In this document: in pieces, positions 1 to 64,000 of the stretch
How positions within the stretch are numbered: position 1 is the stretch's first letter
Layout: every line of letters starts with the position of its first letter
Assembly (NCBI GenBank): GCA_022865885.1
Contig: JALHSQ010000226.1
Span: 62,001-126,000, forward strand
Source of the DNA: Candidatus Bathyarchaeota archaeon
Lineage (GTDB): Archaea > Thermoproteota > Bathyarchaeia > Bathyarchaeales > Bathycorpusculaceae
Length of the DNA: 64,000 nucleotides
Reading direction: 5' to 3'
Notes under the pieces: generated by a model
Databases searched by the model: none
Told to the model about the DNA's origin: nothing
The model's input: the letters and a program-made list of their open reading frames with translations, nothing else
Position numbers and translations under genes: made by a program

Positions 1-100
1 TTTCTCTTAAGATTAGGATTTTTGTCATAAAGAATGCTTATTAGCGCCAAAGAAGCTTGACTAGGGTTTGCAGCAAGAATAGAGAAACGAGGACATAGAG

Positions 101-1930
101 ATGTGTGGCATATTCGGTTGTATTCTGAAGAATGGAAACGCAGCTCCAGTGATACATGCTGCTTTGAAGCGACTCGAATATCGCGGTTACGATTCTGTTG
201 GAGAAGCAACAATATCTAACGGCAAGCTATTCATCAAGAAGGATCAGGGGAAAATTGACGACGTCCATAAGGCTCGGAATCTGGATGATTTGCCTGGGAG
301 CATTGGCATCGGCCATACGCGTTGGGCTACTCATGGCGCCCCCCTAGAAATCAACGCGCACCCTCACGTTGACTGCCACGGACAAATAGCCGTTATCCAT
401 AATGGCATCATTGAGAACTACGCTGACTTAAAGCAAGAGCTGGAGAACCGTGGTCACGTTTTCAAATCCAAAACTGATACAGAAGTCATTGCGCATCTCA
501 TAGAGAGAGCCCTGGAAGCATTTCCGCCCCCGAGTCTTGCTGACGCCGTCCTAGAAACCGTGAAGAAGCTCGACGGCTCGTACTCAATCGCAGTAATATC
601 AACGAAAGAACCTGACAAAATCATATGCGCCCGACATGAAAGCCCGCTGGTTATCGGAGTGAACGAAAACGCAATCTACTTCGCGTCTGACATCCCCGCT
701 TTTCTGCCACTCACGAATAAAGCGGTGATAGTTGATGACGGGGAAATCGTCACACTTTCGTTGAAAGGTTTTGAAATCAGGAAAATTGCAGACTCAAGCA
801 TGGTTTCCCGAGAGCCAAAACTCATTGATTGGGCGCCTGAGATGGCTGTCAAACAAGGTTATCCGTATTTTATGTTGAAGGAGATTCATGAACAGCCTGC
901 GTGTCTACGAAACACGCTGAGACTTCAAGAGCACTACCTTGATCTAATGGCCACCTTCCTTGATCGTGCGCGAGAAGTCTATCTTGTAGCCTGTGGCACT
1001 TCCTATCACGCCTGTCTAGCATCATCTTACATGTTTTCCAAGCTTGCCTTTTTGGCAACATACCCTGTCATTGCTTCAGAATTCGTTGAACAACACGGAA
1101 AATCAGTGAATATTGACAGTACGATACTTGCAGTAAGCCAGTCCGGCGAGACTGCGGACACTCTTGCATCTGTCAACGTTGCACGTCAAAGAGCAGCAAC
1201 AGTATTGGGACTAACGAACACTATCGGCTCAACCCTGACTCGTGTCTCACGTGTCTACATCGGTCAACAGTCTGGCCCAGAAATAGGTGTAGCCGCAACC
1301 AAAACATTCACATCCCAATTGTCTGTCATGTCCCAACTAGCTCTGAGACTCGCAAAGAAAAGAGGCAAAGTCTCACAGGACGAAATGGACTACCTCGCTG
1401 AGAAACTGAACAAGCTACCAGAAACCGTTGAAACAATACTTCGCACGCAAGAGGAAAAAGCGAAGCAAATCGCGAAGAAATACAAAGACGCTAAGGTCTT
1501 CTTCTTTCTCGGTCGAGGGATAAGTACAGCTACAGCCTATGAAGGAAGACTCAAGCTCATGGAGATAGCCTACGTGCCAGCCATAGCTTTTCCAGCTGGC
1601 GAAAGTAAGCATGGCCCGATAAGCCTCGTTGAACCAGGCTTTCCAGTAGTTTTCATCTGTCCAAAGGACGATACCCACAAGACGCTAATCGGCAACATAA
1701 TGGAAATGAAAGCAAGAGGAGCCTCAATAATCGCGGTCGTAGAGGAAGGCGATGAAGAAATCAAGAACCTTGCTGAAGACTTCTTTGAGGTGCCAAAGGG
1801 TGTTCCAGAAGTCTTGTCGCCTGTTCCGTTCATCACCCCACTGCAGCTCTTGGCTTACTATATGGCGATAGAAAAAGGCTTCAACCCAGATACCCCGAGG
1901 AACTTGGCGAAATCCGTCACTGTGAAGTAG
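101..1930 (+). CDS. glmS: Glutamine--fructose-6-phosphate aminotransferase (isomerizing)
   Basis: Makes glucosamine-6-phosphate from fructose-6-phosphate and glutamine, the entry step to UDP-GlcNAc and so to archaeal surface glycans; cytosolic. The sequence shows an N-terminal Ntn-type glutaminase domain with Cys2 as the nucleophile and GHTRWATHG near residue 70. A linker follows, then two SIS sugar-isomerase domains (CGTSYHA near 298, the second about 455-595), and the protein ends in the family tail LAKSVTVK. At 609 residues it is full length. The start is fixed because Cys must follow the initiator Met; a GAGG motif lies about 10 bases upstream. It appears to be a single-gene unit; the next gene starts 82 bases downstream behind its own AT-rich element. 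No glmS ribozyme-like leader is visible in the 100 upstream bases available. Confidence 0.97.
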   Translation: MCGIFGCILKNGNAAPVIHAALKRLEYRGYDSVGEATISNGKLFIKKDQGKIDDVHKARNLDDLPGSIGIGHTRWATHGAPLEINAHPHVDCHGQIAVIHNGIIENYADLKQELENRGHVFKSKTDTEVIAHLIERALEAFPPPSLADAVLETVKKLDGSYSIAVISTKEPDKIICARHESPLVIGVNENAIYFASDIPAFLPLTNKAVIVDDGEIVTLSLKGFEIRKIADSSMVSREPKLIDWAPEMAVKQGYPYFMLKEIHEQPACLRNTLRLQEHYLDLMATFLDRAREVYLVACGTSYHACLASSYMFSKLAFLATYPVIASEFVEQHGKSVNIDSTILAVSQSGETADTLASVNVARQRAATVLGLTNTIGSTLTRVSRVYIGQQSGPEIGVAATKTFTSQLSVMSQLALRLAKKRGKVSQDEMDYLAEKLNKLPETVETILRTQEEKAKQIAKKYKDAKVFFFLGRGISTATAYEGRLKLMEIAYVPAIAFPAGESKHGPISLVEPGFPVVFICPKDDTHKTLIGNIMEMKARGASIIAVVEEGDEEIKNLAEDFFEVPKGVPEVLSPVPFITPLQLLAYYMAIEKGFNPDTPRNLAKSVTVK

Positions 1931-2012
1931 CCTTACTTCTTATTCCACATACTTCTTCAAAATACAAATATGTTAAAAGTCAATTCGACGATTACTCACT
2001 TGGAGTATCAGT

Positions 2013-2722
2013 ATGGAGAAGAACGATTGGGACAAACTAGTTGACCGTCTTGTCAAAGAAGGCATTCTACGTTCGCCAAAAATCATTGATGCCTTGCGTT
2101 CTGTGCCACGAGTCAAATTCCTTCCAGAGAACATGCAGCCTTACGCTGCTGAGGATACGCCACTTCCAATTGGTTTTGGGCAAACAATCTCTGCGCCACA
2201 TAGTCCAAGCTTCGCTGCTTGGCTAGGCGAAACATGGTTTCAATAATGAATGAAGCCCTGCAGTTGGAAGTAGGCCACAAAGTACTGGAAGTTGGAGCGG
2301 GCTCGGGCTGGCATGCCGCAACAATAGCGGAGATAATAGCACCACACGGCACTCCTAGAAGCAACTGGGGACACGTTTACACCGTCGAAATAGTTCAAGG
2401 CTTGGCTGATCTCTCACGGAAAACCATAATAAAAGCAGGATACGGTGACCGCGTAACCATAATTAATTCCGACGGATCAATGGGCTACGCCGAAAAGGCT
2501 CCATACGACCGAATTCTTGTAACAGCCGCAGCGCCAGACGTTCCGAAGCCACTTCTGCAACAACTGAAACCGGTTGGAATAATGCTGGTTCCTGTGGGCA
2601 GCGTAAACCTGTTTCAGAACTTGATGAAAATCACGAAAGGAAGCAACGGGGAAATCAGGGCAATCAATCTTGGCGGAGTCGCCTTCGTCCCCTTAACCGG
2701 ACGCCATGGACAAGCAACTTAA
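2013..2722 (+). CDS. pcm: Protein-L-isoaspartate O-methyltransferase, split by a 32-nt intron
   Basis: Repairs isoaspartyl residues in aged proteins using S-adenosylmethionine; cytosolic. Read straight through, the gene breaks. The first frame gives the N-terminus up to GQTISAPH and then runs off to a stop at 2246. The rest (MVSIMNEAL, SAM-binding EVGAGSGWHAA, GGVAFVPLTGRHG) lies in another frame. Removing 2200-2231 joins them as CCA-CAC-ATG, giving the conserved family motif GQTISAPHMV without gap or mismatch. The product is join(2013..2199,2232..2722), 225 residues, normal for the family. The 32 nucleotides have the form of an archaeal BHB intron (separate entry). An alternative is a pseudogene with a 32-nt insertion, but the exact frame repair and the RNA fold favour splicing. 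Its stop codon overlaps that of convergent tnaA. Confidence 0.88.
2200..2231 (+). other. Candidate bulge-helix-bulge mRNA intron in pcm
   Basis: The RNA can fold as a standard archaeal BHB. The central 4-bp helix is CGCC (2194-2197) with GGCG (2226-2229). The flanking 3-nt bulges are ACA (2198-2200) and AAA (2230-2232). The intron helix is TAG/CTA plus CCAAGC/GCTTGG (2205-2210 with 2217-2222), with one bulged T and a 6-nt loop. Cutting after the second base of each bulge releases exactly 2200-2231. The outer exon helix is weak (G2193-C2233, T2192-A2234, then mismatches). The tRNA-iMet intron at 24525-24546 follows the same cutting rule. The expected processing enzymes are the tRNA splicing endonuclease and RNA ligase RtcB, neither of which is in this window. 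Confidence 0.82.
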
Positions 2723-4104
2723 GCTACTGGTTCAAACCTTGCAGTAAAATGTCCCAAGAGTCTAGGCGCATAGACCCTTTTCAGTCCCACTATTTGATTT
2801 CTTTTCCTGTAAAGCCTAATCAAACATTCAGCAACGTACTTGAGGTGGTTATCTGTATAGGCCCTTCTGGGGATGGCGAGTCTAACCAGTTCCATTCTTG
2901 CAGGAATAAGCCTTCCCTTCTCGTCGGTTTTTCCAAAACATGAACTGCCGATTTCCACGCCTCTGACTCCTGACTCGATGTAAAGCTGAACGGTCAACGC
3001 TTGGGCTGGGAACTGCTCGGCTGGAATATGCGGTAGAAACTCTTTGGCATCCACAAAGACTGCGTGTCCACCTGGAGGCTCAACTATCGGAACGCCACCG
3101 GCTCGCAACAAACTCGCCAGATACTCGATTTGCCTGTGTCTGTACGCTTGATATTCCTCATCAATCGCCTCGTAAAGTCCTATAGCCATGGCCTCCAACT
3201 CTCTGCATGCCAATCCTCCATACGTTGTGAAGCCTTCAACGACTATTGTCAGGTTTTTCAGCTTCTCGAATAGTTCATCGTTGTTTGTGCAGAGCATCCC
3301 GCCAATGTTTGTCAAAGCTTCTTTCTTGGCGCTGAACGTGCATCCGTCTGCATAAGAGAAAAGCTCTCTAGCAATTTCCTTAATCGACTTTCCCTTGTAG
3401 CCTTCCTCTCTCTGCTTTACGAAGTAACAGTTTTCCGCAAAGCGGCATGCGTCGATAAAGAAGGCTATATTGTGTTTCTTGGCTATTGCGCTGATTTCCT
3501 TTACGTTTTGCATGGAAACTGGTTGGCCGCCTGCACTGTTGTTGGTGACCGTGACCATTATTAACGGGATTTTCGAGGGAGTCTTCTCTCGTATGAACTG
3601 GTCGAGCTTCTTTGTATCCATGTTTCCCTTGAAGGCGGAAACCTTCGAAGTGTCATATGCATCTTCGATTGCTAGGTTGACAGGCGTGCCTTCGTTTCTT
3701 AGGATGTTTGCTTCTGTTGTGTCAAAATGCATGTTGTTTGGCACATAGCTTCCTGGAAAAACTATCGTTGAGAAGAGTATGTTTTCTGCCGCTCTGCCCT
3801 GATGTACAGGGACAAAGTGTTTGAAACCAAATATGTCTTTCATTGCGTTTTCAAGAGAGTAGAAACTTTGGCTACCCGCATAGGCTTGATTTGTATCTAT
3901 CATCCCTGCCCATTGGTGATCACTCATAGCGGAGGTTCCGCTATCTGTTAATAGGTCTATGAAGACGTCTTCTGCTTTTAGCATGAAAACGTTGTAACCT
4001 GATTTTTCCGCAAGCTCCTTGCGTTTCTCTCTAGGGTGAAGCCTTATTTTTTGCACCATTTTGATCTTGAACGGTTCGGGCAGCTCTGGCGGTCTTTCGC
4101 TCAT
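2719..4104 (-). CDS. tnaA: Tryptophanase (tryptophan indole-lyase)
   Basis: PLP-dependent beta-eliminating lyase that splits an aromatic amino acid to pyruvate, ammonia and indole (or phenol). 461 residues, full length. The PLP lysine is the second Lys of SAKKE, about residue 261; LTDSGTSAMSD and AGSQSFY are the family N-terminal motifs. Overall similarity looks closer to tyrosine phenol-lyase, but two substrate-pocket positions are tryptophanase-like. Asp128 (in NNMHFDTT) stands where tyrosine phenol-lyase has Thr124 and E. coli TnaA has Asp137. His452 (in GHFTARF) stands where they have Phe448 and His463. GVRGVEIGS also matches tryptophanases. I therefore call tryptophanase; activity on tyrosine cannot be excluded. 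No TnaC-like leader peptide and no adjacent permease are seen. In anaerobic archaea the enzyme would feed amino-acid fermentation. Confidence 0.88.
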   Translation of the reverse strand: MSERPPELPEPFKIKMVQKIRLHPREKRKELAEKSGYNVFMLKAEDVFIDLLTDSGTSAMSDHQWAGMIDTNQAYAGSQSFYSLENAMKDIFGFKHFVPVHQGRAAENILFSTIVFPGSYVPNNMHFDTTEANILRNEGTPVNLAIEDAYDTSKVSAFKGNMDTKKLDQFIREKTPSKIPLIMVTVTNNSAGGQPVSMQNVKEISAIAKKHNIAFFIDACRFAENCYFVKQREEGYKGKSIKEIARELFSYADGCTFSAKKEALTNIGGMLCTNNDELFEKLKNLTIVVEGFTTYGGLACRELEAMAIGLYEAIDEEYQAYRHRQIEYLASLLRAGGVPIVEPPGGHAVFVDAKEFLPHIPAEQFPAQALTVQLYIESGVRGVEIGSSCFGKTDEKGRLIPARMELVRLAIPRRAYTDNHLKYVAECLIRLYRKRNQIVGLKRVYAPRLLGHFTARFEPVA

Positions 4105-4164
4105 GTCTTTCCCTATGGAACAATCAAGTCTGTACTGGTCTTTAAAGTTTAGTAAGAAGTAAGG

Positions 4165-5199
4165 TTATCCGAACCACTTGTCCAACGTCGCTTTTCCTTT
4201 GGCTTTGTCTATTCCTTTCTGCATCTTTTCCAGCGCTTTTCTAACACGATCTTCTGAAAAGTCTCGTTGTCTGCATATGAAATCCACTGTACCCTCTACG
4301 TTAGGTTCTTTCCACTCAATCCTATAATTGTCCGTTATTGCCGGATTCAGGAATATCTCCCTTATTTTGCTTGGTTCAGCTGGAAACGCCGCATTCTTCA
4401 CATGTGGCAGAGCATTTTCTAGTGTTCCATGCTCCTTTATCAATTTTAAGGCTGTCTTAGGTCCCAAACCTTCTATACCGTCAGGGTTGAAGTCAGTCCC
4501 TACCAATATACCCACATCAACAAGCTGCTCATACGTTATCCCGCACTCTTTCAGAACCTCATCCATCACTATTACTTCAGGCACAACTTCTATCGAGACA
4601 TTCTTGCTTGGAAGTCTTCTTCTCCCAGAAATCGTCACATTTCTGACAAGTCTTGGCGCACCGAAAAGCAAGCTGTCATAATCTTGACTTGCGCACAGAT
4701 CTGCATCTCCACGTTTTGTCACATGCGCCGCTTGAGCTTCACCCTCACTTGGAGCTTGAATCCACGGTATCCCAATCAAGTCAAGTAGTCTCTTGCTATC
4801 CTCAGCCATATAGTCTTTCAAACGCGACGTGACTTGTGCAAACTTGCGAGCCTCCTGAATCTTGCCCTCTTTCAACGCCCGCTCATACCTCACTTGGGCA
4901 TCCTGCTTCACTTTCACGCGTCTCTGAATCTCAACGTCCTTAAGCGTAGGCGGCAACCCGTCAAAGACATAGATTGGCTTTATCCCGAGCTCCACAAGAT
5001 TACTAGTTCTGTAAAGCAAACCACTCAGATGACTCGTAACCCTCCCTGAGCTGTCTTTCAACGGTGTGCCGTCTGGCTGACGAATTATCGCTAGAAACTG
5101 GTACAAAGCGTTGTAAGCATCTATAGCGATGGATTTCCCACCTAGATCCTCAAGCCTAACAACTGTCTTCGGGACAAGATCCCGCAGCTTTACTCCCAA
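4165..5199 (-). CDS. fen: Flap endonuclease-1
   Basis: Structure-specific 5' flap nuclease that trims Okazaki-fragment flaps in replication and repair. The XPG N domain starts MGVKLRDLVP and includes DAYNALYQFL and FDGLPP. The XPG I domain carries the acidic cluster in APSEGEAQAA and DYDSLLFG. A helix-hairpin-helix follows (VGTDFNPDGIEGLGPKTALKL), and the C-terminus TLDKWF is a PCNA-binding PIP box. The open frame extends to 5268, but those 23 extra residues are not family-like. The TTG at 5199 gives the expected Met-Gly-Val start and 344 residues, so I chose it. The mobile-element remnant beginning at 5259 lies just upstream and has probably replaced part of the original upstream region. Confidence 0.95.
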   Translation of the reverse strand: MGVKLRDLVPKTVVRLEDLGGKSIAIDAYNALYQFLAIIRQPDGTPLKDSSGRVTSHLSGLLYRTSNLVELGIKPIYVFDGLPPTLKDVEIQRRVKVKQDAQVRYERALKEGKIQEARKFAQVTSRLKDYMAEDSKRLLDLIGIPWIQAPSEGEAQAAHVTKRGDADLCASQDYDSLLFGAPRLVRNVTISGRRRLPSKNVSIEVVPEVIVMDEVLKECGITYEQLVDVGILVGTDFNPDGIEGLGPKTALKLIKEHGTLENALPHVKNAAFPAEPSKIREIFLNPAITDNYRIEWKEPNVEGTVDFICRQRDFSEDRVRKALEKMQKGIDKAKGKATLDKWFG

Positions 5200-5258
5200 T
5201 GTAACACCATGAAATACTGGACCGAACCCGTGATAATAAACTTGCGAGAGCAAGATAG

Positions 5259-5648
5259 GCCCTATCAAGTCTTCGGCATATCGTTACTGAAAAACAGCCT
5301 ATGGCCCTCATCAAGGATGGTTGGCCATCTTACCACGATGCCTACTCGAAGAGGTTTTTGACCCAAATGACCTCGAGGGCCCAGTATATTCACCACCTTG
5401 CGATTAGAGGAGACACAAACAACAAGATGGAACGGTTCAACGGTGAAGTAAGAGATAGAGAGAAGGTGATGAGGGGACTGAAGACGAAGGAAACACCGAT
5501 CTTGACGGGTTATCAACTATGCCATAACTACATTAGACCTCACGAAGGACTAAACGGCAAGACACCAGCAGAAGCATGTGGAATCAAGATAGATGGTGAG
5601 AATAAATGGATAACAATAATTCAGAATGCAAGTCGAACAAAGTCATAG
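5259..5648 (+). pseudogene. DDE transposase remnant (C-terminal part)
   Basis: The C-terminal part of a DDE/integrase-core transposase is present: KDGWPSYHDA holds the second catalytic Asp, NNKMERFNGEVRDR holds the catalytic Glu, and the tail YIRPHEGLNGKTPAEACGI is typical. Reading back in frame, transposase-like sequence continues upstream of the ATG at 5301 and ends at an in-frame TAG at 5256-5258, so the N-terminal half with the first Asp is gone. No clear terminal inverted repeats are visible. It looks IS6-like or a related archaeal family; the exact IS family cannot be assigned by eye. It is a decayed element at the 5' side of the divergent fen gene and no longer autonomous. Confidence 0.8.
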
Positions 5649-6101
5649 GGAGAACCGATGAGGGTTTACCAGAACCATCTTCGTTTTATGCGTGAACCAC
5701 ATCTTCAGTTTCCAAACTAAAATGCACACTTTTGCATAAGGAACAGCCTCAGCTTTGACGGAAAATGGGATCAGAACTTCTGGTAGATTGTAACCACCCG
5801 AGTATTCCAATAAAGGAACAAATGATTTCTCATAGCTTTCGTCTTGGTAACATCTGAGGATGCCAACTGGTTGCATATGCCTTCTTTTTCCGAACTCTGA
5901 CAATTCCTCAAAGGTCGGAATGAAGCAACCTTCAGCAACTACGCAATGTTCAGCTTGCTGTCTACTTAGAACAATCTTATGCAAGACTATTCCATGCCCT
6001 TTCATCATTCGCATCCAATCAAGAGGGTTTAGTCCTGCACGCACGCAACTATTATGCGATTTGAACCTTATACCTGCGAAAAAAGGGCTCTCTGTAGGCA
6101 T
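5643..6101 (-). CDS. Doubtful hypothetical protein
   Basis: An open frame of about 152 residues starting MPTESPFFAGIRFK. It has a few ordered-looking stretches (VLHKIVLSRQQAEHC, PTFEELSEFGKRRHMQ, LPEVLIPFSVKAEAVPY) but no family I recognise. Its 3' end overlaps the last bases of the transposase remnant on the other strand, so the C-terminal 20 or so residues may be junction sequence. No clear ribosome-binding site precedes the chosen ATG, and the frame stays open further upstream to 6155. It could be a cargo or flanking gene caught by the insertion sequence, or a chance ORF. The competing plus-strand frame in the same place looks less protein-like. Confidence 0.35.
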   Translation of the reverse strand: MPTESPFFAGIRFKSHNSCVRAGLNPLDWMRMMKGHGIVLHKIVLSRQQAEHCVVAEGCFIPTFEELSEFGKRRHMQPVGILRCYQDESYEKSFVPLLEYSGGYNLPEVLIPFSVKAEAVPYAKVCILVWKLKMWFTHKTKMVLVNPHRFSL

Positions 6102-6274
6102 AAATATCTTGAACCGTTCTGCCCATCTCCAGAGAACAATCCGTTTAGTGCACAAATTTCAAACCTAAGGAGAGTATTTGCCAAATCACACTCTAAATCC
6201 TATCGTATGTGTTATCAACCGACTTTTTATAGGGGCTCTTATGGGCTCGGTTTTACCGAAGACTTGACGGGACT

Positions 6275-6299
6275 CGTCTTGCAAAAGCCTTTTAAGACG
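6275..6299. repeat. Inverted repeat upstream of the 95-residue protein gene
   Basis: CGTCTT (6275-6280) and AAGACG (6294-6299) are perfect complements, 13 bases apart, with AAAAG/CTTTT nested inside, followed by an A-rich run. It lies about 35 bases upstream of the ATG at 6334. It could be an operator or the terminator of an upstream transcript; the sequence does not decide. Confidence 0.35.
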
Positions 6300-6333
6300 T
6301 AAAAAAAGGATTGTTGATGAAGTTCGTGATACT

Positions 6334-6621
6334 ATGTCCCAAGAACAGATAAAGTACAAACAAATCTCCGCAAAAGTTGTCGGAAGTAACGTAGTTGTAT
6401 TCCGTCTGGAAGATGAAACTATGGTGAAAGTGTATGTGGACATGACTCGCGTCGGAGTCGCGGTCGATAGGAAAAATCCAGACGGGACTCCCCTATACAA
6501 TTTTAATACAGCTTTGAGGTTTGACCTACAAACAAAGGACAAGACATTCTACGCTCCAGCACCGCCCTTACCAACCAAAAGCACGGACAACAAGAAAGGA
6601 GACCAAGCTTACACGGCTTGA
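6334..6621 (+). CDS. Conserved small archaeal protein, function unknown
   Basis: 95 residues. Residues 5-75 look like a compact beta-rich domain (YKQISAKVVGSNVVVFRLEDETMVKVYVDMTRVGVA), followed by a low-complexity Pro/Lys/Thr tail (APAPPLPTKSTDNKKGD) that is probably disordered. No catalytic motif, cysteine cluster or membrane segment is visible. It starts with ATG at 6334; no strong ribosome-binding site is seen, so the mRNA may be leaderless or short-leadered. It precedes the zinc-ribbon/EF-1 beta pair but has its own promoter gap. I do not recognise the family and give no function. Confidence 0.7.
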   Translation: MSQEQIKYKQISAKVVGSNVVVFRLEDETMVKVYVDMTRVGVAVDRKNPDGTPLYNFNTALRFDLQTKDKTFYAPAPPLPTKSTDNKKGDQAYTA

Positions 6622-6713
6622 CAAGCAAGAAAACATCACCCGACTTGTAACAGGAAGAAAGAACTTGTTCATCACCCTATAATGCACCAGAACCCAGAAC
6701 CGCAAAACAATTA

Positions 6714-6752
6714 AGATATAAGGAGGTCCTGCAATTACAGAAGCCATTGCAG
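6714..6752 (+). promoter_or_regulatory. TATA box and inverted repeat before the zinc-ribbon/EF-1 beta operon
   Basis: AGATATAA at 6714-6721 is a plausible TATA box, putting transcription start near 6743. The perfect inverted repeat CTGCAAT (6729-6735) / ATTGCAG (6746-6752), with a 10-base spacer, straddles that start. It could bind a dimeric regulator or form a hairpin at the mRNA 5' end. The first gene starts at 6792. Confidence 0.5.
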
Positions 6753-6791
6753 AGATGATTAACCTTGACAGAAAAAGCAACGACACTAATA

Positions 6792-6953
6792 ATGGCTACA
6801 TGCACAAGCTGTGGTAAACCGATTCCACCAGGAGCGGCAGCCACAAAATTCAACTGCCCTAACTGTGGGGAGATACAGATAAAACGTTGCGGCAAATGTC
6901 GAAAATTCGGCCGTCCTTACAAATGCCCAAAATGCGGGTTTGTCGGGCCATAA
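6792..6953 (+). CDS. Small double zinc-ribbon protein (HVO_2753-like)
   Basis: 53 residues starting [14 protein letters not shown]. Four CxxC knuckles are visible (CTSCG, CPNCG, CGKC, CPKCGF), enough for two zinc sites, ending in the family-typical GFVGP. This matches the short archaeal double zinc-ribbon proteins encoded next to EF-1 beta, of which HVO_2753 of Haloferax is the known example; their molecular role is not settled, possibly RNA or ribosome related. The ATG at 6792 is chosen over an upstream TTG at 6765 because the family begins just before the first cysteine pair. It ends 20 bases before the EF-1 beta start, so the two are almost certainly cotranscribed. Confidence 0.85.
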
Positions 6954-6973
6954 ATGAATGGGGAAGCATAGAG

Positions 6974-7249
6974 ATGGGCTTTGTTGTTGTAACATACAAG
7001 GTTTTTCCGACAGATATTATTGAGGATTTTGGCAACTTGAAAAAGGAAATAGAGACCAGCCTGCCAGAAGCTTCAGCCGTTCATGGATATGGTGAGGAGC
7101 TTGTCGCTTATGGTTTGAAAGCACTGCTCCTCCAAGTCAAGTTTCCTGAGGATAGGACTGGGTTGCTGGACGAGTTTGAGAAGAAGCTGGGATCGCTTGA
7201 GGGAGTAAGTCAAGTGCAGACGCTTATGGTGCGCAGGATAAGCCGATAG
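6974..7249 (+). CDS. ef1b: Translation elongation factor 1-beta
   Basis: Nucleotide exchange factor that recharges EF-1 alpha with GTP during translation elongation. 91 residues, the normal archaeal size, made only of the catalytic exchange domain: start MGFVVVTYKVFPTD, middle GYGEELVAYGLKALLLQVKF, end VSQVQTLMVRRISR. The ATG at 6974 is chosen because the open frame upstream (to 6887) overlaps the zinc-ribbon gene and is not family-like. It forms an operon with that gene, 20 bases away, an arrangement common in archaea. Confidence 0.95.
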   Translation: MGFVVVTYKVFPTDIIEDFGNLKKEIETSLPEASAVHGYGEELVAYGLKALLLQVKFPEDRTGLLDEFEKKLGSLEGVSQVQTLMVRRISR

Positions 7250-7271
7250 CTCTCAAAACTTGGTTTAAACG

Positions 7272-7279
7272 TTTATATT
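7272..7279 (+). promoter_or_regulatory. TATA box for cdc48
   Basis: TTTATATT lies in an AT-rich tract 64 bases before the chosen start of cdc48, putting transcription start near 7303. The message would carry a short leader with a GGAAGG ribosome-binding site at 7323-7328, which supports the TTG start at 7336. Confidence 0.6.
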
Positions 7280-7335
7280 AGACTGAAAGTCTATTTCGAA
7301 ACACATCGTGCAAATAGTTATTGGAAGGATTCTGT

Positions 7336-9507
7336 TTGAGTGAAATACAGTTACATGTTGGAGATGCAAGACAGAGAGACGTTGGCAGAGGTATTGCTCG
7401 TCTTGACCAAAGAACAATGCAGCAACTGGGCATATCTGCCGGCGACGTAATAGAGATAGTTGGCAAAAGAACAACTTCAGCCATTGCTTGGCCCGCCTAT
7501 AGTGAAGATCAGAACCGTGACATTCTTCGGATAGATGGCTATTCGCGCAAAAATGCAGGCGTGGCCATAAACGAGTACGTTGTGGTTAGACCTGTAAAGG
7601 TGAAAAACGCTTTAAGCATCACTTTGGCGCCTGTAGACATGCGGTTAAACGTTGATGATGATTTCACGAATTTCGTCAAGAACCGCTTGATGGAACGGAC
7701 CCTTGTTGAAGGCGACACAACCCTAGTAATGATGCTTGGCCACGCCATCCCATTCACCGTAACCAAAACCCGCCCTCACGGTATCGTAAAAGTCACAGTG
7801 GAGACAAGGCTCACAATACTGAACGAGCCAGCACCTGAAGGAAAGGGACTACCTCGGACGACATATGAAGATATCGGGGGTCTGCGTGAGGAAATCCAAA
7901 GAGTAAGAGAAATGGTCGAGCTCCCACTCAGACATCCCGAACTGTTCCAAAGGCTCGGAATAGACCCTCCAAAAGGAGTGTTGCTCCATGGCCCTCCAGG
8001 TTGCGGCAAGACACTACTAGCTAGGGCAGTAGCAAACGAATCTGAGGCGAACTTTTTCTCAATAAATGGTCCTGAAATAATGAGCAAGTTCTACGGAGAA
8101 TCAGAGGCTAGGCTCAGGGAGATTTTTCAGCAGGCTCAGCAAAATGCGCCAGGCATAATATTCGTCGATGAACTGGACGCGATTGCGCCCAAACGTGAAG
8201 AAGTGACAGGCGAGGTCGAGAGACGCGTGGTCGCTCAGCTTCTAGCCTTGATGGACGGCTTATCAAGCAGAGGGAACGTGATAGTGATAGGCGCTACTAA
8301 CCGACCCGGTGCTCTAGACCCAGCGCTGCGAAGACCAGGCCGGTTCGACAGGGAAATCGAGATCGGTGTACCAGACAAACAAGGAAGAAACGAGATTGTC
8401 CTGATTCACACGCGGGGAATGCCGCTAGCCGGAGATGTTGATCTCAAGAAGCTGGCTGACATGACTCATGGCTATACAGGCGCGGATGTATCCGCTTTAG
8501 GCAGAGAGACAGCCATGAAAGCGTTGCGTAGGTACCTTCCCCAAATAAACCTTGAAGATGAACGCATACCACCGAGTGTACTGGAGCAAATGGAGGTTAC
8601 GATGGACGACTTCGTCGGTGCATACAAAGAAATAACACCAACAGCCATGCGCGAAGTGTACATAGAAGTGCCTACAGTACATTGGGATGACATCGGTGGA
8701 CTAGATGAAGTCAAACAAGAACTCAAAGAAGCAGTAGAATGGCCTCTGAAGACTCCTGAAATCTTCTCAAGACTGGGGATAAAGCCTCCGAAAGGAATCC
8801 TTATATACGGGCCACCAGGCTGCGGCAAAACCTTACTTGCTCGAGCTGTCGCCACCGAAAGCGAGGCCAACTTCATCACCATCAAAGGCCCAGAAGTCTT
8901 CTCGAAATGGGTTGGCGAATCAGAGAAGGCAATACGGGAAGTCTTCAGGAAAGCAAGGATGGCAGCACCAGCAGTCGTTTTCTTCGATGAAATTGAATCA
9001 CTTGCGCCTCGGCGAGGCGCAGGCTTTTCAGACAGTGGCGTGTCTGAACGTGTAATCAGTCAACTCTTGACCGAGATGGATGGACTCGTGACCCTACAGG
9101 ACGTCGTTGTCATTGCGGCGACGAACAGACCTGACATGGTTGACCCTGCAGTGCTCCGCCCTGGTCGGTTTGACAGATTGATATATACACATGAACCTGA
9201 CGAGAAAAGTAGGCTTCAAATATTCCAGATATACACGAAGAACATGCCATTGGCGAAAGACGTGGTTCTGATTCAACTGGCTGCTGCGACAAAGAGTTAT
9301 TCGGGCGCGGATATTGAGGCTCTCTGCAGAGAAGCTGCCATGATCACCTTGAGAAAAGATGTGAATGCCAAGGAAGTCGCTATGAAAAACTTCGAAGAGG
9401 CGTTAAGGAAAAGTGGTCCTTCAGTTTCGCCTGACATGGAGAAATGGTACAGGAGCTTCATGCAGCAGGTCCGCCAAGCTCAGAAACCGACGACGCCTAT
9501 CGCATAG
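7336..9507 (+). CDS. cdc48: CDC48/VAT family AAA+ ATPase
   Basis: Hexameric unfoldase that extracts and unfolds proteins, feeding the proteasome and remodelling complexes; cytosolic. An N-terminal double-psi barrel/CDC48-2 substrate domain (about 1-185) precedes two AAA modules. D1 has Walker A GPPGCGKT near 219, Walker [11 protein letters not shown] and the second region of homology [20 protein letters not shown]2 has Walker A near 492, Walker [11 protein letters not shown] and [19 protein letters not shown]. Walker B of D1 reads DELD rather than the common DEID, a conservative change. 723 residues from TTG 7336, chosen for the GGAAGG site about 8 bases upstream; an in-frame TTG at 7321 would add five residues. 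The small gene at 9520 follows within 13 bases. Confidence 0.95.
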
Positions 9508-9519
9508 GGGAATTGTCGC

Positions 9520-9747
9520 ATGCCTTTAAAGATTTGGAAGACACGCCCAGCCGATTTTTTCTTGCTGGATCTTCTTAGCAAGAAAGGTACCATGAACGAC
9601 ATAGATCTTCTTGAGGCTGTCAAAGAGGAATTTGAGGATTTGGGGTTCAAGGATTTCAACGAGTTGCTGATGCGGTTGGAAGTCGGCGGGAAAATACATG
9701 TGACTTCTACGGTTCGTGGAAAAAGACGAATTGAGCTTGTAACATAG
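9520..9747 (+). CDS. Small protein in operon with cdc48, winged-helix-like
   Basis: 75 residues starting MPLKIWKTRPADFF. The pattern of helices (LLDLLSKKGTMNDIDLLEAVKEEF, KDFNELLMRLEVGGKIHVTST) followed by a basic hairpin (RGKRRIELV) resembles a minimal winged-helix domain, but I cannot name a family. No cysteines or membrane segments. It lies 13 bases after the cdc48 stop and so is probably cotranscribed. That linkage suggests a role with Cdc48, as adaptor or regulator, which is inference from position only. Confidence 0.7.
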   Translation: MPLKIWKTRPADFFLLDLLSKKGTMNDIDLLEAVKEEFEDLGFKDFNELLMRLEVGGKIHVTSTVRGKRRIELVT

Positions 9748-9782
9748 TTGACCGTTTTGGGCGAGTCGCAAGTGTAGGGTAT

Positions 9783-11006
9783 ATGAAGACTGTTTCAGAC
9801 GCGGCGGTCGTTGGGGGCGGACCTTGTGGCTCCTTTGCAGCCTATAACCTTGCAAGACTCGGTTTTGTTGTGACTGTTTTCGAGGAGCATCATGAAATAG
9901 GCGTTCCATCGCATTGTCCGGGTCATCTGAGCATCAAAGGATTGAAAAGCCTAGGGCAATATCCGTTGGGCAAAGGAATAATCGTGAACACTTTTACTGG
10001 TGCAAATCTCTGCTCTCCTTCTGGCAAAGAGTTCTCAGTTCACCTTTCTTCACCTGTTACGTGCACAGTTGATCGGGCATCTTTTGACAGGCACCTTGCG
10101 GAAATGGCGGAGCATGCGGGTGCACATTATCAGCTAGGTTCAAGAGTTGATTCGTTGATAGTTAAAGACGGATACGTCAAGGGCGTGGCTGTCAGGCAAA
10201 ATGGGAACACTGAAGAATTCTTGGCTAGGCTTGTCATTGACGCTGAAGGAGTGTCTTCTCGTCTTCTAAAACAAAGCGGGCTGAATGCTCTCGATCGGAG
10301 CATGGTTGTCAACGCAGTGCAAGCAAGAATTAGGAATGTTAAGGACATGGAGTCAAACATGGTCGAGGTTTTTCTTGGAAACGATTATGCTCCAGGCTTC
10401 TACGCTTGGCTTATTCCTGAAAACGACGACGAAGCGAAAGTTGGGCTAGCCGCAAGAACTGGCAATCCACGAGAGCTTCTGCAACGGTTCATTCTTAAGC
10501 ATTCGATCGCCTCGAAGAAGCTGACGTCAGCTAAGCTCTCACAGATGGTGTTTCACCCAATAACCCTTGGCGGTCCAATCCCGAAGTCCTTTTCAAATGG
10601 TTTCTTGGCAGTTGGAGATGCGGCTTCGCAAGTGAAACCGACTACTGGCGGAGGCGTAATCTTCGGAATGTCCTGTGCGAAAATCGCGGCAGATGTGGCT
10701 TCTGAGGCTTTGCGTGCAAATGATGTCTCATCGAGGTCTTTGAGTGAATATCAGAAGCGGTGGACTAATGTTTGGGGCTTTGACGTGAAAACTATGCTTA
10801 GAATGCGCAAACTTCTGAACCGTATGTCTGATGAGACGATGGATAACGCGATCAACCTCTGCCGCAGAGTCGGTTTGAACAAGGCATTGGAAGGTGTTCA
10901 GGAAATTGACTTTCAAGGACAATCTTTATTGCATTTCATGCGAAGTCCTCGAATGCTGACCACGCTTGGCTATTTTCTCTACCTTTATCTTTCCATAAAT
11001 CCTTAA
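9783..11006 (+). CDS. Geranylgeranyl reductase family FAD-dependent oxidoreductase
   Basis: Flavoprotein of the GGR family; characterised archaeal members saturate the isoprenoid chains of membrane lipids at the membrane surface. The N-terminal dinucleotide motif VVGGGPCGSFAAYNLA (about 8-23) is followed by the acidic FAD-binding strand end VFEEH. The FAD pyrophosphate motif VGDAASQVKPTTGGGV is near 277. The CPGH segment near 42-45 fits the cysteine-bearing loop seen in many family members. 407 residues, full length. Start ATG 9783. It could act on lipids, quinones or another polyprenoid; the sequence does not fix the substrate. It is followed 32 bases later by pth2. Confidence 0.85.
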   Translation: MKTVSDAAVVGGGPCGSFAAYNLARLGFVVTVFEEHHEIGVPSHCPGHLSIKGLKSLGQYPLGKGIIVNTFTGANLCSPSGKEFSVHLSSPVTCTVDRASFDRHLAEMAEHAGAHYQLGSRVDSLIVKDGYVKGVAVRQNGNTEEFLARLVIDAEGVSSRLLKQSGLNALDRSMVVNAVQARIRNVKDMESNMVEVFLGNDYAPGFYAWLIPENDDEAKVGLAARTGNPRELLQRFILKHSIASKKLTSAKLSQMVFHPITLGGPIPKSFSNGFLAVGDAASQVKPTTGGGVIFGMSCAKIAADVASEALRANDVSSRSLSEYQKRWTNVWGFDVKTMLRMRKLLNRMSDETMDNAINLCRRVGLNKALEGVQEIDFQGQSLLHFMRSPRMLTTLGYFLYLYLSINP

Positions 11007-11038
11007 GACCAGACGTACAGTAAACTGGTTGGAGAAAA

Positions 11039-11413
11039 ATGGGGATAGCCATGTCCGAGTTTCGCTACAAGCAAGTGATCGTTTTTCGCTTAGATTTGAA
11101 GCTAAGTAAAGGCAAAGCTGCAGTTCAAGCAGGTCACGCAGCAGTTTCGGCAGCAGAGGAGTGTCGCAAGCGGCACAGAGAGTGGTGGGAAGACTGGTTG
11201 TTCGAAGGACAGCGTAAGATAGCCGTGAAAGTGAAAAATGAGAAGGAGTTACTGACATTGGAGGAGCAAGCAAAAGATTTGGCGTTACCCTGCTCTTTGA
11301 TCGTAGATAGGGGTCTGACGGAGATTCCTCCCAATACAATTACTTGCTTGGGAATTGGACCCGCACCCACTGAGAAAATGGACAGGATAACTGGAAGGCT
11401 TCCTCTTCTGTAG
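11039..11413 (+). CDS. pth2: Peptidyl-tRNA hydrolase, archaeal/eukaryotic type
   Basis: Releases tRNA from prematurely dropped peptidyl-tRNA. The Pth2 fold is recognisable from YKQVIVFRLDLKLSKGKAAVQAGHAA (family K-x-K-x-x-x-Q-x-x-H core), the middle KIAVKVKNEKELL, and the end LIVDRGLTEIPPNTITCLGIGPAPTEKMDRITGRLPLL. 124 residues, or 120 from the ATG at 11051. The first ATG follows a GGAG motif by about 5 bases, so I keep it. It sits between the GGR-like gene and truD with short gaps, suggesting an operon. Confidence 0.95.
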   Translation: MGIAMSEFRYKQVIVFRLDLKLSKGKAAVQAGHAAVSAAEECRKRHREWWEDWLFEGQRKIAVKVKNEKELLTLEEQAKDLALPCSLIVDRGLTEIPPNTITCLGIGPAPTEKMDRITGRLPLL

Positions 11414-11438
11414 TCTCTGTGCACCGAGGTTACAGCCT

Positions 11439-12824
11439 TTGCAGGTTTCCAAACTGGAAAAGAGTGTAGGAATTGAAGTTTTCATCACATCTTCTCCAGG
11501 TGTTGGAGGAATCATACGTGACAACATAGAAGATTTCATCGTTGAAGAGGTTCTGGTTGACGGTTCCAAAGCGCAGACAGATCGAACTGTTGATTCTGGA
11601 GACGCTAGAGCGTTGGATAGTTCCTTGGCGAGGAACCGTTACCTAATCTGCGTTCTGGCCAAACGGAACCGGGATACCTTGTCAGCTGTCAAGGCCGTTG
11701 CCGACCATATCGGGGTGAATGTGGGGCGAGTTCAGATTGCTGGTTTGAAGGATGCGAGAGCTGTTACTGCTCAGCACATAACGATTGAGGACGTGTCCAT
11801 CGATGATGTTAGAGGAGTTAAAATCAAAGACATTGAATTATATCCTGTGGGTTATTTTCACAGCCGACTTTCATCCTTCTATCTTTTTGGAAACAGGTTT
11901 AACATAACGATCAGGTCGATAAGTCATTCAGAGTCTGCGACCAGAAAGCGAACTGCCAGAATTGCTGAAGAACTCGGCTCAGTTGGGGGTGTACCCAACT
12001 TTTTTGGTCACCAGCGGTTCGGTACAATTCGTCCCATAACCCATCTGGTAGGAAAGGCAATTATCCAAGGAAATCTTCCAAAAGCCGCGCTGCTCTTCCT
12101 AGCCAAACCCAGTCCATATGAACATTCTGCTTCGAGGGAGGCGCGGGAAACGTTGCATAGGACCAGAGACTTCAAGCAGGCTTTAAGCGAATTTCCGAGG
12201 CATTTGCGTTATGAGCGTGTAATGATCAAGCACTTGGATGAAGAGCCGGAGGATTACGTTGGCGCTTTCAGACGATTGCCTCTGAAGTTGAGGGAGCTTT
12301 TTGTCCAAGCCTACCAATCTTGTCTTTTCAACAGATTTCTTAGTCGAAGAATCGCGGCGGGTTTGCCTTTGAATAGAGCTGAAAACGGTGATTACGTCGT
12401 GAGCGTGCAGCGCTCTGGTTTGCCAATGGCGTCGATGTATAAAATGGTGGGTGATGAAAACATTGTAGAAGTCAACAAAGCAATTACTGCGGGGAAAATG
12501 AGGCTAGCGCTTCCACTAATCGGTTTCAAACAACATCCTTCACGTGGCTTTCAGGGAGAAATCGAAAGGGCGATCTTGGAGGAAGAAAATGTCGAAATGG
12601 CAAGGTTCAAGGTTGCTGCAATTCCCGAGATCTGCTTGAGAGGGGAATTGCGTTGCGCGTTGACTCCATTGCGTGATTTCGCAGTAGATGGCATCTCTAA
12701 AGAGCCGGTTGATGCATCGAAGTGCAAGATGGGGCTTAGTTTCATGTTGTATCGCAGTTCGTATGCAACGGTAGTCTTAAGGGAACTCATGAAGCCTCGA
12801 AGCCCAATAAAGTCAGGGTTCTAG
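11439..12824 (+). CDS. truD: tRNA pseudouridine(13) synthase TruD
   Basis: Isomerises a uridine in the D-arm of tRNA to pseudouridine. The catalytic Asp lies in IAGLKDARAVTAQ (Asp near 105). Other TruD marks are VEEVLVDG near the N-terminus, NFFGHQRFGTIRPITHLVGKAI, and the C-terminal SFMLYRSSYATVVLRELMK. 461 residues, the longer archaeal/eukaryal Pus7-like size, with the TRUD insertion domain in the middle. The start is TTG at 11439; the gene follows pth2 by 25 bases and probably shares its message. Confidence 0.93.
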   Translation: MQVSKLEKSVGIEVFITSSPGVGGIIRDNIEDFIVEEVLVDGSKAQTDRTVDSGDARALDSSLARNRYLICVLAKRNRDTLSAVKAVADHIGVNVGRVQIAGLKDARAVTAQHITIEDVSIDDVRGVKIKDIELYPVGYFHSRLSSFYLFGNRFNITIRSISHSESATRKRTARIAEELGSVGGVPNFFGHQRFGTIRPITHLVGKAIIQGNLPKAALLFLAKPSPYEHSASREARETLHRTRDFKQALSEFPRHLRYERVMIKHLDEEPEDYVGAFRRLPLKLRELFVQAYQSCLFNRFLSRRIAAGLPLNRAENGDYVVSVQRSGLPMASMYKMVGDENIVEVNKAITAGKMRLALPLIGFKQHPSRGFQGEIERAILEEENVEMARFKVAAIPEICLRGELRCALTPLRDFAVDGISKEPVDASKCKMGLSFMLYRSSYATVVLRELMKPRSPIKSGF

Positions 12825-12939
12825 GCATGCATGATTCTTTGGTTTCTTACACTGGAAATCGATGCAAAATCATAAAACTTCGGAGAAGAGCATTGCATGG
12901 AACTAGCCCTAGGGAAGATCAGTGTCTCTCAGATTCTAA

Positions 12940-12951
12940 GCAGTGCACTGC
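12940..12951. promoter_or_regulatory. Perfect 12-bp palindrome upstream of an MFS gene
   Basis: GCAGTGCACTGC is self-complementary over 12 bases and lies 51 bases before the MFS start, downstream of a TATA-like CATAAAAC near 12870. A palindrome of this length fits a dimeric repressor site. No regulator gene is adjacent, so the binder is unknown. Confidence 0.35.
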
Positions 12952-13002
12952 AAACCTTCAATTGGACGTTGCCTTCTTACTGGTGTTAGTTGGGGATTCG
13001 TC

Positions 13003-14106
13003 ATGCAATCCGATACACTGAAGAACCTGACATTAGTCGTCGCCATTTTCTTCTTTACCAGCAATCTGTCAGGAAGCTTTCTTCCAGTCTACTTCAAAGA
13101 AACAGGTCTAGGCGTCCCAGAGATAGCTGAGGTTTTGCTCATAACTTTCATATTGATTGGTTTGCTGCCGCTCGCACTATTGAAGAGTGTGAAGAACTTC
13201 GAAAGAATAATCAGCCTCGGCATATTCTGCACAATGCTGTTTTACATCGTCCTGATATACATTAAAAGTCCTGTGATCTTAGGGTTAGCTTATGGTTTGA
13301 GTGTAGCAACTTTCTGGCCTAGCTTTAACCTTCTTCAGTTCAGACTTAGCGAATCGAAATTACGCGCTAGAACTATAAGCTTTTTCTCCATAATAATCCC
13401 TTCCATCGCTAGCATTGCCGGTCCGGCCGTCGGTGGGTTCATAATTGAAGATTTCAGTTTCTCAACGCTGTTTGCGGTTGCGGTGATTCTCTATTTTGTC
13501 GCTTTTCTCTTCTCAACGCGTATCAGATCCCAGCCTGAAACTTCCAAATTCTCAATTCCTAGAAGCCGAATCTTCTTCGTCTTCTTCGGCTCATTCATCA
13601 TTCTCGGTCTTTCTGAGGCTTATTGGATTGCTTACCCCTTCTTTGTTCTAAGCATTTCCGGAACCGTGTTAAGCATGGGGCTTGTCTTAGCCTCCAGTGC
13701 AGTCCTAATCTCTGCAATGACCTTCCTGATAAACTGGGTTTCAGACACCACGAAGATGCGTGTCGATCTTGCCCTCGTGGGAACGGCATTGAGCATAGTA
13801 TGGTATTTTGCAGTAGCTTCTGCTTCAACGACTCATGAAATCGTGGTTCTATCTCTACTTTCGGGACTCGCAAACGCCTTTTCAATTTCATGGTTTGCGC
13901 ACTTCTCTGACTTCTTTGGCAGAGAACAATACGCAAGCATCTTGGTTCTGATGGAAGTTGGTCTGATGATTGGCAGGATTCTGAACCTTATACCAACACT
14001 CGTTTTCATACCGACGGCTGAGTATGCTTCCCATTTTAGACTTTTGGGACTTGTTCTGTTTTTCATGATCCCATTATACATCATCTCAAGAAAACACAGA
14101 ACATGA
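13003..14106 (+). CDS. MFS transporter
   Basis: Integral membrane protein with about 12 predicted hydrophobic segments over 367 residues, beginning LTLVVAIFFFTSNLSGSFLPVYFKE. This is the compact MFS fold without large soluble loops. The substrate cannot be read from the sequence; similar genes are generic exporters. The ATG at 13003 (MQSDTLKNL) is chosen over one at 12943 because the extra 20 residues are not membrane-protein-like and GGGGAT precedes 13003. It lies downstream of truD across a 178-base gap with a TATA-like element and a palindrome, so it is likely a separate, regulated unit. Confidence 0.85.
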   Translation: MQSDTLKNLTLVVAIFFFTSNLSGSFLPVYFKETGLGVPEIAEVLLITFILIGLLPLALLKSVKNFERIISLGIFCTMLFYIVLIYIKSPVILGLAYGLSVATFWPSFNLLQFRLSESKLRARTISFFSIIIPSIASIAGPAVGGFIIEDFSFSTLFAVAVILYFVAFLFSTRIRSQPETSKFSIPRSRIFFVFFGSFIILGLSEAYWIAYPFFVLSISGTVLSMGLVLASSAVLISAMTFLINWVSDTTKMRVDLALVGTALSIVWYFAVASASTTHEIVVLSLLSGLANAFSISWFAHFSDFFGREQYASILVLMEVGLMIGRILNLIPTLVFIPTAEYASHFRLLGLVLFFMIPLYIISRKHRT

Positions 14107-14155
14107 TAGACTGTAAGCCTTATCACTAAGGTGCTACAACCATTCTCTCGAGTTG

Positions 14156-15178
14156 ATGCTTATGGAAGCTTGGGAAGCCGCTAAGAACGCTCTGAAATGT
14201 GTCTTGGAAGCGGAAAAGGGTGAGAGCCTAATCATTTTCTGTGATGAAGAAAAGAAGAGTATTGGAGAAGCGTTCATGAATGGCGCTCTGAAGCTTGGCC
14301 TTCAAACAAGACTAACGAGGTTGAAGACAGATGCAGATACAATCCGGAAGGAGATCTCACAGAAGATTCTGGAGGTTCTGAAAGAGAAACCCGCCATCTA
14401 CATCAATATTCTACGTGGAATTCGTGAAGAAGCACCATTTCGAATAGAACTAATAAAGCTGGAGACAGAGGGACACAAAACTCGCTTGGGGCATTGCCCC
14501 GGAGTTACGTTGGACATGCTAACAGAAGGGGCTTTAGCGTTGCGAACCGAAGAACACAAGAATATGCAGAGCTTCGCAAAGAACCTCATTCGGAAACTGT
14601 CTCAGACAGTAAGGGTGACAATCACGAACCCGGCAGGCACAACTCTGTCTCTTAGCGTCAAACAAAGACCTTTCTTTACAGACACGATTGTCAACAGAGA
14701 AACAATGAAGTGGATGAATCTTCCGACAGGCGAGGTCATAGTGGCGCCCGTTGAAGATTCGCTTGAAGGTAAGCTGATCTGCGACATGGCAGTAGGCGGA
14801 ATAGGTCCGATAGAGAAACCGGTCAGGTTATCGGTCAAGCATGGCAAGGTGCAGGATTCTTCATCCGAGGATCTAAGAGTCTTGAGAAGAGTCAAGGATT
14901 CGCTAAATACTGATGAGAACTCGAGTACAGTGGGCGAATTTGCCTTCGGAGTTAACCCCAAGGCGCGATTCACAAGAGAGTTTCTCGAAGCTGAGAAAAT
15001 GCTCGGTACGATTCACATTGCTTTTGGCAACAACTCAGACTTCCCCGGCGGAAAGAACCCGTCAAAGAACCACTTGGATCTCTTGGTTTCAAAGCCGTCA
15101 GTAAGAATTCTCGACGCGGGTGGCTCAGGCACCGACGTACTAGTAAACGGCGTCTTTCAATTGCTATCTTCGGCTTAA
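14156..15178 (+). CDS. M29-like (thermophilic) aminopeptidase family protein
   Basis: Resembles the M29 leucyl aminopeptidases, dinuclear metalloenzymes that remove N-terminal residues from peptides in the cytosol. Candidate metal ligands in order: Glu in PTGEVIVAP, Glu in VGEFAFGVNP, His in TIHIAFGNN, and the His-x-Asp pair in NPSKNHLDLLV. FPGGKN just before the last motif is also M29-like. 340 residues, somewhat shorter than typical bacterial AmpS (about 410). ATG 14156 is used; a TTG three bases upstream is equally possible. A small protein gene follows 39 bases later. Peptide specificity is unknown. Confidence 0.8.
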   Translation: MLMEAWEAAKNALKCVLEAEKGESLIIFCDEEKKSIGEAFMNGALKLGLQTRLTRLKTDADTIRKEISQKILEVLKEKPAIYINILRGIREEAPFRIELIKLETEGHKTRLGHCPGVTLDMLTEGALALRTEEHKNMQSFAKNLIRKLSQTVRVTITNPAGTTLSLSVKQRPFFTDTIVNRETMKWMNLPTGEVIVAPVEDSLEGKLICDMAVGGIGPIEKPVRLSVKHGKVQDSSSEDLRVLRRVKDSLNTDENSSTVGEFAFGVNPKARFTREFLEAEKMLGTIHIAFGNNSDFPGGKNPSKNHLDLLVSKPSVRILDAGGSGTDVLVNGVFQLLSSA

Positions 15179-15217
15179 ACGCTTAAATCATGGAAAACAC
15201 AAGCTTCTGGAGGAATC

Positions 15218-15490
15218 GTGGAAAGGATGACTGAGCCAACTGAAGAGAAGCTGCCAATATCAGAGTTCTATAAGGTTATTGACTTCTTGACGCTTTTTAA
15301 GAGCCAAAAATGGTGGGAGGCAGTCGTCATTTTCGAAGCTTATGGGAAACGGTCAATCGGTCTATATCTATGGCAGAAGAGAGAGGACGCTTGGAAGAGA
15401 AAGCACAAATTCAATATAAGGAACTTGGACGAATGGAGTAAGCTTAAGAACGCTATAGAGCAGCTTGCGCCTAAGCTTGGTCCGAAGTGA
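15218..15490 (+). CDS. Small conserved protein, function unknown
   Basis: 90 residues from GTG 15218, or 87 from ATG 15227. The GGAGG at 15211-15215 lies very close to the GTG and at a better distance from the ATG, so the start is unsettled. The sequence is soluble and aromatic- and lysine-rich (SQKWWEAVVIFEAYGKRSIGLYLWQKRED), with predicted alpha-beta character and no known motif. It follows the M29-like peptidase by 39 bases and is probably cotranscribed with it. I do not recognise the family. Confidence 0.65.
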   Translation: MERMTEPTEEKLPISEFYKVIDFLTLFKSQKWWEAVVIFEAYGKRSIGLYLWQKREDAWKRKHKFNIRNLDEWSKLKNAIEQLAPKLGPK

Positions 15491-15716
15491 TCCGCAACAG
15501 GAGACTTATTGTCGATTCGAGTTCTAGTTAGGGGAGAGCGACTACCCCTGCTAAGAGTGCAGCTGACGGGTCGGCAACGTTTGAAGAATAGCCATCGAGA
15601 ACTCGGTTTCTGCTCTTGGCGACGGGGGTATTGGCAAAGAACTGGGTGCTCCTATACTGTCTGTAGAAGATCTGTAGCTTCTGATGGTTTGGGGGTATTG
15701 ATCTGTTCTCATCTCG
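15491..15716. other. Convergent intergenic region with a hairpin
   Basis: 226 bases between two convergent genes. No credible ORF. The segment TAGGGG (15529-15534) can pair with CCCCTG (15545-15550, one wobble) around a 10-base loop. It could be a terminator-like or small structured RNA; nothing else is recognisable. Confidence 0.3.
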
Positions 15717-16478
15717 TTAATACGTGTATTTTTCTCCACCTGTTAGAATGCGCTCTAATGCACTGTTGACGTTTAATATGCCTTCATTGGTTTTAGCTGA
15801 AACCGGAAGCAGCCTGAAGTTCAAGCCAAGCCTGTAAATCGCATGCATCATGTCTATGCTCAATAGACGTTTTGTTCCTTCGAGTTTCTGTTCAATCGAG
15901 GTTTCTAGAGCTCTTTGGCTGGTTGACCAGTCGGTTATCTTCTGGACTTCTTGTTTTGGGAGCAAGTCGCATTTTGACAATAAGTGCAGTTGCGGCATTA
16001 GAAAGCGATTATAGACAGCTGCTGAGAGAAAGAGATTTGAAACATAGTTAAGAGGATTGACCGAGAAAACTGAGTCGAACAAGTAGACTATGGCCTTTGT
16101 TTCTTTCGTAAGCTCATTGGCAATGTATGGTCCGCTTGCCCTGAAGGCGAAGAGTTCCATTTGGCCTGAGGTGTCAACTAGAACGATGTCTGATCGCAGT
16201 TCCTCAATCTCCTCAGTGATTTTCTCTATCTCATCTGCAATCAAGTCGGCAGCCATTACTAGTGCTCCGTTTGGACCCAAACGGTATTCTTCCATCAAGT
16301 TCTCAACATTTACGTAGTTTCGAACGTCCACGTCTGGCGAATACGGTAAAGTGACTGCGCCCGGGTCGAGGTTTACGATGGAAACGTTTTGTTTTGACAT
16401 TTTCAACCAGTCGCCGAATGTTCCGGTAAGTAACGACTTGCCAGATCCTGCAGTTCCGATTATAAAAACTATGTACAT
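15717..16478 (-). CDS. GPN-loop GTPase
   Basis: Homodimeric GTPase of the GPN family; eukaryotic relatives help assemble and import RNA polymerase II, and archaeal PAB0955 is the structural model. Walker A GTAGSGKS is at about 8-15, LDPGAVTLPY near 37, the family-defining Gly-Pro-Asn loop in RLGPNGALV near 73, Walker B VLVDTSGQMELF near 104, and the base-specificity motif SKCDLL near 174 (in place of NKxD). 253 residues, full length. ATG start at 16478. It converges with the small gene at 15218. Confidence 0.93.
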   Translation of the reverse strand: MYIVFIIGTAGSGKSLLTGTFGDWLKMSKQNVSIVNLDPGAVTLPYSPDVDVRNYVNVENLMEEYRLGPNGALVMAADLIADEIEKITEEIEELRSDIVLVDTSGQMELFAFRASGPYIANELTKETKAIVYLFDSVFSVNPLNYVSNLFLSAAVYNRFLMPQLHLLSKCDLLPKQEVQKITDWSTSQRALETSIEQKLEGTKRLLSIDMMHAIYRLGLNFRLLPVSAKTNEGILNVNSALERILTGGEKYTY

Positions 16479-16630
16479 CTTTCAATCATTCCCGAGCTAA
16501 GTTCACGTTTATTCGTATCAGTCCTTCGTTCGTATGTAAAAGCTTTCTCTGCAGGACTATGGTGCTAGTGGCAGAGTCAGATCGTCGTCAGCTAAATCGA
16601 GGAATATCGAGTTTCGACTTGTGTTGGTGG

Positions 16631-17452
16631 TTATCCGTGGTTCAAGGTTTTGATTTTTCCATTATTCTTCTCTATCAGTTCTGACAGTTGAGCTATGGCT
16701 TTCTGCAAGCATGTTCTTGCGTTCTCAGAGTTCTTAGCCATGGTTGAGAAGTGCAGCTCTATATGCGGCGTATTCTCTTCACTTTTCGGATGGGATTTTA
16801 CGTAGATGTTGGCGTTGGCATGCATCGTTTGATCAATGAGAGGTGCCAAAGTTGATTCCATAATGTTGCTAATGAAAACGCTTCTTTCGACGAAGATAAG
16901 GTCCTTAGCTTCTTGCTTCAGCATGGGTGCAATCGAGTTTTCAAAAATGGCTTCCATTTCTGAGGGAACACCGGGCAAAGCTATCAGAAATGTACTTTTG
17001 ATTTTGGTTAGTACGCCTGGAGCTGTGCCGATTGGGTTGTGGAGTGGTTTTGCTCTCTTTGGAAGCGTTGCCATCTTGATTCTGGGCGGTGTTAGTTCGA
17101 TCGTTTCCATCCTGCCCTGCTTTGCGTAGGCTTCGTATTTCTCTCTGACCATTTTTAAGGCTCCTTTGTTGATCTCCGTTTTGCGCTTCAGGGCTGTGGC
17201 AATGCCTTCAAGTGTCTTGTCGTCGAAAGTAGGGCCTAGACCTCCTGTTGTTATTACGAAACGTGGTTTTCGCCTAAGTGCTTCGAGTGTGGCCGTTGCG
17301 ATTTCATTGATTTCGTCGCCTACTACTGTTATTCTCTTAACTGTGATTCCGAAGGAAGTTGCACGTTTGGCTATCCACTGGGAGTTTGTATTCAGGATCT
17401 TGCCAATCAGCAGTTCGTTACCAATGCAAATTATTTCTAACTGCCTTGTCAC
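16631..17452 (-). CDS. CinA/MoaB-type nicotinamide mononucleotide deamidase-related protein
   Basis: Belongs to the MoCF/CinA N-terminal (molybdopterin-binding-like) family. Marks are IICIGNELLIGKILNTNSQWIA at the N-terminus, TTGGLGPTFDDKTLEGIA near 69-86, and a later ALPGVPSEMEAIF. The C-terminal NMN amidohydrolase domain of bacterial CinA is absent, as in most archaeal homologues. Proposed roles are pyridine-nucleotide recycling or damaged-cofactor hydrolysis; activity cannot be read from the sequence. GTG start at 17452. The upstream zinc-ribbon gene ends 91 bases away. Confidence 0.85.
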   Translation of the reverse strand: MTRQLEIICIGNELLIGKILNTNSQWIAKRATSFGITVKRITVVGDEINEIATATLEALRRKPRFVITTGGLGPTFDDKTLEGIATALKRKTEINKGALKMVREKYEAYAKQGRMETIELTPPRIKMATLPKRAKPLHNPIGTAPGVLTKIKSTFLIALPGVPSEMEAIFENSIAPMLKQEAKDLIFVERSVFISNIMESTLAPLIDQTMHANANIYVKSHPKSEENTPHIELHFSTMAKNSENARTCLQKAIAQLSELIEKNNGKIKTLNHG

Positions 17453-17543
17453 TTTCTTTTTCTCCGGATCACGTTGAAGAATGAGTTTACGTTTGTCTTT
17501 TATGCCCTTCGCTGGTCGTGTAGTTGCGAAAGCTGGGGTCTGT

Positions 17544-17750
17544 CTAGTCTTTTTTGCTAAGCCACCATTTCAGGTATTCTTTTCTTCGCTTTTCGTGTTC
17601 TTCTTCTTTGGTTTCCGTATTTGGTTTCAGCTTTTCTCTTAATTCTACGAGTTCCTGTTGCGTTACAGACAATCCACAGCTTTTGCAAACGTAATGCTTG
17701 GTTCCTATCATGTACTGCATTTCGCCGCCACATTCTGGGCAATATGTCAT
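17544..17750 (-). CDS. Small zinc-ribbon protein
   Basis: 68 residues. A single zinc ribbon is clear: CPECG near 4-8 and CKSCG near 22-26. A strongly charged helical tail follows (QELVELREKLKPN, then KEEEHEKRRKEYLKWWLSKKD) that is likely coiled-coil. ATG start at 17750, preceded by GGAGAA at a good distance. The family is not recognised; proteins of this kind are frequent in archaea and often associate with RNA or transcription complexes. Confidence 0.75.
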   Translation of the reverse strand: MTYCPECGGEMQYMIGTKHYVCKSCGLSVTQQELVELREKLKPNTETKEEEHEKRRKEYLKWWLSKKD

Positions 17751-17828
17751 GTCTATTCTCCGCTCTTGCGTTCTTTCAACAGTGGGGATTATCGAAAAGA
17801 AATACGTTTTGGTCTGGATTTCATTATG

Positions 17829-18605
17829 TTATAGCTTTCCTTTTGCCCGAATTCTGTTAAGCACTACTAGGTAAGATGCGGCCCCGATTACAGTGAAGGG
17901 AATGCTTGAAAGAAGTAATTTCAGTAGGAAGAAGGGTTCTATCTGTTGCCCTGCAAACGTGTACTGCCTCATGGCTTCTGCAGCTAGGCTCAGCGGGTTC
18001 GCTGACACTATGCCCGTTAGGAAGGGCGGGAGATATTTCCCCACAACCTCGATAGGGTAGTATACGGTGCTAAGCGTTAGGAACATGATTTGAACAATCT
18101 GCTGATAAGCGAAGAAGAATTCTCCATGTGTTGAGGCCAATGCTGCAAGTGTAGCTGAGATGCCTGCTAGACCGGTTGCGAGCACGAATATGAAGGGCAA
18201 TAGAACAAGTGTACTCCAAACTGCTTGTGCAGGAAGAACAACGAGTGCAATAAGCAACAGCGAGGTGGAATACACGAGAGCTGCAAGACCGCCTGCTAGT
18301 AGATAGGCGGCTACAACTCCGCGGGTGCTGATGGGTAGAGATAGGTAGTAGTGAATTACGCCTTCACGTATTGCAAGCCAAATGCGTCTGCCTGTGTCCA
18401 ATGCAGCCACGAATAATCCCATAACAACCACTCCTGGAACGAAGAATTGGAAATAGTGGAAGCTCATGAGTTTGTTGTAGACTAGGGCAACAACCAGCAT
18501 GTCAGACAGATTTAGACTTAGGAGGACAGCCATAAGCCACTTTGTTCTAAAGAAGTAGGAGAAATCATTGCGGGCTAACCGCAGGATGCGTCTCAGTTCT
18601 GTCAT
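17829..18605 (-). CDS. ABC-2 type transporter permease (second of pair)
   Basis: Membrane subunit of an ABC-2 (DrrB-like) exporter, with about six hydrophobic segments in 258 residues. Marks include FFVPGVVVMGLFVAALDTGRRIW, LSLPISTRGVVAAYLLAGG, and TGIVSANPLSLAAEAMRQY, the last being the ABC-2 signature region. ATG 18605 (MTELRRILRLARNDF) is chosen because it overlaps the stop of the upstream permease in an ATGA and restores the usual cytosolic N-terminus; the open frame upstream is not membrane-protein-like. Third gene of a three-gene ABC operon. Confidence 0.88.
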   Translation of the reverse strand: MTELRRILRLARNDFSYFFRTKWLMAVLLSLNLSDMLVVALVYNKLMSFHYFQFFVPGVVVMGLFVAALDTGRRIWLAIREGVIHYYLSLPISTRGVVAAYLLAGGLAALVYSTSLLLIALVVLPAQAVWSTLVLLPFIFVLATGLAGISATLAALASTHGEFFFAYQQIVQIMFLTLSTVYYPIEVVGKYLPPFLTGIVSANPLSLAAEAMRQYTFAGQQIEPFFLLKLLLSSIPFTVIGAASYLVVLNRIRAKGKL

Positions 18606-19363
18606 GCGCTTTTTACTCCTTCTACCAAACGTTGGAGAAGAAACATGCCAAGTCCTAGTGTGCACACTGCTAGGGCTGTAAGCACCGCAACCGCGTAGAC
18701 AGGGTTGAGGAGAATGCTTGGATCAAAGCCTAGGATGAGACGAACTAGGTCGGCCCCATAGGTCAATGGACTGAGTGCCGCGACTGATGAATAGCCTGCT
18801 GGTAGGAACATCAAGGGGTACAGGACAGTGCTGAAACGGATGACTAGCGTACTTAGGACTATTGTGATAGCTGAGTAAATATCGCTTGACTTGAACGCCA
18901 TAAAGGACAGACCTAGCATTAATCCTGCGACTCCAAAGCCTAGGCAGAAAAGTGTTGCAATCGTTGCAGCTATAGAAACTACCGTCATATTGCCGATGAG
19001 AAACAAAGTTATGGCAAGTGGAATTGTTATCAATAGCGCTAACTCCACACCGCCCTGAAGAACTATAGCGAGAAACAGTTTTGGCCGCGATATCGGGAGG
19101 CTAAGAAGATATGGCAGTCGCCCTTCATGAGCGTGTTCTACAAAGTTCCTGCCTGTGTGAGAGCCTATGTTGAAAGTCATCATAACAACAAAACCAACGG
19201 CGTAAAACTGTTGATAATTGCTGACTCCAGTTACAAGTTGGGATATTAGGGCTCCATACACGAAAAGCTGGATTCCGAACGTAAACCATTCCATCACTAT
19301 CCAGACAGGCGGTTTCAGTTCCTGCTTCAAGTCAAACCATACTAGACGGATCACATCACGCAT
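18602..19363 (-). CDS. ABC-2 type transporter permease (first of pair)
   Basis: Membrane subunit paired with the permease at 17829. It begins MRDVIRLVWFDLKQELKPPVW (cytosolic elbow helix), has about six hydrophobic segments, and includes LSLPISRPKLFLAIVL and LSPLTYGADLVRLILG, the ABC-2 C-terminal signature. 253 residues. The ATG at 19363 overlaps the end of the ATPase gene by 8 bases, so the three genes are translationally coupled. The two permeases probably form a heterodimer with the ATPase. The substrate is unknown; DrrAB-like systems export lipids or drugs. Confidence 0.88.
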   Translation of the reverse strand: MRDVIRLVWFDLKQELKPPVWIVMEWFTFGIQLFVYGALISQLVTGVSNYQQFYAVGFVVMMTFNIGSHTGRNFVEHAHEGRLPYLLSLPISRPKLFLAIVLQGGVELALLITIPLAITLFLIGNMTVVSIAATIATLFCLGFGVAGLMLGLSFMAFKSSDIYSAITIVLSTLVIRFSTVLYPLMFLPAGYSSVAALSPLTYGADLVRLILGFDPSILLNPVYAVAVLTALAVCTLGLGMFLLQRLVEGVKSA

Positions 19364-20312
19364 GCCCAGGGCTCTCCAACTTCTTACCTGTAAAATGCAG
19401 GAAGACGTCATCTAGCGATGGTTCAGTTACCTTCACTGATAGCACACGTGCGTTTCTTTCGTAACATAAGCTTGTCATCTTTGGAACCCAAGCTTCAGCC
19501 ATCGAAACATAAGCCTTGTACGTATTCTTGCCTTCGGTCATTAGTTTCGCAGTGCCCGCGATCTTGCTTAATTCCTCGCCAATTTCTCCGTCGCCCTCAG
19601 TTTGCTCCAGTTCTAGCTCTACTATGTCGCCACCTGCAATCTTGTCCTTCAGGTTTCGCACAGTGTCACACACAACGCTTTCTCCTTGCTCAAGAACTGT
19701 TACTCTGTCAGCAAGGTATTCTGCCTCTCGAACTTCGTTCGTGGCGGCTAGAATCGTTGATCCTTCCTCTCTCAGTTGGCGTATTTGCTCCCAGATTGTC
19801 CGTTTACCTCGAAGATCCACTTGGCTGCTTGGTTCGTCGAATATCGCGAATTTGGGACGCTGGATGAGGAGCTTGGCCACTTCAACTCTCTTAGCTTGTC
19901 CGCCTGACAGGTGCATGAACAATTTATTGCGGGCATCCCAAAGCTCTAATTCTTTAAGTATTTTTTCTATCATGGTTTGACGTTTGGCTTTGGAGATGCC
20001 GCACATTGCTGCGTGGAACTCGAGTATTTCTGCGGGTTTGTGTCTCCAGAAGCCTCTTGCATCTTGAAATGAGATGCCGGAGACTTGGCGAACTTGGGTC
20101 GGCTGCTTTGTCACATCTAGATTCATGACGCGCGCGGTTCCGGAGGTCGGTTTCAGGACAGTCGCCAGAATCAGTAGAAGAGTCGTCTTTCCTGAACCGT
20201 TCGGTCCGAGCAGAACCATGATTTCTTCTGGGTTGATTGTGAAGTCAAGCCCTTTGAGCGCTTGTGCTTTACCGTATTTCTTAATCAGTTTTTGTGTTTC
20301 AACTGCGAACAT
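19356..20312 (-). CDS. ABC transporter ATP-binding protein (DrrA-like)
   Basis: Energises the two permeases that follow. Walker A GPNGSGKTT near 36, signature LSGGQAKRVEVAK near 140, Walker B FAIFDEPSSQVD, and the downstream switch Asn in AATNEVREAE, where most family members have His. A C-terminal extension of about 90 residues is typical of DrrA-like exporters (DDVFLHFTGKKL). ATG 20312 is chosen (MFAVETQKLIKKYG) because the extra upstream residues are not family-like. First gene of the operon. Confidence 0.92.
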   Translation of the reverse strand: MFAVETQKLIKKYGKAQALKGLDFTINPEEIMVLLGPNGSGKTTLLLILATVLKPTSGTARVMNLDVTKQPTQVRQVSGISFQDARGFWRHKPAEILEFHAAMCGISKAKRQTMIEKILKELELWDARNKLFMHLSGGQAKRVEVAKLLIQRPKFAIFDEPSSQVDLRGKRTIWEQIRQLREEGSTILAATNEVREAEYLADRVTVLEQGESVVCDTVRNLKDKIAGGDIVELELEQTEGDGEIGEELSKIAGTAKLMTEGKNTYKAYVSMAEAWVPKMTSLCYERNARVLSVKVTEPSLDDVFLHFTGKKLESPGHA

Positions 20313-20451
20313 GGTTAAAGTTACCAGCAATCTTCGATTAGAGGCAACAAACGAATATAAAAACAGCATAGGTGCGTTTTCTTCACGGCCTAAGTGAATC
20401 TATGTCATGAAATTTGTGAGTTGGGCATCTTTGGCCAATCGAACAGCTAGT

Positions 20452-21489
20452 TCAATCTCGCTTCCGGTGAGCGCTCTGCAACTCCGGCAGATCGTGTGCT
20501 CGCCACTCTGGTCTATATTGGAACATGACGTTCACTCTTGTGTCTCTGCCCAGGTTTGCAGCTATCCATTTCATGATAGGGTTTGCACAACATTCCAAAT
20601 GGTTCGGCATGACTAGTATGCGGACTATGAGTTCGCCATGCTTCACTGCCTCTAGATGGTTATGCGTGCATACATTCCAGTAGTTTGCAGCTTCAGAAAT
20701 TCTCTCGGCGCATATGCTTGGGCCGTATTTGAAATCCAAGAGGTAGACGTCAATGAATCCCCGCAGTAGCTGCGCGGTTTCTGGGCTATAGTAGCTATTT
20801 GAATTCCAGACAATTGGAACATTTACGTCTACTTGTTTGAACGTTTCAAGCCATTGTTGAAGCCATGGCGTTGGTTCCCCGCCTACGAGATTGGCGTTCC
20901 TGCAACCGTTGATCCGCAGCCGTTCAACTTCTCCTGCAAGATCGCTGGTTTTGTAAGTTTCGCCATTTTCAAACCATTGAGATATCGTGTAATTTTGACA
21001 ATGTTTGCATCGCATTGTGCAGCCCATGGTGAAGATAGTTCCAGAAGGCACCAACTCTGGCTCTTCTCCCAAATGCTCGAATATGCTTGAGACTACTATG
21101 TTCGAGCCGCATCCGCAGTATCCGCGCTTTTCTTCAAATCTGTCGACTTCACATCGACGCACACAGAGATGGCATCTGTGAAGAATTCGGCTGCTAATCT
21201 CTATTTTCAGATCCAAAAAGGACTTTTCAGGAATGGGCATTTCTTGCAGTTGCTTTCTCTTGTCATCAATTTCCTTTTCAATGCTGTTGTACTCTTCAGC
21301 TAGTCTTCTATGCTTATCCCAGAGTTCCTCAGTAGTGCTGCTTTGGCTGAACTCAGCTGGGAGTTTCTTGGAGATCATGAATTTCGCTGGCTTCTCGTTT
21401 TGCATAACGCAGAAATATCTGGCCAAGCACACTCGAGTTTTCTCATCCTGCAATATTGCCCTGGCATTCGGCCGTAGACGTGCCCACAT
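20452..21489 (-). CDS. Radical SAM protein with a C-terminal frameshift
   Basis: Radical SAM enzyme of the pyruvate-formate-lyase-activase-like group. An N-terminal Cys-rich segment (CHLCVRRCEVDRF, GYCGCG) is followed by the [4Fe-4S] motif CTMRCKHC near 155-162, then GGEPTPW and the TIM-barrel motif VYLLDFKYG. The frame ends early with PELQSAHRKRD. One base over, the next codons read ALTGSEIELAVRLAKDAQL and run to a stop at 20400-20402, as family members do. So one base is extra, or two are missing, near 20465. A real mutation, an assembly error or recoding are all possible; the core domain is intact. The substrate is unknown. The related radical SAM gene amrS lies 82 bases upstream. Confidence 0.85.
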   Translation of the reverse strand: MWARLRPNARAILQDEKTRVCLARYFCVMQNEKPAKFMISKKLPAEFSQSSTTEELWDKHRRLAEEYNSIEKEIDDKRKQLQEMPIPEKSFLDLKIEISSRILHRCHLCVRRCEVDRFEEKRGYCGCGSNIVVSSIFEHLGEEPELVPSGTIFTMGCTMRCKHCQNYTISQWFENGETYKTSDLAGEVERLRINGCRNANLVGGEPTPWLQQWLETFKQVDVNVPIVWNSNSYYSPETAQLLRGFIDVYLLDFKYGPSICAERISEAANYWNVCTHNHLEAVKHGELIVRILVMPNHLECCANPIMKWIAANLGRDTRVNVMFQYRPEWRAHDLPELQSAHRKRD

Positions 21490-21570
21490 GCATTATCCGA
21501 CAATTAGTTACGTAGACGTGGATTTATGGCGTGTGCCAAGAGTTGGGCTGGCTAGTCTTTCGATTTTGTT

Positions 21571-22626
21571 TCAGAACAAGGCATAAGGGTAGGAGTGCCC
21601 GCTTGCATACAATCGACCTTTGATTGGTATTTCCTGTCCACAGACCGGGCAACGCATATCTTTTGTCAGATTCCACTTCGTGATTTCAAAGCTGTAGCGT
21701 TTGATTACTTGTTCGTTGCAGTTTGGGCAATACGTGTTTTCGCATGGGTGGCCCGGCACGTTACCGATGTAAACGTAGCTCAATCCTGCATCTTTTGCGG
21801 CGACATACGTTTTCTCCAAGGTTTCGATGGGAGTAGCGGTAGTTGTTGTCTGTTGATAGTCTGGATGATAACGTAATAAGTGAAATGGTGTGTCTTTTCC
21901 AAGAGCGTCTCTTATCCAAGTAGCGAGTTGCTTCACTTTTTCAATCGAGTCTCCAGTTTTCGGTACGACTAGATTCGTGATTTCAATGTGAATATTGTTT
22001 CGTTTCATTTCTTTTAATGCTTCAAAAATGGGTATTACTGATGGAACTGAGGAAAAGCTTTTGTAGAATTCCGGGTCTGCGCCGCCTTTGAAGTCGACTG
22101 TTGCTGCATCCAAGTACGGTGCTATTGTCTTCACTGCTTCGGGTGTCATGTAACCGTTGGTTACGAAGGTGTTGAAGAATCCGACCTGTCTTGCCAGTCG
22201 GGCAGTGTCGTATGCGTATTCAAAGAAGATGGTCGGTTCAGTGTAAGTGTAGCTTATTCCTTGGCAACCATTGTCTCTTGTTGCCTTTACGACTTCTTCT
22301 GGAGGGAAATTGCGACCCTTTATTTCTTTTCCTTGACTTATCATCCAGTTGTCGCAGAACTGGCATCTGAAATTGCATCCTACTGTAGCAATAGACATGA
22401 CCAAGGCACCGGGGTTGAAGTGTGAAAGGGGTTTCTTGGCTAGGGGATCCACGCCTGCCGAGATCGCCTTGGCGTACACAAGCGAGAAGAGCTTTCCCCC
22501 TTCGTTTTTTCGCACGAAACAGAAACCTGTTCCACCTTCGCTAATGAAACAGTTCCTTGCGCACAGGCAACACTTTACTTTGTTTTCTTTTGTCTTCTCG
22601 TATAACATAGCCTCATGCAAAGACAC
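21571..22626 (-). CDS. amrS: AmmeMemoRadiSam system radical SAM enzyme
   Basis: Radical SAM member of the AmmeMemoRadiSam trio found in archaea and some bacteria; the modified target is not known. An N-terminal CCLCARNC motif precedes the cluster motif CNFRCQFCDNW near 83-93, then SYTYTEPTIFFEY and ATVDFKGG. A C-terminal zinc ribbon (CPNCNEQVI, CPVCGQEI) is present, as in full-length family members. 351 residues. ATG start at 22626. The Memo and AMMECR1 partners are not in this window. It is the upstream partner of a second radical SAM gene on the same strand. Confidence 0.88.
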   Translation of the reverse strand: MSLHEAMLYEKTKENKVKCCLCARNCFISEGGTGFCFVRKNEGGKLFSLVYAKAISAGVDPLAKKPLSHFNPGALVMSIATVGCNFRCQFCDNWMISQGKEIKGRNFPPEEVVKATRDNGCQGISYTYTEPTIFFEYAYDTARLARQVGFFNTFVTNGYMTPEAVKTIAPYLDAATVDFKGGADPEFYKSFSSVPSVIPIFEALKEMKRNNIHIEITNLVVPKTGDSIEKVKQLATWIRDALGKDTPFHLLRYHPDYQQTTTTATPIETLEKTYVAAKDAGLSYVYIGNVPGHPCENTYCPNCNEQVIKRYSFEITKWNLTKDMRCPVCGQEIPIKGRLYASGHSYPYALF

Positions 22627-22679
22627 TCTATGCCTCCATTCTACTGCGTATAGTTTCTCGTGCTAAATGATTTATCGTT

Positions 22680-23267
22680 TTAATGGGTTTCTGCCTTTTC
22701 CTTTATTTGAAAGACGAGAGGCGGGGAAGACGCTTTTACATCTAGATTGGTGTCAAGCAGGCCCTCCAAGAAACCTGCCCAGATTTCCGGCTCACTGATG
22801 AACGGCGTCCTTAACAGTATATACTTGTCCTTCGTGTAGAAATCCCCGAATCCTTGCACTCTTAAACGTTTGAAAACGTCTTGCCACTTTTCTCGCTCTG
22901 CTGTCTGAATGCCAAGCGTTGCTTCGATTGAAACTCTTAATGCTTCACCCATCTCTCTGCCGATCGCACGATATTCCTCCTTTGCAACGTGTTGGATGAA
23001 AATGTTGATCAGTTCAACGTTCACGAAGGCTACCCGGCTTATTCCACAATAGTATTCACCGGGAAAGCGCCAATCGTAAATCATCATGCTTCTGTAAACG
23101 TCGAGCATTTTTGAGATGAGTGGTTTTATGCCAGGCTCTTTTCCCTCTTTTATTAGGGAGTCAATGAATTCTCTTTCCTCTTTTTCAAGTATTATCGTTG
23201 TTCTTCTTGCTGACCCATCGTTTTTCTTCATGATCTCTTCGAGTTTCTTTTCCCTGTCGTCCGGCAT
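22680..23267 (-). CDS. Unknown protein with a ribbon-helix-helix-like N-terminus
   Basis: 195 residues. After a charged leader, RRTTIILEKEEREFIDSLIKEG followed by PLISKMLDVY has the strand-helix-helix pattern of a ribbon-helix-helix DNA-binding domain. The remaining 120 residues (YYCGISRVAFVNVELINIF, VQGFGDFYTKDKYILLRTPFISEPEIWAGFLEGLLD) look like a globular sensor domain I do not recognise. I chose ATG 23267 (MPDDREKK) because a TATA box at 23291-23298 predicts transcription to begin at that codon, giving a leaderless mRNA; the ATG at 23288 would lie inside the core promoter. Likely a transcription regulator, by domain pattern only. Confidence 0.65.
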   Translation of the reverse strand: MPDDREKKLEEIMKKNDGSARRTTIILEKEEREFIDSLIKEGKEPGIKPLISKMLDVYRSMMIYDWRFPGEYYCGISRVAFVNVELINIFIQHVAKEEYRAIGREMGEALRVSIEATLGIQTAEREKWQDVFKRLRVQGFGDFYTKDKYILLRTPFISEPEIWAGFLEGLLDTNLDVKASSPPLVFQIKEKAETH

Positions 23268-23290
23268 ACTTGGTATATCTTTCAGCATAT

Positions 23291-23298
23291 CTTATATG
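23291..23298 (-). promoter_or_regulatory. TATA box for the ribbon-helix-helix-like gene
   Basis: On the minus strand CATATAAG stands about 27 bases before ATG 23267. This is the usual TATA-to-start distance, so the mRNA is probably leaderless. This spacing decides the start of the downstream gene. Confidence 0.55.
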
Positions 23299-23439
23299 CC
23301 TTGCCACTCACGCGTCTCGGACCGAACGATTTTTCTACCGAGGCTCCAACTATCCTAGAATTGCCGATGAAGAGCTTAGATTGTCTGATAAGATGATGTA
23401 CTCTAGGGTATCGGAGGCAAAAAAGCGAGAAGGCATCTT

Positions 23440-23670
23440 CTAAGAGATAACTTTGCTCCTTACCAAGTATAATATGGCAGCCAAACCAATTATGAACAGG
23501 ATAAATCCGGAAGTTATCGAAATAGCGAAGTCGACCTTGAGAACATGGGCAAGCACATAGGTCACGTATGATCCTCCGAAAACGAAGATGGCAGCAATGG
23601 TTATCACAAAGGCTCTCCAGAATCTTGAGCCAAACATTCCAGTTTTGGTTTGTTGTTCTTCTTTCGTCAT
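23440..23670 (-). CDS. Small two-helix membrane protein
   Basis: 76 residues. A polar N-terminus (MTKEEQQTKTGMFGSRFWR) is followed by two hydrophobic helices (about 20-42 and 48-72) and a short basic end. No family recognised. It lies between the PAC2 gene and the ribbon-helix-helix-like gene on the same strand, 44 bases after the PAC2-side gap. Likely a membrane protein; nothing points to a function. Confidence 0.6.
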   Translation of the reverse strand: MTKEEQQTKTGMFGSRFWRAFVITIAAIFVFGGSYVTYVLAHVLKVDFAISITSGFILFIIGLAAILYLVRSKVIS

Positions 23671-23714
23671 GTCTATTCCCCATTTTAATGATGATTTAGA
23701 ATTGGCTTTTTGTC

Positions 23715-24359
23715 TTATAACCCTTCCTTTACCTCATTACCGAGGGCTTTCATGAGGAACTTGAAAACGGTGAAACCTGCTCCGCGATCAGCCTTGAAGC
23801 CTGTAGTTGCGCCCAATAAGCACACGCCCTCCATGCCTCGTTCTTTTGCAAGTCCTAGCATTAGACCCGTGGCCCCTACAATTCTGCCTCTACTATATAT
23901 GACAGCGCCCTTATCCATGAATTCTTGGGCAAGTCTGGGGGAAGTAGCTGCCACGAATACTTGTGTTTTCTCTTCTGTTAGTGGCATTCCGCCGATGGTT
24001 ACAATTAGGCTGCAGCTCATCTTTTCAACAACGTCCAAAGTCTCGCCGCAGATCGCATAGTGGGCAAGCACGTCATCAAACGAGGGTTGTGTATCTCCGG
24101 TCATTATTATGAAATCGTTTTTCTCCATCGGCGCAGCGTAAAACTCGTATCGGGGCAGGCGGCAAACTCCTTTCGAGTTGACTGACACGTAGTCAGGGAA
24201 GGAAGGCGAGTACAACTCCATAAAAGGCTTCGCGCCGCAGAACTTCATCAGAAGATGCGCCGCTATCTTCCCAATATTTCCAAAACCTGGGAGTCCCTGA
24301 ACGAAAATAGGATTCTTGAGGGTAGGTTCAGATATTTGGCGGAAATAGGATTTGTCCAC
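23715..24359 (-). CDS. PAC2 family proteasome assembly chaperone
   Basis: Archaeal PAC2-domain protein (PbaB-like family), related to eukaryotic chaperones that help build the 20S proteasome. Marks: PIFVQGLPGFGNIGKIAAHLL at about 17-37, IMTGDTQPS near 95, TIGGMPLTEEKTQVFVAATSP and GATGLMLGLAKERGMEGVCLLGATTG. 214 residues. ATG start at 24359, with the tRNA-iMet gene divergent behind it. Some members are ATP-independent chaperones binding C-terminal tails; the partner is unknown here. Confidence 0.88.
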   Translation of the reverse strand: MDKSYFRQISEPTLKNPIFVQGLPGFGNIGKIAAHLLMKFCGAKPFMELYSPSFPDYVSVNSKGVCRLPRYEFYAAPMEKNDFIIMTGDTQPSFDDVLAHYAICGETLDVVEKMSCSLIVTIGGMPLTEEKTQVFVAATSPRLAQEFMDKGAVIYSRGRIVGATGLMLGLAKERGMEGVCLLGATTGFKADRGAGFTVFKFLMKALGNEVKEGL

Positions 24360-24484
24360 TCAACTCACACAAGGCTCGATAATCGTTGTGCAGTACTAAA
24401 ATGTTTTCACGACGAGAATACTTAATATACGGTAGGCGAGTATTCCATAAAAGCGCCAGGAACATGTTACCTTGGCACAAGTGC

Positions 24485-24582
24485 AGCGGGGTGGGGTAGC
24501 CAGGATTAACCCGCTGGGCTCATAAGAGCTATATGCGCTCCGGGAGACCCAGAGATCGGTTGTTCAAATCAACCCCCCGCTA
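24485..24582 (+). tRNA. Initiator tRNA-Met (CAU) with a 22-nt intron
   Basis: Exons fold as a full cloverleaf. Acceptor AGCGGGG/CCCCGCT (A1-U72, an initiator mark), D-stem GGGT/ACCC, anticodon stem CTGGG/CCCAG with the three G-C pairs typical of initiators, anticodon CAT at 24521-24523, T-arm GGTTG-TTCAAAT-CAACC, discriminator A at 24582. The 3' CCA is not encoded. An intron at the canonical 37/38 position (24525-24546) interrupts the anticodon loop. AT-rich elements at 24423-24430 and 24446-24453 are candidate TATA boxes. Confidence 0.95.
24525..24546 (+). other. BHB intron in initiator tRNA-Met
   Basis: 22 nt between positions 37 and 38. The fold is: exon helix CTGGG/CCCAG; central 4-nt segment CTCA/CGGG (three pairs, one A-C mismatch); 3-nt bulges TAA and AGA; intron helix GAGC/GCTC with a 7-nt loop. 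Cutting after the second base of each bulge frees the intron and restores the 7-nt anticodon loop. The geometry and cutting rule are the same as in the pcm intron at 2200-2231. Confidence 0.88.
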
Positions 24583-24717
24583 TCACCATCTATGAGTTCT
24601 TCTTTGTTCTCCAGTTCGAGATAAATTACGCCTTTTCTCGTAGCGTGTCAAATGGAAGTATCTTCCATAATGTGTAAATACCAAGCGATTCACCATTGAT
24701 TACGACGGTGTCCATCG

Positions 24718-26082
24718 GTGAAGAAGGCGATAAGTCTACTTTTCCTTCTCATCATCATACTCGCCAATGCTGTCAGCGCGTTTTCCCTAGATTCAGCACT
24801 CACCAATTGGGTAAAAGGCACTATATCCACAAGTCACTATGTCAACATCTCCCAAATCTCGACTCCCTATGGCGATGGCGTTTCCGTGAACACGTTCAAC
24901 TATCCCGGGGCGTATGAACTTGGCTATGATTTCTTTGCCTACTACAACGAAACGTTCATTGTTCCGCCAACTGGCAGGATTCTAGTGAATGGCTACTTCA
25001 GCTACAATGACGTCACTCCCCACCCTGACCGGAAATATCTCGCGGTCTACTTCTTGACCCCAGATTTATCTGGCTACTTGGTCAATGCAACTCGAATCTT
25101 GGACTATACCCGCGGAGATAACCCGGGCGTTTGGTATTTTCGAAGCAGAGTCGTATCAGGTTTGACACCGGGAGAAAAATACAGAATAGCGTTCGGAAGA
25201 GGGGACTTATGTGACATGGATCGCAGGTTGGAGGCAAGCTGGACAGGCGTTGAAATCACTTCATGCCGAATATTAGAAGTGCCAAACGATTATCCATCAA
25301 TCCAACAAGCGATTGATGCATCCTCTGCAGGAGACGAGATTCAAGTAGCAGCCGGCACATACCCTGAGCATCTTGTCGTCAACAAAGACACCTTGAACAT
25401 AATTGGGCAGGGAAGTGGAGTAGCAGTTGTTGACGCAGGGAGAGCGGGAGAACCGATATCTCCTGCCATTTATGTAACTGGAAAAGACGTGCTTCTTAGC
25501 GGCTTTACCGTAAGAAACTCCCTTTTGGCTGAGGGCATAGTTGTGTATGGTGAGGGTGTGGATATGGTGGAGAATGAAATATGGAACTGCACCGTGGGAG
25601 TGGAAGTGTTCAACAGTGATGGCCGAATCGTGAAAAACAGCATCCATGACAATCTAGAAGGTATCTGGATGGAAAGCAACGTTGAAAACTGTACGCTTTA
25701 TCATAACAGTCTCTTCAACAACACTCAACACGTCTACCTTCAACCTCCTTTCCAAGGCGCTAGCAACTGGACTAACGGGTGTGAAGGCAACTATTGGGAC
25801 AACTCTACGACTGTTGACAGCAACGGCGATGGGATAGTTGACAACCCGTATGTGATCAATCCGATCAACATTGACAACTGTCCACTGATGAGTCGCTACC
25901 TACGTGGGGACGTGAACCACGACGGCAAAGTCGATGTTAGAGATGTCGCTCGCGTCGCAAAGGCTTTCGGATCGTACCCTGGTCATGCAAGCTGGAACCC
26001 GCACGCGGACATCAACGAAGACCTGAAAATAGATGTAAGAGACGTTGCCGCTACATGTATCCGCTTCGGCTCGCATCTCTAA
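24718..26082 (+). CDS. Secreted beta-helix protein with a C-terminal dockerin
   Basis: 454 residues from GTG 24718. A clear signal peptide (MKKAISLLFLLIIILANAVSA) is followed by a beta-sandwich-like region (about 25-180). A parallel beta-helix of the NosD/CASH type begins VPNDYPSIQQAIDASSAGDEI near 190 and runs to about 390 (repeated strands such as VENEIWNCTVGVEVFNSDG and IVKNSIHDNLEGIWME). The last 60 residues form a type I dockerin: two calcium-loop repeats, GDVNHDGKVDVRDVARVAKAFG and ADINEDLKIDVRDVAATCIRFG. Dockerins bind cohesins on scaffolds or surface proteins. No cohesin or S-layer gene is nearby. Probably exported and attached at the cell surface. Confidence 0.88.
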   Translation: MKKAISLLFLLIIILANAVSAFSLDSALTNWVKGTISTSHYVNISQISTPYGDGVSVNTFNYPGAYELGYDFFAYYNETFIVPPTGRILVNGYFSYNDVTPHPDRKYLAVYFLTPDLSGYLVNATRILDYTRGDNPGVWYFRSRVVSGLTPGEKYRIAFGRGDLCDMDRRLEASWTGVEITSCRILEVPNDYPSIQQAIDASSAGDEIQVAAGTYPEHLVVNKDTLNIIGQGSGVAVVDAGRAGEPISPAIYVTGKDVLLSGFTVRNSLLAEGIVVYGEGVDMVENEIWNCTVGVEVFNSDGRIVKNSIHDNLEGIWMESNVENCTLYHNSLFNNTQHVYLQPPFQGASNWTNGCEGNYWDNSTTVDSNGDGIVDNPYVINPINIDNCPLMSRYLRGDVNHDGKVDVRDVARVAKAFGSYPGHASWNPHADINEDLKIDVRDVAATCIRFGSHL

Positions 26083-26167
26083 CGGCAACTTTGGCAATTG
26101 ACGTTTTTCTGGCAAATACTAGTGTGAGCCGTGAAAAAAACGTTTGAGAAGGATTTCCTCGATTGAA

Positions 26168-26371
26168 CTAGGTTTTTCCTCTTTCTTCTTTGCCGAAGTA
26201 TGTGGTCCATTTGAGTTTGCGTGGGTCTCTCCTTAGAACTAGAGTGCTTTTTCTGCACTTGCTTGAGCAGAACCACAGAATTGATCCATCATTTTTGACG
26301 TACATCATTCCTGTGCCTGCTGGAAACTCGTTGCCGCAGAATGAGCATTTTCTAGGTTTTGGCACGTTCAT
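26168..26371 (-). CDS. rpl24e: 50S ribosomal protein L24e
   Basis: Large-subunit protein with a zinc finger: [21 protein letters not shown], then [12 protein letters not shown], so four cysteines in CxxC...CxxxC form. 67 residues from ATG 26371. A GTG at 26395 would add eight residues and begins 4 bases past the S28e stop, so coupled initiation there is also possible; the family starts just before the first cysteine pair, which favours the ATG. Last gene of the L7Ae-S28e-L24e operon, an order conserved in many archaea. Confidence 0.93.
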
Positions 26372-26399
26372 CCCTTTAGACAGTTTTGGAATCACACTT

Positions 26400-26648
26400 T
26401 TATCTGGTTATCTTTCTTGCTTCTCTTTCTGTTTCTCTGAGCATCAGAATGTCCTGAACTCGTACTGGTCCCTTGACATTGCGTGTTATGATCCGTCCTT
26501 TGTCCTTTCCTTCTAGAATGCGTACTCGTGCCTGCGAAATCTCTCCTGTTACACCTGTACGCGTAATGACTTGAATTACTTCTGCTGGTGTTAATGCTTC
26601 TTCGCTGGTTGTTCTCGCTGTTTTCTCTGTTCTCTCTTCCTTACTCAT
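26400..26648 (-). CDS. rps28e: 30S ribosomal protein S28e
   Basis: Small-subunit protein of the archaeal/eukaryotic ribosome. The OB-fold core is [61 protein letters not shown], essentially the family consensus. 82 residues, with a lineage-specific charged N-terminal extension of about 15 residues ([17 protein letters not shown]). ATG 26648 overlaps the TAA of rpl7ae by one base (TAATG), showing translational coupling. Confidence 0.95.
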
Positions 26649-27028
26649 TACTGCGTTCCTCTTCTGATCTGCTCGATTCTTGTTGTTATCTCTTTGATCA
26701 GTCCGGCGGCGTCTCCTTCCTTGGCAATGCATGCCGCGGCGGAAGTAACATCAATGCCTATGGCTTTGCCTATTTGCTCCTTGCTTGGGACAAAAATGTA
26801 AGGAATTTTCCGTTCTTCACACAGTAACGGCAAGTGGGCTACAACTTCGGGAGGGTCAACATCTTCAGCTATGACGACGAGCTTTGCTTGTGCTCTTTCA
26901 ATTGCTTTTGTTGTTTCGTTTGTGCCTTTTCTAACCGCACCTGTCTTTGCGGCTATTTGCAGGGCTTCACAGGCCGCATCTGCAAGTTCCTTTGGTACTT
27001 CGTATTTCACGTAGAATGGTTTGGACAT
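26648..27028 (-). CDS. rpl7ae: 50S ribosomal protein L7Ae
   Basis: Binds kink-turns in 23S rRNA, box C/D and H/ACA guide RNAs and archaeal RNase P. The kink-turn-binding motif is [31 protein letters not shown] (about 34-64), followed by [16 protein letters not shown]. 126 residues. ATG 27028 ([12 protein letters not shown]) is chosen because GGTGAG precedes it and the residues upstream are not conserved. First gene of the L7Ae-S28e-L24e operon. Confidence 0.95.
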
Positions 27029-27460
27029 AAGCCTCACCCTTCAAATGCACAGTTTAATCAACACTTCTCGTTTATGAAGGTTTCGACTTCGGAAGGGCGA
27101 GTTTCGCTTGGTCAATCTGGACATTCCACCAGCAATTGGCGAAGTTTCCTCGCGGAGAATTGGGCGCTCTCAACGGAGAGTTGCAGTCAAGCATTTGACT
27201 CTTGGAGGCTTCGTTGATGCATTTGTGTGGATGCTTACGAGAGGAAGATGCTCTGTATGCTTCATCCTTTGCATGATTCAGGCAAATTCTGAAGTTAGGC
27301 TTTGTGGAATTTCAACATCTATGTACATTTCAAATGCTGTGAATCCGTTTAAAACATAACATAAATCTGCCTATTTCAGTATTGATTGCAAGGATTCTTA
27401 GAAAGGTTTAAATAAAGTGTTCTTGTTCACAGATGATACTTTTCGAGGGGAATTAGAAAG
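27029..27460. other. 432-bp intergenic region between rpl7ae and gar1
   Basis: Divergent intergenic space with no ORF that looks like a protein. It must hold promoters for both operons; a TATA-like TTTAAATAAA near 27406 serves gar1. Short self-complementary segments occur (for example CTCTC/GAGAG near 27155-27180). A small RNA is possible but I cannot assign a class. Confidence 0.4.
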
Positions 27461-27706
27461 TTGCACAGATTAGGCTTAGCACTTCACATGAGTCCCAGTC
27501 GAAATATCATAGTAAGAATCGAGAATGAACCGAGCATCGGTGAAACTGTCGTTGACGATAACTTAAGAGTAATCGGAAAAGTGTTCGATGTATTCGGACC
27601 CGTATCATCACCTTATGCGGCAATTAGGCCCACGATTGGTAAGCCTGAGGACCTTGTGAATAGGAAATTGTATGTGCTCCCAAAAAGAGGAGAAAGGAGA
27701 AGATGA
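27461..27706 (+). CDS. gar1: H/ACA RNP protein Gar1
   Basis: Part of the H/ACA guide-RNA complex (with Cbf5, Nop10 and L7Ae) that makes pseudouridines in rRNA. 81 residues: MHRLGLALHMSPSRNIIVRIENEPSIGETVVDD, then IGKVFDVFGPVSSPYAAIRP, the conserved six-stranded barrel core. The start is TTG at 27461, after GGGGAATTAG, and matches the family N-terminus. It ends 3 bases before tfb, an arrangement widespread in archaea, so the two are cotranscribed. Confidence 0.93.
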   Translation: MHRLGLALHMSPSRNIIVRIENEPSIGETVVDDNLRVIGKVFDVFGPVSSPYAAIRPTIGKPEDLVNRKLYVLPKRGERRR

Positions 27707-27709
27707 GAA

Positions 27710-28675
27710 ATGAGTGACGGAGAAGGACCTGAGGATTCAGCGTCGGCAGGACAGCATTCTCAGACTGTCAAGGTTCAGAGATGCCCCGAATGTGGTAGTA
27801 CAAGGCTTATGCGTGATTACGAGTCTGCTGAGATTGTTTGTATGGATTGCGGTATCGTTGTAGCCCAGAGAATAGCTGATAGAGGACCCGAATGGAGAGC
27901 TTTTGATGACGAGCAAAGGACTAAACGCACTAGAGTCGGTGCTCCGCTAACTTACACGATTCATGACAAGGGTCTTTCAACAATGATTGATTGGCATGAT
28001 CGAGATATATATGGAAAAAGCCTTTCACCTGGCCAGAAGGCACAAGTTTACAGGCTTAGAAAGTGGCAGCGACGTATAAGAGTTTCAGACGCGACTGAAC
28101 GCAACCTCGCCTTTGCTTTGTCCGAAATCACAAAGATCGCCAACAACGTTAATCTTCCAAGGAACATCCTTGAGACAGCCTCAGTTATCTACAGGAAAGC
28201 TGTGCGAGAGCGTTTGATTCGTGGAAGGTCAATTCAAGGCGTAACCGCAGCAGCGATTTATCTAGGTTGCAGGCAATGTGGACTGGCTAGGACATTGGAG
28301 GAAATAGCTCAGTCTTCGGGCGTAAGCAAGAAAGAAGTTGGTCGCAGTTACCGTTTCTTGATCAAAGAACTAGGCTATTCCATTCCACCTGTGAAGCCAA
28401 GCCAGTACATAACGAAGTTCTCAAACCAGCTAACTATGCAAGGGAAAGTTGAGGAAATTGCTCACAAGATCTTGGCGGCCGCAAAGGAGCTAAAGCTTAC
28501 TTCGGGTCGCGGTCCAACAGGCATCGCGGCTGCGGCAAGCTACATCGCTTCAGTGTTGACGGGTGAACGTAAGACCCAGCGGGAAATCGCTGAAATAGCA
28601 CAAGTCACTGAGGTTACGATTCGTAATCGCTACAAAGAACTTGTTGAACGGTTAATGTTTGGGATGTCTATTTAA
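27710..28675 (+). CDS. tfb: Transcription initiation factor IIB
   Basis: Bridges TBP on the TATA/BRE and RNA polymerase. N-terminal zinc ribbon [24 protein letters not shown] (about 23-46), B-reader/linker region with [20 protein letters not shown], and two cyclin folds (about 125-215 and 220-315) ending [14 protein letters not shown]. 321 residues, full length. ATG 27710 follows the gar1 stop closely. A T-rich tract right after the stop (28684-28692) is a likely terminator. Confidence 0.97.
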
Positions 28676-28955
28676 CCGTCTCACACTTTTTTTCTTCTAC
28701 ACGCTATCGTCAGATTTCGGCTTGGTTCAAGAAGGACTCTATGCATCGCGGATTATTCTATCCATCGCGCTTTGTGGTCTTGCTATCTTATGATCCGTCC
28801 ATTTTGGATCTTACGTGAGTGAGAAACAAAGAAGCTTTCTATCAATTCATGATCTGCAAGTCTGCATTGGCAATCTGTCAGAGGCTTACCCTTGCTCAAT
28901 GCAAAACGCATTTTAGACCCGATGGCTGATACCCTTTTGGAAGGGAACTTGCGAC

Positions 28956-29375
28956 GTGGTCAGCTGTCCAAAATGCGGGAGTGCTGTAACTGGTTCGGCT
29001 AGAATTTGGCCCTTTCCTGCCAAAGGATCACTGAATGAGTCTGAAGGGTCTAGGCTTACGGAAGTATTTGAGTGTTCGAGTTGTAAGGCAAGGTTCAGAG
29101 CCGAGTTGCAGACTGAAACCGCAATTGGGGAGATAGTAAGTATTAAGAACGTGGCAGAAAGAATTAGGGGTATAAAGGGAGAGCTTATGCAGACCTTGAA
29201 AAATCTGAATGAAAAGATAAAGACTCTGGAAACTGAACGTGCAAATCTGATGATAGAGATTGATACGCTAAGGAAGGTTGCGGAGTCAAGAGCAAATGCT
29301 TTGGAGGGAGAGGTAAGCATGTTGCGGGATGAAGTGAAGTCTCTAAGGGAGCTTCTCGGCTACGGGGAAGAATAA
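28956..29375 (+). CDS. Zinc-ribbon and coiled-coil protein, function unknown
   Basis: 139 residues starting at GTG 28956 (VVSCPKCG). A split zinc ribbon is visible: CPKCG at 4-8 and CSSCK near 41-45, with a linker containing ARIWPFPAKG. The C-terminal 75 residues form a long coiled coil (MQTLKNLNEKIKTLETERANLMIEIDTL, then SMLRDEVKSLRELLG). No catalytic motif. Probably a homo-oligomer. The family is not recognised. It follows tfb after a 280-base gap in which I see only the terminator-like T tract. Confidence 0.72.
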   Translation: MVSCPKCGSAVTGSARIWPFPAKGSLNESEGSRLTEVFECSSCKARFRAELQTETAIGEIVSIKNVAERIRGIKGELMQTLKNLNEKIKTLETERANLMIEIDTLRKVAESRANALEGEVSMLRDEVKSLRELLGYGEE

Positions 29376-29608
29376 GAAGAATAGCTGGCAAGGTGCATTA
29401 GCTATCTGAGTCCTATTCATATGACAGTGCTTGATGGTCTGCCAAGAAAACGATGATTGTTTTGGAGGAGATTCGTTTACCTTTCTTTTGCTTCCTTCAG
29501 AGAAGTTAGAAATCGAAGAATAGTGCTCTTTCGTCTCCAAGGCATAGTGGTTGAAACGTCCAGCCTAAAGAAAGCAATATAACGACTGCCTTGTACAAAC
29601 CTATCCTC

Positions 29609-30430
29609 ATGACTGAGAGACTTGTCAGAGAATACTATTCTGGACAGGGCATTAAGGAATGGAAAAGACTTGTCAGAGATTCCTACCATAAGCTGGAATT
29701 TGACACTACAACGCATTTCATTCAGAAGCATCTTCACAAGAAGAAGGGCTTGATTCTAGATGCGGGCGGTGGTCCTGGAAGATACGCGATCTGGTTTGGA
29801 AAGCTGGGTTACGATGTTGTTCTTCTTGATTTGTCGCTTGAGATGCTGGAAATTGCGAAGTCCCGAATTCGAAGATCAGGGATTCAGAAAAGAGTGAAGC
29901 AAATAATCCAAGGCTTAGTTGATGATCTTTCGGTGTTTGAGAGTGAGACTTTTGACGCTGTTGTTTGTCTAGGTGGCCCTTTGTCGCATATAGTCGACGA
30001 CGCAAAAAGAGAAAAGGCAATTGACGAGTTGATAAGGGTTACAAAGAAAGGTTCCCACATTTTCGTTTCTGTAATTGGAAGACCAGCAGTTCTTGTTAAC
30101 GAATTGATACGTCTTCCTAAGGAAATAGAACTCGACTTCTTTCCGGTAATGAGAGACACAGGAAACTATTATGGTGGTTTTGGATTTGCCCCTTGCCACT
30201 TCTTCTTGCCTGAAGAGCTTGAGGAATCACTTGAGAAGGGAGGAGTTCGAGTTCTGGAAATGGTAGGTCTTGAAGGACTGGCCAGCGGTCACCGGAAGGA
30301 AACAAATATGCTAGCTAGGAAACAGCCAACGGCGTGGAAGATCTGGTGGGAGACTCATCTCAAGACCTGTACCCATCCTACGAGTGTGGGAATCAGCGAG
30401 CATTTTATGGCAATCTGCAAGAAGCACTAG
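29609..30430 (+). CDS. Class I SAM-dependent methyltransferase
   Basis: Rossmann-fold methyltransferase. Motif I LILDAGGGPGRYAIWFGKLG is near 46-65, followed by the acidic end of the next strand in VVLLDLSLEML, motif IV FDAVVCLGGPLSHI, and motif VI GSHIFVSVIG. 273 residues. ATG 29609 (MTERLVREYY) is chosen: a TATA element AATATAAC at 29576-29583 predicts transcription to start about 3 bases before it, so the mRNA is nearly leaderless; the open frame extends to 29591 only. The substrate is unknown. Confidence 0.85.
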   Translation: MTERLVREYYSGQGIKEWKRLVRDSYHKLEFDTTTHFIQKHLHKKKGLILDAGGGPGRYAIWFGKLGYDVVLLDLSLEMLEIAKSRIRRSGIQKRVKQIIQGLVDDLSVFESETFDAVVCLGGPLSHIVDDAKREKAIDELIRVTKKGSHIFVSVIGRPAVLVNELIRLPKEIELDFFPVMRDTGNYYGGFGFAPCHFFLPEELEESLEKGGVRVLEMVGLEGLASGHRKETNMLARKQPTAWKIWWETHLKTCTHPTSVGISEHFMAICKKH

Positions 30431-30676
30431 GTAATGCTGGCCAGATACACGCGCAAGGAAGCTCACATGGGAGCTCTATGACTTCTGTTGATGCCTTTGT
30501 ATACCCTAACCCAAAAATTAGTCTTTAAGTCCAATGCACTGTTGGGTTATTGAACAGAACGTTAGCTATCCAATATCTGGGTTAGATCCCTCTACCGCAG
30601 TGTCGCGTCGGGGTCGTTTTGGCACTGATCAAGCTAAATAGGAACTCTTAAAGGTCTGTTCTCAGTTGATGTGGCT

Positions 30677-31291
30677 ATGCCATATAAGTTCACGTTCGAT
30701 CTCTCAAGAATCTCCCGCTTCTTCTTCTCTGAGATCAGCAAGGCCAGCTACCAGAAGGGTGTCCACAGAAAAGTTGGCAAAAGCGTGCAAAACATGATCA
30801 AGAAGTTCAAGATCCAAGAAGCGACGGGCCTCAACTTGTCAGATGCCGTAGTTCTGCTCCAAGACATGATAGATATGCACTCCAAAAACCTCATGGAAAG
30901 AGAGAGGTTTGAGCAAGCCAAAAAAAGAGTGCTCTTCTTGCCCCATTGTTCAAGGAAACACATGGAGAGTCACTGTAAGGCGTCATTTGACCCGAGTATT
31001 CCATCTTACATCTGTGCGCATTGCTCCCCAGACTGTTTGGTGAATAAGGCAGTGTTTCTCGCCGAAAAGAAAGGCTATGAAGTATACATTTTGCCTGGAG
31101 GTTCTTGTGTCCCGAAAATTGTCAAGACCAGAGGCTACGAGGGAGTTGTGGGAGTGGCTTGTGGCGAAGAGACAAGATTGAGCGGCGAGCTTCTAGGAGG
31201 CATGGGCGTGGCTGGGCAAGCTGTTCCACTAATAAAGAATGGTTGTGCGAACACGATTTTTAACATTGAGACGTTGGCCAGCATTCTTTAG
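30677..31291 (+). CDS. DUF116 domain protein
   Basis: Cys-rich family found in anaerobic archaea and bacteria. The core reads VLFLPHCSRKHMESHCKASF, then SYICAHCSPDCLVNKAV, VYILPGGSCVPKIV and VGVACGEE, with a late NGCANT, giving at least eight cysteines suited to bind metal or an Fe-S cluster. An N-terminal helical region of about 85 residues precedes it. Bacterial relatives often carry an N-terminal membrane anchor; none is evident here. Start ATG 30677, with GTG 30671 possible. Activity is unknown. Confidence 0.8.
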   Translation: MPYKFTFDLSRISRFFFSEISKASYQKGVHRKVGKSVQNMIKKFKIQEATGLNLSDAVVLLQDMIDMHSKNLMERERFEQAKKRVLFLPHCSRKHMESHCKASFDPSIPSYICAHCSPDCLVNKAVFLAEKKGYEVYILPGGSCVPKIVKTRGYEGVVGVACGEETRLSGELLGGMGVAGQAVPLIKNGCANTIFNIETLASIL

Positions 31292-31309
31292 TGACAGAAA
31301 TGGAAAATG

Positions 31310-31471
31310 CTACTTTACGATTTCCCTCTTCTTCCAACGCAAGCTCTTACTTCGGCACTTTCTACATTTCACTGCACTTGAAGCGTTTCTTACTCCACAC
31401 TTGCGGCAGATCTTCATGTAGAGCCTGTGCTTTTGGGCCAGAGCCTTCTTGAATGGGTCCAGAATTGGCAT
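31310..31471 (-). CDS. rpl40e: 50S ribosomal protein L40e
   Basis: A 53-residue gene. The translation is MPILDPFKKALAQKHRLY, then MKICRKCGVRNASSAVKCRKC and a basic tail RSKSLRWKKREIVK. The CxxC...CxxC zinc finger and the MPIxDP N-terminus are diagnostic of archaeal L40e. ATG 31471 is preceded by AGGAGAT at a good distance. A TATA box at 31517-31526 (minus strand GGTATATTTG) stands about 50 bases upstream. It converges with the DUF116 gene. Confidence 0.93.
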   Translation of the reverse strand: MPILDPFKKALAQKHRLYMKICRKCGVRNASSAVKCRKCRSKSLRWKKREIVK

Positions 31472-31516
31472 TTGCCGATCTCCTATCTAATGGCTAGAAC
31501 TCAGATAGCTCAGTAT

Positions 31517-31526
31517 CAAATATACC
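31517..31526 (-). promoter_or_regulatory. TATA box for rpl40e
   Basis: GGTATATTTG on the minus strand, about 46 bases before the rpl40e ATG, predicts a short leader carrying AGGAGAT. A GC-alternating tract (31540-31549) lies just upstream, between this promoter and the end of sucD. Confidence 0.5.
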
Positions 31527-31563
31527 TTTTGCCAGCAAGCGCGCGCGCGAATCCTCGACTTCT

Positions 31564-32439
31564 CTAAGCTTCGGCGAACTTTAGCAGGGGTATAACAACA
31601 TCACTTGGCCTTTCAGCGACTTTTACACCTGCGTTTTTGAAGGCTTCGATCTTGTTTTCGGCGGTTCCAGCCTTGCCCATAACTATAGCTCCTGCATGCC
31701 CCATGCGTTTTCCAGGGGGAGCCGACCGTCCAGCTACGAATGCTACTACTGGCTTTGGGTATTTCTCATCTTCGATGTATTTGGCTGCGAGTTCCTCAAG
31801 GTTCCCGCCTATTTCGCCTATTAGGACAACGGCTTTCGTTTCTGGATCTTTCTCAAAGATCTTCAAGGCGTCTATGAAGTTTAGGCCCGTTATCGGGTCT
31901 CCTCCCAAGCCGAGGCATGTTGATTGTCCCAGTTGTTTCCTGGTCAAGGCTGCAGCTATTTCATATGTGAGTGTTCCGCTTCTCGAAACGATACCTATGT
32001 TGCCCCGTTTGAAAACGTGTGCAGGCATTATCCCGAGTTTGCATTCTCCCGGTGTTATTATTCCCGGAGTATTTGGACCTACTACTGTTGCGTTGTTTTG
32101 TCTCGCGTACGTCATCAAGTTGATTGCGTCTTTAATGGGGATGTGCTCAGTTATTATTACGATTGTTTTTATCCTGTTTTCAATTGCCTCCAATGCTGCG
32201 TCTGCTGCAAATGGTGCTGGGACAAAGATTATTGAAGCATTCGCTGAATGTTTTTCTTGTGCTTCCTCAACGGTTTCGTATATTGGCACGTTATGAATTT
32301 GGGTTCCGCCTTTCCCTGGTGTCGTGCCTGCCACGATCTTGGTTCCATATTCCAGCATAAGCTTGGTGTGAAAGCTCCCTTGTGTTCCCGTTACGCCTTG
32401 CACTATTGCGCGTGTGTTTTTGCCTATTATTATCCCCAC
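31564..32439 (-). CDS. sucD: Succinate--CoA ligase (ADP-forming) alpha subunit
   Basis: Alpha subunit of succinyl-CoA synthetase, making ATP (or GTP) from succinyl-CoA. CoA-binding Rossmann motif VQGVTGTQGSFHTKLML near 14-30, GPNTPGIITPGECKLGIMP near 119, and the phosphohistidine segment GKRMGHAGAIVMGKAGTAE near 237-255 (His about 243). 291 residues, full length. The GTG start at 32439 lies just past the sucC stop, so the two are coupled. In this organism it could run in an oxidative, reductive or fermentative direction. Confidence 0.95.
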   Translation of the reverse strand: MGIIIGKNTRAIVQGVTGTQGSFHTKLMLEYGTKIVAGTTPGKGGTQIHNVPIYETVEEAQEKHSANASIIFVPAPFAADAALEAIENRIKTIVIITEHIPIKDAINLMTYARQNNATVVGPNTPGIITPGECKLGIMPAHVFKRGNIGIVSRSGTLTYEIAAALTRKQLGQSTCLGLGGDPITGLNFIDALKIFEKDPETKAVVLIGEIGGNLEELAAKYIEDEKYPKPVVAFVAGRSAPPGKRMGHAGAIVMGKAGTAENKIEAFKNAGVKVAERPSDVVIPLLKFAEA

Positions 32440-32441
32440 GA

Positions 32442-33590
32442 TTAGGTTCCTCCGGGCTTGGCGATCTCCACTACTCGACGGGCTGCTTCTTCCATGCTAT
32501 CCAGAACATCTATTCCGGCGTCTGTGAGTATCCTTTTTCCTTCTTCTTCATTTGTGCCAACTAGTCTGATGACCATGGGTTTTGTTACTCCGATTTTCTG
32601 TTTTGCCTCGAGAATTCCCTTTGCGACTTCGTCACAGCGTGTGATGCCTCCTAGGATGTTTATGAAAAGAGCTTTGACTTTCGGGTCTGAAAGAACTATG
32701 TTGAGCGCTATGGCAGTCTTGTCTGAGGCTGCGCCGCCTCCAACATCTAGGAAGTTTGCTGGTTTTCCACCGTAGTATTGGATTGTGTCTAACGTTGCCA
32801 TGACGAGGCCTGCTCCGTTGCCTACGACGCCTATGTCTCCATCTAGTTTGACGTATGCTAAATCATTTTTCATTGCTTCAAGTTCTTGATTTGAAAGTTC
32901 GCTTTGGCCTTCCAGCAGTCTTTTTCTGTATTCTTGATGCCGAAAGAGAGAGTTGTCATCTACTATCACTCGTGCATCTGCTGCCACAAATTCTCCATTG
33001 GCAGTTTCCACCAGAGGGTTCATCTCTATCAACTCTGCGTCGTAATCCATTGCAACAGCGTAGAGCCGTTCAAGTGTCCTTCCGAGTTCCGAGATCCTGT
33101 TGCCAACATAGCCCATTTTTCTCGCGATCTCTCGAGCTTGGAATGGGCGAAAACCAAGAAAAGGGTTTATGGGAATTTTCAATACTTTCTCCGGTGTCTT
33201 TGCTGCGATCTCTTCTATCTCCATTCCGCCTACTGCGGAGGCAACTGCAACGTAGCTTTGTCTGTACCTGTCAGTTGTTATGCCGAAATAGAGTTCCTTC
33301 TTTATCGCTATCTTCTCTTCTATCCATACGCTCTTGACGGCGATACCTTTGATTTCCATCGTCAACAGCTTCTGTGCTGTTTTCGCCACTTCCTCGATGG
33401 AGTCAGCAAACAGTATTCCGCCGGCTTTTCCTCTCCCTGCAACCAGAACCTGTGCTTTAACTGCAAAAGGGGGTTTCAGCTTGCTTGCGATTTCCCGAGC
33501 CTGATGCGGGTCAGTTGCAAGTCCTCCTTGCGGTGTTAGTATTCCATACTTCGCTAGAATGTTTTTTGCTTCATACTCAAAAAGCTTCAG
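32442..33590 (-). CDS. sucC: Succinate--CoA ligase (ADP-forming) beta subunit, apparent CTG start
   Basis: ATP-grasp beta subunit paired with sucD. In frame upstream of the first ATG/GTG-type start the sequence continues as expected for SucC: KLFEYEAKNILAKYGI, then TPQGGLATDPHQAREIA and KAQVLVAGRGKAGGI, the nucleotide-binding N-terminus. The only possible initiator before the in-frame TAG is CTG at 33590, preceded by GGGGAG with about 4 bases of spacing. With it the protein is 382 residues, the normal length. C-terminal GGGAASDKTAIALNI, NILGGITRCDEVAKGI and VIRLVGTNEEEG are typical. It starts 10 bases after the stop of an Lrp-like regulator and precedes sucD. Confidence 0.93.
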   Translation of the reverse strand: MKLFEYEAKNILAKYGILTPQGGLATDPHQAREIASKLKPPFAVKAQVLVAGRGKAGGILFADSIEEVAKTAQKLLTMEIKGIAVKSVWIEEKIAIKKELYFGITTDRYRQSYVAVASAVGGMEIEEIAAKTPEKVLKIPINPFLGFRPFQAREIARKMGYVGNRISELGRTLERLYAVAMDYDAELIEMNPLVETANGEFVAADARVIVDDNSLFRHQEYRKRLLEGQSELSNQELEAMKNDLAYVKLDGDIGVVGNGAGLVMATLDTIQYYGGKPANFLDVGGGAASDKTAIALNIVLSDPKVKALFINILGGITRCDEVAKGILEAKQKIGVTKPMVIRLVGTNEEEGKRILTDAGIDVLDSMEEAARRVVEIAKPGGT

Positions 33591-33600
33591 TTTTCTCCCC

Positions 33601-34080
33601 TCACTTGATGACTTCTATGGTAACGTAGGATTTTGTGTCCTGTATTCCTTCAATCGCATATAACTTTTTCAAGACTTCGTCGAGTTTTTCCCTTTCGACC
33701 ATTATGAGTGCATCGACGTCACCGGCTGTTCTAAAGGCTCTTTGAACCGTGATTTCCTTGATTTTTTCGTAAACTTGGATTCTTTTGACTGGCGATATTT
33801 TCATGAGTATGAAGGCTGGCGTTGATGATGTTCCCAGCATGTTTAATCCTTTCTCAGTGACGTCAATGAAACCTCTGCCTGTGCGTATGTAGTTGGCGTC
33901 TCTTAGTTTTCGCAGGTGAACGTTCAATGCTTGCCTGCTTACACCTAACTCTCTTGCTAGTTCATCTTGTTTCATCCGTAGGCTGTATGTGCTTGTAGCT
34001 TTTCCTTTGTCGTAAAGCATTCTTAACAAGAGCGTTGTCTTTCGTGTCAGGGTCTCCAATTCTCTTCCTCTGGCTAGCAT
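33601..34080 (-). CDS. Lrp/AsnC-like transcription regulator, first gene of the sucCD operon
   Basis: 159 residues. The N-terminal winged helix-turn-helix is MKQDELARELGVSRQALNVHLRKLRDANYIRTGRGFIDV (about 36-75), more MarR/Crp-like in its wing. The C-terminal alpha-beta domain (PAFILMKISPVKRIQVYEKI, GDVDALIMVEREKLDEVLKKLYAIEGIQDTKSYVTIEVI) is an AsnC/RAM ligand-binding fold, expected to form dimers or octamers and to bind a small effector. It sits 10 bases before sucC on the same strand, so it may control central carbon flux through its own operon. That is inference from position. ATG start at 34080. Confidence 0.82.
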   Translation of the reverse strand: MLARGRELETLTRKTTLLLRMLYDKGKATSTYSLRMKQDELARELGVSRQALNVHLRKLRDANYIRTGRGFIDVTEKGLNMLGTSSTPAFILMKISPVKRIQVYEKIKEITVQRAFRTAGDVDALIMVEREKLDEVLKKLYAIEGIQDTKSYVTIEVIK

Positions 34081-34269
34081 TTTGTTAAGAATCAGCTTTA
34101 CAATAGTATGGCTTATTTAAGCATTTAGCAATCACGGTCTGAGGAAAACACATCGTTTCCTGTCTTGGTTTCGTTGAATTTGAGCAAGACCACAATGTAT
34201 TTATTTGCCGCCAAAAAATGGTTATAAAGCCTATAAAAAATATGAAAAATGGGAGTGAGGCGGTACAAA

Positions 34270-34548
34270 ATGTCTGAAAGCGATGCAGTGCTAATCGGAA
34301 ACAAGCCAGTAATGAACTATGTACTGGCATGCATAACCCTCTTTCACGGCGTAGCAAAAGAAGTACATGTTAAGGCACGAGGGAGATCCATAAGCCTAGC
34401 AGTAGATGTGGTCGAAGTAGTCAGACGCAGATTCTTGCCAAACGTGAAAATCAAGGGAATAGGCATCGGAACACAGCAGATGGCACCCAGAGAAGAGGGT
34501 GGCTCGCCTTCAAACGTTAGCACAATCGAAATCTCGCTAGAACAATAA
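34270..34548 (+). CDS. alba: DNA/RNA-binding chromatin protein Alba
   Basis: Abundant dimeric chromatin protein. [19 protein letters not shown] near 8-26 contains the DNA-contacting lysine, followed by [40 protein letters not shown], the Alba core, and a C-terminal strand [10 protein letters not shown]. 92 residues. ATG 34270 (MSESDAV) is chosen over an upstream start because GGAGTGAGG precedes it. TATA-like TTATAAAG (34222-34229) and CTATAAAA (34231-34238) lie 30-45 bases upstream. Divergent from the Lrp-like gene. Confidence 0.95.
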
Positions 34549-34620
34549 AGCAGAGTCTCTTAATGGGTTTCCAGAGCTCCGCCGCCCCTCCTTTGTTTGT
34601 CACGGAGGGCGCTTCAGCAA

Positions 34621-35127
34621 GTGAAAACAGTACTTTGCAGTTTCTGTCTAAAAAGCGGAATACTGTGCCAAAAGTGTTCAACTAGGTTAAAGTCTGGAGA
34701 AATAAGCGAAACAGACCTAAAGATAGCCCGTTTGCTGTTGTCTTTGGAGGAGAAGTATCCTTCTCTTCAGAATGTTAATTTTCACAAGGCTGTTGAAGCA
34801 GGAAAAGCGCTTGCTTTGATCGTTGGGCCTGGGGATGTTCCGAGGATTTTGGGGTATGGTAGCAGAATTATCAAAGCTTTAGGTGAAGAAACTGGCAAGA
34901 ACATTCGGGTTCTAGAATATGGGGTTAATGAGAGGAAATTTCTTGAAGACTTGTTTGCCCCCCTTAGCATAGTGACGATTAACACGATTTGGCTCCCAGA
35001 TGGAAGCACTGAGACCAGGGCTATTCTGAGGAGGAGACGTGGGGCGCCACCCTTTGACATAAATGCTTTGAAGGAAATCGCCCTGAAGGTGCGCGGTATG
35101 ACATTGCGCGTAGAATTCTCAGACTAG
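34621..35127 (+). CDS. KH-domain RNA-binding protein with a zinc finger
   Basis: 168 residues from GTG 34621, chosen because GGAGGG lies about 10 bases upstream; the open frame reaches back to TTG 34597. The N-terminus CSFCLKSGILCQKC is a CxxC...CxxC zinc finger. After a helical linker come two KH-like segments of the NusA type (ALALIVGPGDVPRILGYGSRIIKAL with its GxxG-like loop, and NIRVLEYGVNERKFLEDLFAPLSIVTINTIWL). Archaeal proteins of this type are usually annotated as NusA-like or transcription-elongation-related. It directly precedes aspS (16 bases) and is probably cotranscribed with it. Confidence 0.75.
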   Translation: MKTVLCSFCLKSGILCQKCSTRLKSGEISETDLKIARLLLSLEEKYPSLQNVNFHKAVEAGKALALIVGPGDVPRILGYGSRIIKALGEETGKNIRVLEYGVNERKFLEDLFAPLSIVTINTIWLPDGSTETRAILRRRRGAPPFDINALKEIALKVRGMTLRVEFSD

Positions 35128-35143
35128 ACTGGAGAGGATTGGC

Positions 35144-36463
35144 ATGAAGCTTGATGCAATTGGTGATTGGCGCAGAACTCATTATTCAAACGATGTTAAA
35201 CCCGAAATGGATGGCAAAGAAATCACACTCTTCGGCTGGGTTCGGGAAATCCGTGATCTGGGAGCCCTCCGTTTTGTGATACTGCAAGACCGAGAGGGTA
35301 CGATTCAGATCACGATCTTGAAAAAGAAGGCAAGCAGCGAAGTCTTAGCGAAGTCTGAGACCCTGCAGAAAAGGTATAGCATTGGAGTGCAAGGTTTTGT
35401 GAAAAAGACTGACATGACGCCTCGTGGCATCGAAGTCATTCCGAAGGGCATCAAGATTCTCAGTATTGCCGAATCTCAGTTGCCTATTGACATCACAGGA
35501 AAGACGCCTGCGAATCTCGAAGTCCGGCTTGACGCAAGAGCATTGGACTTGTGCCAAGAAGATAACATTGCAACCTTCAAGATCCAACATGCAGCCGTAG
35601 AAGCGATACGTGATTTTCTGTTCGAAAGAGGTTTCTTGGAAGTGCACACACCACGCATCATCGGTTCAGCAACTGAAGGTGGAGCCGAACTGTTCTCTAT
35701 CGACTATTTTGAGAGAAAAGCGTTCCTTGCCCAGAGCCCACAGCTATACAAGGAACAGCTTGTCATGAGTCTCGAACGGGTCTTTGAAATTGGGCCCTTC
35801 TTCAGGGCAGAGGAATCGCATACACGTCGTCACCTGAGTGAGTTTGTGTCAATAGATATTGAGCAGGCTTTCGCCACGGCTGAAGATGTGATGCAGCTGC
35901 TTGAGCAACTCGTACAAGACATCTGCAAAGTAGTGAATGAGAACTGCCGTGAAGAGTTGGCAACGCTGAAACACACTTTGAAAGTGCCTGAGATACCCTT
36001 CAAACGTTTAACTTACGACGAGGCTCTTCAGGACTTGAAGAAGGAAGGCATAGAAATCCCATGGGGTGAAGACATGCCTACGCCGGCTTGTCGAACTCTT
36101 GGCAAGAAGCATCCTTACTTCTACTTTTTGACTGACTGGCCCACCCATTCTAAAGCCTTCTACATTAAACCGAGGGAGGACAATCCGGAATTGTGTGAAG
36201 GGTTCGATTTGATGTGGCGTTGGTTGGAACTGGTTTCAGGTGGTACGAGAATCGCGTCCAAAGAGTTGCTGATGAAACGACTGGAGGAGAAGGGTCTGAA
36301 ACCTGAATCTTTCAAGCATCATCTGGAAGCCTTCGATTATGGGATGCCTCCTCATGCGGGTTGGGCTATAGGTTTGGAGAGATTGACAATGTTGCTTACT
36401 GGAAAGAAGAACATACGAGAAGTAACTCTCTATCCGAGAGACAAGTTTAGACTTACCCCGTAA
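35144..36463 (+). CDS. aspS: Aspartyl-tRNA synthetase (archaeal type)
   Basis: Class IIb synthetase. The N-terminal OB anticodon-binding domain (LFGWVREIRDLGALRFVILQDREGTIQI, about 28-55) lacks the bacterial GAD insertion. Class II motif 2 is GPFFRAEESHTRRHLSEF and motif 3 is GWAIGLERLTMLLTG near the C-terminus, ending REVTLYPRDKFRLTP. 439 residues. Archaeal enzymes of this type often charge both tRNA-Asp and tRNA-Asn; the discriminating residues cannot be judged safely by eye. ATG 35144, 16 bases after the KH gene. Confidence 0.95.
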   Translation: MKLDAIGDWRRTHYSNDVKPEMDGKEITLFGWVREIRDLGALRFVILQDREGTIQITILKKKASSEVLAKSETLQKRYSIGVQGFVKKTDMTPRGIEVIPKGIKILSIAESQLPIDITGKTPANLEVRLDARALDLCQEDNIATFKIQHAAVEAIRDFLFERGFLEVHTPRIIGSATEGGAELFSIDYFERKAFLAQSPQLYKEQLVMSLERVFEIGPFFRAEESHTRRHLSEFVSIDIEQAFATAEDVMQLLEQLVQDICKVVNENCREELATLKHTLKVPEIPFKRLTYDEALQDLKKEGIEIPWGEDMPTPACRTLGKKHPYFYFLTDWPTHSKAFYIKPREDNPELCEGFDLMWRWLELVSGGTRIASKELLMKRLEEKGLKPESFKHHLEAFDYGMPPHAGWAIGLERLTMLLTGKKNIREVTLYPRDKFRLTP

Positions 36464-36564
36464 GAACCAAAGTGCAAGCGTGACTGTGTTAATGGTCTAA
36501 TAGTCCGTTCTTCTGGAAGCACTGTCTTGAAAAAGAGGATGGGTGAAGAAGCTTCGTTGCTCTT

Positions 36565-37074
36565 CTATTGTGGCGGCGGTGGTGGCGGCGCGCTGGACAT
36601 GAAGGATTGTTTCGTTGAAACCACTGTCGTTCCTGCCATGCGATCAGTGTATTTTTGTCTGTGGTCTTGTCCTGGAGTTGCGATGCCAATCAACCAGTCT
36701 AGGAGGAGGAAAAGCCCGTATATTTTGCTTATGTTTCTGATGAATGCTTTGTCAAAGGTTACTTTGCTGCCGTTGACCATTTGAACCTGCAAGCCCATGA
36801 CCTTTTTGCCTAGCGTTGCACCTGATGACGATTCAAAGAGTGCGAAGTAGAAGATTGAGAGAACGCCTAGGATAAAAGGCAAGAGAAGGGCGTATCCAAA
36901 TCCACCCCACAAGTATAATCCATAATACATGCCACCCCAAAGCAATGCTCCCAGTCCAAAGATAATCACGATCGCTACGATTCCTAATAGTATGTTGTCA
37001 ATGATTAGTGCTACGAAGCGCAGGATCCAATGATTCATGTCGAATTGTGAACTGCTCTCATTTCCTGTTGTCAT
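36565..37074 (-). CDS. RDD family membrane protein
   Basis: About 169 residues. The RDD domain is recognisable: HWILRFVALIIDNILLG (the R...D pair in the first helix), a second and third hydrophobic segment, then SSSGATLGKKVMGLQVQMVNG and FDKAFIRNISKIYGLFLLLDWLIG, finishing with DRMAGTTVV. The C-terminus is a proline run (SSAPPPPPPQ), an unusual low-complexity tail. Start ATG 37074 (MTTGNESS) or 37083. RDD proteins are small transport-related membrane proteins of unclear function. It lies between aspS (convergent) and the PRC-barrel gene (divergent). Confidence 0.8.
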   Translation of the reverse strand: MTTGNESSSQFDMNHWILRFVALIIDNILLGIVAIVIIFGLGALLWGGMYYGLYLWGGFGYALLLPFILGVLSIFYFALFESSSGATLGKKVMGLQVQMVNGSKVTFDKAFIRNISKIYGLFLLLDWLIGIATPGQDHRQKYTDRMAGTTVVSTKQSFMSSAPPPPPPQ

Positions 37075-37144
37075 ATCTTTCATCCCGGCTAGTATTTCGA
37101 TTCGACTTGTTTTTATCACTTTCGATCCACAAGAAGTCAGACGC

Positions 37145-37339
37145 TTATCCATTGAAGGTTGAGTGATTGATTTCCGATTCCTCGAAGTCGTGTAAACCAT
37201 GGAGAAGCATGTTGAAGCATTTGTCTATTGCGTCATATGCATTAATGAGCAAACGGTGTTCAGGGCAAGGAATCCACTGGCACTCTAGCTTGCCAACCTC
37301 ATGATCCTGCGATGATTCCAAGTACACTAGGCCAGTCAC
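37145..37339 (-). CDS. Possible small protein or gene fragment
   Basis: An open frame of 64 residues with protein-like composition: VTGLVYLESSQDHEVGKLEC, then QWIPCPEHRLLINAYDAIDKCFNMLLHGL. It begins with GTG at 37339 and no strong ribosome-binding site. I do not recognise the family. It may be the C-terminal remnant of a larger gene or a chance ORF in the RDD/PRC-barrel intergenic region. Confidence 0.3.
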   Translation of the reverse strand: MTGLVYLESSQDHEVGKLECQWIPCPEHRLLINAYDAIDKCFNMLLHGLHDFEESEINHSTFNG

Positions 37340-37475
37340 AACTGTCGTCTAAAGGGTTGACGATCGGGGATAGTCCATTCAAATGCAAAAATGGAACATA
37401 CGTTGAATGTATGTGGAAAAACTTAAATTCGGTTAGTGGAGTAACGTATTGTTTCGTCTAGGAAGTGTTGTATTT

Positions 37476-37829
37476 ATGGCTAAACAACCTAAGGAAAAAG
37501 GTGTAACTAAAGATAGGCTTGTGGGAATGGAAGTCATAGACAGTCATGGAAACAGAGTTGGGGTCATTAAAGACATAGGCTTCACTGTTGGGAAGTCAGG
37601 GATTTCGTTGAGCATGGAAGACAAAGATGGCGATATGAGGGAGATTCCTTGGGATGAAGTCCAAGGCGCAGGCGACTTTGTTTTGCTTAAGCCACAGACC
37701 GAATCGCAGCCCGCCCAGATTGGGTCTCAGCAACCATCAGCCCAAATTTGTCCGACGTGTAGAGGTCCAGTAAGCTACATCCAACAATACCAGAGATGGT
37801 ACTGCTACAAGTGTCAGAAGTACGTCTAG
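37476..37829 (+). CDS. PRC-barrel domain protein with a C-terminal zinc ribbon
   Basis: 117 residues. A PRC-barrel (DRLVGMEVIDSHGNRVGVIKDIGFTVGKSGISLSMEDKDGDMREIPWDEVQGAGDFVLL, about 13-72), a Gln/Pro-rich linker (QTESQPAQIGSQQPSAQ), then the zinc ribbon CPTCRGPVSYIQQYQRWYCYKCQKYV. PRC-barrels mediate protein-protein contacts; archaeal ones have been linked to RNA metabolism and to CdpB cell-division adaptors. ATG 37476 is preceded by GGAAG about 10 bases away. The fusion to a zinc ribbon is common in this lineage; the partner is unknown. Confidence 0.8.
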   Translation: MAKQPKEKGVTKDRLVGMEVIDSHGNRVGVIKDIGFTVGKSGISLSMEDKDGDMREIPWDEVQGAGDFVLLKPQTESQPAQIGSQQPSAQICPTCRGPVSYIQQYQRWYCYKCQKYV

Positions 37830-37937
37830 TGACTCACTAGGCGTCCAGCGACGACAGTCGAACCACTCAACCTCCACCATTATTTTTAGTTGAAAATGTC
37901 CTAAAACCTGATAAACACCCATTTCTATTGCCCAGTC

Positions 37938-39443
37938 ATGGGAGACCAGTTAAGAATAGCCTGCGGTGTCTTCGCCGCCATAAACTATGAAGATCAACCT
38001 GTATTCCCATACATATACTGGGGCCTAAGAGCACAGAACCATAGGGGTCATCAATCTCACGGTTTCCTCACCTACAGTGACGGAAAATTCCACGTTCACA
38101 GAAGCCTCGACCTTGTGCCAAAAATAAAAACAAGCGCCATACACGAATGGTTCGGGCGACTACCCGGGCATGTCGGCGTAGGCAATGTCAGGTACACAAC
38201 TTCTGGGAAGACTGATGAAGAATCACTGATAAAAGGAACGCAGCCCGTTACTGCTTCGAAAGATGGTCTGAAGCTTGCGATTTCCTTTAATGGCAATGTT
38301 GTCAACACTTTTCAACTAAGAAAGGAGATAAATGTCGAGTTTCCCGGCTTCTCTTATGAATGCGATGCTGACTTGATCTGCTACAAGCTCCTCATTGAAC
38401 GTTTGAAAGGACACGATTTGGCCTCTGTCGCCAAAACGTGCATGAAAGAGGTGGATGGAGCCTTCTCCGTGGCCGGAGTAACTCAAGACGGCGAATTCTT
38501 CGCTTTTAAAGACCCACATGGAATCAGACCTTTGTGTGCTGGGCATAGCAAGAATGATTCTATCTTTGCTTTCTCGTCAGAGACTGTAAGTCTGGATATA
38601 AATGGTCTTGAAAGAGACTTTGAACTGCAACCCGGAGAATTCGTGAAAGTCTCGAAAAACGGTTTTGAAAGACAAAGACTCGTGGATAACGGGCGAAAAG
38701 CTTTCTGCGCTTTCGAATTTGCCTATTTCGCACGGCCAGATTCACGTTTTGACGACAAGTACGTGTATGAAATACGGGAGGAGTTTGGAAGAACCCTTGT
38801 CAGGGAAAACCCTGATGTCGTTAGGAACGCCGACATGATTCTATCTGTGCCTGAGACAGGCGACGACTCTGCGTTAGGTGTTCATGAGGAGTCTGGCCTA
38901 AGATGGGAAAGAGCATCTCGTAGACATCGCTATGTAACTGAGAGAGCTTTTCTGCTACTTAATAAGGATCGCCAATCCACCATCGACAGAAAAATCAATA
39001 TTCTGGCTCCGAAAATCAACGGAAAACGCGTCATAGTGACAGAGGACAGCATTGTCAGAGGAGACACTACAAAGGTCATAGTTGAGAAGCTCCGTAGAAT
39101 GGGAGCACGAAAAGTATACTTGTTTGTGACGTTTCCACGCATAGTCGGTCCATGCCTGTATGGGATAGACATGGCGACATATGGTCAACTCATCGGCTCA
39201 AAGCATAAGACGGAGGAAATAGCTGAAATAATCAAAGCGGATGCCGTGTGCTATCAATCCATAGAGGGTCTCGTTAATGCGATAGGTTTCACTAGAGATC
39301 AATTGTGCCTTGCATGTGTGACAGGTGAATATCCGACGCCTCTGGCTCAGAAAATAGCAGACGTGATGAAGAAGAAGTTTCTAGAAGGGCATGAGGAGAC
39401 TGGGCGGCTTTACGAGATCGAAGATGCGATCCAGAGCTCCTAG
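37938..39443 (+). CDS. purF: Amidophosphoribosyltransferase
   Basis: First committed step of purine synthesis: PRPP plus glutamine to phosphoribosylamine. The nucleophile is Cys9 in IACGVFAAI, after an eight-residue leader MGDQLRIA that must be removed as a propeptide. Glutaminase motifs are RGHQSHGFLTY and GVGNVRYTTSG. The PRPP loop is VTEDSIVRGDTT near 375. C-terminal CLACVTGEYPTP is the usual tail region. 501 residues. First gene of the plus-strand purine cluster purF-purD-HAD-ftr-pfkB; purD follows after 52 bases. Confidence 0.93.
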   Translation: MGDQLRIACGVFAAINYEDQPVFPYIYWGLRAQNHRGHQSHGFLTYSDGKFHVHRSLDLVPKIKTSAIHEWFGRLPGHVGVGNVRYTTSGKTDEESLIKGTQPVTASKDGLKLAISFNGNVVNTFQLRKEINVEFPGFSYECDADLICYKLLIERLKGHDLASVAKTCMKEVDGAFSVAGVTQDGEFFAFKDPHGIRPLCAGHSKNDSIFAFSSETVSLDINGLERDFELQPGEFVKVSKNGFERQRLVDNGRKAFCAFEFAYFARPDSRFDDKYVYEIREEFGRTLVRENPDVVRNADMILSVPETGDDSALGVHEESGLRWERASRRHRYVTERAFLLLNKDRQSTIDRKINILAPKINGKRVIVTEDSIVRGDTTKVIVEKLRRMGARKVYLFVTFPRIVGPCLYGIDMATYGQLIGSKHKTEEIAEIIKADAVCYQSIEGLVNAIGFTRDQLCLACVTGEYPTPLAQKIADVMKKKFLEGHEETGRLYEIEDAIQSS

Positions 39444-39495
39444 AGGCAAAGCAGATTAGGCTTTCTTGCCAATCTTGCAGTCTAAAGGGTTAACT

Positions 39496-40905
39496 ATGGA
39501 AGAAGTTGGTGTACTAGTCATTTCTTACGGTTCAAGAGAAACCGCCATAATTGACACATTCATACGAAGTGAGAATTACAGGGTGGAAGTTTACGTTGCC
39601 GACAAGCAGCGAAATCCTTTCAATGTAAAAAACGCTGCAAAACATGTTGTCATCCCAGACTTAAACATAGAAGACATCTGCAAATTCGTAGAGGCTAACA
39701 AAAACAAAATCGATTTCGGCATTGTTGGTCCAGAAAAGCCCATAGTCGAGGGTGTCCGAGACCTTGTGGAGAAGAAAACAGGCATACCCATGATTTGTCC
39801 AACTAGGGAGTCCGCAATAGAAAAAAGCAAGGTTCAACAGCGACTACTGCTCCAGAAGATAGTGCCATCGACTAATCCACCCTTCAAGGTTTTCAACCCA
39901 AGAGACTATAAGAGCACATCAGAAGCAAGAAGAGCTGTTTACGCTTGGCTTGACACGCATGAGAATAGGGCAGTCGTTAAACCTGACACGCCTGTAGCTG
40001 GCAAGGGTGTAGGCGTATGGGGTGATCACTTTGCAGACCGCGAGCAACTTTTTGATCATTTCCTTTCTAGTTTTCAGTTTGGTTCAGTCATAATAGAGGA
40101 AAAGGTTGAAGGTGAAGAATCAAGTTTTCAGGCTTTTTGCGATGGCAAGCATATTGTGCCTCTGCCGGACACCAGAGATTACAAGCGAGCTTTCGATGAT
40201 GACAAAGGTCCGAACACAGGCGGTATGGGTTCTTACAAGGATGTTGGTGACGTTCTGCCTTTCCTAACTAGGGATGATCGTGCTAGAGAAGAACAGATCG
40301 TCAACAGGGTCTTCGAGGAATTGAAAGGTAGGGACACAGCGGGTCTTAAAGGTGTTCCATTATACGTTGCTTTCATGCATACTGCTGATGAGCCGAAGAT
40401 TCTTGAAATCAACAGTAGACCGGGAGACCCGGAAATCATGAACATCTTACCCATATTGAAAAATGATCTTGTAGACGTATGCTTCAAAATCATTGAAGGC
40501 AACCTCAATCGCGTAGAACTAGAGAAGGCGGCGACAGTTGTGACCTACAAGGTTCCGCAAGACTATGGAGACTATTCGGGTGCATTTCCGGACCGCGTGA
40601 ACAAGGATGAAGTTACTACGCCAATTGACCTGACCAAGGCCGTTGGGCTAAGCAAGGAATATAGGGATAAGATTCGTGTTTACCCGGCATCACTTGAGCT
40701 TCGTGGAACCGAAGTGTTCGCTTTGAAATCCAGGGCCGTGTCGGTGGTTGGCATAGGCGAAGACATCAACGTAGCCAGACAAACCTCTCTCAGGGGTCTA
40801 GAAGCGATCAAGGGCGGTGGGCTCTGGAACAGAACCGATGTGGCTTCCAAACAACACATAGATGCAAGCAAGAGACATATGACGGTGCTGAGGCGTAAAC
40901 CGTGA
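39496..40905 (+). CDS. purD: Phosphoribosylamine--glycine ligase
   Basis: ATP-grasp enzyme for the second step of purine synthesis, making GAR. N-terminal domain VLVISYGSRETAIIDTF, then NIEDICKFVEANKNKIDFGIVGPEKPIVEGV; ATP-grasp motifs VVKPDTPVAGKGVGVW, EEKVEGEESSFQAFCDG, DDDKGPNTGGMGSY and EINSRPGDPEIM. 469 residues from ATG 39496 (MEEVGVLV), preceded by AAAGGG; the open frame begins at 39466 but those residues are not family-like. It overlaps the HAD gene by four bases (GTGA), so cotranscription is certain in practice. Confidence 0.93.
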   Translation: MEEVGVLVISYGSRETAIIDTFIRSENYRVEVYVADKQRNPFNVKNAAKHVVIPDLNIEDICKFVEANKNKIDFGIVGPEKPIVEGVRDLVEKKTGIPMICPTRESAIEKSKVQQRLLLQKIVPSTNPPFKVFNPRDYKSTSEARRAVYAWLDTHENRAVVKPDTPVAGKGVGVWGDHFADREQLFDHFLSSFQFGSVIIEEKVEGEESSFQAFCDGKHIVPLPDTRDYKRAFDDDKGPNTGGMGSYKDVGDVLPFLTRDDRAREEQIVNRVFEELKGRDTAGLKGVPLYVAFMHTADEPKILEINSRPGDPEIMNILPILKNDLVDVCFKIIEGNLNRVELEKAATVVTYKVPQDYGDYSGAFPDRVNKDEVTTPIDLTKAVGLSKEYRDKIRVYPASLELRGTEVFALKSRAVSVVGIGEDINVARQTSLRGLEAIKGGGLWNRTDVASKQHIDASKRHMTVLRRKP

Positions 40906-41984
40906 AAGGCGTTTTCATCTCTGACTGCGAAGGCCCGATCTCGAAAAACGACAACGCCTACGAAATGACGTCTCATTTCATTCCTAATGGTCAAAGAATA
41001 TTCAGCGTCATAAGCAGGTACGATGACATGCTTGCAGATGTTCTGAAAAAACCTGGCTACAAAGCCGGGGATACATTGAAACTCATCCTGCCCTTTCTCA
41101 AAGCATACAATGTTACAGCTCGGAAAATGAGGGAATTCTCAGCTCGCCACCTTATTCTGATCCCAAACGCGAAAAACACATTAACTCATGTGAGAGAAAT
41201 GGTCCCCGCATACATTGTCAGCACAAGCTATGAGCAATACATAATGGAACTATGCAAGACCATACAGTTCCCGTTCGAACACACGTACTGCACGAAAGTC
41301 GAAATCGACAAATATGACTTGACAGACGCAGAAGAAGCAGCGTTGAAGGAAACCGCACAGGAAATCGCGAAGATGCCTGTGTTCGAAATCGCCTATGACG
41401 TGAAAGACTTCGTCAATCTACCAGAAGAGGGTCAACAGACCGTTCGAAGACTTGATGAGATTTTCTGGAAAGAGATCTCATGCACAGATTGTGGAAAAAT
41501 GTTCTCTGAAGTCAACCCTGTAGGAGGCGAGGAGAAGGCTGAAGCAATCAGAGAAGTGGTTCAGAAACTCGACGTTGACATGGCAGACGTCATGTACGTC
41601 GGCGACAGCATAACCGACGCTGAAGCCTTTAGACTCGTCAAGGAGAATAATGGTTTGGCACTAGCTTTCAATGGTAATCAATACGCAATAGGAAACGCTG
41701 AAGTCGCAGTCATGTCCGAAGACAGCACCGTAACAGCTGTGCTTGCAGAAGTATTCTTCAAGTTTGGGAAGGGAAGAGTTCTAGATCTGTTGGAAAAATG
41801 GAATCCCGAAGAGATGAAACACAGTTCAATCAATCAAACCTTACTCAATCGTCTTCTCAGGCTGCACACTAGTGGGCTACCTAAAGCTAAAATGATAACG
41901 AGCGAAAACATGGAGACTCTGGCGAGAGAAAGCAGCGAGTTTAGGCGAAGGGTCAGAGGAGAAGCCATCGGGAGACTAGGTTAG
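40902..41984 (+). CDS. HAD-superfamily phosphohydrolase (EhaR-like)
   Basis: 360 residues of a HAD family found in methanogens, where it is labelled energy-converting hydrogenase A subunit R, and in other archaea. Motif I reads VFISDCEGPISKNDNAYE: Asp8 is the nucleophile, but the usual second Asp of DxD is Glu10. The acidic motif IV is MYVGDSITDAEAF near 232. A small CxxC insertion (SCTDCGKMFS) lies near 197. GTG start at 40902, overlapping the purD stop. ftr begins immediately after its stop. Its place between purD and ftr suggests a phosphate-removing step tied to purine or pterin C1 metabolism; this is inference. Confidence 0.78.
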   Translation: MKGVFISDCEGPISKNDNAYEMTSHFIPNGQRIFSVISRYDDMLADVLKKPGYKAGDTLKLILPFLKAYNVTARKMREFSARHLILIPNAKNTLTHVREMVPAYIVSTSYEQYIMELCKTIQFPFEHTYCTKVEIDKYDLTDAEEAALKETAQEIAKMPVFEIAYDVKDFVNLPEEGQQTVRRLDEIFWKEISCTDCGKMFSEVNPVGGEEKAEAIREVVQKLDVDMADVMYVGDSITDAEAFRLVKENNGLALAFNGNQYAIGNAEVAVMSEDSTVTAVLAEVFFKFGKGRVLDLLEKWNPEEMKHSSINQTLLNRLLRLHTSGLPKAKMITSENMETLARESSEFRRRVRGEAIGRLG

Positions 41985-42896
41985 ATGGATGCAAAGACCA
42001 AGATTGAAGACACCTATGCTGAAGCTTTCGTTGGTCTCTACTGTCGAGTCATAGTTACTGCCCATGATGAAGAAACGCTAAGGAAGGCAGCCGAGGACGC
42101 GACTGCAACGCCGTCAGGTGTCATAGGAAGGCTTGAAAGCGGAATCGAAAAATGGTTAAGTGAGAAGGAATCGCCTGACAAGCGAAAAGGTGCAACCATC
42201 CAGTTCTGGAAAGGATTGGACAAAGATAAACCTTTGAAAGATTCAGTGACGCGATTTGAGAAGGAGCTTTCGTACAGAATCCGTCAAGACATTCTTGTCA
42301 AGCCTTTCACTGCGCTTTTTGATGCTTTAATTGTGAACCCTGAAGGACGGATGGATATGATGGAGAGAGTCGGTCACTGTGGGGACGGCTTTGAGTGGGA
42401 GAAGCGTCTTTATGGACGTGACTTGATTGTCGTGCCGATAATGGTGCCTGACTTTGTTATCGAGCGTCACATTGGGTACGCAAAAGGGGTTTCTGGCGGC
42501 AATTTCTGGTACATGTGCGAAACCAAGGAAGCCGTGATGAAAGCTGGAAAGAAGGCTCTAGACGCCATAAGCCAAGTTAGGGGCGTGATAACTCCGTTTG
42601 ACGTTTGCTCAGCTGGTTCAAAGACCGAAACACGTTTCCCATTGATAGGGCCGACTACAAACCACCCGTATTGCCCTTCTCTAAGACAGAAACTTGGCAA
42701 AGAATCCACGGTGCCTAAAGGAGTCAACTACATCCCAGAGATAGTGATTAGTGGTATCTCTATGCAAGCTGTGAAAGAGGCCATGAAAGCGGGCATAGAA
42801 GCAGCCTTAACCATAAATGGGGTCGTTCGAATCTCCGCTGGAAACTACGGTGGAAAACTGGGCGAATACAAGATTCACCTACGCGAGTTGCTCTGA
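41985..42896 (+). CDS. ftr: Formylmethanofuran--tetrahydromethanopterin N-formyltransferase
   Basis: Moves a formyl group between methanofuran and tetrahydromethanopterin, part of the archaeal Wood-Ljungdahl methyl branch. Ftr marks are IEDTYAEAF at the N-terminus, [43 protein letters not shown], and the C-terminal [37 protein letters not shown], close to consensus. 303 residues, full length. It starts at the base after the HAD stop and overlaps pfkB by one base. An ftr gene inside a purine operon hints that formyl-H4MPT chemistry is coordinated with purine synthesis. Confidence 0.93.
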
Positions 42897-43816
42897 TGAC
42901 CGAGTTTGACGCGATCGGCTTCGGTGCCCTCAACATGGACAAGCTATTCAGAGTAAACAGGATAGCAGGAGCCGAAGAGGAAAGCTTCATCACTGGTTTC
43001 GAAGAGACTTGCGGAGGATCAGCAGCAAACACGATGGTAGGCTTAGCAAGACTCGGTTGCCGCGTGGGGTTTATTGGAAAACTCGGTGACGATAGAGAAG
43101 GTAGATTGCTGCTTGAGGATTTCCACCGAGAGAATGTTGACACGGCTGGCATAAGAACGGTAAAGCAGGGTCGAAGCGGGATCGTTATGGGCTTCGTGGG
43201 AGAGAAAGGCGAACGAGCGTTATACATCGATGCAGGCGCAAACGATGAGGTGACTCTCAACAAAGCTGATTTGGCTTACGCTTCGAAAACCAAGTTTCTG
43301 CATCTTACGTCCTTTGTGGGAGCAGAATCCTTTGAGAGCCAGAAAAGGCTGGTTGAGGAGCTTCACTCAAGTGTCAACGTAGGTCTTGACCCGGGGATGT
43401 TGTACGCTAGAAGGGGTTTAGCCGCATTAAACTCGATTATTGAACGAACGTTTGTTCTAATGCCCAACGTCGGTGAACTTGAGCTGCTCACTGGAATGAC
43501 TAATTACAGAGCAGGAGCAAAGACTTTGCTCGATCGAGGGGTCGAGATCGTTGCGGTCAAGCTTGGTGCAAAGGGCTGCTATGTGACTGATGGAAAGGAA
43601 GATTTCTTGACAGAGGCGTTCAAAGTGAAAGTTGTGGACACGACTGGTGCCGGTGACGCTTTCAATGCTGGCTTCCTCTATGGCCTGATCCACAGCAAGA
43701 GCCTTATGGACTGCGCAAAACTAGGCAATTTTGTTGCCTCAAGATGCGTGATGAAAATGGGCGCTAGAACTGGATTACCAGGAATTATCCATTTACAAAA
43801 GGCAGGTCTCTGTTAA
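42896..43816 (+). CDS. PfkB family carbohydrate/nucleoside kinase
   Basis: Ribokinase-fold kinase. N-terminal signature GGSAANTMVGLARLGCRVGFIGKLGDD (about 40-66) and C-terminal DTTGAGDAFNAGFLYGL with the catalytic Asp of GAGD near 249. 306 residues. The substrate is not determined; archaeal PfkB kinases use ribose, nucleosides or fructose-6-phosphate. As last gene of a purine operon, a nucleoside or ribose kinase supplying purine metabolism is plausible. ATG 42896 overlaps the ftr stop (TGATG), so translation is coupled. Confidence 0.88.
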   Translation: MTEFDAIGFGALNMDKLFRVNRIAGAEEESFITGFEETCGGSAANTMVGLARLGCRVGFIGKLGDDREGRLLLEDFHRENVDTAGIRTVKQGRSGIVMGFVGEKGERALYIDAGANDEVTLNKADLAYASKTKFLHLTSFVGAESFESQKRLVEELHSSVNVGLDPGMLYARRGLAALNSIIERTFVLMPNVGELELLTGMTNYRAGAKTLLDRGVEIVAVKLGAKGCYVTDGKEDFLTEAFKVKVVDTTGAGDAFNAGFLYGLIHSKSLMDCAKLGNFVASRCVMKMGARTGLPGIIHLQKAGLC

Positions 43817-43943
43817 GATCCTTCTAAGACTAGACAACGCTCCTTGGAGGAATGACGAGTGCCTTCTAAGGATTGTGTGTTGAGACAAGAAAAGTGCGCG
43901 CTAGACAAAGTTTTTGCCCTGTCTGAACCATTTTGGATCGAAT

Positions 43944-45812
43944 TCAGTCTCTGCCTAGAACTTCGATAAGTGGCTTACGTGCAAACCTTAAGGCTGGATA
44001 GAGGCTTGACAGCAATGTTATCATGAGCGCGGCCGTCTGCAATCCCGCAATCTGGAGTATGATGAGGTTTGTGATGAAAGGGTCGTGAATCAAAATCAAG
44101 AGAGTTACGATCGTTCCAATCGAGATCCCGATGCCATAGCTTGATAATAGGATTAGCAGGCTCTGTTCGAAGATCATACTAAACACATTTTTTGATTGCG
44201 CTCCCACCGCCCTCATGACGCCAAATTCGTGACGTTGTTCATCTACAGCTAGTGTGACGTAACATACGAGGCAAAGAGACGCTGAAACAAGAGAGAACAA
44301 CGGAATAATCATCACCGTCGACCATGTATAACCCAAGAACCCCAAACTCCTAGTTAGGAAATCGTCAAGGTCTAGGACCCCAAAATCCTCGGCGAAGCTT
44401 TTGACAGTGGAGTTTATCTGCTGTAGCATTTCAGATTTGTTGGATGATGGATCCATACTCAGCAAAACGATATTTGGTCCCAGAATGCCAGTTGCATTTC
44501 GCAAAGCGTCATAATTAACGTACGTAACATTGCCGTTGTTGAGTGGATCAATGCACACGCCGACGACGTCAAAATTAGAACCAAAGACCCTTAGTTTCTG
44601 AACCAGTGGGTCAGAAAGCAGTGTTCCCGAAAGTGTGTCGCCCACGACAACCTCGTGACTTTGGCTGGAGCCGAGTTGCCTACCTGCTATGTACCATTTC
44701 CCCAACGTTTCTTGTGGGTCAATTCCGATGATTAAGGATTTACCCTCGCGATTGTCTCCGATAATCTGGGTGTCTTGACTGGTTTCCCCCAGTACGTATC
44801 CCTGCACTTCTCGCACGGTTGCTTCGGTGACGAATCGTTTTTCAACCTTTGCGTCACCGTTGAGAGCCGCCAACTCCGCGATTAGATCCTGAGGAACCAT
44901 ATACCTTGGATCCATGTAGTTGAAAGCTGCAAGAGACGTGTTCGCGTAGAACTGCTTCAAAAGGAGCGCATAGCGATCGCACATCTCCGTCTGTGCAACC
45001 AGAACAATGTTGGTGCCAATCGCCTTCTCAACCCAGCTTTGCGTTGTTTGATTGGCGATGAGCCCTCCTGCTATTCCAACTGTAACGAGCGTGAAGACTA
45101 TGCTCATACAAAGAACGATATTGACAGTTGCGGATCGCCTTCGAATCACGCCTCGCAGAGCGACCGCGAGTGTCATACGTCGGCTTGAAAGAGCTCTGAA
45201 TTCTGTTTCTATCATCGTACCGAATCGATATTCAGGGCACATGGCGTTCACAGGTGACGTTCTTGATGCCCTAAAGATGGATGTGGCTCCCACGCCTAGG
45301 CCGATTGCAAGGAACAGCACGAACACGACCACGATGGATCCTAAATTCAATTCAAAAGGTCCTACTTGAAACCCGAGAAGGCTCAGAAAATTCGATGAGG
45401 CATAGCCTGCAAGGGCTCCCAAACAAATCCCGAGAAAGCAACCTAGAAAAACTATGATGAGCAATTCTGTGAGAAAGTATCCGAATACAAGGCCGCATGG
45501 ACAACCTACCGCTTTGATCAGTCCAATGTCTCTGACTCGCTGGGACATCATCAAGGAAATCATGAAAAAGACCATGACCACTCCTGCGCCTATTATCAAG
45601 ACCGTCAAAAGTAGGATGAACGGGGAAAGGATGTGTGAAAACCCTAGACTCAACTTATCTTCAACAGTGAGAGAAAGGCCAGAGCCAATGCTCTCGGCGA
45701 AAAGAAGTAGAAAAAGCGTTGATCCGACGGAGAGTGCCAGACTAACGACTACCAAGGTTGTCTGCAATTTTCTCCTGAGCAGATCGTTGACCGGAAATGC
45801 TGTTTCACTCAT
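43944..45812 (-). CDS. MacB/FtsX-like ABC transporter permease
   Basis: 622 residues with two FtsX-type blocks: hydrophobic segments near 18-40, 55-85, 105-170, 225-260 and three C-terminal helices after about 490, plus a large extracytoplasmic domain (about 260-485). QQRVRDIGLIKAVGCP-like SQRVRDIGLIKAVGC in the first half and EQRHEFGVMRAVGAQ in the second are the FtsX coupling motifs. It pairs with the ATPase gene that overlaps its start by 8 bases. Role likely export or envelope mechanotransmission; the substrate is unknown. The pair is placed between the two halves of the purine locus. Confidence 0.87.
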   Translation of the reverse strand: MSETAFPVNDLLRRKLQTTLVVVSLALSVGSTLFLLLFAESIGSGLSLTVEDKLSLGFSHILSPFILLLTVLIIGAGVVMVFFMISLMMSQRVRDIGLIKAVGCPCGLVFGYFLTELLIIVFLGCFLGICLGALAGYASSNFLSLLGFQVGPFELNLGSIVVVFVLFLAIGLGVGATSIFRASRTSPVNAMCPEYRFGTMIETEFRALSSRRMTLAVALRGVIRRRSATVNIVLCMSIVFTLVTVGIAGGLIANQTTQSWVEKAIGTNIVLVAQTEMCDRYALLLKQFYANTSLAAFNYMDPRYMVPQDLIAELAALNGDAKVEKRFVTEATVREVQGYVLGETSQDTQIIGDNREGKSLIIGIDPQETLGKWYIAGRQLGSSQSHEVVVGDTLSGTLLSDPLVQKLRVFGSNFDVVGVCIDPLNNGNVTYVNYDALRNATGILGPNIVLLSMDPSSNKSEMLQQINSTVKSFAEDFGVLDLDDFLTRSLGFLGYTWSTVMIIPLFSLVSASLCLVCYVTLAVDEQRHEFGVMRAVGAQSKNVFSMIFEQSLLILLSSYGIGISIGTIVTLLILIHDPFITNLIILQIAGLQTAALMITLLSSLYPALRFARKPLIEVLGRD

Positions 45813-46494
45813 GCCGATTCATCAACTTGCCAGCTTCCAACCACAGACTCTGATTGGCTCTCTCGAATATTCGCTCGTCATGAGTGGCAACTATGACAGT
45901 TTTTCCCTCTTTGTTTAACGAGCTAAGGATCTCCACAATTCTTGCACTGATTTCCTCGTCAAGGTTGCCAGTGGGCTCGTCAACCAGAAGCAACGGAGGA
46001 TCGTTTGCCAACGCTCGTGCAAATGCTACTCGCTGCTGTTCGCCGCCACTCAACTGAAATGGGAAGTGCTGAGACCTTTTTTGTAACCCCATCGATTCAA
46101 GGAGCTGTTCAACCCTATCACTGACGTGTTTCTCGGGCCTTCGAAGCCACTCCATCGGAAACGCTATGTTTTCGGCGACAGTCAGAGTTGAGACCAGGTT
46201 GTAAGATTGAAAGACGAAACCAATCTTGTTACATCTGAAGTCTGACAGGAAATCCTCATTTCTCGAGTTCAAATCCTCTCCAAAAACTAATATCTGGCCG
46301 TTTGTAGGTCTGTCGATGCCCCCGATTATGTTGAGAAGTGTTGTTTTTCCTGAGCCGGATGGTCCGCCAATAACCACCAGATTGCCCATATTTACCTCGA
46401 GGTTAACATCCTTCAAGACTTCGAGTTCTGACTCTTTCGTTCCATAGACCTTGCGCAATGCAGACGCAACAACAACAGTTCCATCATTGCTCAT
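45805..46494 (-). CDS. ABC transporter ATP-binding protein (LolD/MacB type)
   Basis: 229 residues. Walker [14 protein letters not shown] near 37, Q-loop [22 protein letters not shown], signature [15 protein letters not shown] near 142, Walker [15 protein letters not shown] and H-loop VIVATHDE. This is the short soluble ATPase that pairs with FtsX-type permeases. ATG start at 46494. Overlap with the permease gene by 8 bases shows an operon. Confidence 0.93.
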
Positions 46495-46548
46495 GTCTTC
46501 ATCATCTTTCCGTCAAGATTGTGTTTCCGCGGTCTCTTCTTAGTATTC

Positions 46549-46743
46549 TTAGCTTGTTCTATAGCTTTGCCTCTTTCCAGAGATTTTATACTCACCTTTG
46601 TCGTTGGTGTTAGCTTTATAAATGGCAACGAAGCGGTCGTTATTGATTTCAACTTCTGCATTTTGTAGTGGATTGTTGTCAAAGTCCGTTACTTTACCTG
46701 ATATCACAAGTTTTCTTTCATCCGTCACGTCTTGTTTCCCCAT
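46549..46743 (-). pseudogene. Remnant of a carboxypeptidase regulatory-like (CarboxypepD_reg) domain
   Basis: 64 residues. KLVISGKVTDFDNNPLQNAEVEINNDRF, then KANTNDKGEYKISG, is the first part of a carboxypeptidase-regulatory-like beta-sandwich, a domain normally followed by more strands or by a transport or surface protein. Here the frame ends after the domain midpoint (KRQSYRTS). ATG start at 46743. Probably a truncated gene left between purQ and the ABC operon; a genuine short protein is less likely. Confidence 0.5.
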
Positions 46744-46782
46744 CCTTAGGTGATTAGAGCGCTCGCTACAGTGATGATGGAC

Positions 46783-47601
46783 TTAACTCTTGTTTTCCAG
46801 GTAGCTGATCAAGCTTTCGAGGATTGGCCTTCCATCGCCAGATTCGGGCACTCGGTCTTGCCTAGTCCAGTCTGGTTGCTGCCACCAGTAAAACGCCCTC
46901 TCAGGATGAGGCATCAAGCCAAATATGGTTCCTTCTGGGTTGCAGACACCTGCTATATCGTGGAAAGAACCGTTCGGATTCAATGGAAATCTGCCTTTTG
47001 CTGGTTCTCCATCCTTATTGCAGTATCTGAAAACTATCTGATCATTATCATACAGTCGTTGCAGAAGTCGATCCTCTTTCTCCTTTGGTAATAGAAATCT
47101 GCCTTCTGAATGCGCTACAGGTACGTGCAAGGTTTTCCCTCTCGGAATCTTGCATGTGAAAACGCATTTCCCCCTGTTTTCATGCTTGATCGAAATCCAT
47201 CGACAGTTATAGCCTGGTGGAACGTTAGTGGCGAGAGTAGCTTCTGGGTACGTGCTCGCTCCTTCGAAGCCCGGGAGGAGGCCTGCCTCGACAAGTACTT
47301 GAAAGCCGTTGCAGATGCCGAGAATCGGGCGGTTTTCATCCACGAAAGCTTTCAGTTCCTTGCCAAGCTTGGCAAGCAATAGTTTTGCCCAAATCGCGCC
47401 TCCTCGCACGTAATCGCCATAGGAAAAGCCGCCTGGGAGGACCAGTGCTTGATATTCCAGAAGGTTTCTTTGTTTAATTATTTCGTTTAAGTGTACAACT
47501 CTTGCTCTTACGTCTAGTTCTTCAAATGCTTGTTTTGTTTCTGCGTCGCAGTTGGTTCCGCCGACTCGCAAGACGCAGACGTTGATCTCTTCCTTTTTCA
47601 T
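46783..47601 (-). CDS. purQ: Phosphoribosylformylglycinamidine synthase subunit PurQ
   Basis: Glutaminase subunit that supplies ammonia to PurL for FGAM synthesis. Class I amidotransferase: nucleophile Cys in ILGICNGFQVLVEAG near 94, oxyanion region LPGGFSYGDYVRGGAIW, and catalytic His-x-Glu in MPHPERAFYWW. 272 residues, the longer archaeal form. ATG 47601, 3 bases after the purL stop. Last gene of the minus-strand purM-purS-purL-purQ cluster. Confidence 0.95.
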   Translation of the reverse strand: MKKEEINVCVLRVGGTNCDAETKQAFEELDVRARVVHLNEIIKQRNLLEYQALVLPGGFSYGDYVRGGAIWAKLLLAKLGKELKAFVDENRPILGICNGFQVLVEAGLLPGFEGASTYPEATLATNVPPGYNCRWISIKHENRGKCVFTCKIPRGKTLHVPVAHSEGRFLLPKEKEDRLLQRLYDNDQIVFRYCNKDGEPAKGRFPLNPNGSFHDIAGVCNPEGTIFGLMPHPERAFYWWQQPDWTRQDRVPESGDGRPILESLISYLENKS

Positions 47602-47604
47602 GTT

Positions 47605-49986
47605 TTAGACCTCGCTGCTTAGTGTTCGTTTCCAGCTTGTCTGTAAGTTTTTCAGCGAAGCGTCTACAATGACTTTGCCATTCGTCGTGCTAATGCACAA
47701 TCGCGGAGTCTTAGTGACCTTGCCTATCTCTGCGTAAACCGTTCCTTTCATCTGTCGCTCAAAATCGTCCTTGGCTTTGCTTGAAACTTCTACTAGGAAG
47801 CGACTGTTCGACTCAGAGAACAGTATGAAATCGTCGCGTTCTTGGGTTTCGGTTGGAACTTTTTTCAAGTCTATTTCTATGCCGTAGCCTCCGGCGAAAG
47901 CCATCTCGGCCGCGGATACAGCTAAGCCTCCTTCAGACAAGTCATGGCAGGCTTCCATAAGTCCCAGATCAATTGCTTTTGTTATGGCATGGAATGTTTT
48001 CTTGGCTTTCTCAGGTCTTACTTTCGGCACGGTGTTTCCCAGGAAGCCTTTCGTCCTGTAATATTCTGAGCCACCCAGTTCTCTAAAGGTTTCACCGATA
48101 ATGTAGATGGCGTTGTTTGGGGCTTTGATGTCCATTGAGACTGCTGATCGAATGTCGGGAATTATGCCTAGCCCTGTTACGAGCAGGGTTGGCGTTATTG
48201 GTCCGAGTGGCGATTCATTGTATAGGCTGTCCTTTCCTGAGATGAATGGCGTTTCATATGCTTTGGCTATGTCGTAACATGCCATGCAAGCCTTGACTAG
48301 GCTGCCTAATCTTTCCGGTTTTTCCGGGTTTCCCCAAGTGAAGTTGTCCAGCAAAGCTATTCTTCTGCCGCCTACCGCCACATTGTTTCTTACTGCCTCA
48401 TCAATTGAGGAGGCAGCCATCCAGTACGCGTCAATCTTGCCATAATTCGGGTTTATCCCGCAAGAGATCACTATGCCCTTCCACGAATCTTCGAGCGGTT
48501 TCAGTATGGATGCATCGTTTGGTCCTCCGTTTTCGCCTTGCAATGGTTTGAGCACCGTTTTTCCCTTCACCTCATGATCATAAGTGCGCACAACGCTTTC
48601 TTTACTCGCAATGTTAGGCGAAGACAAAAGATGCAAGAGCACTTCAGTCAAGTCTTTAGGCTCAGGGAAGTTGGGCTCTCCTATGTTTGTTGGGTCGTAC
48701 TTGGCAGTTTTCATCGTTCTTGGTGGGTCAAAAAGAAATGAAATGTCCACTTCTGCAACTCTCTCGTCGCCATAATCGATCCGCAACACTTTGTCTCTGG
48801 TGAGTTCGCCGATCGGTGTGGCTTCAACGTCCTCTTTCGCGAAGACCTCCAAAATCTTATCAAGATTCTCGGCAGGCACTGTTAGAATCATTCTTTCTTG
48901 TGATTCTGAGATGTAGATCTCCCATGGAGCCATACCCAAATTCTTCAGCGGGGTCTTGTCGAGCTTGATTGTGGCACCGCATTCGAATCTCTCAGCGGTT
49001 TCACCGATGGCTGATGACATGCCGCCGCCACCGAGGTCAGTTATTGATGAAGCCACTTGAATATCCCGGATCTCGTTTATGGCTCTTTTCAGTTTTTCCT
49101 CCTCTATCGGATTTGCTATCTGCACTGCAGGTCTTGAGACGTTCTCTGATTCTTCAGTTAGCTCGGCAGATGCAAAGGTTACGCCGTGAATACCATCACG
49201 ACCAGTTTTGCCACCAGCTATGACAATAACGTCCTTAGGTTTGGCGTTTTTTCTGAATTTTCTCAGTGGCAGGAGTCCTACACATCCGCAGTAAACGACG
49301 ACGTTGCCAACGTAGCTTTCATCAAAACATATGGCTCCGTTCACTGTAGGGATTCCCATGTTGTTGCCATAGCTGCCTATGCCTGCGACGACACCTGTGT
49401 AGACGTATCTCGGATGCTTCACACCAGGCGGAAGCTTCTTGTAATCAAAGTCCAGTGGACCAAACCCTAAGACGTCTGTGCAAGCGATGGGATCTGCCCA
49501 TACGCCCAGGATATCGCGAATCACGCCGCCTGTACCGGTTGCTGCGCCGCCGAAAGGTTCTACTGCAGAGGGATGGTTGTGGGTCTCGACTTTTACTGCG
49601 ATTCCATGGTTCTTGTCAAAACGGACTATTCCTGCATTGTCTTCGAAGACTGAAAAGCACCAAGGAGGGCTGAGTTCGTCGGTGACTCTTGCTATGTATG
49701 TCTTGAAGAGGCTGTCGATTTCTTTTCCTTCAAAGTGGATTTTTCCTTTGAATGTTTTGTGGAAGCAGTGTTCTGACCACGTTTGGCCTATGGTTTGAAG
49801 TTCTACGTCGGTGGGGTTTCGTTTCTTTTTCTTGAAGTAGGCGTGCACGTGCTTCATCTCTTGCAGGCTTAGTCCTATGTTTAGCTCTCTGCTTATTCTC
49901 AAGAGTTGTTCATCAGTGGCGCCGAGTATGTTGATGTCGAATAGTGGGAAAGGTGTTTTCCTGCACGTGCAGTAGCTTCGGATCAT
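47605..49986 (-). CDS. purL: Phosphoribosylformylglycinamidine synthase subunit PurL
   Basis: ATP-dependent FGAM synthase catalytic subunit. Marks: GQTWSEHCFHKTFKG near 66, KVETHNHPSAVEPFGGAATGTGGVIRDI near 130, ISGKDSLYNE and HDLSEGGLAVSAAEMAFAGG in the second half. 793 residues. ATG 49986 overlaps the purS stop in an ATGA; the open frame upstream belongs to purS sequence. A somewhat long N-terminus with SYCTCRKTPF precedes the family start. It works with PurQ and PurS, encoded on either side. Confidence 0.95.
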   Translation of the reverse strand: MIRSYCTCRKTPFPLFDINILGATDEQLLRISRELNIGLSLQEMKHVHAYFKKKKRNPTDVELQTIGQTWSEHCFHKTFKGKIHFEGKEIDSLFKTYIARVTDELSPPWCFSVFEDNAGIVRFDKNHGIAVKVETHNHPSAVEPFGGAATGTGGVIRDILGVWADPIACTDVLGFGPLDFDYKKLPPGVKHPRYVYTGVVAGIGSYGNNMGIPTVNGAICFDESYVGNVVVYCGCVGLLPLRKFRKNAKPKDVIVIAGGKTGRDGIHGVTFASAELTEESENVSRPAVQIANPIEEEKLKRAINEIRDIQVASSITDLGGGGMSSAIGETAERFECGATIKLDKTPLKNLGMAPWEIYISESQERMILTVPAENLDKILEVFAKEDVEATPIGELTRDKVLRIDYGDERVAEVDISFLFDPPRTMKTAKYDPTNIGEPNFPEPKDLTEVLLHLLSSPNIASKESVVRTYDHEVKGKTVLKPLQGENGGPNDASILKPLEDSWKGIVISCGINPNYGKIDAYWMAASSIDEAVRNNVAVGGRRIALLDNFTWGNPEKPERLGSLVKACMACYDIAKAYETPFISGKDSLYNESPLGPITPTLLVTGLGIIPDIRSAVSMDIKAPNNAIYIIGETFRELGGSEYYRTKGFLGNTVPKVRPEKAKKTFHAITKAIDLGLMEACHDLSEGGLAVSAAEMAFAGGYGIEIDLKKVPTETQERDDFILFSESNSRFLVEVSSKAKDDFERQMKGTVYAEIGKVTKTPRLCISTTNGKVIVDASLKNLQTSWKRTLSSEV

Positions 49987-50234
49987 TTTTCTTCCTCGAT
50001 CGCCACAGCATAATTGTCTTTTGTTGGGTTCGCAAGGAGTCTCTTGCATATTTCGTCAGCTCTTGTGTGTGCTTCTCTTTGGTTTTGTGCTTCGAGAACC
50101 AGTGTGTAGATTTTGCTGACGTTTGCGGTTTCGACTTTGTAGCCGAGTTCCTTAAGCAGATGTGCTGTGGTTTCGCCTTCGGGGTCGCTATGGCCAGGCT
50201 TTAGGCTTACTTCTATTCTCAGCCGATATTTCAT
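49983..50234 (-). CDS. purS: Phosphoribosylformylglycinamidine synthase subunit PurS
   Basis: Small subunit that joins PurL and PurQ. 83 residues: MKYRLRIEVSLKPGHSDPEGETTAHLLKELGYKVETANVSKIYTL is the PurS signature, ending in a second beta-alpha unit (CKRLLANPTKDNYAVAIEEE). ATG 50234 is chosen as the family start; an upstream TTG at 50255 adds seven residues that are not conserved. It overlaps purL. Confidence 0.93.
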   Translation of the reverse strand: MKYRLRIEVSLKPGHSDPEGETTAHLLKELGYKVETANVSKIYTLVLEAQNQREAHTRADEICKRLLANPTKDNYAVAIEEEK

Positions 50235-50292
50235 AGCCAAAGGTTGAATTCTCAAGGAATTTAAACGCTTTCATCAGCTAAGAAGCTCAAGA

Positions 50293-51375
50293 CTATTTCA
50301 GGACAATTCGCTTGTTTTCATAGCGAACTGTTATTCCATCTGCCTGTTTCACGTTGCCTATTTGTTCAGCGTGGGTTCCACTCTTATGCAAAACGTCTAT
50401 TGCCTCGTCCTTGCTGGCTTGGTTCACTATTATTGCGAATCCCCAGCCCATATTGAATGTTCTGAACATCTCTTCATCAGTTATCCTGCCCCCGAGTTCT
50501 GCGGCAGTCTTCTGTATCAAACCAAAGACTGGTTGCGGGTCGAAATTGTCAAACTCGAAACCTATGTTTTTTGAGAATCTGCATAGGTTGGTGAATTTTG
50601 CGTATGCATCACCGGTAATGTGAACTGCTGCCTTAAATTCCACTTTCTTGGCAACCTTAAGCATTGGTTTGACATATATTCTGGTTGGTTCCAAGACTTC
50701 ATGAACTATTTCTTTGCTCAACCCGTCTGGGGTGTCATGCGGATCGTATCTTCCGCCCCAGCGTTTGAATAGGATTCGTCTTGCAAGCGATATGCCGTTG
50801 CTGTGAAGTCCTGAGCTTCTTAATCCTATGATGGCGTCGCCGGGTTTTATGTTTCTTCCACTGATTACTTTTTCATGGGCGACTTTTCCAATTGAGGCTA
50901 CGACTATGTCAAATCCTTTTCCTTCGGTGAGGCCTTTTATGACTTCAGTTACGTCGCCGATTTCTCCGCTTGGGACAGTGCATTCGGCTTCCAACGCTCC
51001 TTTGGCAATGCCTTTCATCAGTTCTCTGATTAGTGTTGGGTCTGAGACTTGTGTGTGGATGTTGTCGGCGACTGCAAGCGGTTTCGCTCCGGAACGTATG
51101 ATGTCGTTGACTGCCATGGCTACGCCGTCGATTCCTATCGTGTCATATTTTTCAGCCAGCTGTGCAACGAGAACCTTTGTGCCTACGCCTTCGATAACTA
51201 GATCTAGGAAGCTTCTCTTGCTTTGAGGGAAAATGTTCCCATAGGGAAGTTGAACAATCCCACCGTATTGACTAAACATGTATGTTTCCTTCAGAAGCTC
51301 CAGCGCCTTCTTGGATTCAGCTCTTACCTTTCTGTCAACGCCGGCAAGAGCATACGTGAATTCCTTGGGCAACAA
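50293..51375 (-). CDS. purM: Phosphoribosylformylglycinamidine cyclo-ligase
   Basis: AIR synthase, the fifth step of purine synthesis. Marks: VIEGVGTKVLVAQ near 63, GIDGVAMAVNDIIRSGAKPLAVADNI near 79, GLRSSGLHSNGISLARRI and HITGDAYAKFTNLCRF. 360 residues from TTG 51375 (LPKEFTYALAGV), with GGAAGAGGA upstream. The family GGFF-type loop is present only loosely, as in other archaeal PurM. First gene of the minus-strand purine cluster, 58 bases before purS. Confidence 0.93.
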   Translation of the reverse strand: MLPKEFTYALAGVDRKVRAESKKALELLKETYMFSQYGGIVQLPYGNIFPQSKRSFLDLVIEGVGTKVLVAQLAEKYDTIGIDGVAMAVNDIIRSGAKPLAVADNIHTQVSDPTLIRELMKGIAKGALEAECTVPSGEIGDVTEVIKGLTEGKGFDIVVASIGKVAHEKVISGRNIKPGDAIIGLRSSGLHSNGISLARRILFKRWGGRYDPHDTPDGLSKEIVHEVLEPTRIYVKPMLKVAKKVEFKAAVHITGDAYAKFTNLCRFSKNIGFEFDNFDPQPVFGLIQKTAAELGGRITDEEMFRTFNMGWGFAIIVNQASKDEAIDVLHKSGTHAEQIGNVKQADGITVRYENKRIVLK

Positions 51376-51596
51376 GATCCTCTTCCTCTTGTGATAGGAG
51401 ATCAGTTCGTTTGGAGATAGAAATAACAGTTTTGTCTACAATCCCTTCAATTGCTCTCGGCCATAAGTCAGGAATGGCTTTCTTGTCGCGTCTTCAACCT
51501 TATGGCCATTTTCTGCTGGTCACTCGGCGGCAGCGGACAACCTAAAAGGTTTTATCCTTTTCTGGGACAGATTAAGCTTCATAAGGTTGGGAAAAA

Positions 51597-53015
51597 ATGG
51601 AAGAAGAAATTGTCGACTATGCTTTAGAGTATGCACAGGGCAAGAAGATTGAGTACGCTGAAGTCAGAGCGCAAAGTCAGATGGCAGATAGGCTGATGCT
51701 GAGAAACGGTGTTTTGGAGGCGTATACTTCTGCTGTTGACAGCGGTTTCTGTGTGCGGATCATGGCGAATGGTGGAATCGGCTTCGCTTCAACTAACAGA
51801 TGGCTGAAGGAGGACGCGAAAGGAATTGTCGATTTGGCTTTCAAGTACGCTAAAGCTGCGAATAGGAAAGAGAAGCTGGTCTTTACAGAGGAAAAGGGTG
51901 TCACGACAAAGTGGGTTGTTGACCAAAAGAAGAAGATAGAGAACGTTTCGCCCGAAGACAGAATATCAGCTTTCGTGGAGATTAACAAAGCCTTGGCTTC
52001 GTCTGGAGTGAAAGTTCCTGCAACAATGTCTCAGTGTTCAATCGACTTGATCACCACGTATTTTGTCAATTCAGAGGGTTCGAGAATCTCATCTTTCGTT
52101 CCAAAGATTGGCGCCTTTATCTTCATCACGGTCGTTGAGGACGGAAAAACTGAGCAGTCATACAAGCAATTCGGTTACAGCGGCGGGTGGGAAGCATTCG
52201 ACGAGTGGCATCTCGGGGACAAGATGGTTCATGAAACGAAGGTTCTCAAAGACGTAATAACGAAGGCTAAAACCGTGAAGCCGGGAAACATGGATTTGGT
52301 CTGCGGACCTGAGGTCACTGGAATAGCTGCACACGAATCTTGTGGTCACCCAATGGAAGCTGACAGAATCTTGGGACGCGAGATGAGTCAAGCTGGAAGA
52401 TCCTTCATTTACAAAGGCGGCCAGTACTGGATTGGAACGAGAATAGGCAGTAAGGCGGTCAATGTTGTGGATGATCCTACAATTGAGCATAGCTATGGCT
52501 ACTATCCATATGATGACGAGGGTGTGAAGGCAAGACGCAGATTTCTGTACAAGGATGGTGTCATCAACGAGTTTCTGCATAACAGGGAATCAGCAGCGAA
52601 GCTTGACACGAGAAGCAATGGCTCCTCAAGATCAATCAACTATGACAGAGAAGCTATAGTCAGGATGGCGAACACGTTCGTGCTTCCTGGTGACTCGACT
52701 CAGGAGGAGCTAATTGGCGGCGTTAAGTACGGAGTGTACATGAAGTCATTCACCGAATGGAATATTGATGACAAACGTTTCAACCAGCGCTACGTGGGCA
52801 GGGAAGCATGGCTGATAGAGGATGGCGAGCTGAAGCATCCTGTTGCAAGGCCAGTCATTGAGACTACTACTTTGAAGTTTTGGACTGCTGTTGACGCTGT
52901 ATCAAAGAAAATCGAGTTTGACGCAGCTACTTGCGGAAAAGGCGATCCAGGTCAAGGAGTCCCAGTGTACACGGGTGGTCCATGCATCAGATTGAGAGGA
53001 GTGTATGTGAAATGA
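51597..53015 (+). CDS. tldD: Metalloprotease TldD
   Basis: Zinc metalloprotease subunit of the TldD-TldE (PmbA) heterodimer, which degrades unfolded or modified peptides. The active-site motif HESCGHPMEADRILGREMS (HExxxH) lies near 245-263. Other marks: RNGVLEAYTSAVDSGFCVRIMANGGIGFASTNR near 37 and NGSSRSINYDREAIVRMANTFVLPGDS. 472 residues. ATG 51597. An inverted repeat AAAAGG (51544-51549) / CCTTTT (51556-51561) spans the TATA-like element about 40 bases upstream and may be an operator. Overlaps pmbA by four bases. Confidence 0.95.
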   Translation: MEEEIVDYALEYAQGKKIEYAEVRAQSQMADRLMLRNGVLEAYTSAVDSGFCVRIMANGGIGFASTNRWLKEDAKGIVDLAFKYAKAANRKEKLVFTEEKGVTTKWVVDQKKKIENVSPEDRISAFVEINKALASSGVKVPATMSQCSIDLITTYFVNSEGSRISSFVPKIGAFIFITVVEDGKTEQSYKQFGYSGGWEAFDEWHLGDKMVHETKVLKDVITKAKTVKPGNMDLVCGPEVTGIAAHESCGHPMEADRILGREMSQAGRSFIYKGGQYWIGTRIGSKAVNVVDDPTIEHSYGYYPYDDEGVKARRRFLYKDGVINEFLHNRESAAKLDTRSNGSSRSINYDREAIVRMANTFVLPGDSTQEELIGGVKYGVYMKSFTEWNIDDKRFNQRYVGREAWLIEDGELKHPVARPVIETTTLKFWTAVDAVSKKIEFDAATCGKGDPGQGVPVYTGGPCIRLRGVYVK

Positions 53016-54337
53016 GCGACATACTCAACAAGACTGAAGAGGTCGTCAAGAAAGCTAAGAGCTTGGGCGCAGACGAAGTAGTGGCCAAGACCACTTTCGG
53101 CAAGTACCGGCAAGTGCGTTTCAGCAATAATCAGGTTGACATCACGGTTGCTTGGGATGATTATGTTACAGATGTGGCTTTGGCTTGGAAGAAACGGGTC
53201 GTAGCGACGCAGATACACAATTTCGTTGATGTCGATGCAAGCATTAAGCGACTGATGGGTTTGGCTAAGGTTTCCAATGAGAATCCAATGTTTGGAGGGT
53301 TTGCAAAAGGCAGCTTCCACTATCCAAAGAGCAAGGCGGACAAGAATCTGGAGAGTCTTGAGAGTCCAACAGAATATGTTTTCGAAGCTATAGATGCTGC
53401 TGAGAAGGAAGTCGGGTCAAAGGTTGACAGTGGTGGCATACTTTTCACCAAGTATGAGGATGTCTATCTTGTGTCTTCTGAAGGACCAATCGGAACTGAC
53501 AGCAGATCTGCAGTTGAATTCTCGATAAGGGCGTTCTCAGAGAGGGAAGCTTCAGGCCACGGTGTCGAATGCAGTTCAACGTTGAAGGATTTCAAACCTG
53601 CTAGGGCTGGAACAAAGGCTGGTGAAATCGCAAAGCTTGCTAAGAACCCCACCGTTGGCGACGAAGGCGCCTATGATGTTATATTTGATCCTTTGATATT
53701 CGGATCATCCCTCGGTGTCTGGGCTAGCATGGTTTCAGCCTTCTCTGTAATGATTCAAATGTCAGTCTTCGTAAACAAACTCGGTCAGAAAGTAGCGCCT
53801 GAAATCGTCACGCTAAGAGATAATCCTGCCGCCTATTCCATGTCAAACAGAGTGTTCGATGACGAAGGTGTCCCCACAAAAGAGAACATAATCATTGACC
53901 ATGGCATTCTTAAAACATACCTCCACAACGCGTCAACCGCCAAAATCTTCAAAACAGAGACAACAGGCAACGCTGGACTGGTCTATCCGAACCCATGGAA
54001 CGTTGAGATTGATGCAGGAACCATGAAGAAAGACGAGCTTTTCAAAGAGACAAAGAAAGGACTGTACTTGACGAACACGTGGTACACGCGTTTCCAAAAC
54101 TATGCGAAAGGGGATTTCTCAACAATTCCTAGGGATGGCATATTCTTGATCGAAAAAGGCGAAATCAAACGATCATGGAAAGACCTACGTATAAGCGATA
54201 ATACTCTGACTATGCTTGGCAACATTGCTGCAATCTCGAAAGAAAGACAACACGTACATTGGTGGGGAGAAGCAGATCCGCCATCACTTAGCCCATACGT
54301 TCTAATCAAGAACGTGCATCTAACGAAGTCTAAGTGA
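53012..54337 (+). CDS. pmbA: TldE/PmbA family protein
   Basis: Partner subunit of TldD, lacking the metal motif. Marks: VRFSNNQVDITVAWDDYVTDVALAWKKRV near 31-59, DEGAYDVIFDPLIFGSSLG in the middle, and NRVFDDEGVPTKENIIIDHGILKTYLHN, GTMKKDELFKETKKGLYLTNTW and GDFSTIPRDGIFLIEKGEI near the C-terminus. 441 residues. ATG 53012 overlaps the tldD stop (ATGA). No HExxxH motif is seen, as expected. Confidence 0.93.
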   Translation: MSDILNKTEEVVKKAKSLGADEVVAKTTFGKYRQVRFSNNQVDITVAWDDYVTDVALAWKKRVVATQIHNFVDVDASIKRLMGLAKVSNENPMFGGFAKGSFHYPKSKADKNLESLESPTEYVFEAIDAAEKEVGSKVDSGGILFTKYEDVYLVSSEGPIGTDSRSAVEFSIRAFSEREASGHGVECSSTLKDFKPARAGTKAGEIAKLAKNPTVGDEGAYDVIFDPLIFGSSLGVWASMVSAFSVMIQMSVFVNKLGQKVAPEIVTLRDNPAAYSMSNRVFDDEGVPTKENIIIDHGILKTYLHNASTAKIFKTETTGNAGLVYPNPWNVEIDAGTMKKDELFKETKKGLYLTNTWYTRFQNYAKGDFSTIPRDGIFLIEKGEIKRSWKDLRISDNTLTMLGNIAAISKERQHVHWWGEADPPSLSPYVLIKNVHLTKSK

Positions 54338-54382
54338 GAAAATAACATCTTTTTTTCTTTTTTTTCGCGCAAGACGTAAGAC

Positions 54383-54682
54383 TTATGTTGAATCCTCCAT
54401 CAAAAGGTATTCTCCGTATGCAATCGTAGTCCAGCTTGGCAGACATCGGCTTCCAAATGCTAGCAATGGTACATTTCCAGTTACTATCAAAGTGAGTTGC
54501 GTAGAGTTTGCACAATGGTCAGAAAGAAGTGCAGTATAGAACTTGAGAGAGAAGTAACCTCCCCCGGCACCTATGTCAGCGATTTTTTCTCCTTGTTGGA
54601 GCGCTAAGGTCTTCAAAATCCCCTCAGGTTTGTTTTTTGGATTAGCGGCTTCTCTATTGAACATTTTTGCTTTGGAAGCCAT
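54383..54682 (-). pseudogene. Truncated SAM methyltransferase
   Basis: The N-terminal end of a class I methyltransferase is clear: MFNREAANPKNKPEGILKTLALQQGEKIADIGAGGGYFSLKF, including motif I. After KFYT the family sequence stops and unrelated residues follow (ALLSDHCANSTQL...). The final LLMEDST does not resemble a methyltransferase C-terminus. About 100 residues, where 190 or more are expected. Most likely an internal deletion; without motifs II-VI it cannot be active. ATG 54682 assumed. Confidence 0.65.
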
Positions 54683-54815
54683 CGCTTTTCCTCTCTTGAG
54701 TTTGACTAATGGTGCGTTCTTGTGATATAATGATAGCTGCCAAGATTTTCTAAGGAGCACATTAGTCCAAGTGAAGTTAGAATTTGGAAAAGAGGCGTGC
54801 TATGATTTGCACGCC

Positions 54816-56264
54816 CTAGAGTCTCAGATCTTCTGCGACGCGTCTGCCAAGCTCCGAATCAGCTTCACCAAAGTTCTGGAGCATACGTTTCTGAATAGAT
54901 TTGTCCGCATGGCCTAGCGAATCCACGATGTTGCCAACTAGGTGGTCCTTATCCATTTTGCTTAGTGACCGGTAACGTTCACCCGCTTGCTTGAAGTCGT
55001 TTGCCATACTGATTTTTCTACGCCCGATGTCTGCGTCAAGATGCTCGTGAGTCTCGCATGCAGGCGGAGCTTTATGTGACATTCCGTCTGCCAAGGTGTT
55101 GGGTTCGTAGTTGACTGTTCCTCCTCCGTAGGGCGCATATTGCATGGCACCGTCGCGCTGGTTATTGTTGGCCTGTGTCTGTGGTCGATTAATCGGTAGT
55201 TGCAGATAATTGGTCCCCAAGCGGTGCCTCTGCGTATCTGCGTAAGAGAATATTCGGCCCTGCAAGAGCTTGTCAGCAGAGAAATCGATGCCTGGAACAA
55301 TAGAGGCAGGGCAGAATGCCGCTTGCTCTGTTTCAGCAAAGAAGTTCTCGGGATTGCGGTTCAACACCATCTTGCCCACTGGCATTAGTGGGAACTTGTC
55401 TTCCGGCCATGTCTTTGTGGCGTCAAGAGGGTCGAAGTCCTGCTTCAACTCGTCAGCGATATTCATGATTTGAACGTACAACTCATATTCTACCGTCTTT
55501 CCTGAAGCGATAGTCTCATGCAGGTCGCGAGTGGCAATGTCAGGATCCTCACCGGCCAGACGAGTAGACTCGTGTCGGTCGATAGTCTCGATTCCTGCTT
55601 TTGGCTTCCAATGATACTTGACGTAGACTGCTTTGCCCTTGGCATTCACCCACTTGTACGTGTTGACGCCAAAGCCTTCCATTTTCCTGTAACTCTTCAC
55701 TGTGCCTCGATCTGAAAAGAGCCACGTGATCATGTGAGTTGATTCAGGAGTAAGTGAAATGAAGTCCCAGAAGCGACTATTCGCGGACGAGCTTGTGGGA
55801 TAACCGGTATCAGGCGCAGGCTTGAAAGCGTGTACCATGTCAGGGAACTTGATGGCGTCTCGAATGAAGAAGACTGGCAGGTTATTGCCTACGAGATCAT
55901 AGTTGCCGTCTTCGGTGTAGAACTTCACTGCAAAGCCCCTTGGGTCACGAGCCGTATCCGCCGACCCTCTTGCCCCCACGACTGTAGAGAATCGGACGAA
56001 CACGGGCGTCTTCTTCTTCGGGTCTTGAAGGAATTTCGCACAGGTATATTTTGCCATGCTCTTGTACACTTGGAAATAGCCATGCGCGCCAGCACCTTTC
56101 GCGTGGACCACACGCTCGGGGATGCGCTCACGGTCAAAGTGTGCAAGTTTCTCAATCAGGTGCACATCCTGCAGCAACACAGGACCGCGTTCACCTGCAG
56201 TCAGTGAATTCTGGTTATCAGAGACTGGAACACCCTGATTCGTTGTGAGATGTTTCTCTTTCAT
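54816..56264 (-). CDS. Heme catalase
   Basis: Decomposes hydrogen peroxide. 482 residues, small-subunit type. Active-site His in RERIPERVVHAKGAGAHGYF near 48, Asn in DLVGNNLPVFFIRDA near 120, and the proximal heme Tyr in GRIFSYADTQRHRLG near 330. NADPH-type residues are not judged. ATG 56264 is chosen (MKEKHLTT) because AGGAGGTG, a full bacterial-style ribosome-binding site, lies 6 bases upstream. Divergently transcribed from a Fur/PerR-type gene across 92 bases that hold an AT-rich inverted repeat. Catalase is uncommon in anaerobic archaea and this pair is a good candidate for lateral transfer. Confidence 0.95.
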   Translation of the reverse strand: MKEKHLTTNQGVPVSDNQNSLTAGERGPVLLQDVHLIEKLAHFDRERIPERVVHAKGAGAHGYFQVYKSMAKYTCAKFLQDPKKKTPVFVRFSTVVGARGSADTARDPRGFAVKFYTEDGNYDLVGNNLPVFFIRDAIKFPDMVHAFKPAPDTGYPTSSSANSRFWDFISLTPESTHMITWLFSDRGTVKSYRKMEGFGVNTYKWVNAKGKAVYVKYHWKPKAGIETIDRHESTRLAGEDPDIATRDLHETIASGKTVEYELYVQIMNIADELKQDFDPLDATKTWPEDKFPLMPVGKMVLNRNPENFFAETEQAAFCPASIVPGIDFSADKLLQGRIFSYADTQRHRLGTNYLQLPINRPQTQANNNQRDGAMQYAPYGGGTVNYEPNTLADGMSHKAPPACETHEHLDADIGRRKISMANDFKQAGERYRSLSKMDKDHLVGNIVDSLGHADKSIQKRMLQNFGEADSELGRRVAEDLRL

Positions 56265-56334
56265 AACGTTCACCTCCTCTTTTCTCATTTTGCAGCGTAT
56301 TTGCATGTTAGGGAGTTAAAGGTTTATTTAAGAC

Positions 56335-56351
56335 TTATTATTATCTAATAA
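56335..56351. promoter_or_regulatory. Putative PerR/Fur box between catalase and its regulator
   Basis: TTATTA (56335-56340) and TAATAA (56346-56351) are perfect complements separated by TTATC, similar in size and AT content to Fur/PerR operators. The element sits just before the regulator ATG at 56357 and overlaps its expected transcription start, given the TATA-like TTTATTTAA at 56323-56331. It would allow autoregulation and possibly catalase control. Confidence 0.55.
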
Positions 56352-56356
56352 AAGGT

Positions 56357-56797
56357 ATGAGTCGTTCTCAGAAATCAGACGCACTGATAATCGATACTCT
56401 CCGAAAGAACGGATACAAGGCTACTACCCAAAGGATAGCAATCTGTCGATTTGCCCTCCATAGCCGAGATCATCCGACCGCGCAGAGAATCTACAACGAA
56501 GTCAGAAAGATGCATCCAACAGTAAGCCTTGCGACAGTCTACAAGACGCTTCAAATCCTGACGGAACACGGCCTAGTCCAAGAACTTGATCTGCCTCAAA
56601 GCCAGGCAAGATTCGATTCTTACGTAGGGCTTCATATCAACTTGGTCTGCATGCAGTGTGGCAACATCCAGGATTTTGATGATAAAACTGCTCAAGAAAT
56701 GGTTGAGAGTGTGACGGCAAAAGCACAATTCACGCGGACAGGGCAACGCTTAGACATTTACGGTATGTGCAAGACATGCCAGGACAGGACCAAATAG
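56357..56797 (+). CDS. Fur family regulator, PerR-like
   Basis: 146 residues. Winged helix NGYKATTQRIAICRFALHSRDHPTAQRIYNEVRKMHPTVSLATVYKTLQIL (about 18-67). The dimer/metal domain has H and D/E ligands in QARFDSYVGLHINLVCMQCGNIQDF and a second cysteine pair CKTCQ near the C-terminus, so the two CxxC needed for the structural zinc site are present. The Asp in FDSYVGLHIN is consistent with PerR. Divergent from catalase, the classic PerR arrangement. A TATA-like element about 30 bases before ATG 56357 implies a leaderless mRNA. Confidence 0.9.
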   Translation: MSRSQKSDALIIDTLRKNGYKATTQRIAICRFALHSRDHPTAQRIYNEVRKMHPTVSLATVYKTLQILTEHGLVQELDLPQSQARFDSYVGLHINLVCMQCGNIQDFDDKTAQEMVESVTAKAQFTRTGQRLDIYGMCKTCQDRTK

Positions 56798-56837
56798 GCT
56801 TGCATATATGCTTCATTAACAAGTGCTTCTCGCCTTA

Positions 56838-57221
56838 TCAAGCAATTCTTTTTTCAAGTATCTTAGTGGATAAGGCCAGCAATACGATGGCAAGCAGAGT
56901 CAACGCAACAATGTCTAGACTGTAAGTGTAGGTGACTGCTGGCTCAGCAATGGAACTTCTCAATGCTTCGACAGAGTATGTGAGAGGCAGGAAACGGGCA
57001 ACGACCTGCAATTGAGAAGGCAAGGTCTCCAAGGCCGTGAAGGTTCCTGAAGTAGGTCTGGTCTGTCCCGTTAACATCCGTATCGTTGTAGTCTTGCCTG
57101 CGCCGTTCGGCCCCAGGAACCCAAAGATTTCGCCTTGTTCAACTTGAAAGTTTACGTGATTTACTGCCAAAAGATCATCGTAACATTTCGTCAGATTTAA
57201 TGCTTCTATTGCACTACCCAT
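56838..57221 (-). pseudogene. ABC ATPase-permease chimera from an internal deletion
   Basis: 127 residues in one open frame. The first 60 or so are the start of an ABC ATPase ([21 protein letters not shown] and Walker [25 protein letters not shown]). After SGTFTAL the sequence becomes the end of an ABC-2 permease: [31 protein letters not shown], then a C-terminal membrane helix. Signature, Walker B and the other permease helices are missing. A deletion joining an ATPase gene to its neighbouring permease gene, in frame, explains it. It cannot work as a transporter. ATG 57221. Confidence 0.8.
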
Positions 57222-57363
57222 GTTTTGTCACTCCACCAATTTTCAACCTAGAAATGGGGTAATGAAGATGTTTGCTGATCCATTGTTTGAGACCGTCGAT
57301 TCCTCCGCCAACTTTCATGATCGTTTATCACGCGCCACCCTAAGCTTCAGGCTTGGATGTTTT

Positions 57364-57564
57364 TCAACTTTGCATTTCTTTGATCTTCTCTTCCACTGCC
57401 TTGAGCTCATTCTTCAGCTCGTCTGCATAGCTCTTCAGCTTCTCCATCTTTTCGGCTTTCGTTAAGAACCGTCTTCTGTAATCGTGTCCCTCTCCATGCA
57501 TGCCGCATCCACAGTGGTCTTCATGTCTCCGATGATGCCCTCCACAACCACAGTCTTCGTCCAT
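57364..57564 (-). CDS. Small His/Cys-rich DUF5320-like protein
   Basis: 66 residues. The N-terminus is rich in Cys and His (DEDCGCGGHHRRHEDHCGCGMHGEGHDY), and the C-terminus is a coiled-coil helix (KMEKLKSYADELKNELKAVEEKIKEM). This split is typical of DUF5320-type small proteins in anaerobes, thought to bind metal. ATG 57564. It is divergent from the HxlR regulator and may be its target; that is inference from position. Confidence 0.72.
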   Translation of the reverse strand: MDEDCGCGGHHRRHEDHCGCGMHGEGHDYRRRFLTKAEKMEKLKSYADELKNELKAVEEKIKEMQS

Positions 57565-57661
57565 CTGTTATCACCTCTATTCCTAGCACTATTAGAAGTA
57601 AAGTATTTATGCTATCAAGTTTATAGTGAGATAGTTGCTATGTGGAAGGAAAGTGACGGGC

Positions 57662-58072
57662 ATGCAGAACAAGAATGACGTAGTTTGTTTTTGTCCGCTT
57701 GAAGGAATAATAGACGTGATAAGCAAGAAATGGGCCCTTCTGATCATCAATGCAATAGGGAACTACGGCAGCCTCAGATTCAACAAACTCATGGAAGAAC
57801 TGCACGGCATAAGCCCCAAGACACTTGCAGACACGCTAAAACAGCTTCAAAAGGAAGAGCTACTTAAGAGAGAATCATTTGCCGAAATCCCGCCTCGTGT
57901 CGAATACTCATTGACAAAAGATGGAGAAGGGCTCAGAGAAGCCGTGATCCCGATCCTAAAATGGGCTGCCACTAGGCAATGCTCAAAAAAGAAATGTTCA
58001 GCAACCTACAACAAAATCCCCGCACACAGAATACGAGACAGAGCCGCTCCAGAAAAGGACCACAGTGATTGA
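57662..58072 (+). CDS. HxlR family transcription regulator
   Basis: 136 residues. The HxlR winged helix begins CFCPLEGIIDVISKKWALLIINAIGNYGSLRFNKLMEELHGISPKTLADTLKQLQKEELLKRESF, with the usual N-terminal Cys residues and KDGEGLREAVIPILKWA at the end. A Lys/Cys-rich tail (CSKKKCSATYNK) is extra. HxlR members often sense redox or electrophiles through cysteines. ATG 57662 is chosen; the frame extends to 57635. The 97-base divergent region toward the DUF5320-like gene contains CTAT/ATAG repeats around a TATA-like TTTATAGT that could be its operator. Confidence 0.87.
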   Translation: MQNKNDVVCFCPLEGIIDVISKKWALLIINAIGNYGSLRFNKLMEELHGISPKTLADTLKQLQKEELLKRESFAEIPPRVEYSLTKDGEGLREAVIPILKWAATRQCSKKKCSATYNKIPAHRIRDRAAPEKDHSD

Positions 58073-58228
58073 CGACAAACAACTTCACTGCTTCTGCCAA
58101 GATCCTAACAATGACTCTAATTTGGCATTCTTAGCAATGTTGACGAGAATGTTAATCCTGACAAAAGCTATTGCGCGCACCCAACTATGGTTTTATATGT
58201 TGATAATAGCCAGCAACTTCTATCGAGT

Positions 58229-58744
58229 TCATGCCAGTACCTTTGGTTCTTTCCACTCTTCCCTGAGAATACTATAGATACAGTCATCTCTATGTTCTCC
58301 CCAACAATAGTATGTTTTTCTGAGAATGCCTTCTCTTGTGAACCCAGCCTTCTCAAGAGCTTTCCATGACGCAAGATTTTCTAGGTCAGCCTTCGCTTGA
58401 ATCCTGACTATGTGCTTTGAAAGGAATAGATAGTCAGCCAATATCTTGATGGCTTCACTGGCATAGCCCTTTCTTCGTTCAGTTGGCACAATGAAATATC
58501 CGAGCTCTATCTCTCCTGCCGCCAAGAAGTGAGCTATGTAGCCGATTTTTGCTCCATCTTTCTTCTCCACAAAAAACCGCTGAGCATCCTTGAGATTGTC
58601 ACAAGTTCTTTCCAAATCAGTCCTTGTCTCTTGTCTGAGAGGTTCAAATCTGCCCATAAACTCTGGATTGTTATCCCATTCACGTAGCACTGGCAGATCT
58701 TCCTTCTCCATTATCCTCAAATTCACGTTCTTTCCTTCAAGCAA
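58229..58744 (-). CDS. GNAT family N-acetyltransferase, RimJ/RimL type
   Basis: 171 residues. LEGKNVNLRIMEKEDLPVLREWDNNPEFMGRFEP at the N-terminus, then ELGYFIVPTERRKGYASEAIKILADYLF, which holds the acetyl-CoA loop R-x-x-G-x-A, and NLASWKALEKAGFTREGILRK. This fits the RimJ/RimL branch that acetylates N-termini or small molecules. TTG start at 58744. Substrate unknown. Confidence 0.88.
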   Translation of the reverse strand: MLEGKNVNLRIMEKEDLPVLREWDNNPEFMGRFEPLRQETRTDLERTCDNLKDAQRFFVEKKDGAKIGYIAHFLAAGEIELGYFIVPTERRKGYASEAIKILADYLFLSKHIVRIQAKADLENLASWKALEKAGFTREGILRKTYYCWGEHRDDCIYSILREEWKEPKVLA

Positions 58745-58959
58745 TTGTCAGCACCATTCACTGTGTCTTCTTGCTTCAGTTCTTATAACTTATGGAAGAA
58801 ATCCTATGCATGTTAAGTAGGTTAGGACCGTTGTGAGAAGAAAATTCCAAGCATAGAAATCTCACGTTACCAAGCCAACAAGAAAAGAGAGAAGGGAAAC
58901 TTTGCTATTTTCGTTTTCTGAACAGCTTGATTCCATTTATTCTTTGATATTCTTGGATG

Positions 58960-59226
58960 GTACACAAACCTTAAGTTCCCATGAGGATATAGGGACTGGT
59001 ACACAAATAGAGGAAGGAAAATGACCAAAGTCAAATGTCTCAAATGTGAATCTGAAGGATACTTACTTGTTAAACAAACTGTCTCAAAGGGCATCAGATA
59101 TCAATACTGGTATGTGAAACATCTTGTTGATGGCAAGATTAAATGGTGCTACATTGGAAAGACTTTACCAGCAGAATATCAGAAACTTGAACCTGTTAGA
59201 GAAAGTACACAAACTGGTACACAAAA
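58960..59226. repeat. Four direct copies of GTACACAAA around the island ORF
   Basis: Copies at 58960-58968, 58999-59007, 59205-59213 and 59218-59226, all on the plus strand. Three share TGGTACACAAA and two share ACTGGTACACAAA. Two copies lie in the promoter region of the 59021 ORF (the second 14 bases before the ATG) and two near the ORF end, about 50-70 bases before tRNA-Gly. They could be operator or recombinase-binding sites. Confidence 0.7.
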
Positions 59227-59371
59227 CATGGTTGGATCAAATAGGCTTAAATTAGCTTTTGTTAACGGAAATATGGGCGGTCGTAGTCTAGCTTGGTTAG
59301 GACATCGGCTTCCCAAGCCGACAACCCGGGTTCAAATCCCGGTGACCGCACTTAGAAGCTTCTTTCTGTAA
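59021..59371 (+). CDS. Small zinc-finger-like ORF that runs into tRNA-Gly
   Basis: 116 residues as an open frame. The first 55 look real: VKCLKCESEGYLLVKQTVSK, then YQYWYVKHLVDGKIKWCYIGKTLP. A CxxC pair and a Tyr/Trp-rich beta pattern resemble a short module seen in many archaeal proteins, including N-termini of integrase-like ones. GGAAGG precedes ATG 59021. From about residue 86 the frame is the tRNA-Gly gene itself, so the C-terminus is not a natural protein end. Possibly a remnant of an element integrated at the tRNA, whose recombinase has been cut short. Confidence 0.5.
   Translation: MTKVKCLKCESEGYLLVKQTVSKGIRYQYWYVKHLVDGKIKWCYIGKTLPAEYQKLEPVRESTQTGTQNMVGSNRLKLAFVNGNMGGRSLAWLGHRLPKPTTRVQIPVTALRSFFL
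59277..59350 (+). tRNA. tRNA-Gly (CCC)
   Basis: Acceptor GCGGTCG/TGACCGC with one G-U pair, D-stem GTCT/GGAC, anticodon stem TCGGC/GCCGA around TTCCCAA (anticodon CCC), T-arm CCGGG-TTCAAAT-CCCGG, discriminator A at 59350. No intron; the 3' CCA is not encoded. tRNA genes are common integration targets and this one is flanked by the repeat cluster and unknown ORFs. Confidence 0.95.
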
Positions 59372-59492
59372 AGAAAATTCACTAAGACTAGTACGTCGTT
59401 TGACATGATTTTCGGATTTCTCAACTCTTAGCAGCGCGCTCTTTTCCACACATGCCTAAGGCGCATCTTTTAATAGAGCTTCCGAGAACCAG

Positions 59493-60242
59493 ATGAACAT
59501 GTCTCAATATTCGCCGGTGTCCTCATACTCGGATTTTGAGAGAAGAACTCAGCAATACCATAGCAATCTTAACCCCGGGGATACGCTGGCTTACGGGTGG
59601 ATCTACAAAAATATCCATATCACAAAACGCTTCGATTTATCGAAACTCGAAGGAATGATGCTGGTCGTGGAAGGCTACTTGGCCAACTGGGGAGGAATGA
59701 GACGATGGCTGCTTTGGAATACAGAAGAAGGATCCGCCTCATCTAAAGATATTGCTCACAACCTTCTGGATGTCCTAGAGAACAACAGGCAAAAGCTGAA
59801 GCGGCTTAATGAATTGGTTCTCTTCAAAGACCTGCAGAATGCCGAGAATGACTTGAAAGAGGTTTTTGACAGTATATCCAGAACAGAGATTAAACACAAG
59901 GGCAAGTCGTACAAACTCGGTGTTGTCGGAGCTGGAAAACTGATGCATATGCTTTTGCCGAAGCTGTGCATAATATGGGACAATAAATACGTTCTCGATA
60001 AGAAATTCAATAGTCAACGTTTTCCGAAAACCAGTGACGGATATTGCATGTATCTTGAAAGGAAAAGAGAAGAACTCAACAATGTGATAAGAAGCGCACC
60101 ATCTGGCTTTGGGCAAAGAGCAAGTCCAAACCAAATAATCAACAAAATCGAGGAGCAACATTCGAGGTTTCTTTCAAACAAAGGGTTCAAAGATATTGAA
60201 GAACCCATCACGAAGCTCTTGGACGAGTGCAATGCTGAATAG
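59493..60242 (+). CDS. Unknown protein of the tRNA-Gly island
   Basis: 249 residues, soluble, alpha-rich. Notable stretches: GWIYKNIHITKRFDLSKLEGMMLVVEGYLANWGGMRRWLLW, LKEVFDSISRTEIKHKGKSYKLG, and GAGKLMHMLLPKLCIIWDNKYVLDKKFN. The last stretch resembles a substrate- or nucleic-acid-binding helical core but matches no family I can name. ATG 59493, or 59499: a TATA-like TTTTAATA at 59468-59475 predicts a leaderless mRNA starting at about 59498. It is followed 98 bases later by a PD-(D/E)XK-like gene on the same strand; the two may form a module. Confidence 0.65.
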   Translation: MNMSQYSPVSSYSDFERRTQQYHSNLNPGDTLAYGWIYKNIHITKRFDLSKLEGMMLVVEGYLANWGGMRRWLLWNTEEGSASSKDIAHNLLDVLENNRQKLKRLNELVLFKDLQNAENDLKEVFDSISRTEIKHKGKSYKLGVVGAGKLMHMLLPKLCIIWDNKYVLDKKFNSQRFPKTSDGYCMYLERKREELNNVIRSAPSGFGQRASPNQIINKIEEQHSRFLSNKGFKDIEEPITKLLDECNAE

Positions 60243-60340
60243 CACGAACTCCTACGATTTTCAAAATTCCAACTCGTCTCTTGAGGTTAGAAACCAACGT
60301 GCGAAAGTGTTAACATCTGTCTCAGTTTCCTTTGTTGAAT

Positions 60341-61093
60341 ATGCATGGCTATAACGACAAAGAATTCGTCCTATCAAAGAAAGGTGTCAGAGTCTACCTG
60401 AAACCGGAGTTACACCCGGCATTGAAAGGTATCGATATTTCGCACCAAGACTTCAGAAGGAAGTCGAGAGAGGTCTTCGGCAAGAGGCATCCAGATGTGT
60501 GCGGCCTTCCGAAGGTTTGCTCTGAAAACAGTGAGGATGCTCTCACTTGGGCGCGTTTCAGTCCTATACTATCGATGCCTACAAAAGAGAAGGAGCGTGT
60601 GCTGCAGAGTTTTCTTGAAACTGCGTTGAAGCGTCAACTTGATGCAGATTTGGTTGGGACTCTCGGTAGGGCGGAGTTACTGTTTTGGAGAGGAAAGAAA
60701 GAAAAACCTTTCTACAGTCCTCCCCAGACTCTAAAGTACAAGGAAGCGAACACGGAAGTGGATCTAACCATTATGCTCGAGAAATCTGTCATCTTTGTGG
60801 AAGCGAAGTATCATTCAGAAATTTCGATGAATACGACTTACTGCAAGGACAGAGACCAAGTTATTAGGAACATCGATGTTGGAACCTATTATGCTTGGAA
60901 CAGACGCTTAGAATTCTATTTCTTGCTTCTTACAACTTCCGAGACCGGAAAGTCTGTTGACAAATTGAACTATTACCGGAAGAATCCGGGAATCATTGGG
61001 AAAAAGCTTCCGCATAGAACTGATATTTCCGCAAACTCGGGCAGGATCGCGGAGGGTTTGGGCTGGACAACGTGGGACAAATCAAGGCGTTAG
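60341..61093 (+). CDS. PD-(D/E)XK nuclease-like protein
   Basis: 250 residues from ATG 60341 (in-frame TTGs lie just upstream). The nuclease core is NTEVDLTIMLEKSVIFVEAKYHSE: Asp near 141 and Glu-x-Lys near 154-156, with beta-strand spacing typical of PD-(D/E)XK enzymes. A following block (DRDQVIRNIDVGTYYAWNRRLEFYFLLLTTS) fits the later strand and helix of restriction-endonuclease folds. Such proteins can be restriction enzymes, repair nucleases or defence effectors. No methyltransferase or helicase partner lies in the window. Together with the upstream unknown protein it forms a two-gene island next to a tRNA, which suggests defence; this is inference. Confidence 0.72.
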   Translation: MHGYNDKEFVLSKKGVRVYLKPELHPALKGIDISHQDFRRKSREVFGKRHPDVCGLPKVCSENSEDALTWARFSPILSMPTKEKERVLQSFLETALKRQLDADLVGTLGRAELLFWRGKKEKPFYSPPQTLKYKEANTEVDLTIMLEKSVIFVEAKYHSEISMNTTYCKDRDQVIRNIDVGTYYAWNRRLEFYFLLLTTSETGKSVDKLNYYRKNPGIIGKKLPHRTDISANSGRIAEGLGWTTWDKSRR

Positions 61094-61222
61094 ATGATCG
61101 CATTAAAAAGCCAATCTATCCGATACAGAATGCCAGCAAATACGGCGTTCTAAAATTCTTCTTTCACAAGATCCTAGCGACGACAAGATCTGCACGTATT
61201 TCTTCTAGCGAGCGTCTTTCTG

Positions 61223-61265
61223 TTGCTGTTACGTTACCATTTAATTGTCGCTTCCGCAACAGCAA
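61223..61265. repeat. Inverted repeat between the island and the GNAT gene
   Basis: TTGCTGTT (61223-61230) and AACAGCAA (61258-61265) are perfect complements over 8 bases with a 27-base loop. It lies in a 203-base gap without ORFs, just before the GNAT start at 61297. It may end the upstream transcript or mark an island boundary. Confidence 0.3.
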
Positions 61266-61296
61266 ATAAGAGGATGAGAAAGAAACACACTAGTGG

Positions 61297-62181
61297 ATGT
61301 TTATGTCTGCAACGATTAAGAGACTGCTCATCTCGGATCGTGATGACATAATGGAGATATCTCGGCACATTTGGGATGGACATGACTATCTTCCATCGGT
61401 GGCTGACGAGTGGTTGAATGATCCAAACTGCCACTTCTACGGCTCCGAAATGAACGGTCACGTTGTGGCTGTAGGCAACCTGCGACTCGTAGAAAACGGC
61501 CAAACTGGCTGGATGGAAGGACTAAGAGTTCACCCTGACTACAGGGGCAAAGGACTTGCAAAAGAGCTTACACGCTACTTGGTTGAAAAAGCTGAATCCT
61601 TCGGTCTTCAACGGCTTCGCTACACGACCGCTAACAGAAATTCTGCCTCTCTAAAGCTTGCCAAAATGGCTGGGTTTTCAAGAGTCTTCACATTGGCCGT
61701 CTTCTGGCACCTTAACCCCAAAACTGTACCCCACAGTGAAGACTATCCTTCAATAAGAAAGGTAAGTCCAGCCAGAACGCACAATCTACTGCAAACGAAT
61801 CCTAGCATCGTTTTTCACGAAATCTTGGTCTATGATTGGAAGGCTCTAGACAACACTCTTCAGAACCTTGAAGAAATCGGCAAGACCCACAAGTTCTACA
61901 TTGCCACGAAAAAAGGGAAAGCCGACTCATTATCATTTGGTTATCCCAGACGTGAATCCACTCAAGCATGGTGGAGTACAACAGTGTACGCTACCGACTT
62001 AGAAGGACTAGCGTCTCAACTGGCTCACAACCAGGTAGTAGCATCCAAGCAAGGCATCAAGTCGATTGTCTGCACGTTCGAAACCAAGTTCGAGAAGGCT
62101 CTGCGAGCCAGCGTAGGCTGGGAAACTGGGGAACACTGGGGGATTCGCTTGGTTTTGCTTGAGAAACGTATGCGTTCGTAG
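61297..62181 (+). CDS. GNAT family N-acetyltransferase with a C-terminal extension
   Basis: 294 residues, about twice a single GNAT domain. The N-terminal half is a normal GNAT: MEGLRVHPDYRGKGLAKELTRYLVEKAESFGLQRLRYTTANRNSASLKLAKMAGF, with the acetyl-CoA loop R-G-K-G-L-A near 86-91. The C-terminal 140 residues (YDWKALDNTLQNLEEIGKTHKFYIATKKGK, WWSTTVYATDLEGLASQL) may be a second, degenerate GNAT-like domain. ATG 61297 or 61303. Substrate unknown. It lies just upstream of an MFS exporter but with a regulated-looking gap between. Confidence 0.82.
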   Translation: MFMSATIKRLLISDRDDIMEISRHIWDGHDYLPSVADEWLNDPNCHFYGSEMNGHVVAVGNLRLVENGQTGWMEGLRVHPDYRGKGLAKELTRYLVEKAESFGLQRLRYTTANRNSASLKLAKMAGFSRVFTLAVFWHLNPKTVPHSEDYPSIRKVSPARTHNLLQTNPSIVFHEILVYDWKALDNTLQNLEEIGKTHKFYIATKKGKADSLSFGYPRRESTQAWWSTTVYATDLEGLASQLAHNQVVASKQGIKSIVCTFETKFEKALRASVGWETGEHWGIRLVLLEKRMRS

Positions 62182-62230
62182 GGTGACGTGCATCTGTCAT
62201 TCACTGAAAACGCGAGTTAAGGTAGATTCG

Positions 62231-62264
62231 TTAATATAGCATGGTTAGTCACGAAATGTGACTA
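62231..62264 (+). promoter_or_regulatory. TATA box with overlapping palindromic operator for the MFS gene
   Basis: TTAATATA at 62231-62238 is a good TATA box, predicting transcription start near 62261. The perfect inverted repeat TAGTCAC (62246-62252) / GTGACTA (62258-62264), with a 5-base spacer, covers the stretch from about -15 to +3. A dimeric repressor bound there would block initiation. The start codon is 190 bases downstream, leaving a long leader. Confidence 0.6.
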
Positions 62265-62310
62265 CAACATGTGCGTCGCCTTTTATGCTAACCAAATCGT
62301 TTCCTTTTGC

Positions 62311-62426
62311 GGGGACTGGAAATGACTTCCCTAGCCAATGAAGAGTCATAGGGCCACGTTTAGATTGAAGTGGCCAGCGAACTGGTCACTTCTTCCCCGA
62401 ACATTGAAATTGAGTGTCCAGTCCTC
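62311..62426 (+). promoter_or_regulatory. Structured mRNA leader, candidate RNA switch
   Basis: Within the leader of the MFS gene three helices can form a junction. P1 pairs 62311-62320 with 62417-62426 (10 bp, one G-U). P2 pairs 62322-62328 with 62343-62349 (7 bp, one G-U). P3 is an 11-bp hairpin, 62367-62377 with 62382-62392, closed by a CGAA loop. A competing helix, GGCCAC (62352-62357) with GTGGCC (62370-62375), would break P3. This matches no riboswitch class I know. The ribosome-binding site GAAGGAG lies 15 bases after P1. Confidence 0.5.
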
Positions 62427-62450
62427 TAATCACAAGAGAAGGAGAAAACT

Positions 62451-63692
62451 ATGCCGTTCCTCGGAACCCTCAAGCAGGAATTCTCGTTCATTAAAGGTAA
62501 CTATGCAGTTTTGATAGCAAGCTGGATAATGATAGATTTCGCCAGCGAACTGCCCGCCACCTACTACGGGCTTTACGTGCTTAAGCTTGGCGCCACTACA
62601 ACCATTCTAGGTATCATAGGTCTCTCCCAATTCCTAGCGTTGGCTTCGATGCAGTTTCCGGGTGGCTACTTGGCGGATAAGTATGGAAGAAAGTGGCTTA
62701 TCTCAACAATGACCTTCGGCGTCGCCCTGAGCTTCATACTTTACGCAGTTGCACCTTCATGGCCCTTCATACTCGTCGGAGCAGTCCTAATGGCCACGTT
62801 TAACTCGACTTATCAGCCAGCTTTGAACGCAATGATTTCGGACTCGTTGCCCGCCAAGAGAAGAGGAATGGGATTCAGCATAGTCATGCTCATAGCAAGC
62901 GCCTCCACAACACCAAGCCCAGCCGTCGCTGGTGTACTACGCGCTTACTTCGGCCTGGTCGATGGCATGAGAATAGGTTACGGCATCGTCGTAGCTCTCT
63001 TCTTGGCTGCGGCATTTCTCAGACTATTTCTCTTGAAAGAAACAGTCGTGAACGCTTCTAGACCACGCTTGCACGAGATAATCCAAAGCTACCCGACAGC
63101 GCTGAAAGAAAGCTTCGCCGTATGGAAAAAAGTGCCCAAATCCATGCTTTACCTGTTCCTATCATTCTCCATAGCCACGTTTGGATTCTCGTCCACGAAT
63201 CTCTTCGTAGTTATCTACGCCACGAGAGTACTCCTTATAGACGAGATACTGTGGGCCTTCATCATCGCAATAATACCCATAACCACAATAATCTTTGCCA
63301 TACCAGTCGGCAAGTCAGTGGATAAATTCAGAAGAAAGATACCTCTTCTTGTCTCAATGCTGATATTCGGGCTGGCAATATGGATCTTCATATATGGAGA
63401 CTTGACGAAAATCATAGTTTCTCTGATCCTCTTGGGCGCAGGTTCGGTAATGATGAACGCGTCTTTTGGAGCACTTCAAGCAGATTTGACGCCGAAAGAG
63501 CAACGTGGAAAAGTAAGCGGCTTTACCAACTTCGCCAACTACATAATCATGGCTTTGGGTAGCGCACTGGGCGGATTTCTGTATGAGCATGTGTCTCCTC
63601 AGGCTCCATTCATGATGGCTATCGTAGCAGTATTGCCTTCGTTTCTGCTGACACTGGTGCTGGTAAAAGAACCGAAAGAAAAAGAAGAATAG
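62451..63692 (+). CDS. MFS family exporter
   Basis: 413 residues with about 12 hydrophobic segments. The MFS signature between helices 2 and 3 is GGYLADKYGRKWLIS near 70, and the matching one in the second half is PVGKSVDKFRRKIPLLVSML. It is typical of multidrug or metabolite exporters; the substrate is unknown. ATG 62451 with GAAGGAG about 7 bases upstream. A palindrome at the promoter and a long folded leader point to tight regulation, perhaps by the exported compound. Confidence 0.88.
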   Translation: MPFLGTLKQEFSFIKGNYAVLIASWIMIDFASELPATYYGLYVLKLGATTTILGIIGLSQFLALASMQFPGGYLADKYGRKWLISTMTFGVALSFILYAVAPSWPFILVGAVLMATFNSTYQPALNAMISDSLPAKRRGMGFSIVMLIASASTTPSPAVAGVLRAYFGLVDGMRIGYGIVVALFLAAAFLRLFLLKETVVNASRPRLHEIIQSYPTALKESFAVWKKVPKSMLYLFLSFSIATFGFSSTNLFVVIYATRVLLIDEILWAFIIAIIPITTIIFAIPVGKSVDKFRRKIPLLVSMLIFGLAIWIFIYGDLTKIIVSLILLGAGSVMMNASFGALQADLTPKEQRGKVSGFTNFANYIIMALGSALGGFLYEHVSPQAPFMMAIVAVLPSFLLTLVLVKEPKEKEE

Positions 63693-63822
63693 CCCACGTT
63701 GCTCCTAGGCTGCTTCACTGAGAACGAAACTCAACCATGGAGAACAATGGTTTCCTAGAGAGTGCGCAACTCTTATTAGTTGAGAATGTTGCTACTCGAA
63801 TACTGTTGTAACTGGTGATTTA

Positions 63823-64000
63823 ATGAGCACTGGACAAGGCGAAAATGCTTATCCTCAAAAAGAAGCTGTCTCATCTTTTTCGAGGTTTCTGACTAGAATC
63901 GGCGGAGCATTCTTGGCGCCAGACGCTACATTCAAACAGATCATTGCAGATAGGATAAGCTTCTGGGAACCTTTCCTCCTTGTGCTTCTGATAATCGGAG
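63823..64000 (+). CDS. YIP1-like membrane protein, N-terminal part only
   Basis: The gene starts at ATG 63823 and runs off the window; 59 residues are visible. MSTGQGENAYPQKEAVSSF, then FLTRIGGAFLAPDATFKQII, and FWEPFLLVLLIIG entering the first membrane helix. The pattern (aperiodic N-terminus, PDxTF, W-x-P, then helix) fits archaeal YIP1-domain proteins. The rest must be read from the adjoining sequence. Confidence 0.55.
   Translation, partial: MSTGQGENAYPQKEAVSSFSRFLTRIGGAFLAPDATFKQIIADRISFWEPFLLVLLIIG

Follow-up and report, generated by a model that had tools for sequence, protein, structure and literature searches.

The 270 bp that separate a GNAT gene (61297-62181) from a gene encoding an MFS transporter, in a 64,000-nucleotide stretch of a Bathyarchaeota genome bin (G000:C189:62001-126000, referred to here as the window), raise the question of whether the transporter is controlled through the RNA of its leader or through the DNA that precedes it. 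The region was originally predicted to contain a ligand-sensing or attenuating RNA, in a folded leader of 190 nt downstream from a TATA box and a palindromic operator, which would work together with a repressor. The comparison of related genomes points to a different answer. Two conserved elements, E1 and E2, lie within 62246-62429 (Table 1), and it is almost certain that they function as DNA cis-elements. Taken as a whole, the explanation considered quite probable is that they would form a tandem promoter before the MFS gene, which both would control, with each element being the cis-site of a separate Bathyarchaeota regulon. The Bathyarchaeota are abundant in sediments, and what this locus appears to reveal is not a new riboswitch, but two networks of gene control that have apparently not been described. 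It provides two defined cis-elements, one candidate regulator for each, and a list of targets, all of which can be tested in vitro.

The protein encoded by the MFS gene has weak matches to the drug-efflux subfamilies, below the cutoff. Further upstream, two adjoining genes encoding proteins of approximately 250 aa (59493-60242 and 60332-61093) have no match in either Pfam or NCBIfam at E 0.001. Elsewhere in the window, a tRNA-Tyr (anticodon ATA) called by ARAGORN at 24485-24582 is not supported by the Rfam tRNA model, and is probably false.

Table 1. Features of the intergenic region and the transporter gene, in the coordinates of the window.
Feature	Position	Strand	Evidence or remark
TTAATATA, TATA box of the original prediction	62231-62238	+	No counterpart upstream in G024, G034 or G004; probably not the main promoter
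E1 operator TAGTCAC-GAAAT-GTGACTA(C), family form AGTcACaanttGTgACTAC	62246-62265	+	Conservation in relatives
E1 promoter core ATGTGCGTCGCCTTTTATG, TATA box at 62280-62287	62269-62287	+	55 of 163 genomes; column counts
P1 5' arm GGGGACTGGA	62311-62320	+	One G-U in the helix; not conserved
E2 promoter/operator module	62370-62429	+	80 distinct sites collected; conserved also outside the search pattern
E2 box 1 GTGGCCA	62370-62376	+	With box 2, forms the core of P3
E2 box 2 TGGTCAC	62383-62389	+	With box 1, forms the core of P3
E2 BRE/TATA-like stretch CCCCGAACATTGAAAT	about 62395-62410	+	Within the E2 module
E2 box 3 TGTCCA	62415-62420	+	Within the E2 module
P1 3' arm TCCAGTCCTC	62417-62426	+	Not conserved; overlaps E2 box 3
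GAAGGAG, likely Shine-Dalgarno sequence of the MFS gene	62438-62444	+	Sequence; inferred
MFS transporter gene	62451-63692	+	413 aa; MFS_1, E 3e-49

The upstream regions of MFS orthologues that are 64-84% identical have two blocks in common, and little else. In the closest orthologue (G024:C148), the identity is 23/24 over the E1 core, 36/76 between the blocks, and 16/19 over the block that extends from E2 box 2 to the GAA. The distance between the two blocks is short in G024:C5, while an orthologue of 79% identity (L059 of G156) has E1 only, located 82 nt before the start codon, and no such leader. Boxes 2 and 3 of E2 are found in G071 (L061), where E1 is absent from the stretch inspected, and neither element was seen in G083 (L060).

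The upstream element, E1 (62246-62287), is made up of an operator palindrome, followed by a promoter core with a conserved TATA box. The sequence initially taken for the TATA box, TTAATATA, is present, but it is unconserved in the relatives and is unlikely to act as the main promoter. The sequence CCTTTTAwA, located 15 bp downstream from the palindrome, is conserved in these relatives and is the expected archaeal TATA box of E1. A leader of 190 nt is thus unlikely, given that TTAATATA is unconserved while CCTTTTAwA is kept, and the predicted starts would produce a leader of approximately 140 nt from E1, or approximately 20 nt from E2. The perfect 7-5-7 palindrome that had been placed over the transcription start is indeed found at 62246-62264 (TAGTCACGAAATGTGACTA), but, as the conserved TATA box lies downstream from it, the start predicted from the usual archaeal TATA-to-start distance would be near 62309 (about 62308), rather than over the palindrome.

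The 7-5-7 shape alone is weak evidence, because the window contains four exact palindromes of this type, and it is conservation that counts. Genome-wide, the palindrome by itself is not enriched (58 matches with up to three mismatches, versus 75 for the reversed pattern), and only the combination of the operator and the core is informative. In its family form, E1 consists of AGTcACaanttGTgACTAC, exactly 3 or 16 bases, and then ATGTGCGTCGCCTTTTA(A/T)(A/G), with the core also being written as ATGTGCGTCGCCTTTTAwa. The operator accompanies 35 of the 62 distinct matches to the core, in 11 cases at 3 bp and in 24 at 16 bp, with none at any other distance, and CTTTTAwA is constant, as expected of an archaeal operator-promoter. 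Six of the 61 relatives contain this composite, for which the reversed pattern gave no matches, while the core alone was recovered, with up to two mismatches, from 55 of the 163 genomes of the order. The palindrome does, then, belong to a conserved operator-promoter that many genomes carry in front of unrelated genes, and on this point the original prediction was sound. Across the order, E1 sits before genes of the bactofilin-like (polymer-forming) type, from which it is often separated by a small gene, as well as before other genes, and in the window's own genome, for example, copies of the operator are located ahead of bactofilin-like genes at C72:102294 and C232:15143. A coding origin of the E1 core (MCVAF...) was rejected, with the frame stopping within six codons in G034, G004, and G024:C5. 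The two distances between the operator and the core differ by 13 bp, which may mean that there are two modes of regulation.

The predicted regulator of E1 is a winged-helix protein with an HTH_45 domain, although this assignment is tentative, and is given slightly less than an even chance of being correct. A gene of this type adjoins E1 in most of the loci examined, with seven of the eight neighbourhoods encoding such a protein, and the E1-linked protein matches HTH_45 at E 3e-13, with 50.1 bits against a curated cut-off of 25.5. Its nearest solved relatives are the Sso10a structures. In one report, the Sso10a of Sulfolobus is described as bending and organising DNA, with architectural roles being reported for proteins that were once believed to be sequence-specific factors (PMC4941522). 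The E1-linked protein resembles Sso10a in its HTH_45 domain and structural matches, but differs in being encoded beside E1 and the bactofilin-like genes, and in being part of a longer protein in some genomes. In three loci (L282:6836-8209, L283:6004-7359, and L286:5755-6759), HTH_45 forms the N-terminus of proteins of 335-457 aa, the remainder of which is KaiC/RadA-type ATPase-like by eye. The product of an HxlR-type winged-helix regulator gene (57635-58072, E 2e-22), approximately 4 kb upstream from the MFS gene, was considered as the regulator of E1 because HxlR-type regulators bind GTnAC-type dyads, but no linkage was seen.

The downstream element, E2, has the form GTGACCA-N6-TGrnCACTTTTnCCCaGAAtnnnTAACTA-n4-TGnCCA, and is located directly before the start codon. 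A search with up to three mismatches over 32 positions recovered approximately 90 sites in 55 of the 163 genomes of the order, versus two matches to the reversed pattern. Outside the order, E2 is nearly absent, being found only in G184 and G220 in a sample of 398 genomes of the phylum, apart from chance-like single matches. The positions that were not queried are nevertheless near-invariant over the 80 distinct sites (A38 in 79, A39 in 78, C50 in 80, and A51 in 78), and this conservation beyond the search pattern is an internal validation of the element. These 80 sites precede the genes of a protein of approximately 130 aa in 40 cases, MFS_3-type exporters in 10, the present MFS group in nine, and ABC ATPases in seven, with the remaining targets including TldD/PmbA, M55 D-aminopeptidase, beta-lactamase-fold, GNAT, and methyltransferase proteins. 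In broader classes, the genes downstream from E2 thus encode exporters, peptidases, acetyltransferases, and a conserved ~130-aa protein, and the recurrence of one module in front of several different genes, more often than by chance, is what would be expected of an archaeal promoter with an operator. The first start codons are often some 60-90 nt past box 1, which is compatible with a promoter that would have a short leader, although the TATA of E2 in the window (CATTGAAAT) is weak.

The likely regulator of E2, by predicted binding, is A1, a protein of 148 aa. Its gene is located immediately upstream from E2 in nine of the 12 loci that were fetched with their flanks, and directly upstream, by coordinates, in more than 40 genomes, with the A1 stop codon often overlapping E2 box 1. 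In the genome of the window, A1 is found at C80:74161-74595, beside a second E2 site. The protein has no Pfam family above the cut-off (weak scores were obtained for HTH_24, MarR, and TrmB), and while its N-terminal half has a weak coiled-coil score, the C-terminal half (profile positions ~79-142) matches winged-helix regulators (PDB 7fby and 9w4v, E ~2e-4). These scores, all weak, are against the HTH of the Lrp/AsnC-type and other archaeal winged-helix regulators, but A1 carries its HTH at the C-terminal end, behind a probable coiled coil, and lacks an effector domain, unlike the Lrp/AsnC family, which has an N-terminal HTH and a C-terminal RAM/effector domain.

The presence of A1 was recorded in 52 of the 55 genomes with E2 and in 19 of the 108 without it (Fisher p 9e-23), or, by genus, in 36/37 versus 8/32 (p 9e-11), a co-occurrence of the kind expected of a regulon, but one that is partly trivial, given that one copy of E2 travels with the A1 gene and the genomes are related. 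The copies of E2 at unlinked exporters are nearly confined to A1-bearing genomes. In the genus g12 (approximately 30 genomes), E2 was found in none and A1 in one, while close A1 genes are present in both G184 and G220, the two E2-bearing genomes from outside the order. Three genomes (G136, G151, and G152) have E2-like sites with no A1 detected.

The linkage of A1 with E2 bears on an alternative that is unlikely, but has some substance, in which E1 and E2 are DNA elements read by some other factor, such as a dedicated TFB or an activator that acts globally, and A1 merely belongs to the regulon. The A1 gene lies upstream from its copy of E2, so it is not driven by that copy, and the protein is distant from any characterised regulator, while genes that encode HTH proteins are common, and contact between a protein and its site is not visible from the sequence. 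However, A1 tracks E2 both across the genera and outside the order, and has a DNA-binding-like domain. A far less probable reading, and the least probable of those considered here, regards E2 as a small reading frame upstream of the MFS gene, or as a coding remnant, with the peptide or its translation controlling that gene. The frame that runs through E2 is open in G034, G004, and the window, with peptides that align gap-free, and a frame of 72 codons spans the distance between the E1 core and the MFS start in G024:C148. The boxes are near-invariant, however, while the N6 and the flanks are near-random, and the reading frame was set aside on the lack of codon periodicity and the frequent overlap of E2 with the A1 stop codon.

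A functional riboswitch or attenuator, in which P1 would close a multi-helix RNA, the GGCCAC/GTGGCC pairing would be in competition with P3, and the expression of the transporter would respond to a ligand, is very improbable, even though part of its structure is real. The hairpin P3 (GAAGTGGCCAG-CGAA-CTGGTCACTTC, 62367-62392, 11 bp with one G-U) is unusually long, with a hairpin of at least 11 bp arising in just 3 of 300 dinucleotide shuffles, and it would be included in a transcript started at E1. The alternative pairing also exists in the letters. The P1 helix is present, but its length, which had been considered greater than expected, is within chance (a long-range helix of at least 10 bp in 49/300 dinucleotide shuffles, or 16%). 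The proposed leader of 189 nt folds with a modest z of -1.75 to -1.86 in relation to the shuffles, and reaches -2.8 when it begins at about 62308, and -2.8 to -3.1 from 62300 or 62308 to 62450. Scrambling the P3 26-mer alone, in the leader from 62308, raises the mean z to -0.83, and P3 alone therefore carries the excess stability. In the orthologous leaders, z ranges from -2.95 to +1.4. Only four of the ten P1 pairs survive in the G024 orthologue, which is 82% identical, and in two others the arms are unalignable, while the orthologues retain at most four of the six P2 pairs, and 5-9 of the 11 P3 pairs. The leader itself is missing in some orthologues, and a search of Rfam found no family match to it, even at E up to 1. 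The orthologous leaders thus display neither conservation nor covariation of the structure, which is the very outcome that the original prediction had named as contrary to it.

The E2 sites point in the same direction. In 60 non-redundant sites, P3 pairs without covariation, and the central pair 4-17 forms in 27 sites and the pair 5-16 in 22, which is not above the shuffled values, although these sites were gathered by a sequence pattern, the positions of which were not free to vary, with 16-17 being largely free. The full 7-bp stem forms in 11 of the 60 sites, and the pairing of boxes 2 and 3 has no convincing covariation in this set. Viewed as DNA, P3 is a near-perfect palindrome. Box 2 is found in either orientation, as TGACCA in 21 sites and TGGTCA in 15, and the P3 arms are often direct repeats (TGACCA/TGACCA), which are unable to pair at the centre. 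This freedom of orientation suits a protein that reads double-stranded DNA, but would ruin an RNA stem. The case also illustrates how a palindrome with a regulatory role in DNA can be mistaken for an RNA hairpin if a single genome is read alone. The locus resembles the transporter riboswitches and attenuators in that it lies between a promoter and the gene of a transporter, and in its stable hairpin, but differs in having no conserved or covarying RNA structure and no Rfam match, and in that the E2 sequence recurs as a promoter module. No relevant paper that pairs a riboswitch with the Bathyarchaeota was found. What is retained from the initial interpretation is a repressor-type control of the exporter, which is plausible, but the RNA partner of this repressor is unsupported.

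Given this, the tandem promoter is the preferred explanation. In the archaeal operator-promoters controlled by winged-helix regulators, the sites overlap or flank the BRE/TATA and the start. Both E1 and E2 are similar to these systems, with a dyad or repeated boxes at a fixed distance from a TATA-like stretch, before many genes, including exporters. They differ in that no description was found to match the sequences of E1 and E2, the fixed spacings of these elements, or A1, and in the three TGnnCA boxes of E2, two of which are upstream and one downstream of the TATA region. Winged-helix-bound operators around archaeal promoters are thus a known kind, but E1, E2, their regulons, and A1 appear to be undescribed. 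No literature was found on the regulons or promoter motifs of the Bathyarchaeota, an absence that proves little.

In the scheme that can be deduced from these sequences, E1 (the operator palindrome, GTGCGTCGCC, and the TATA) would start the transcript near 62309, and E2 (the boxes TGrCCA, TGrnCA, and TGnCCA, around the BRE/TATA-like stretch) would start a short-leader transcript, predicted to begin near 62430. A dimer or higher oligomer of A1 would probably occupy the E2 boxes that lie to either side of the TATA region, and block TBP/TFB or the polymerase in the assembly of the pre-initiation complex, until a xenobiotic, a toxic compound, or a peptide-like signal releases A1 and the exporter is turned on. 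The HTH_45 (Sso10a-like) protein may bind E1, and the exporter would most likely be driven by two promoters under two regulators. That boxes flank the TATA-like stretch in E2 is suggestive of repression through a block on the assembly of the pre-initiation complex, and repression is somewhat favoured over activation at this element, with activation through the upstream boxes being possible.

It is slightly more probable than the contrary that E2 and A1 together constitute an undescribed regulon that is lineage-wide in the Bathyarchaeota, with a Pfam-less winged-helix regulator and sites that bracket the TATA. This regulon, which plausibly responds to toxic peptides or xenobiotics, would comprise exporters, TldD/PmbA and D-aminopeptidase-type peptidases, acetyltransferases, and the ~130-aa protein. 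This last protein, the commonest E2 target (L267:7499-7864 and its homologues), has no Pfam match, and is characterised by EVPALIKGIIASVFSEEAGRDMGKAAAAFYKEL... and an FSEEAG motif, with a small gene of approximately 80 aa often found just before its own gene.
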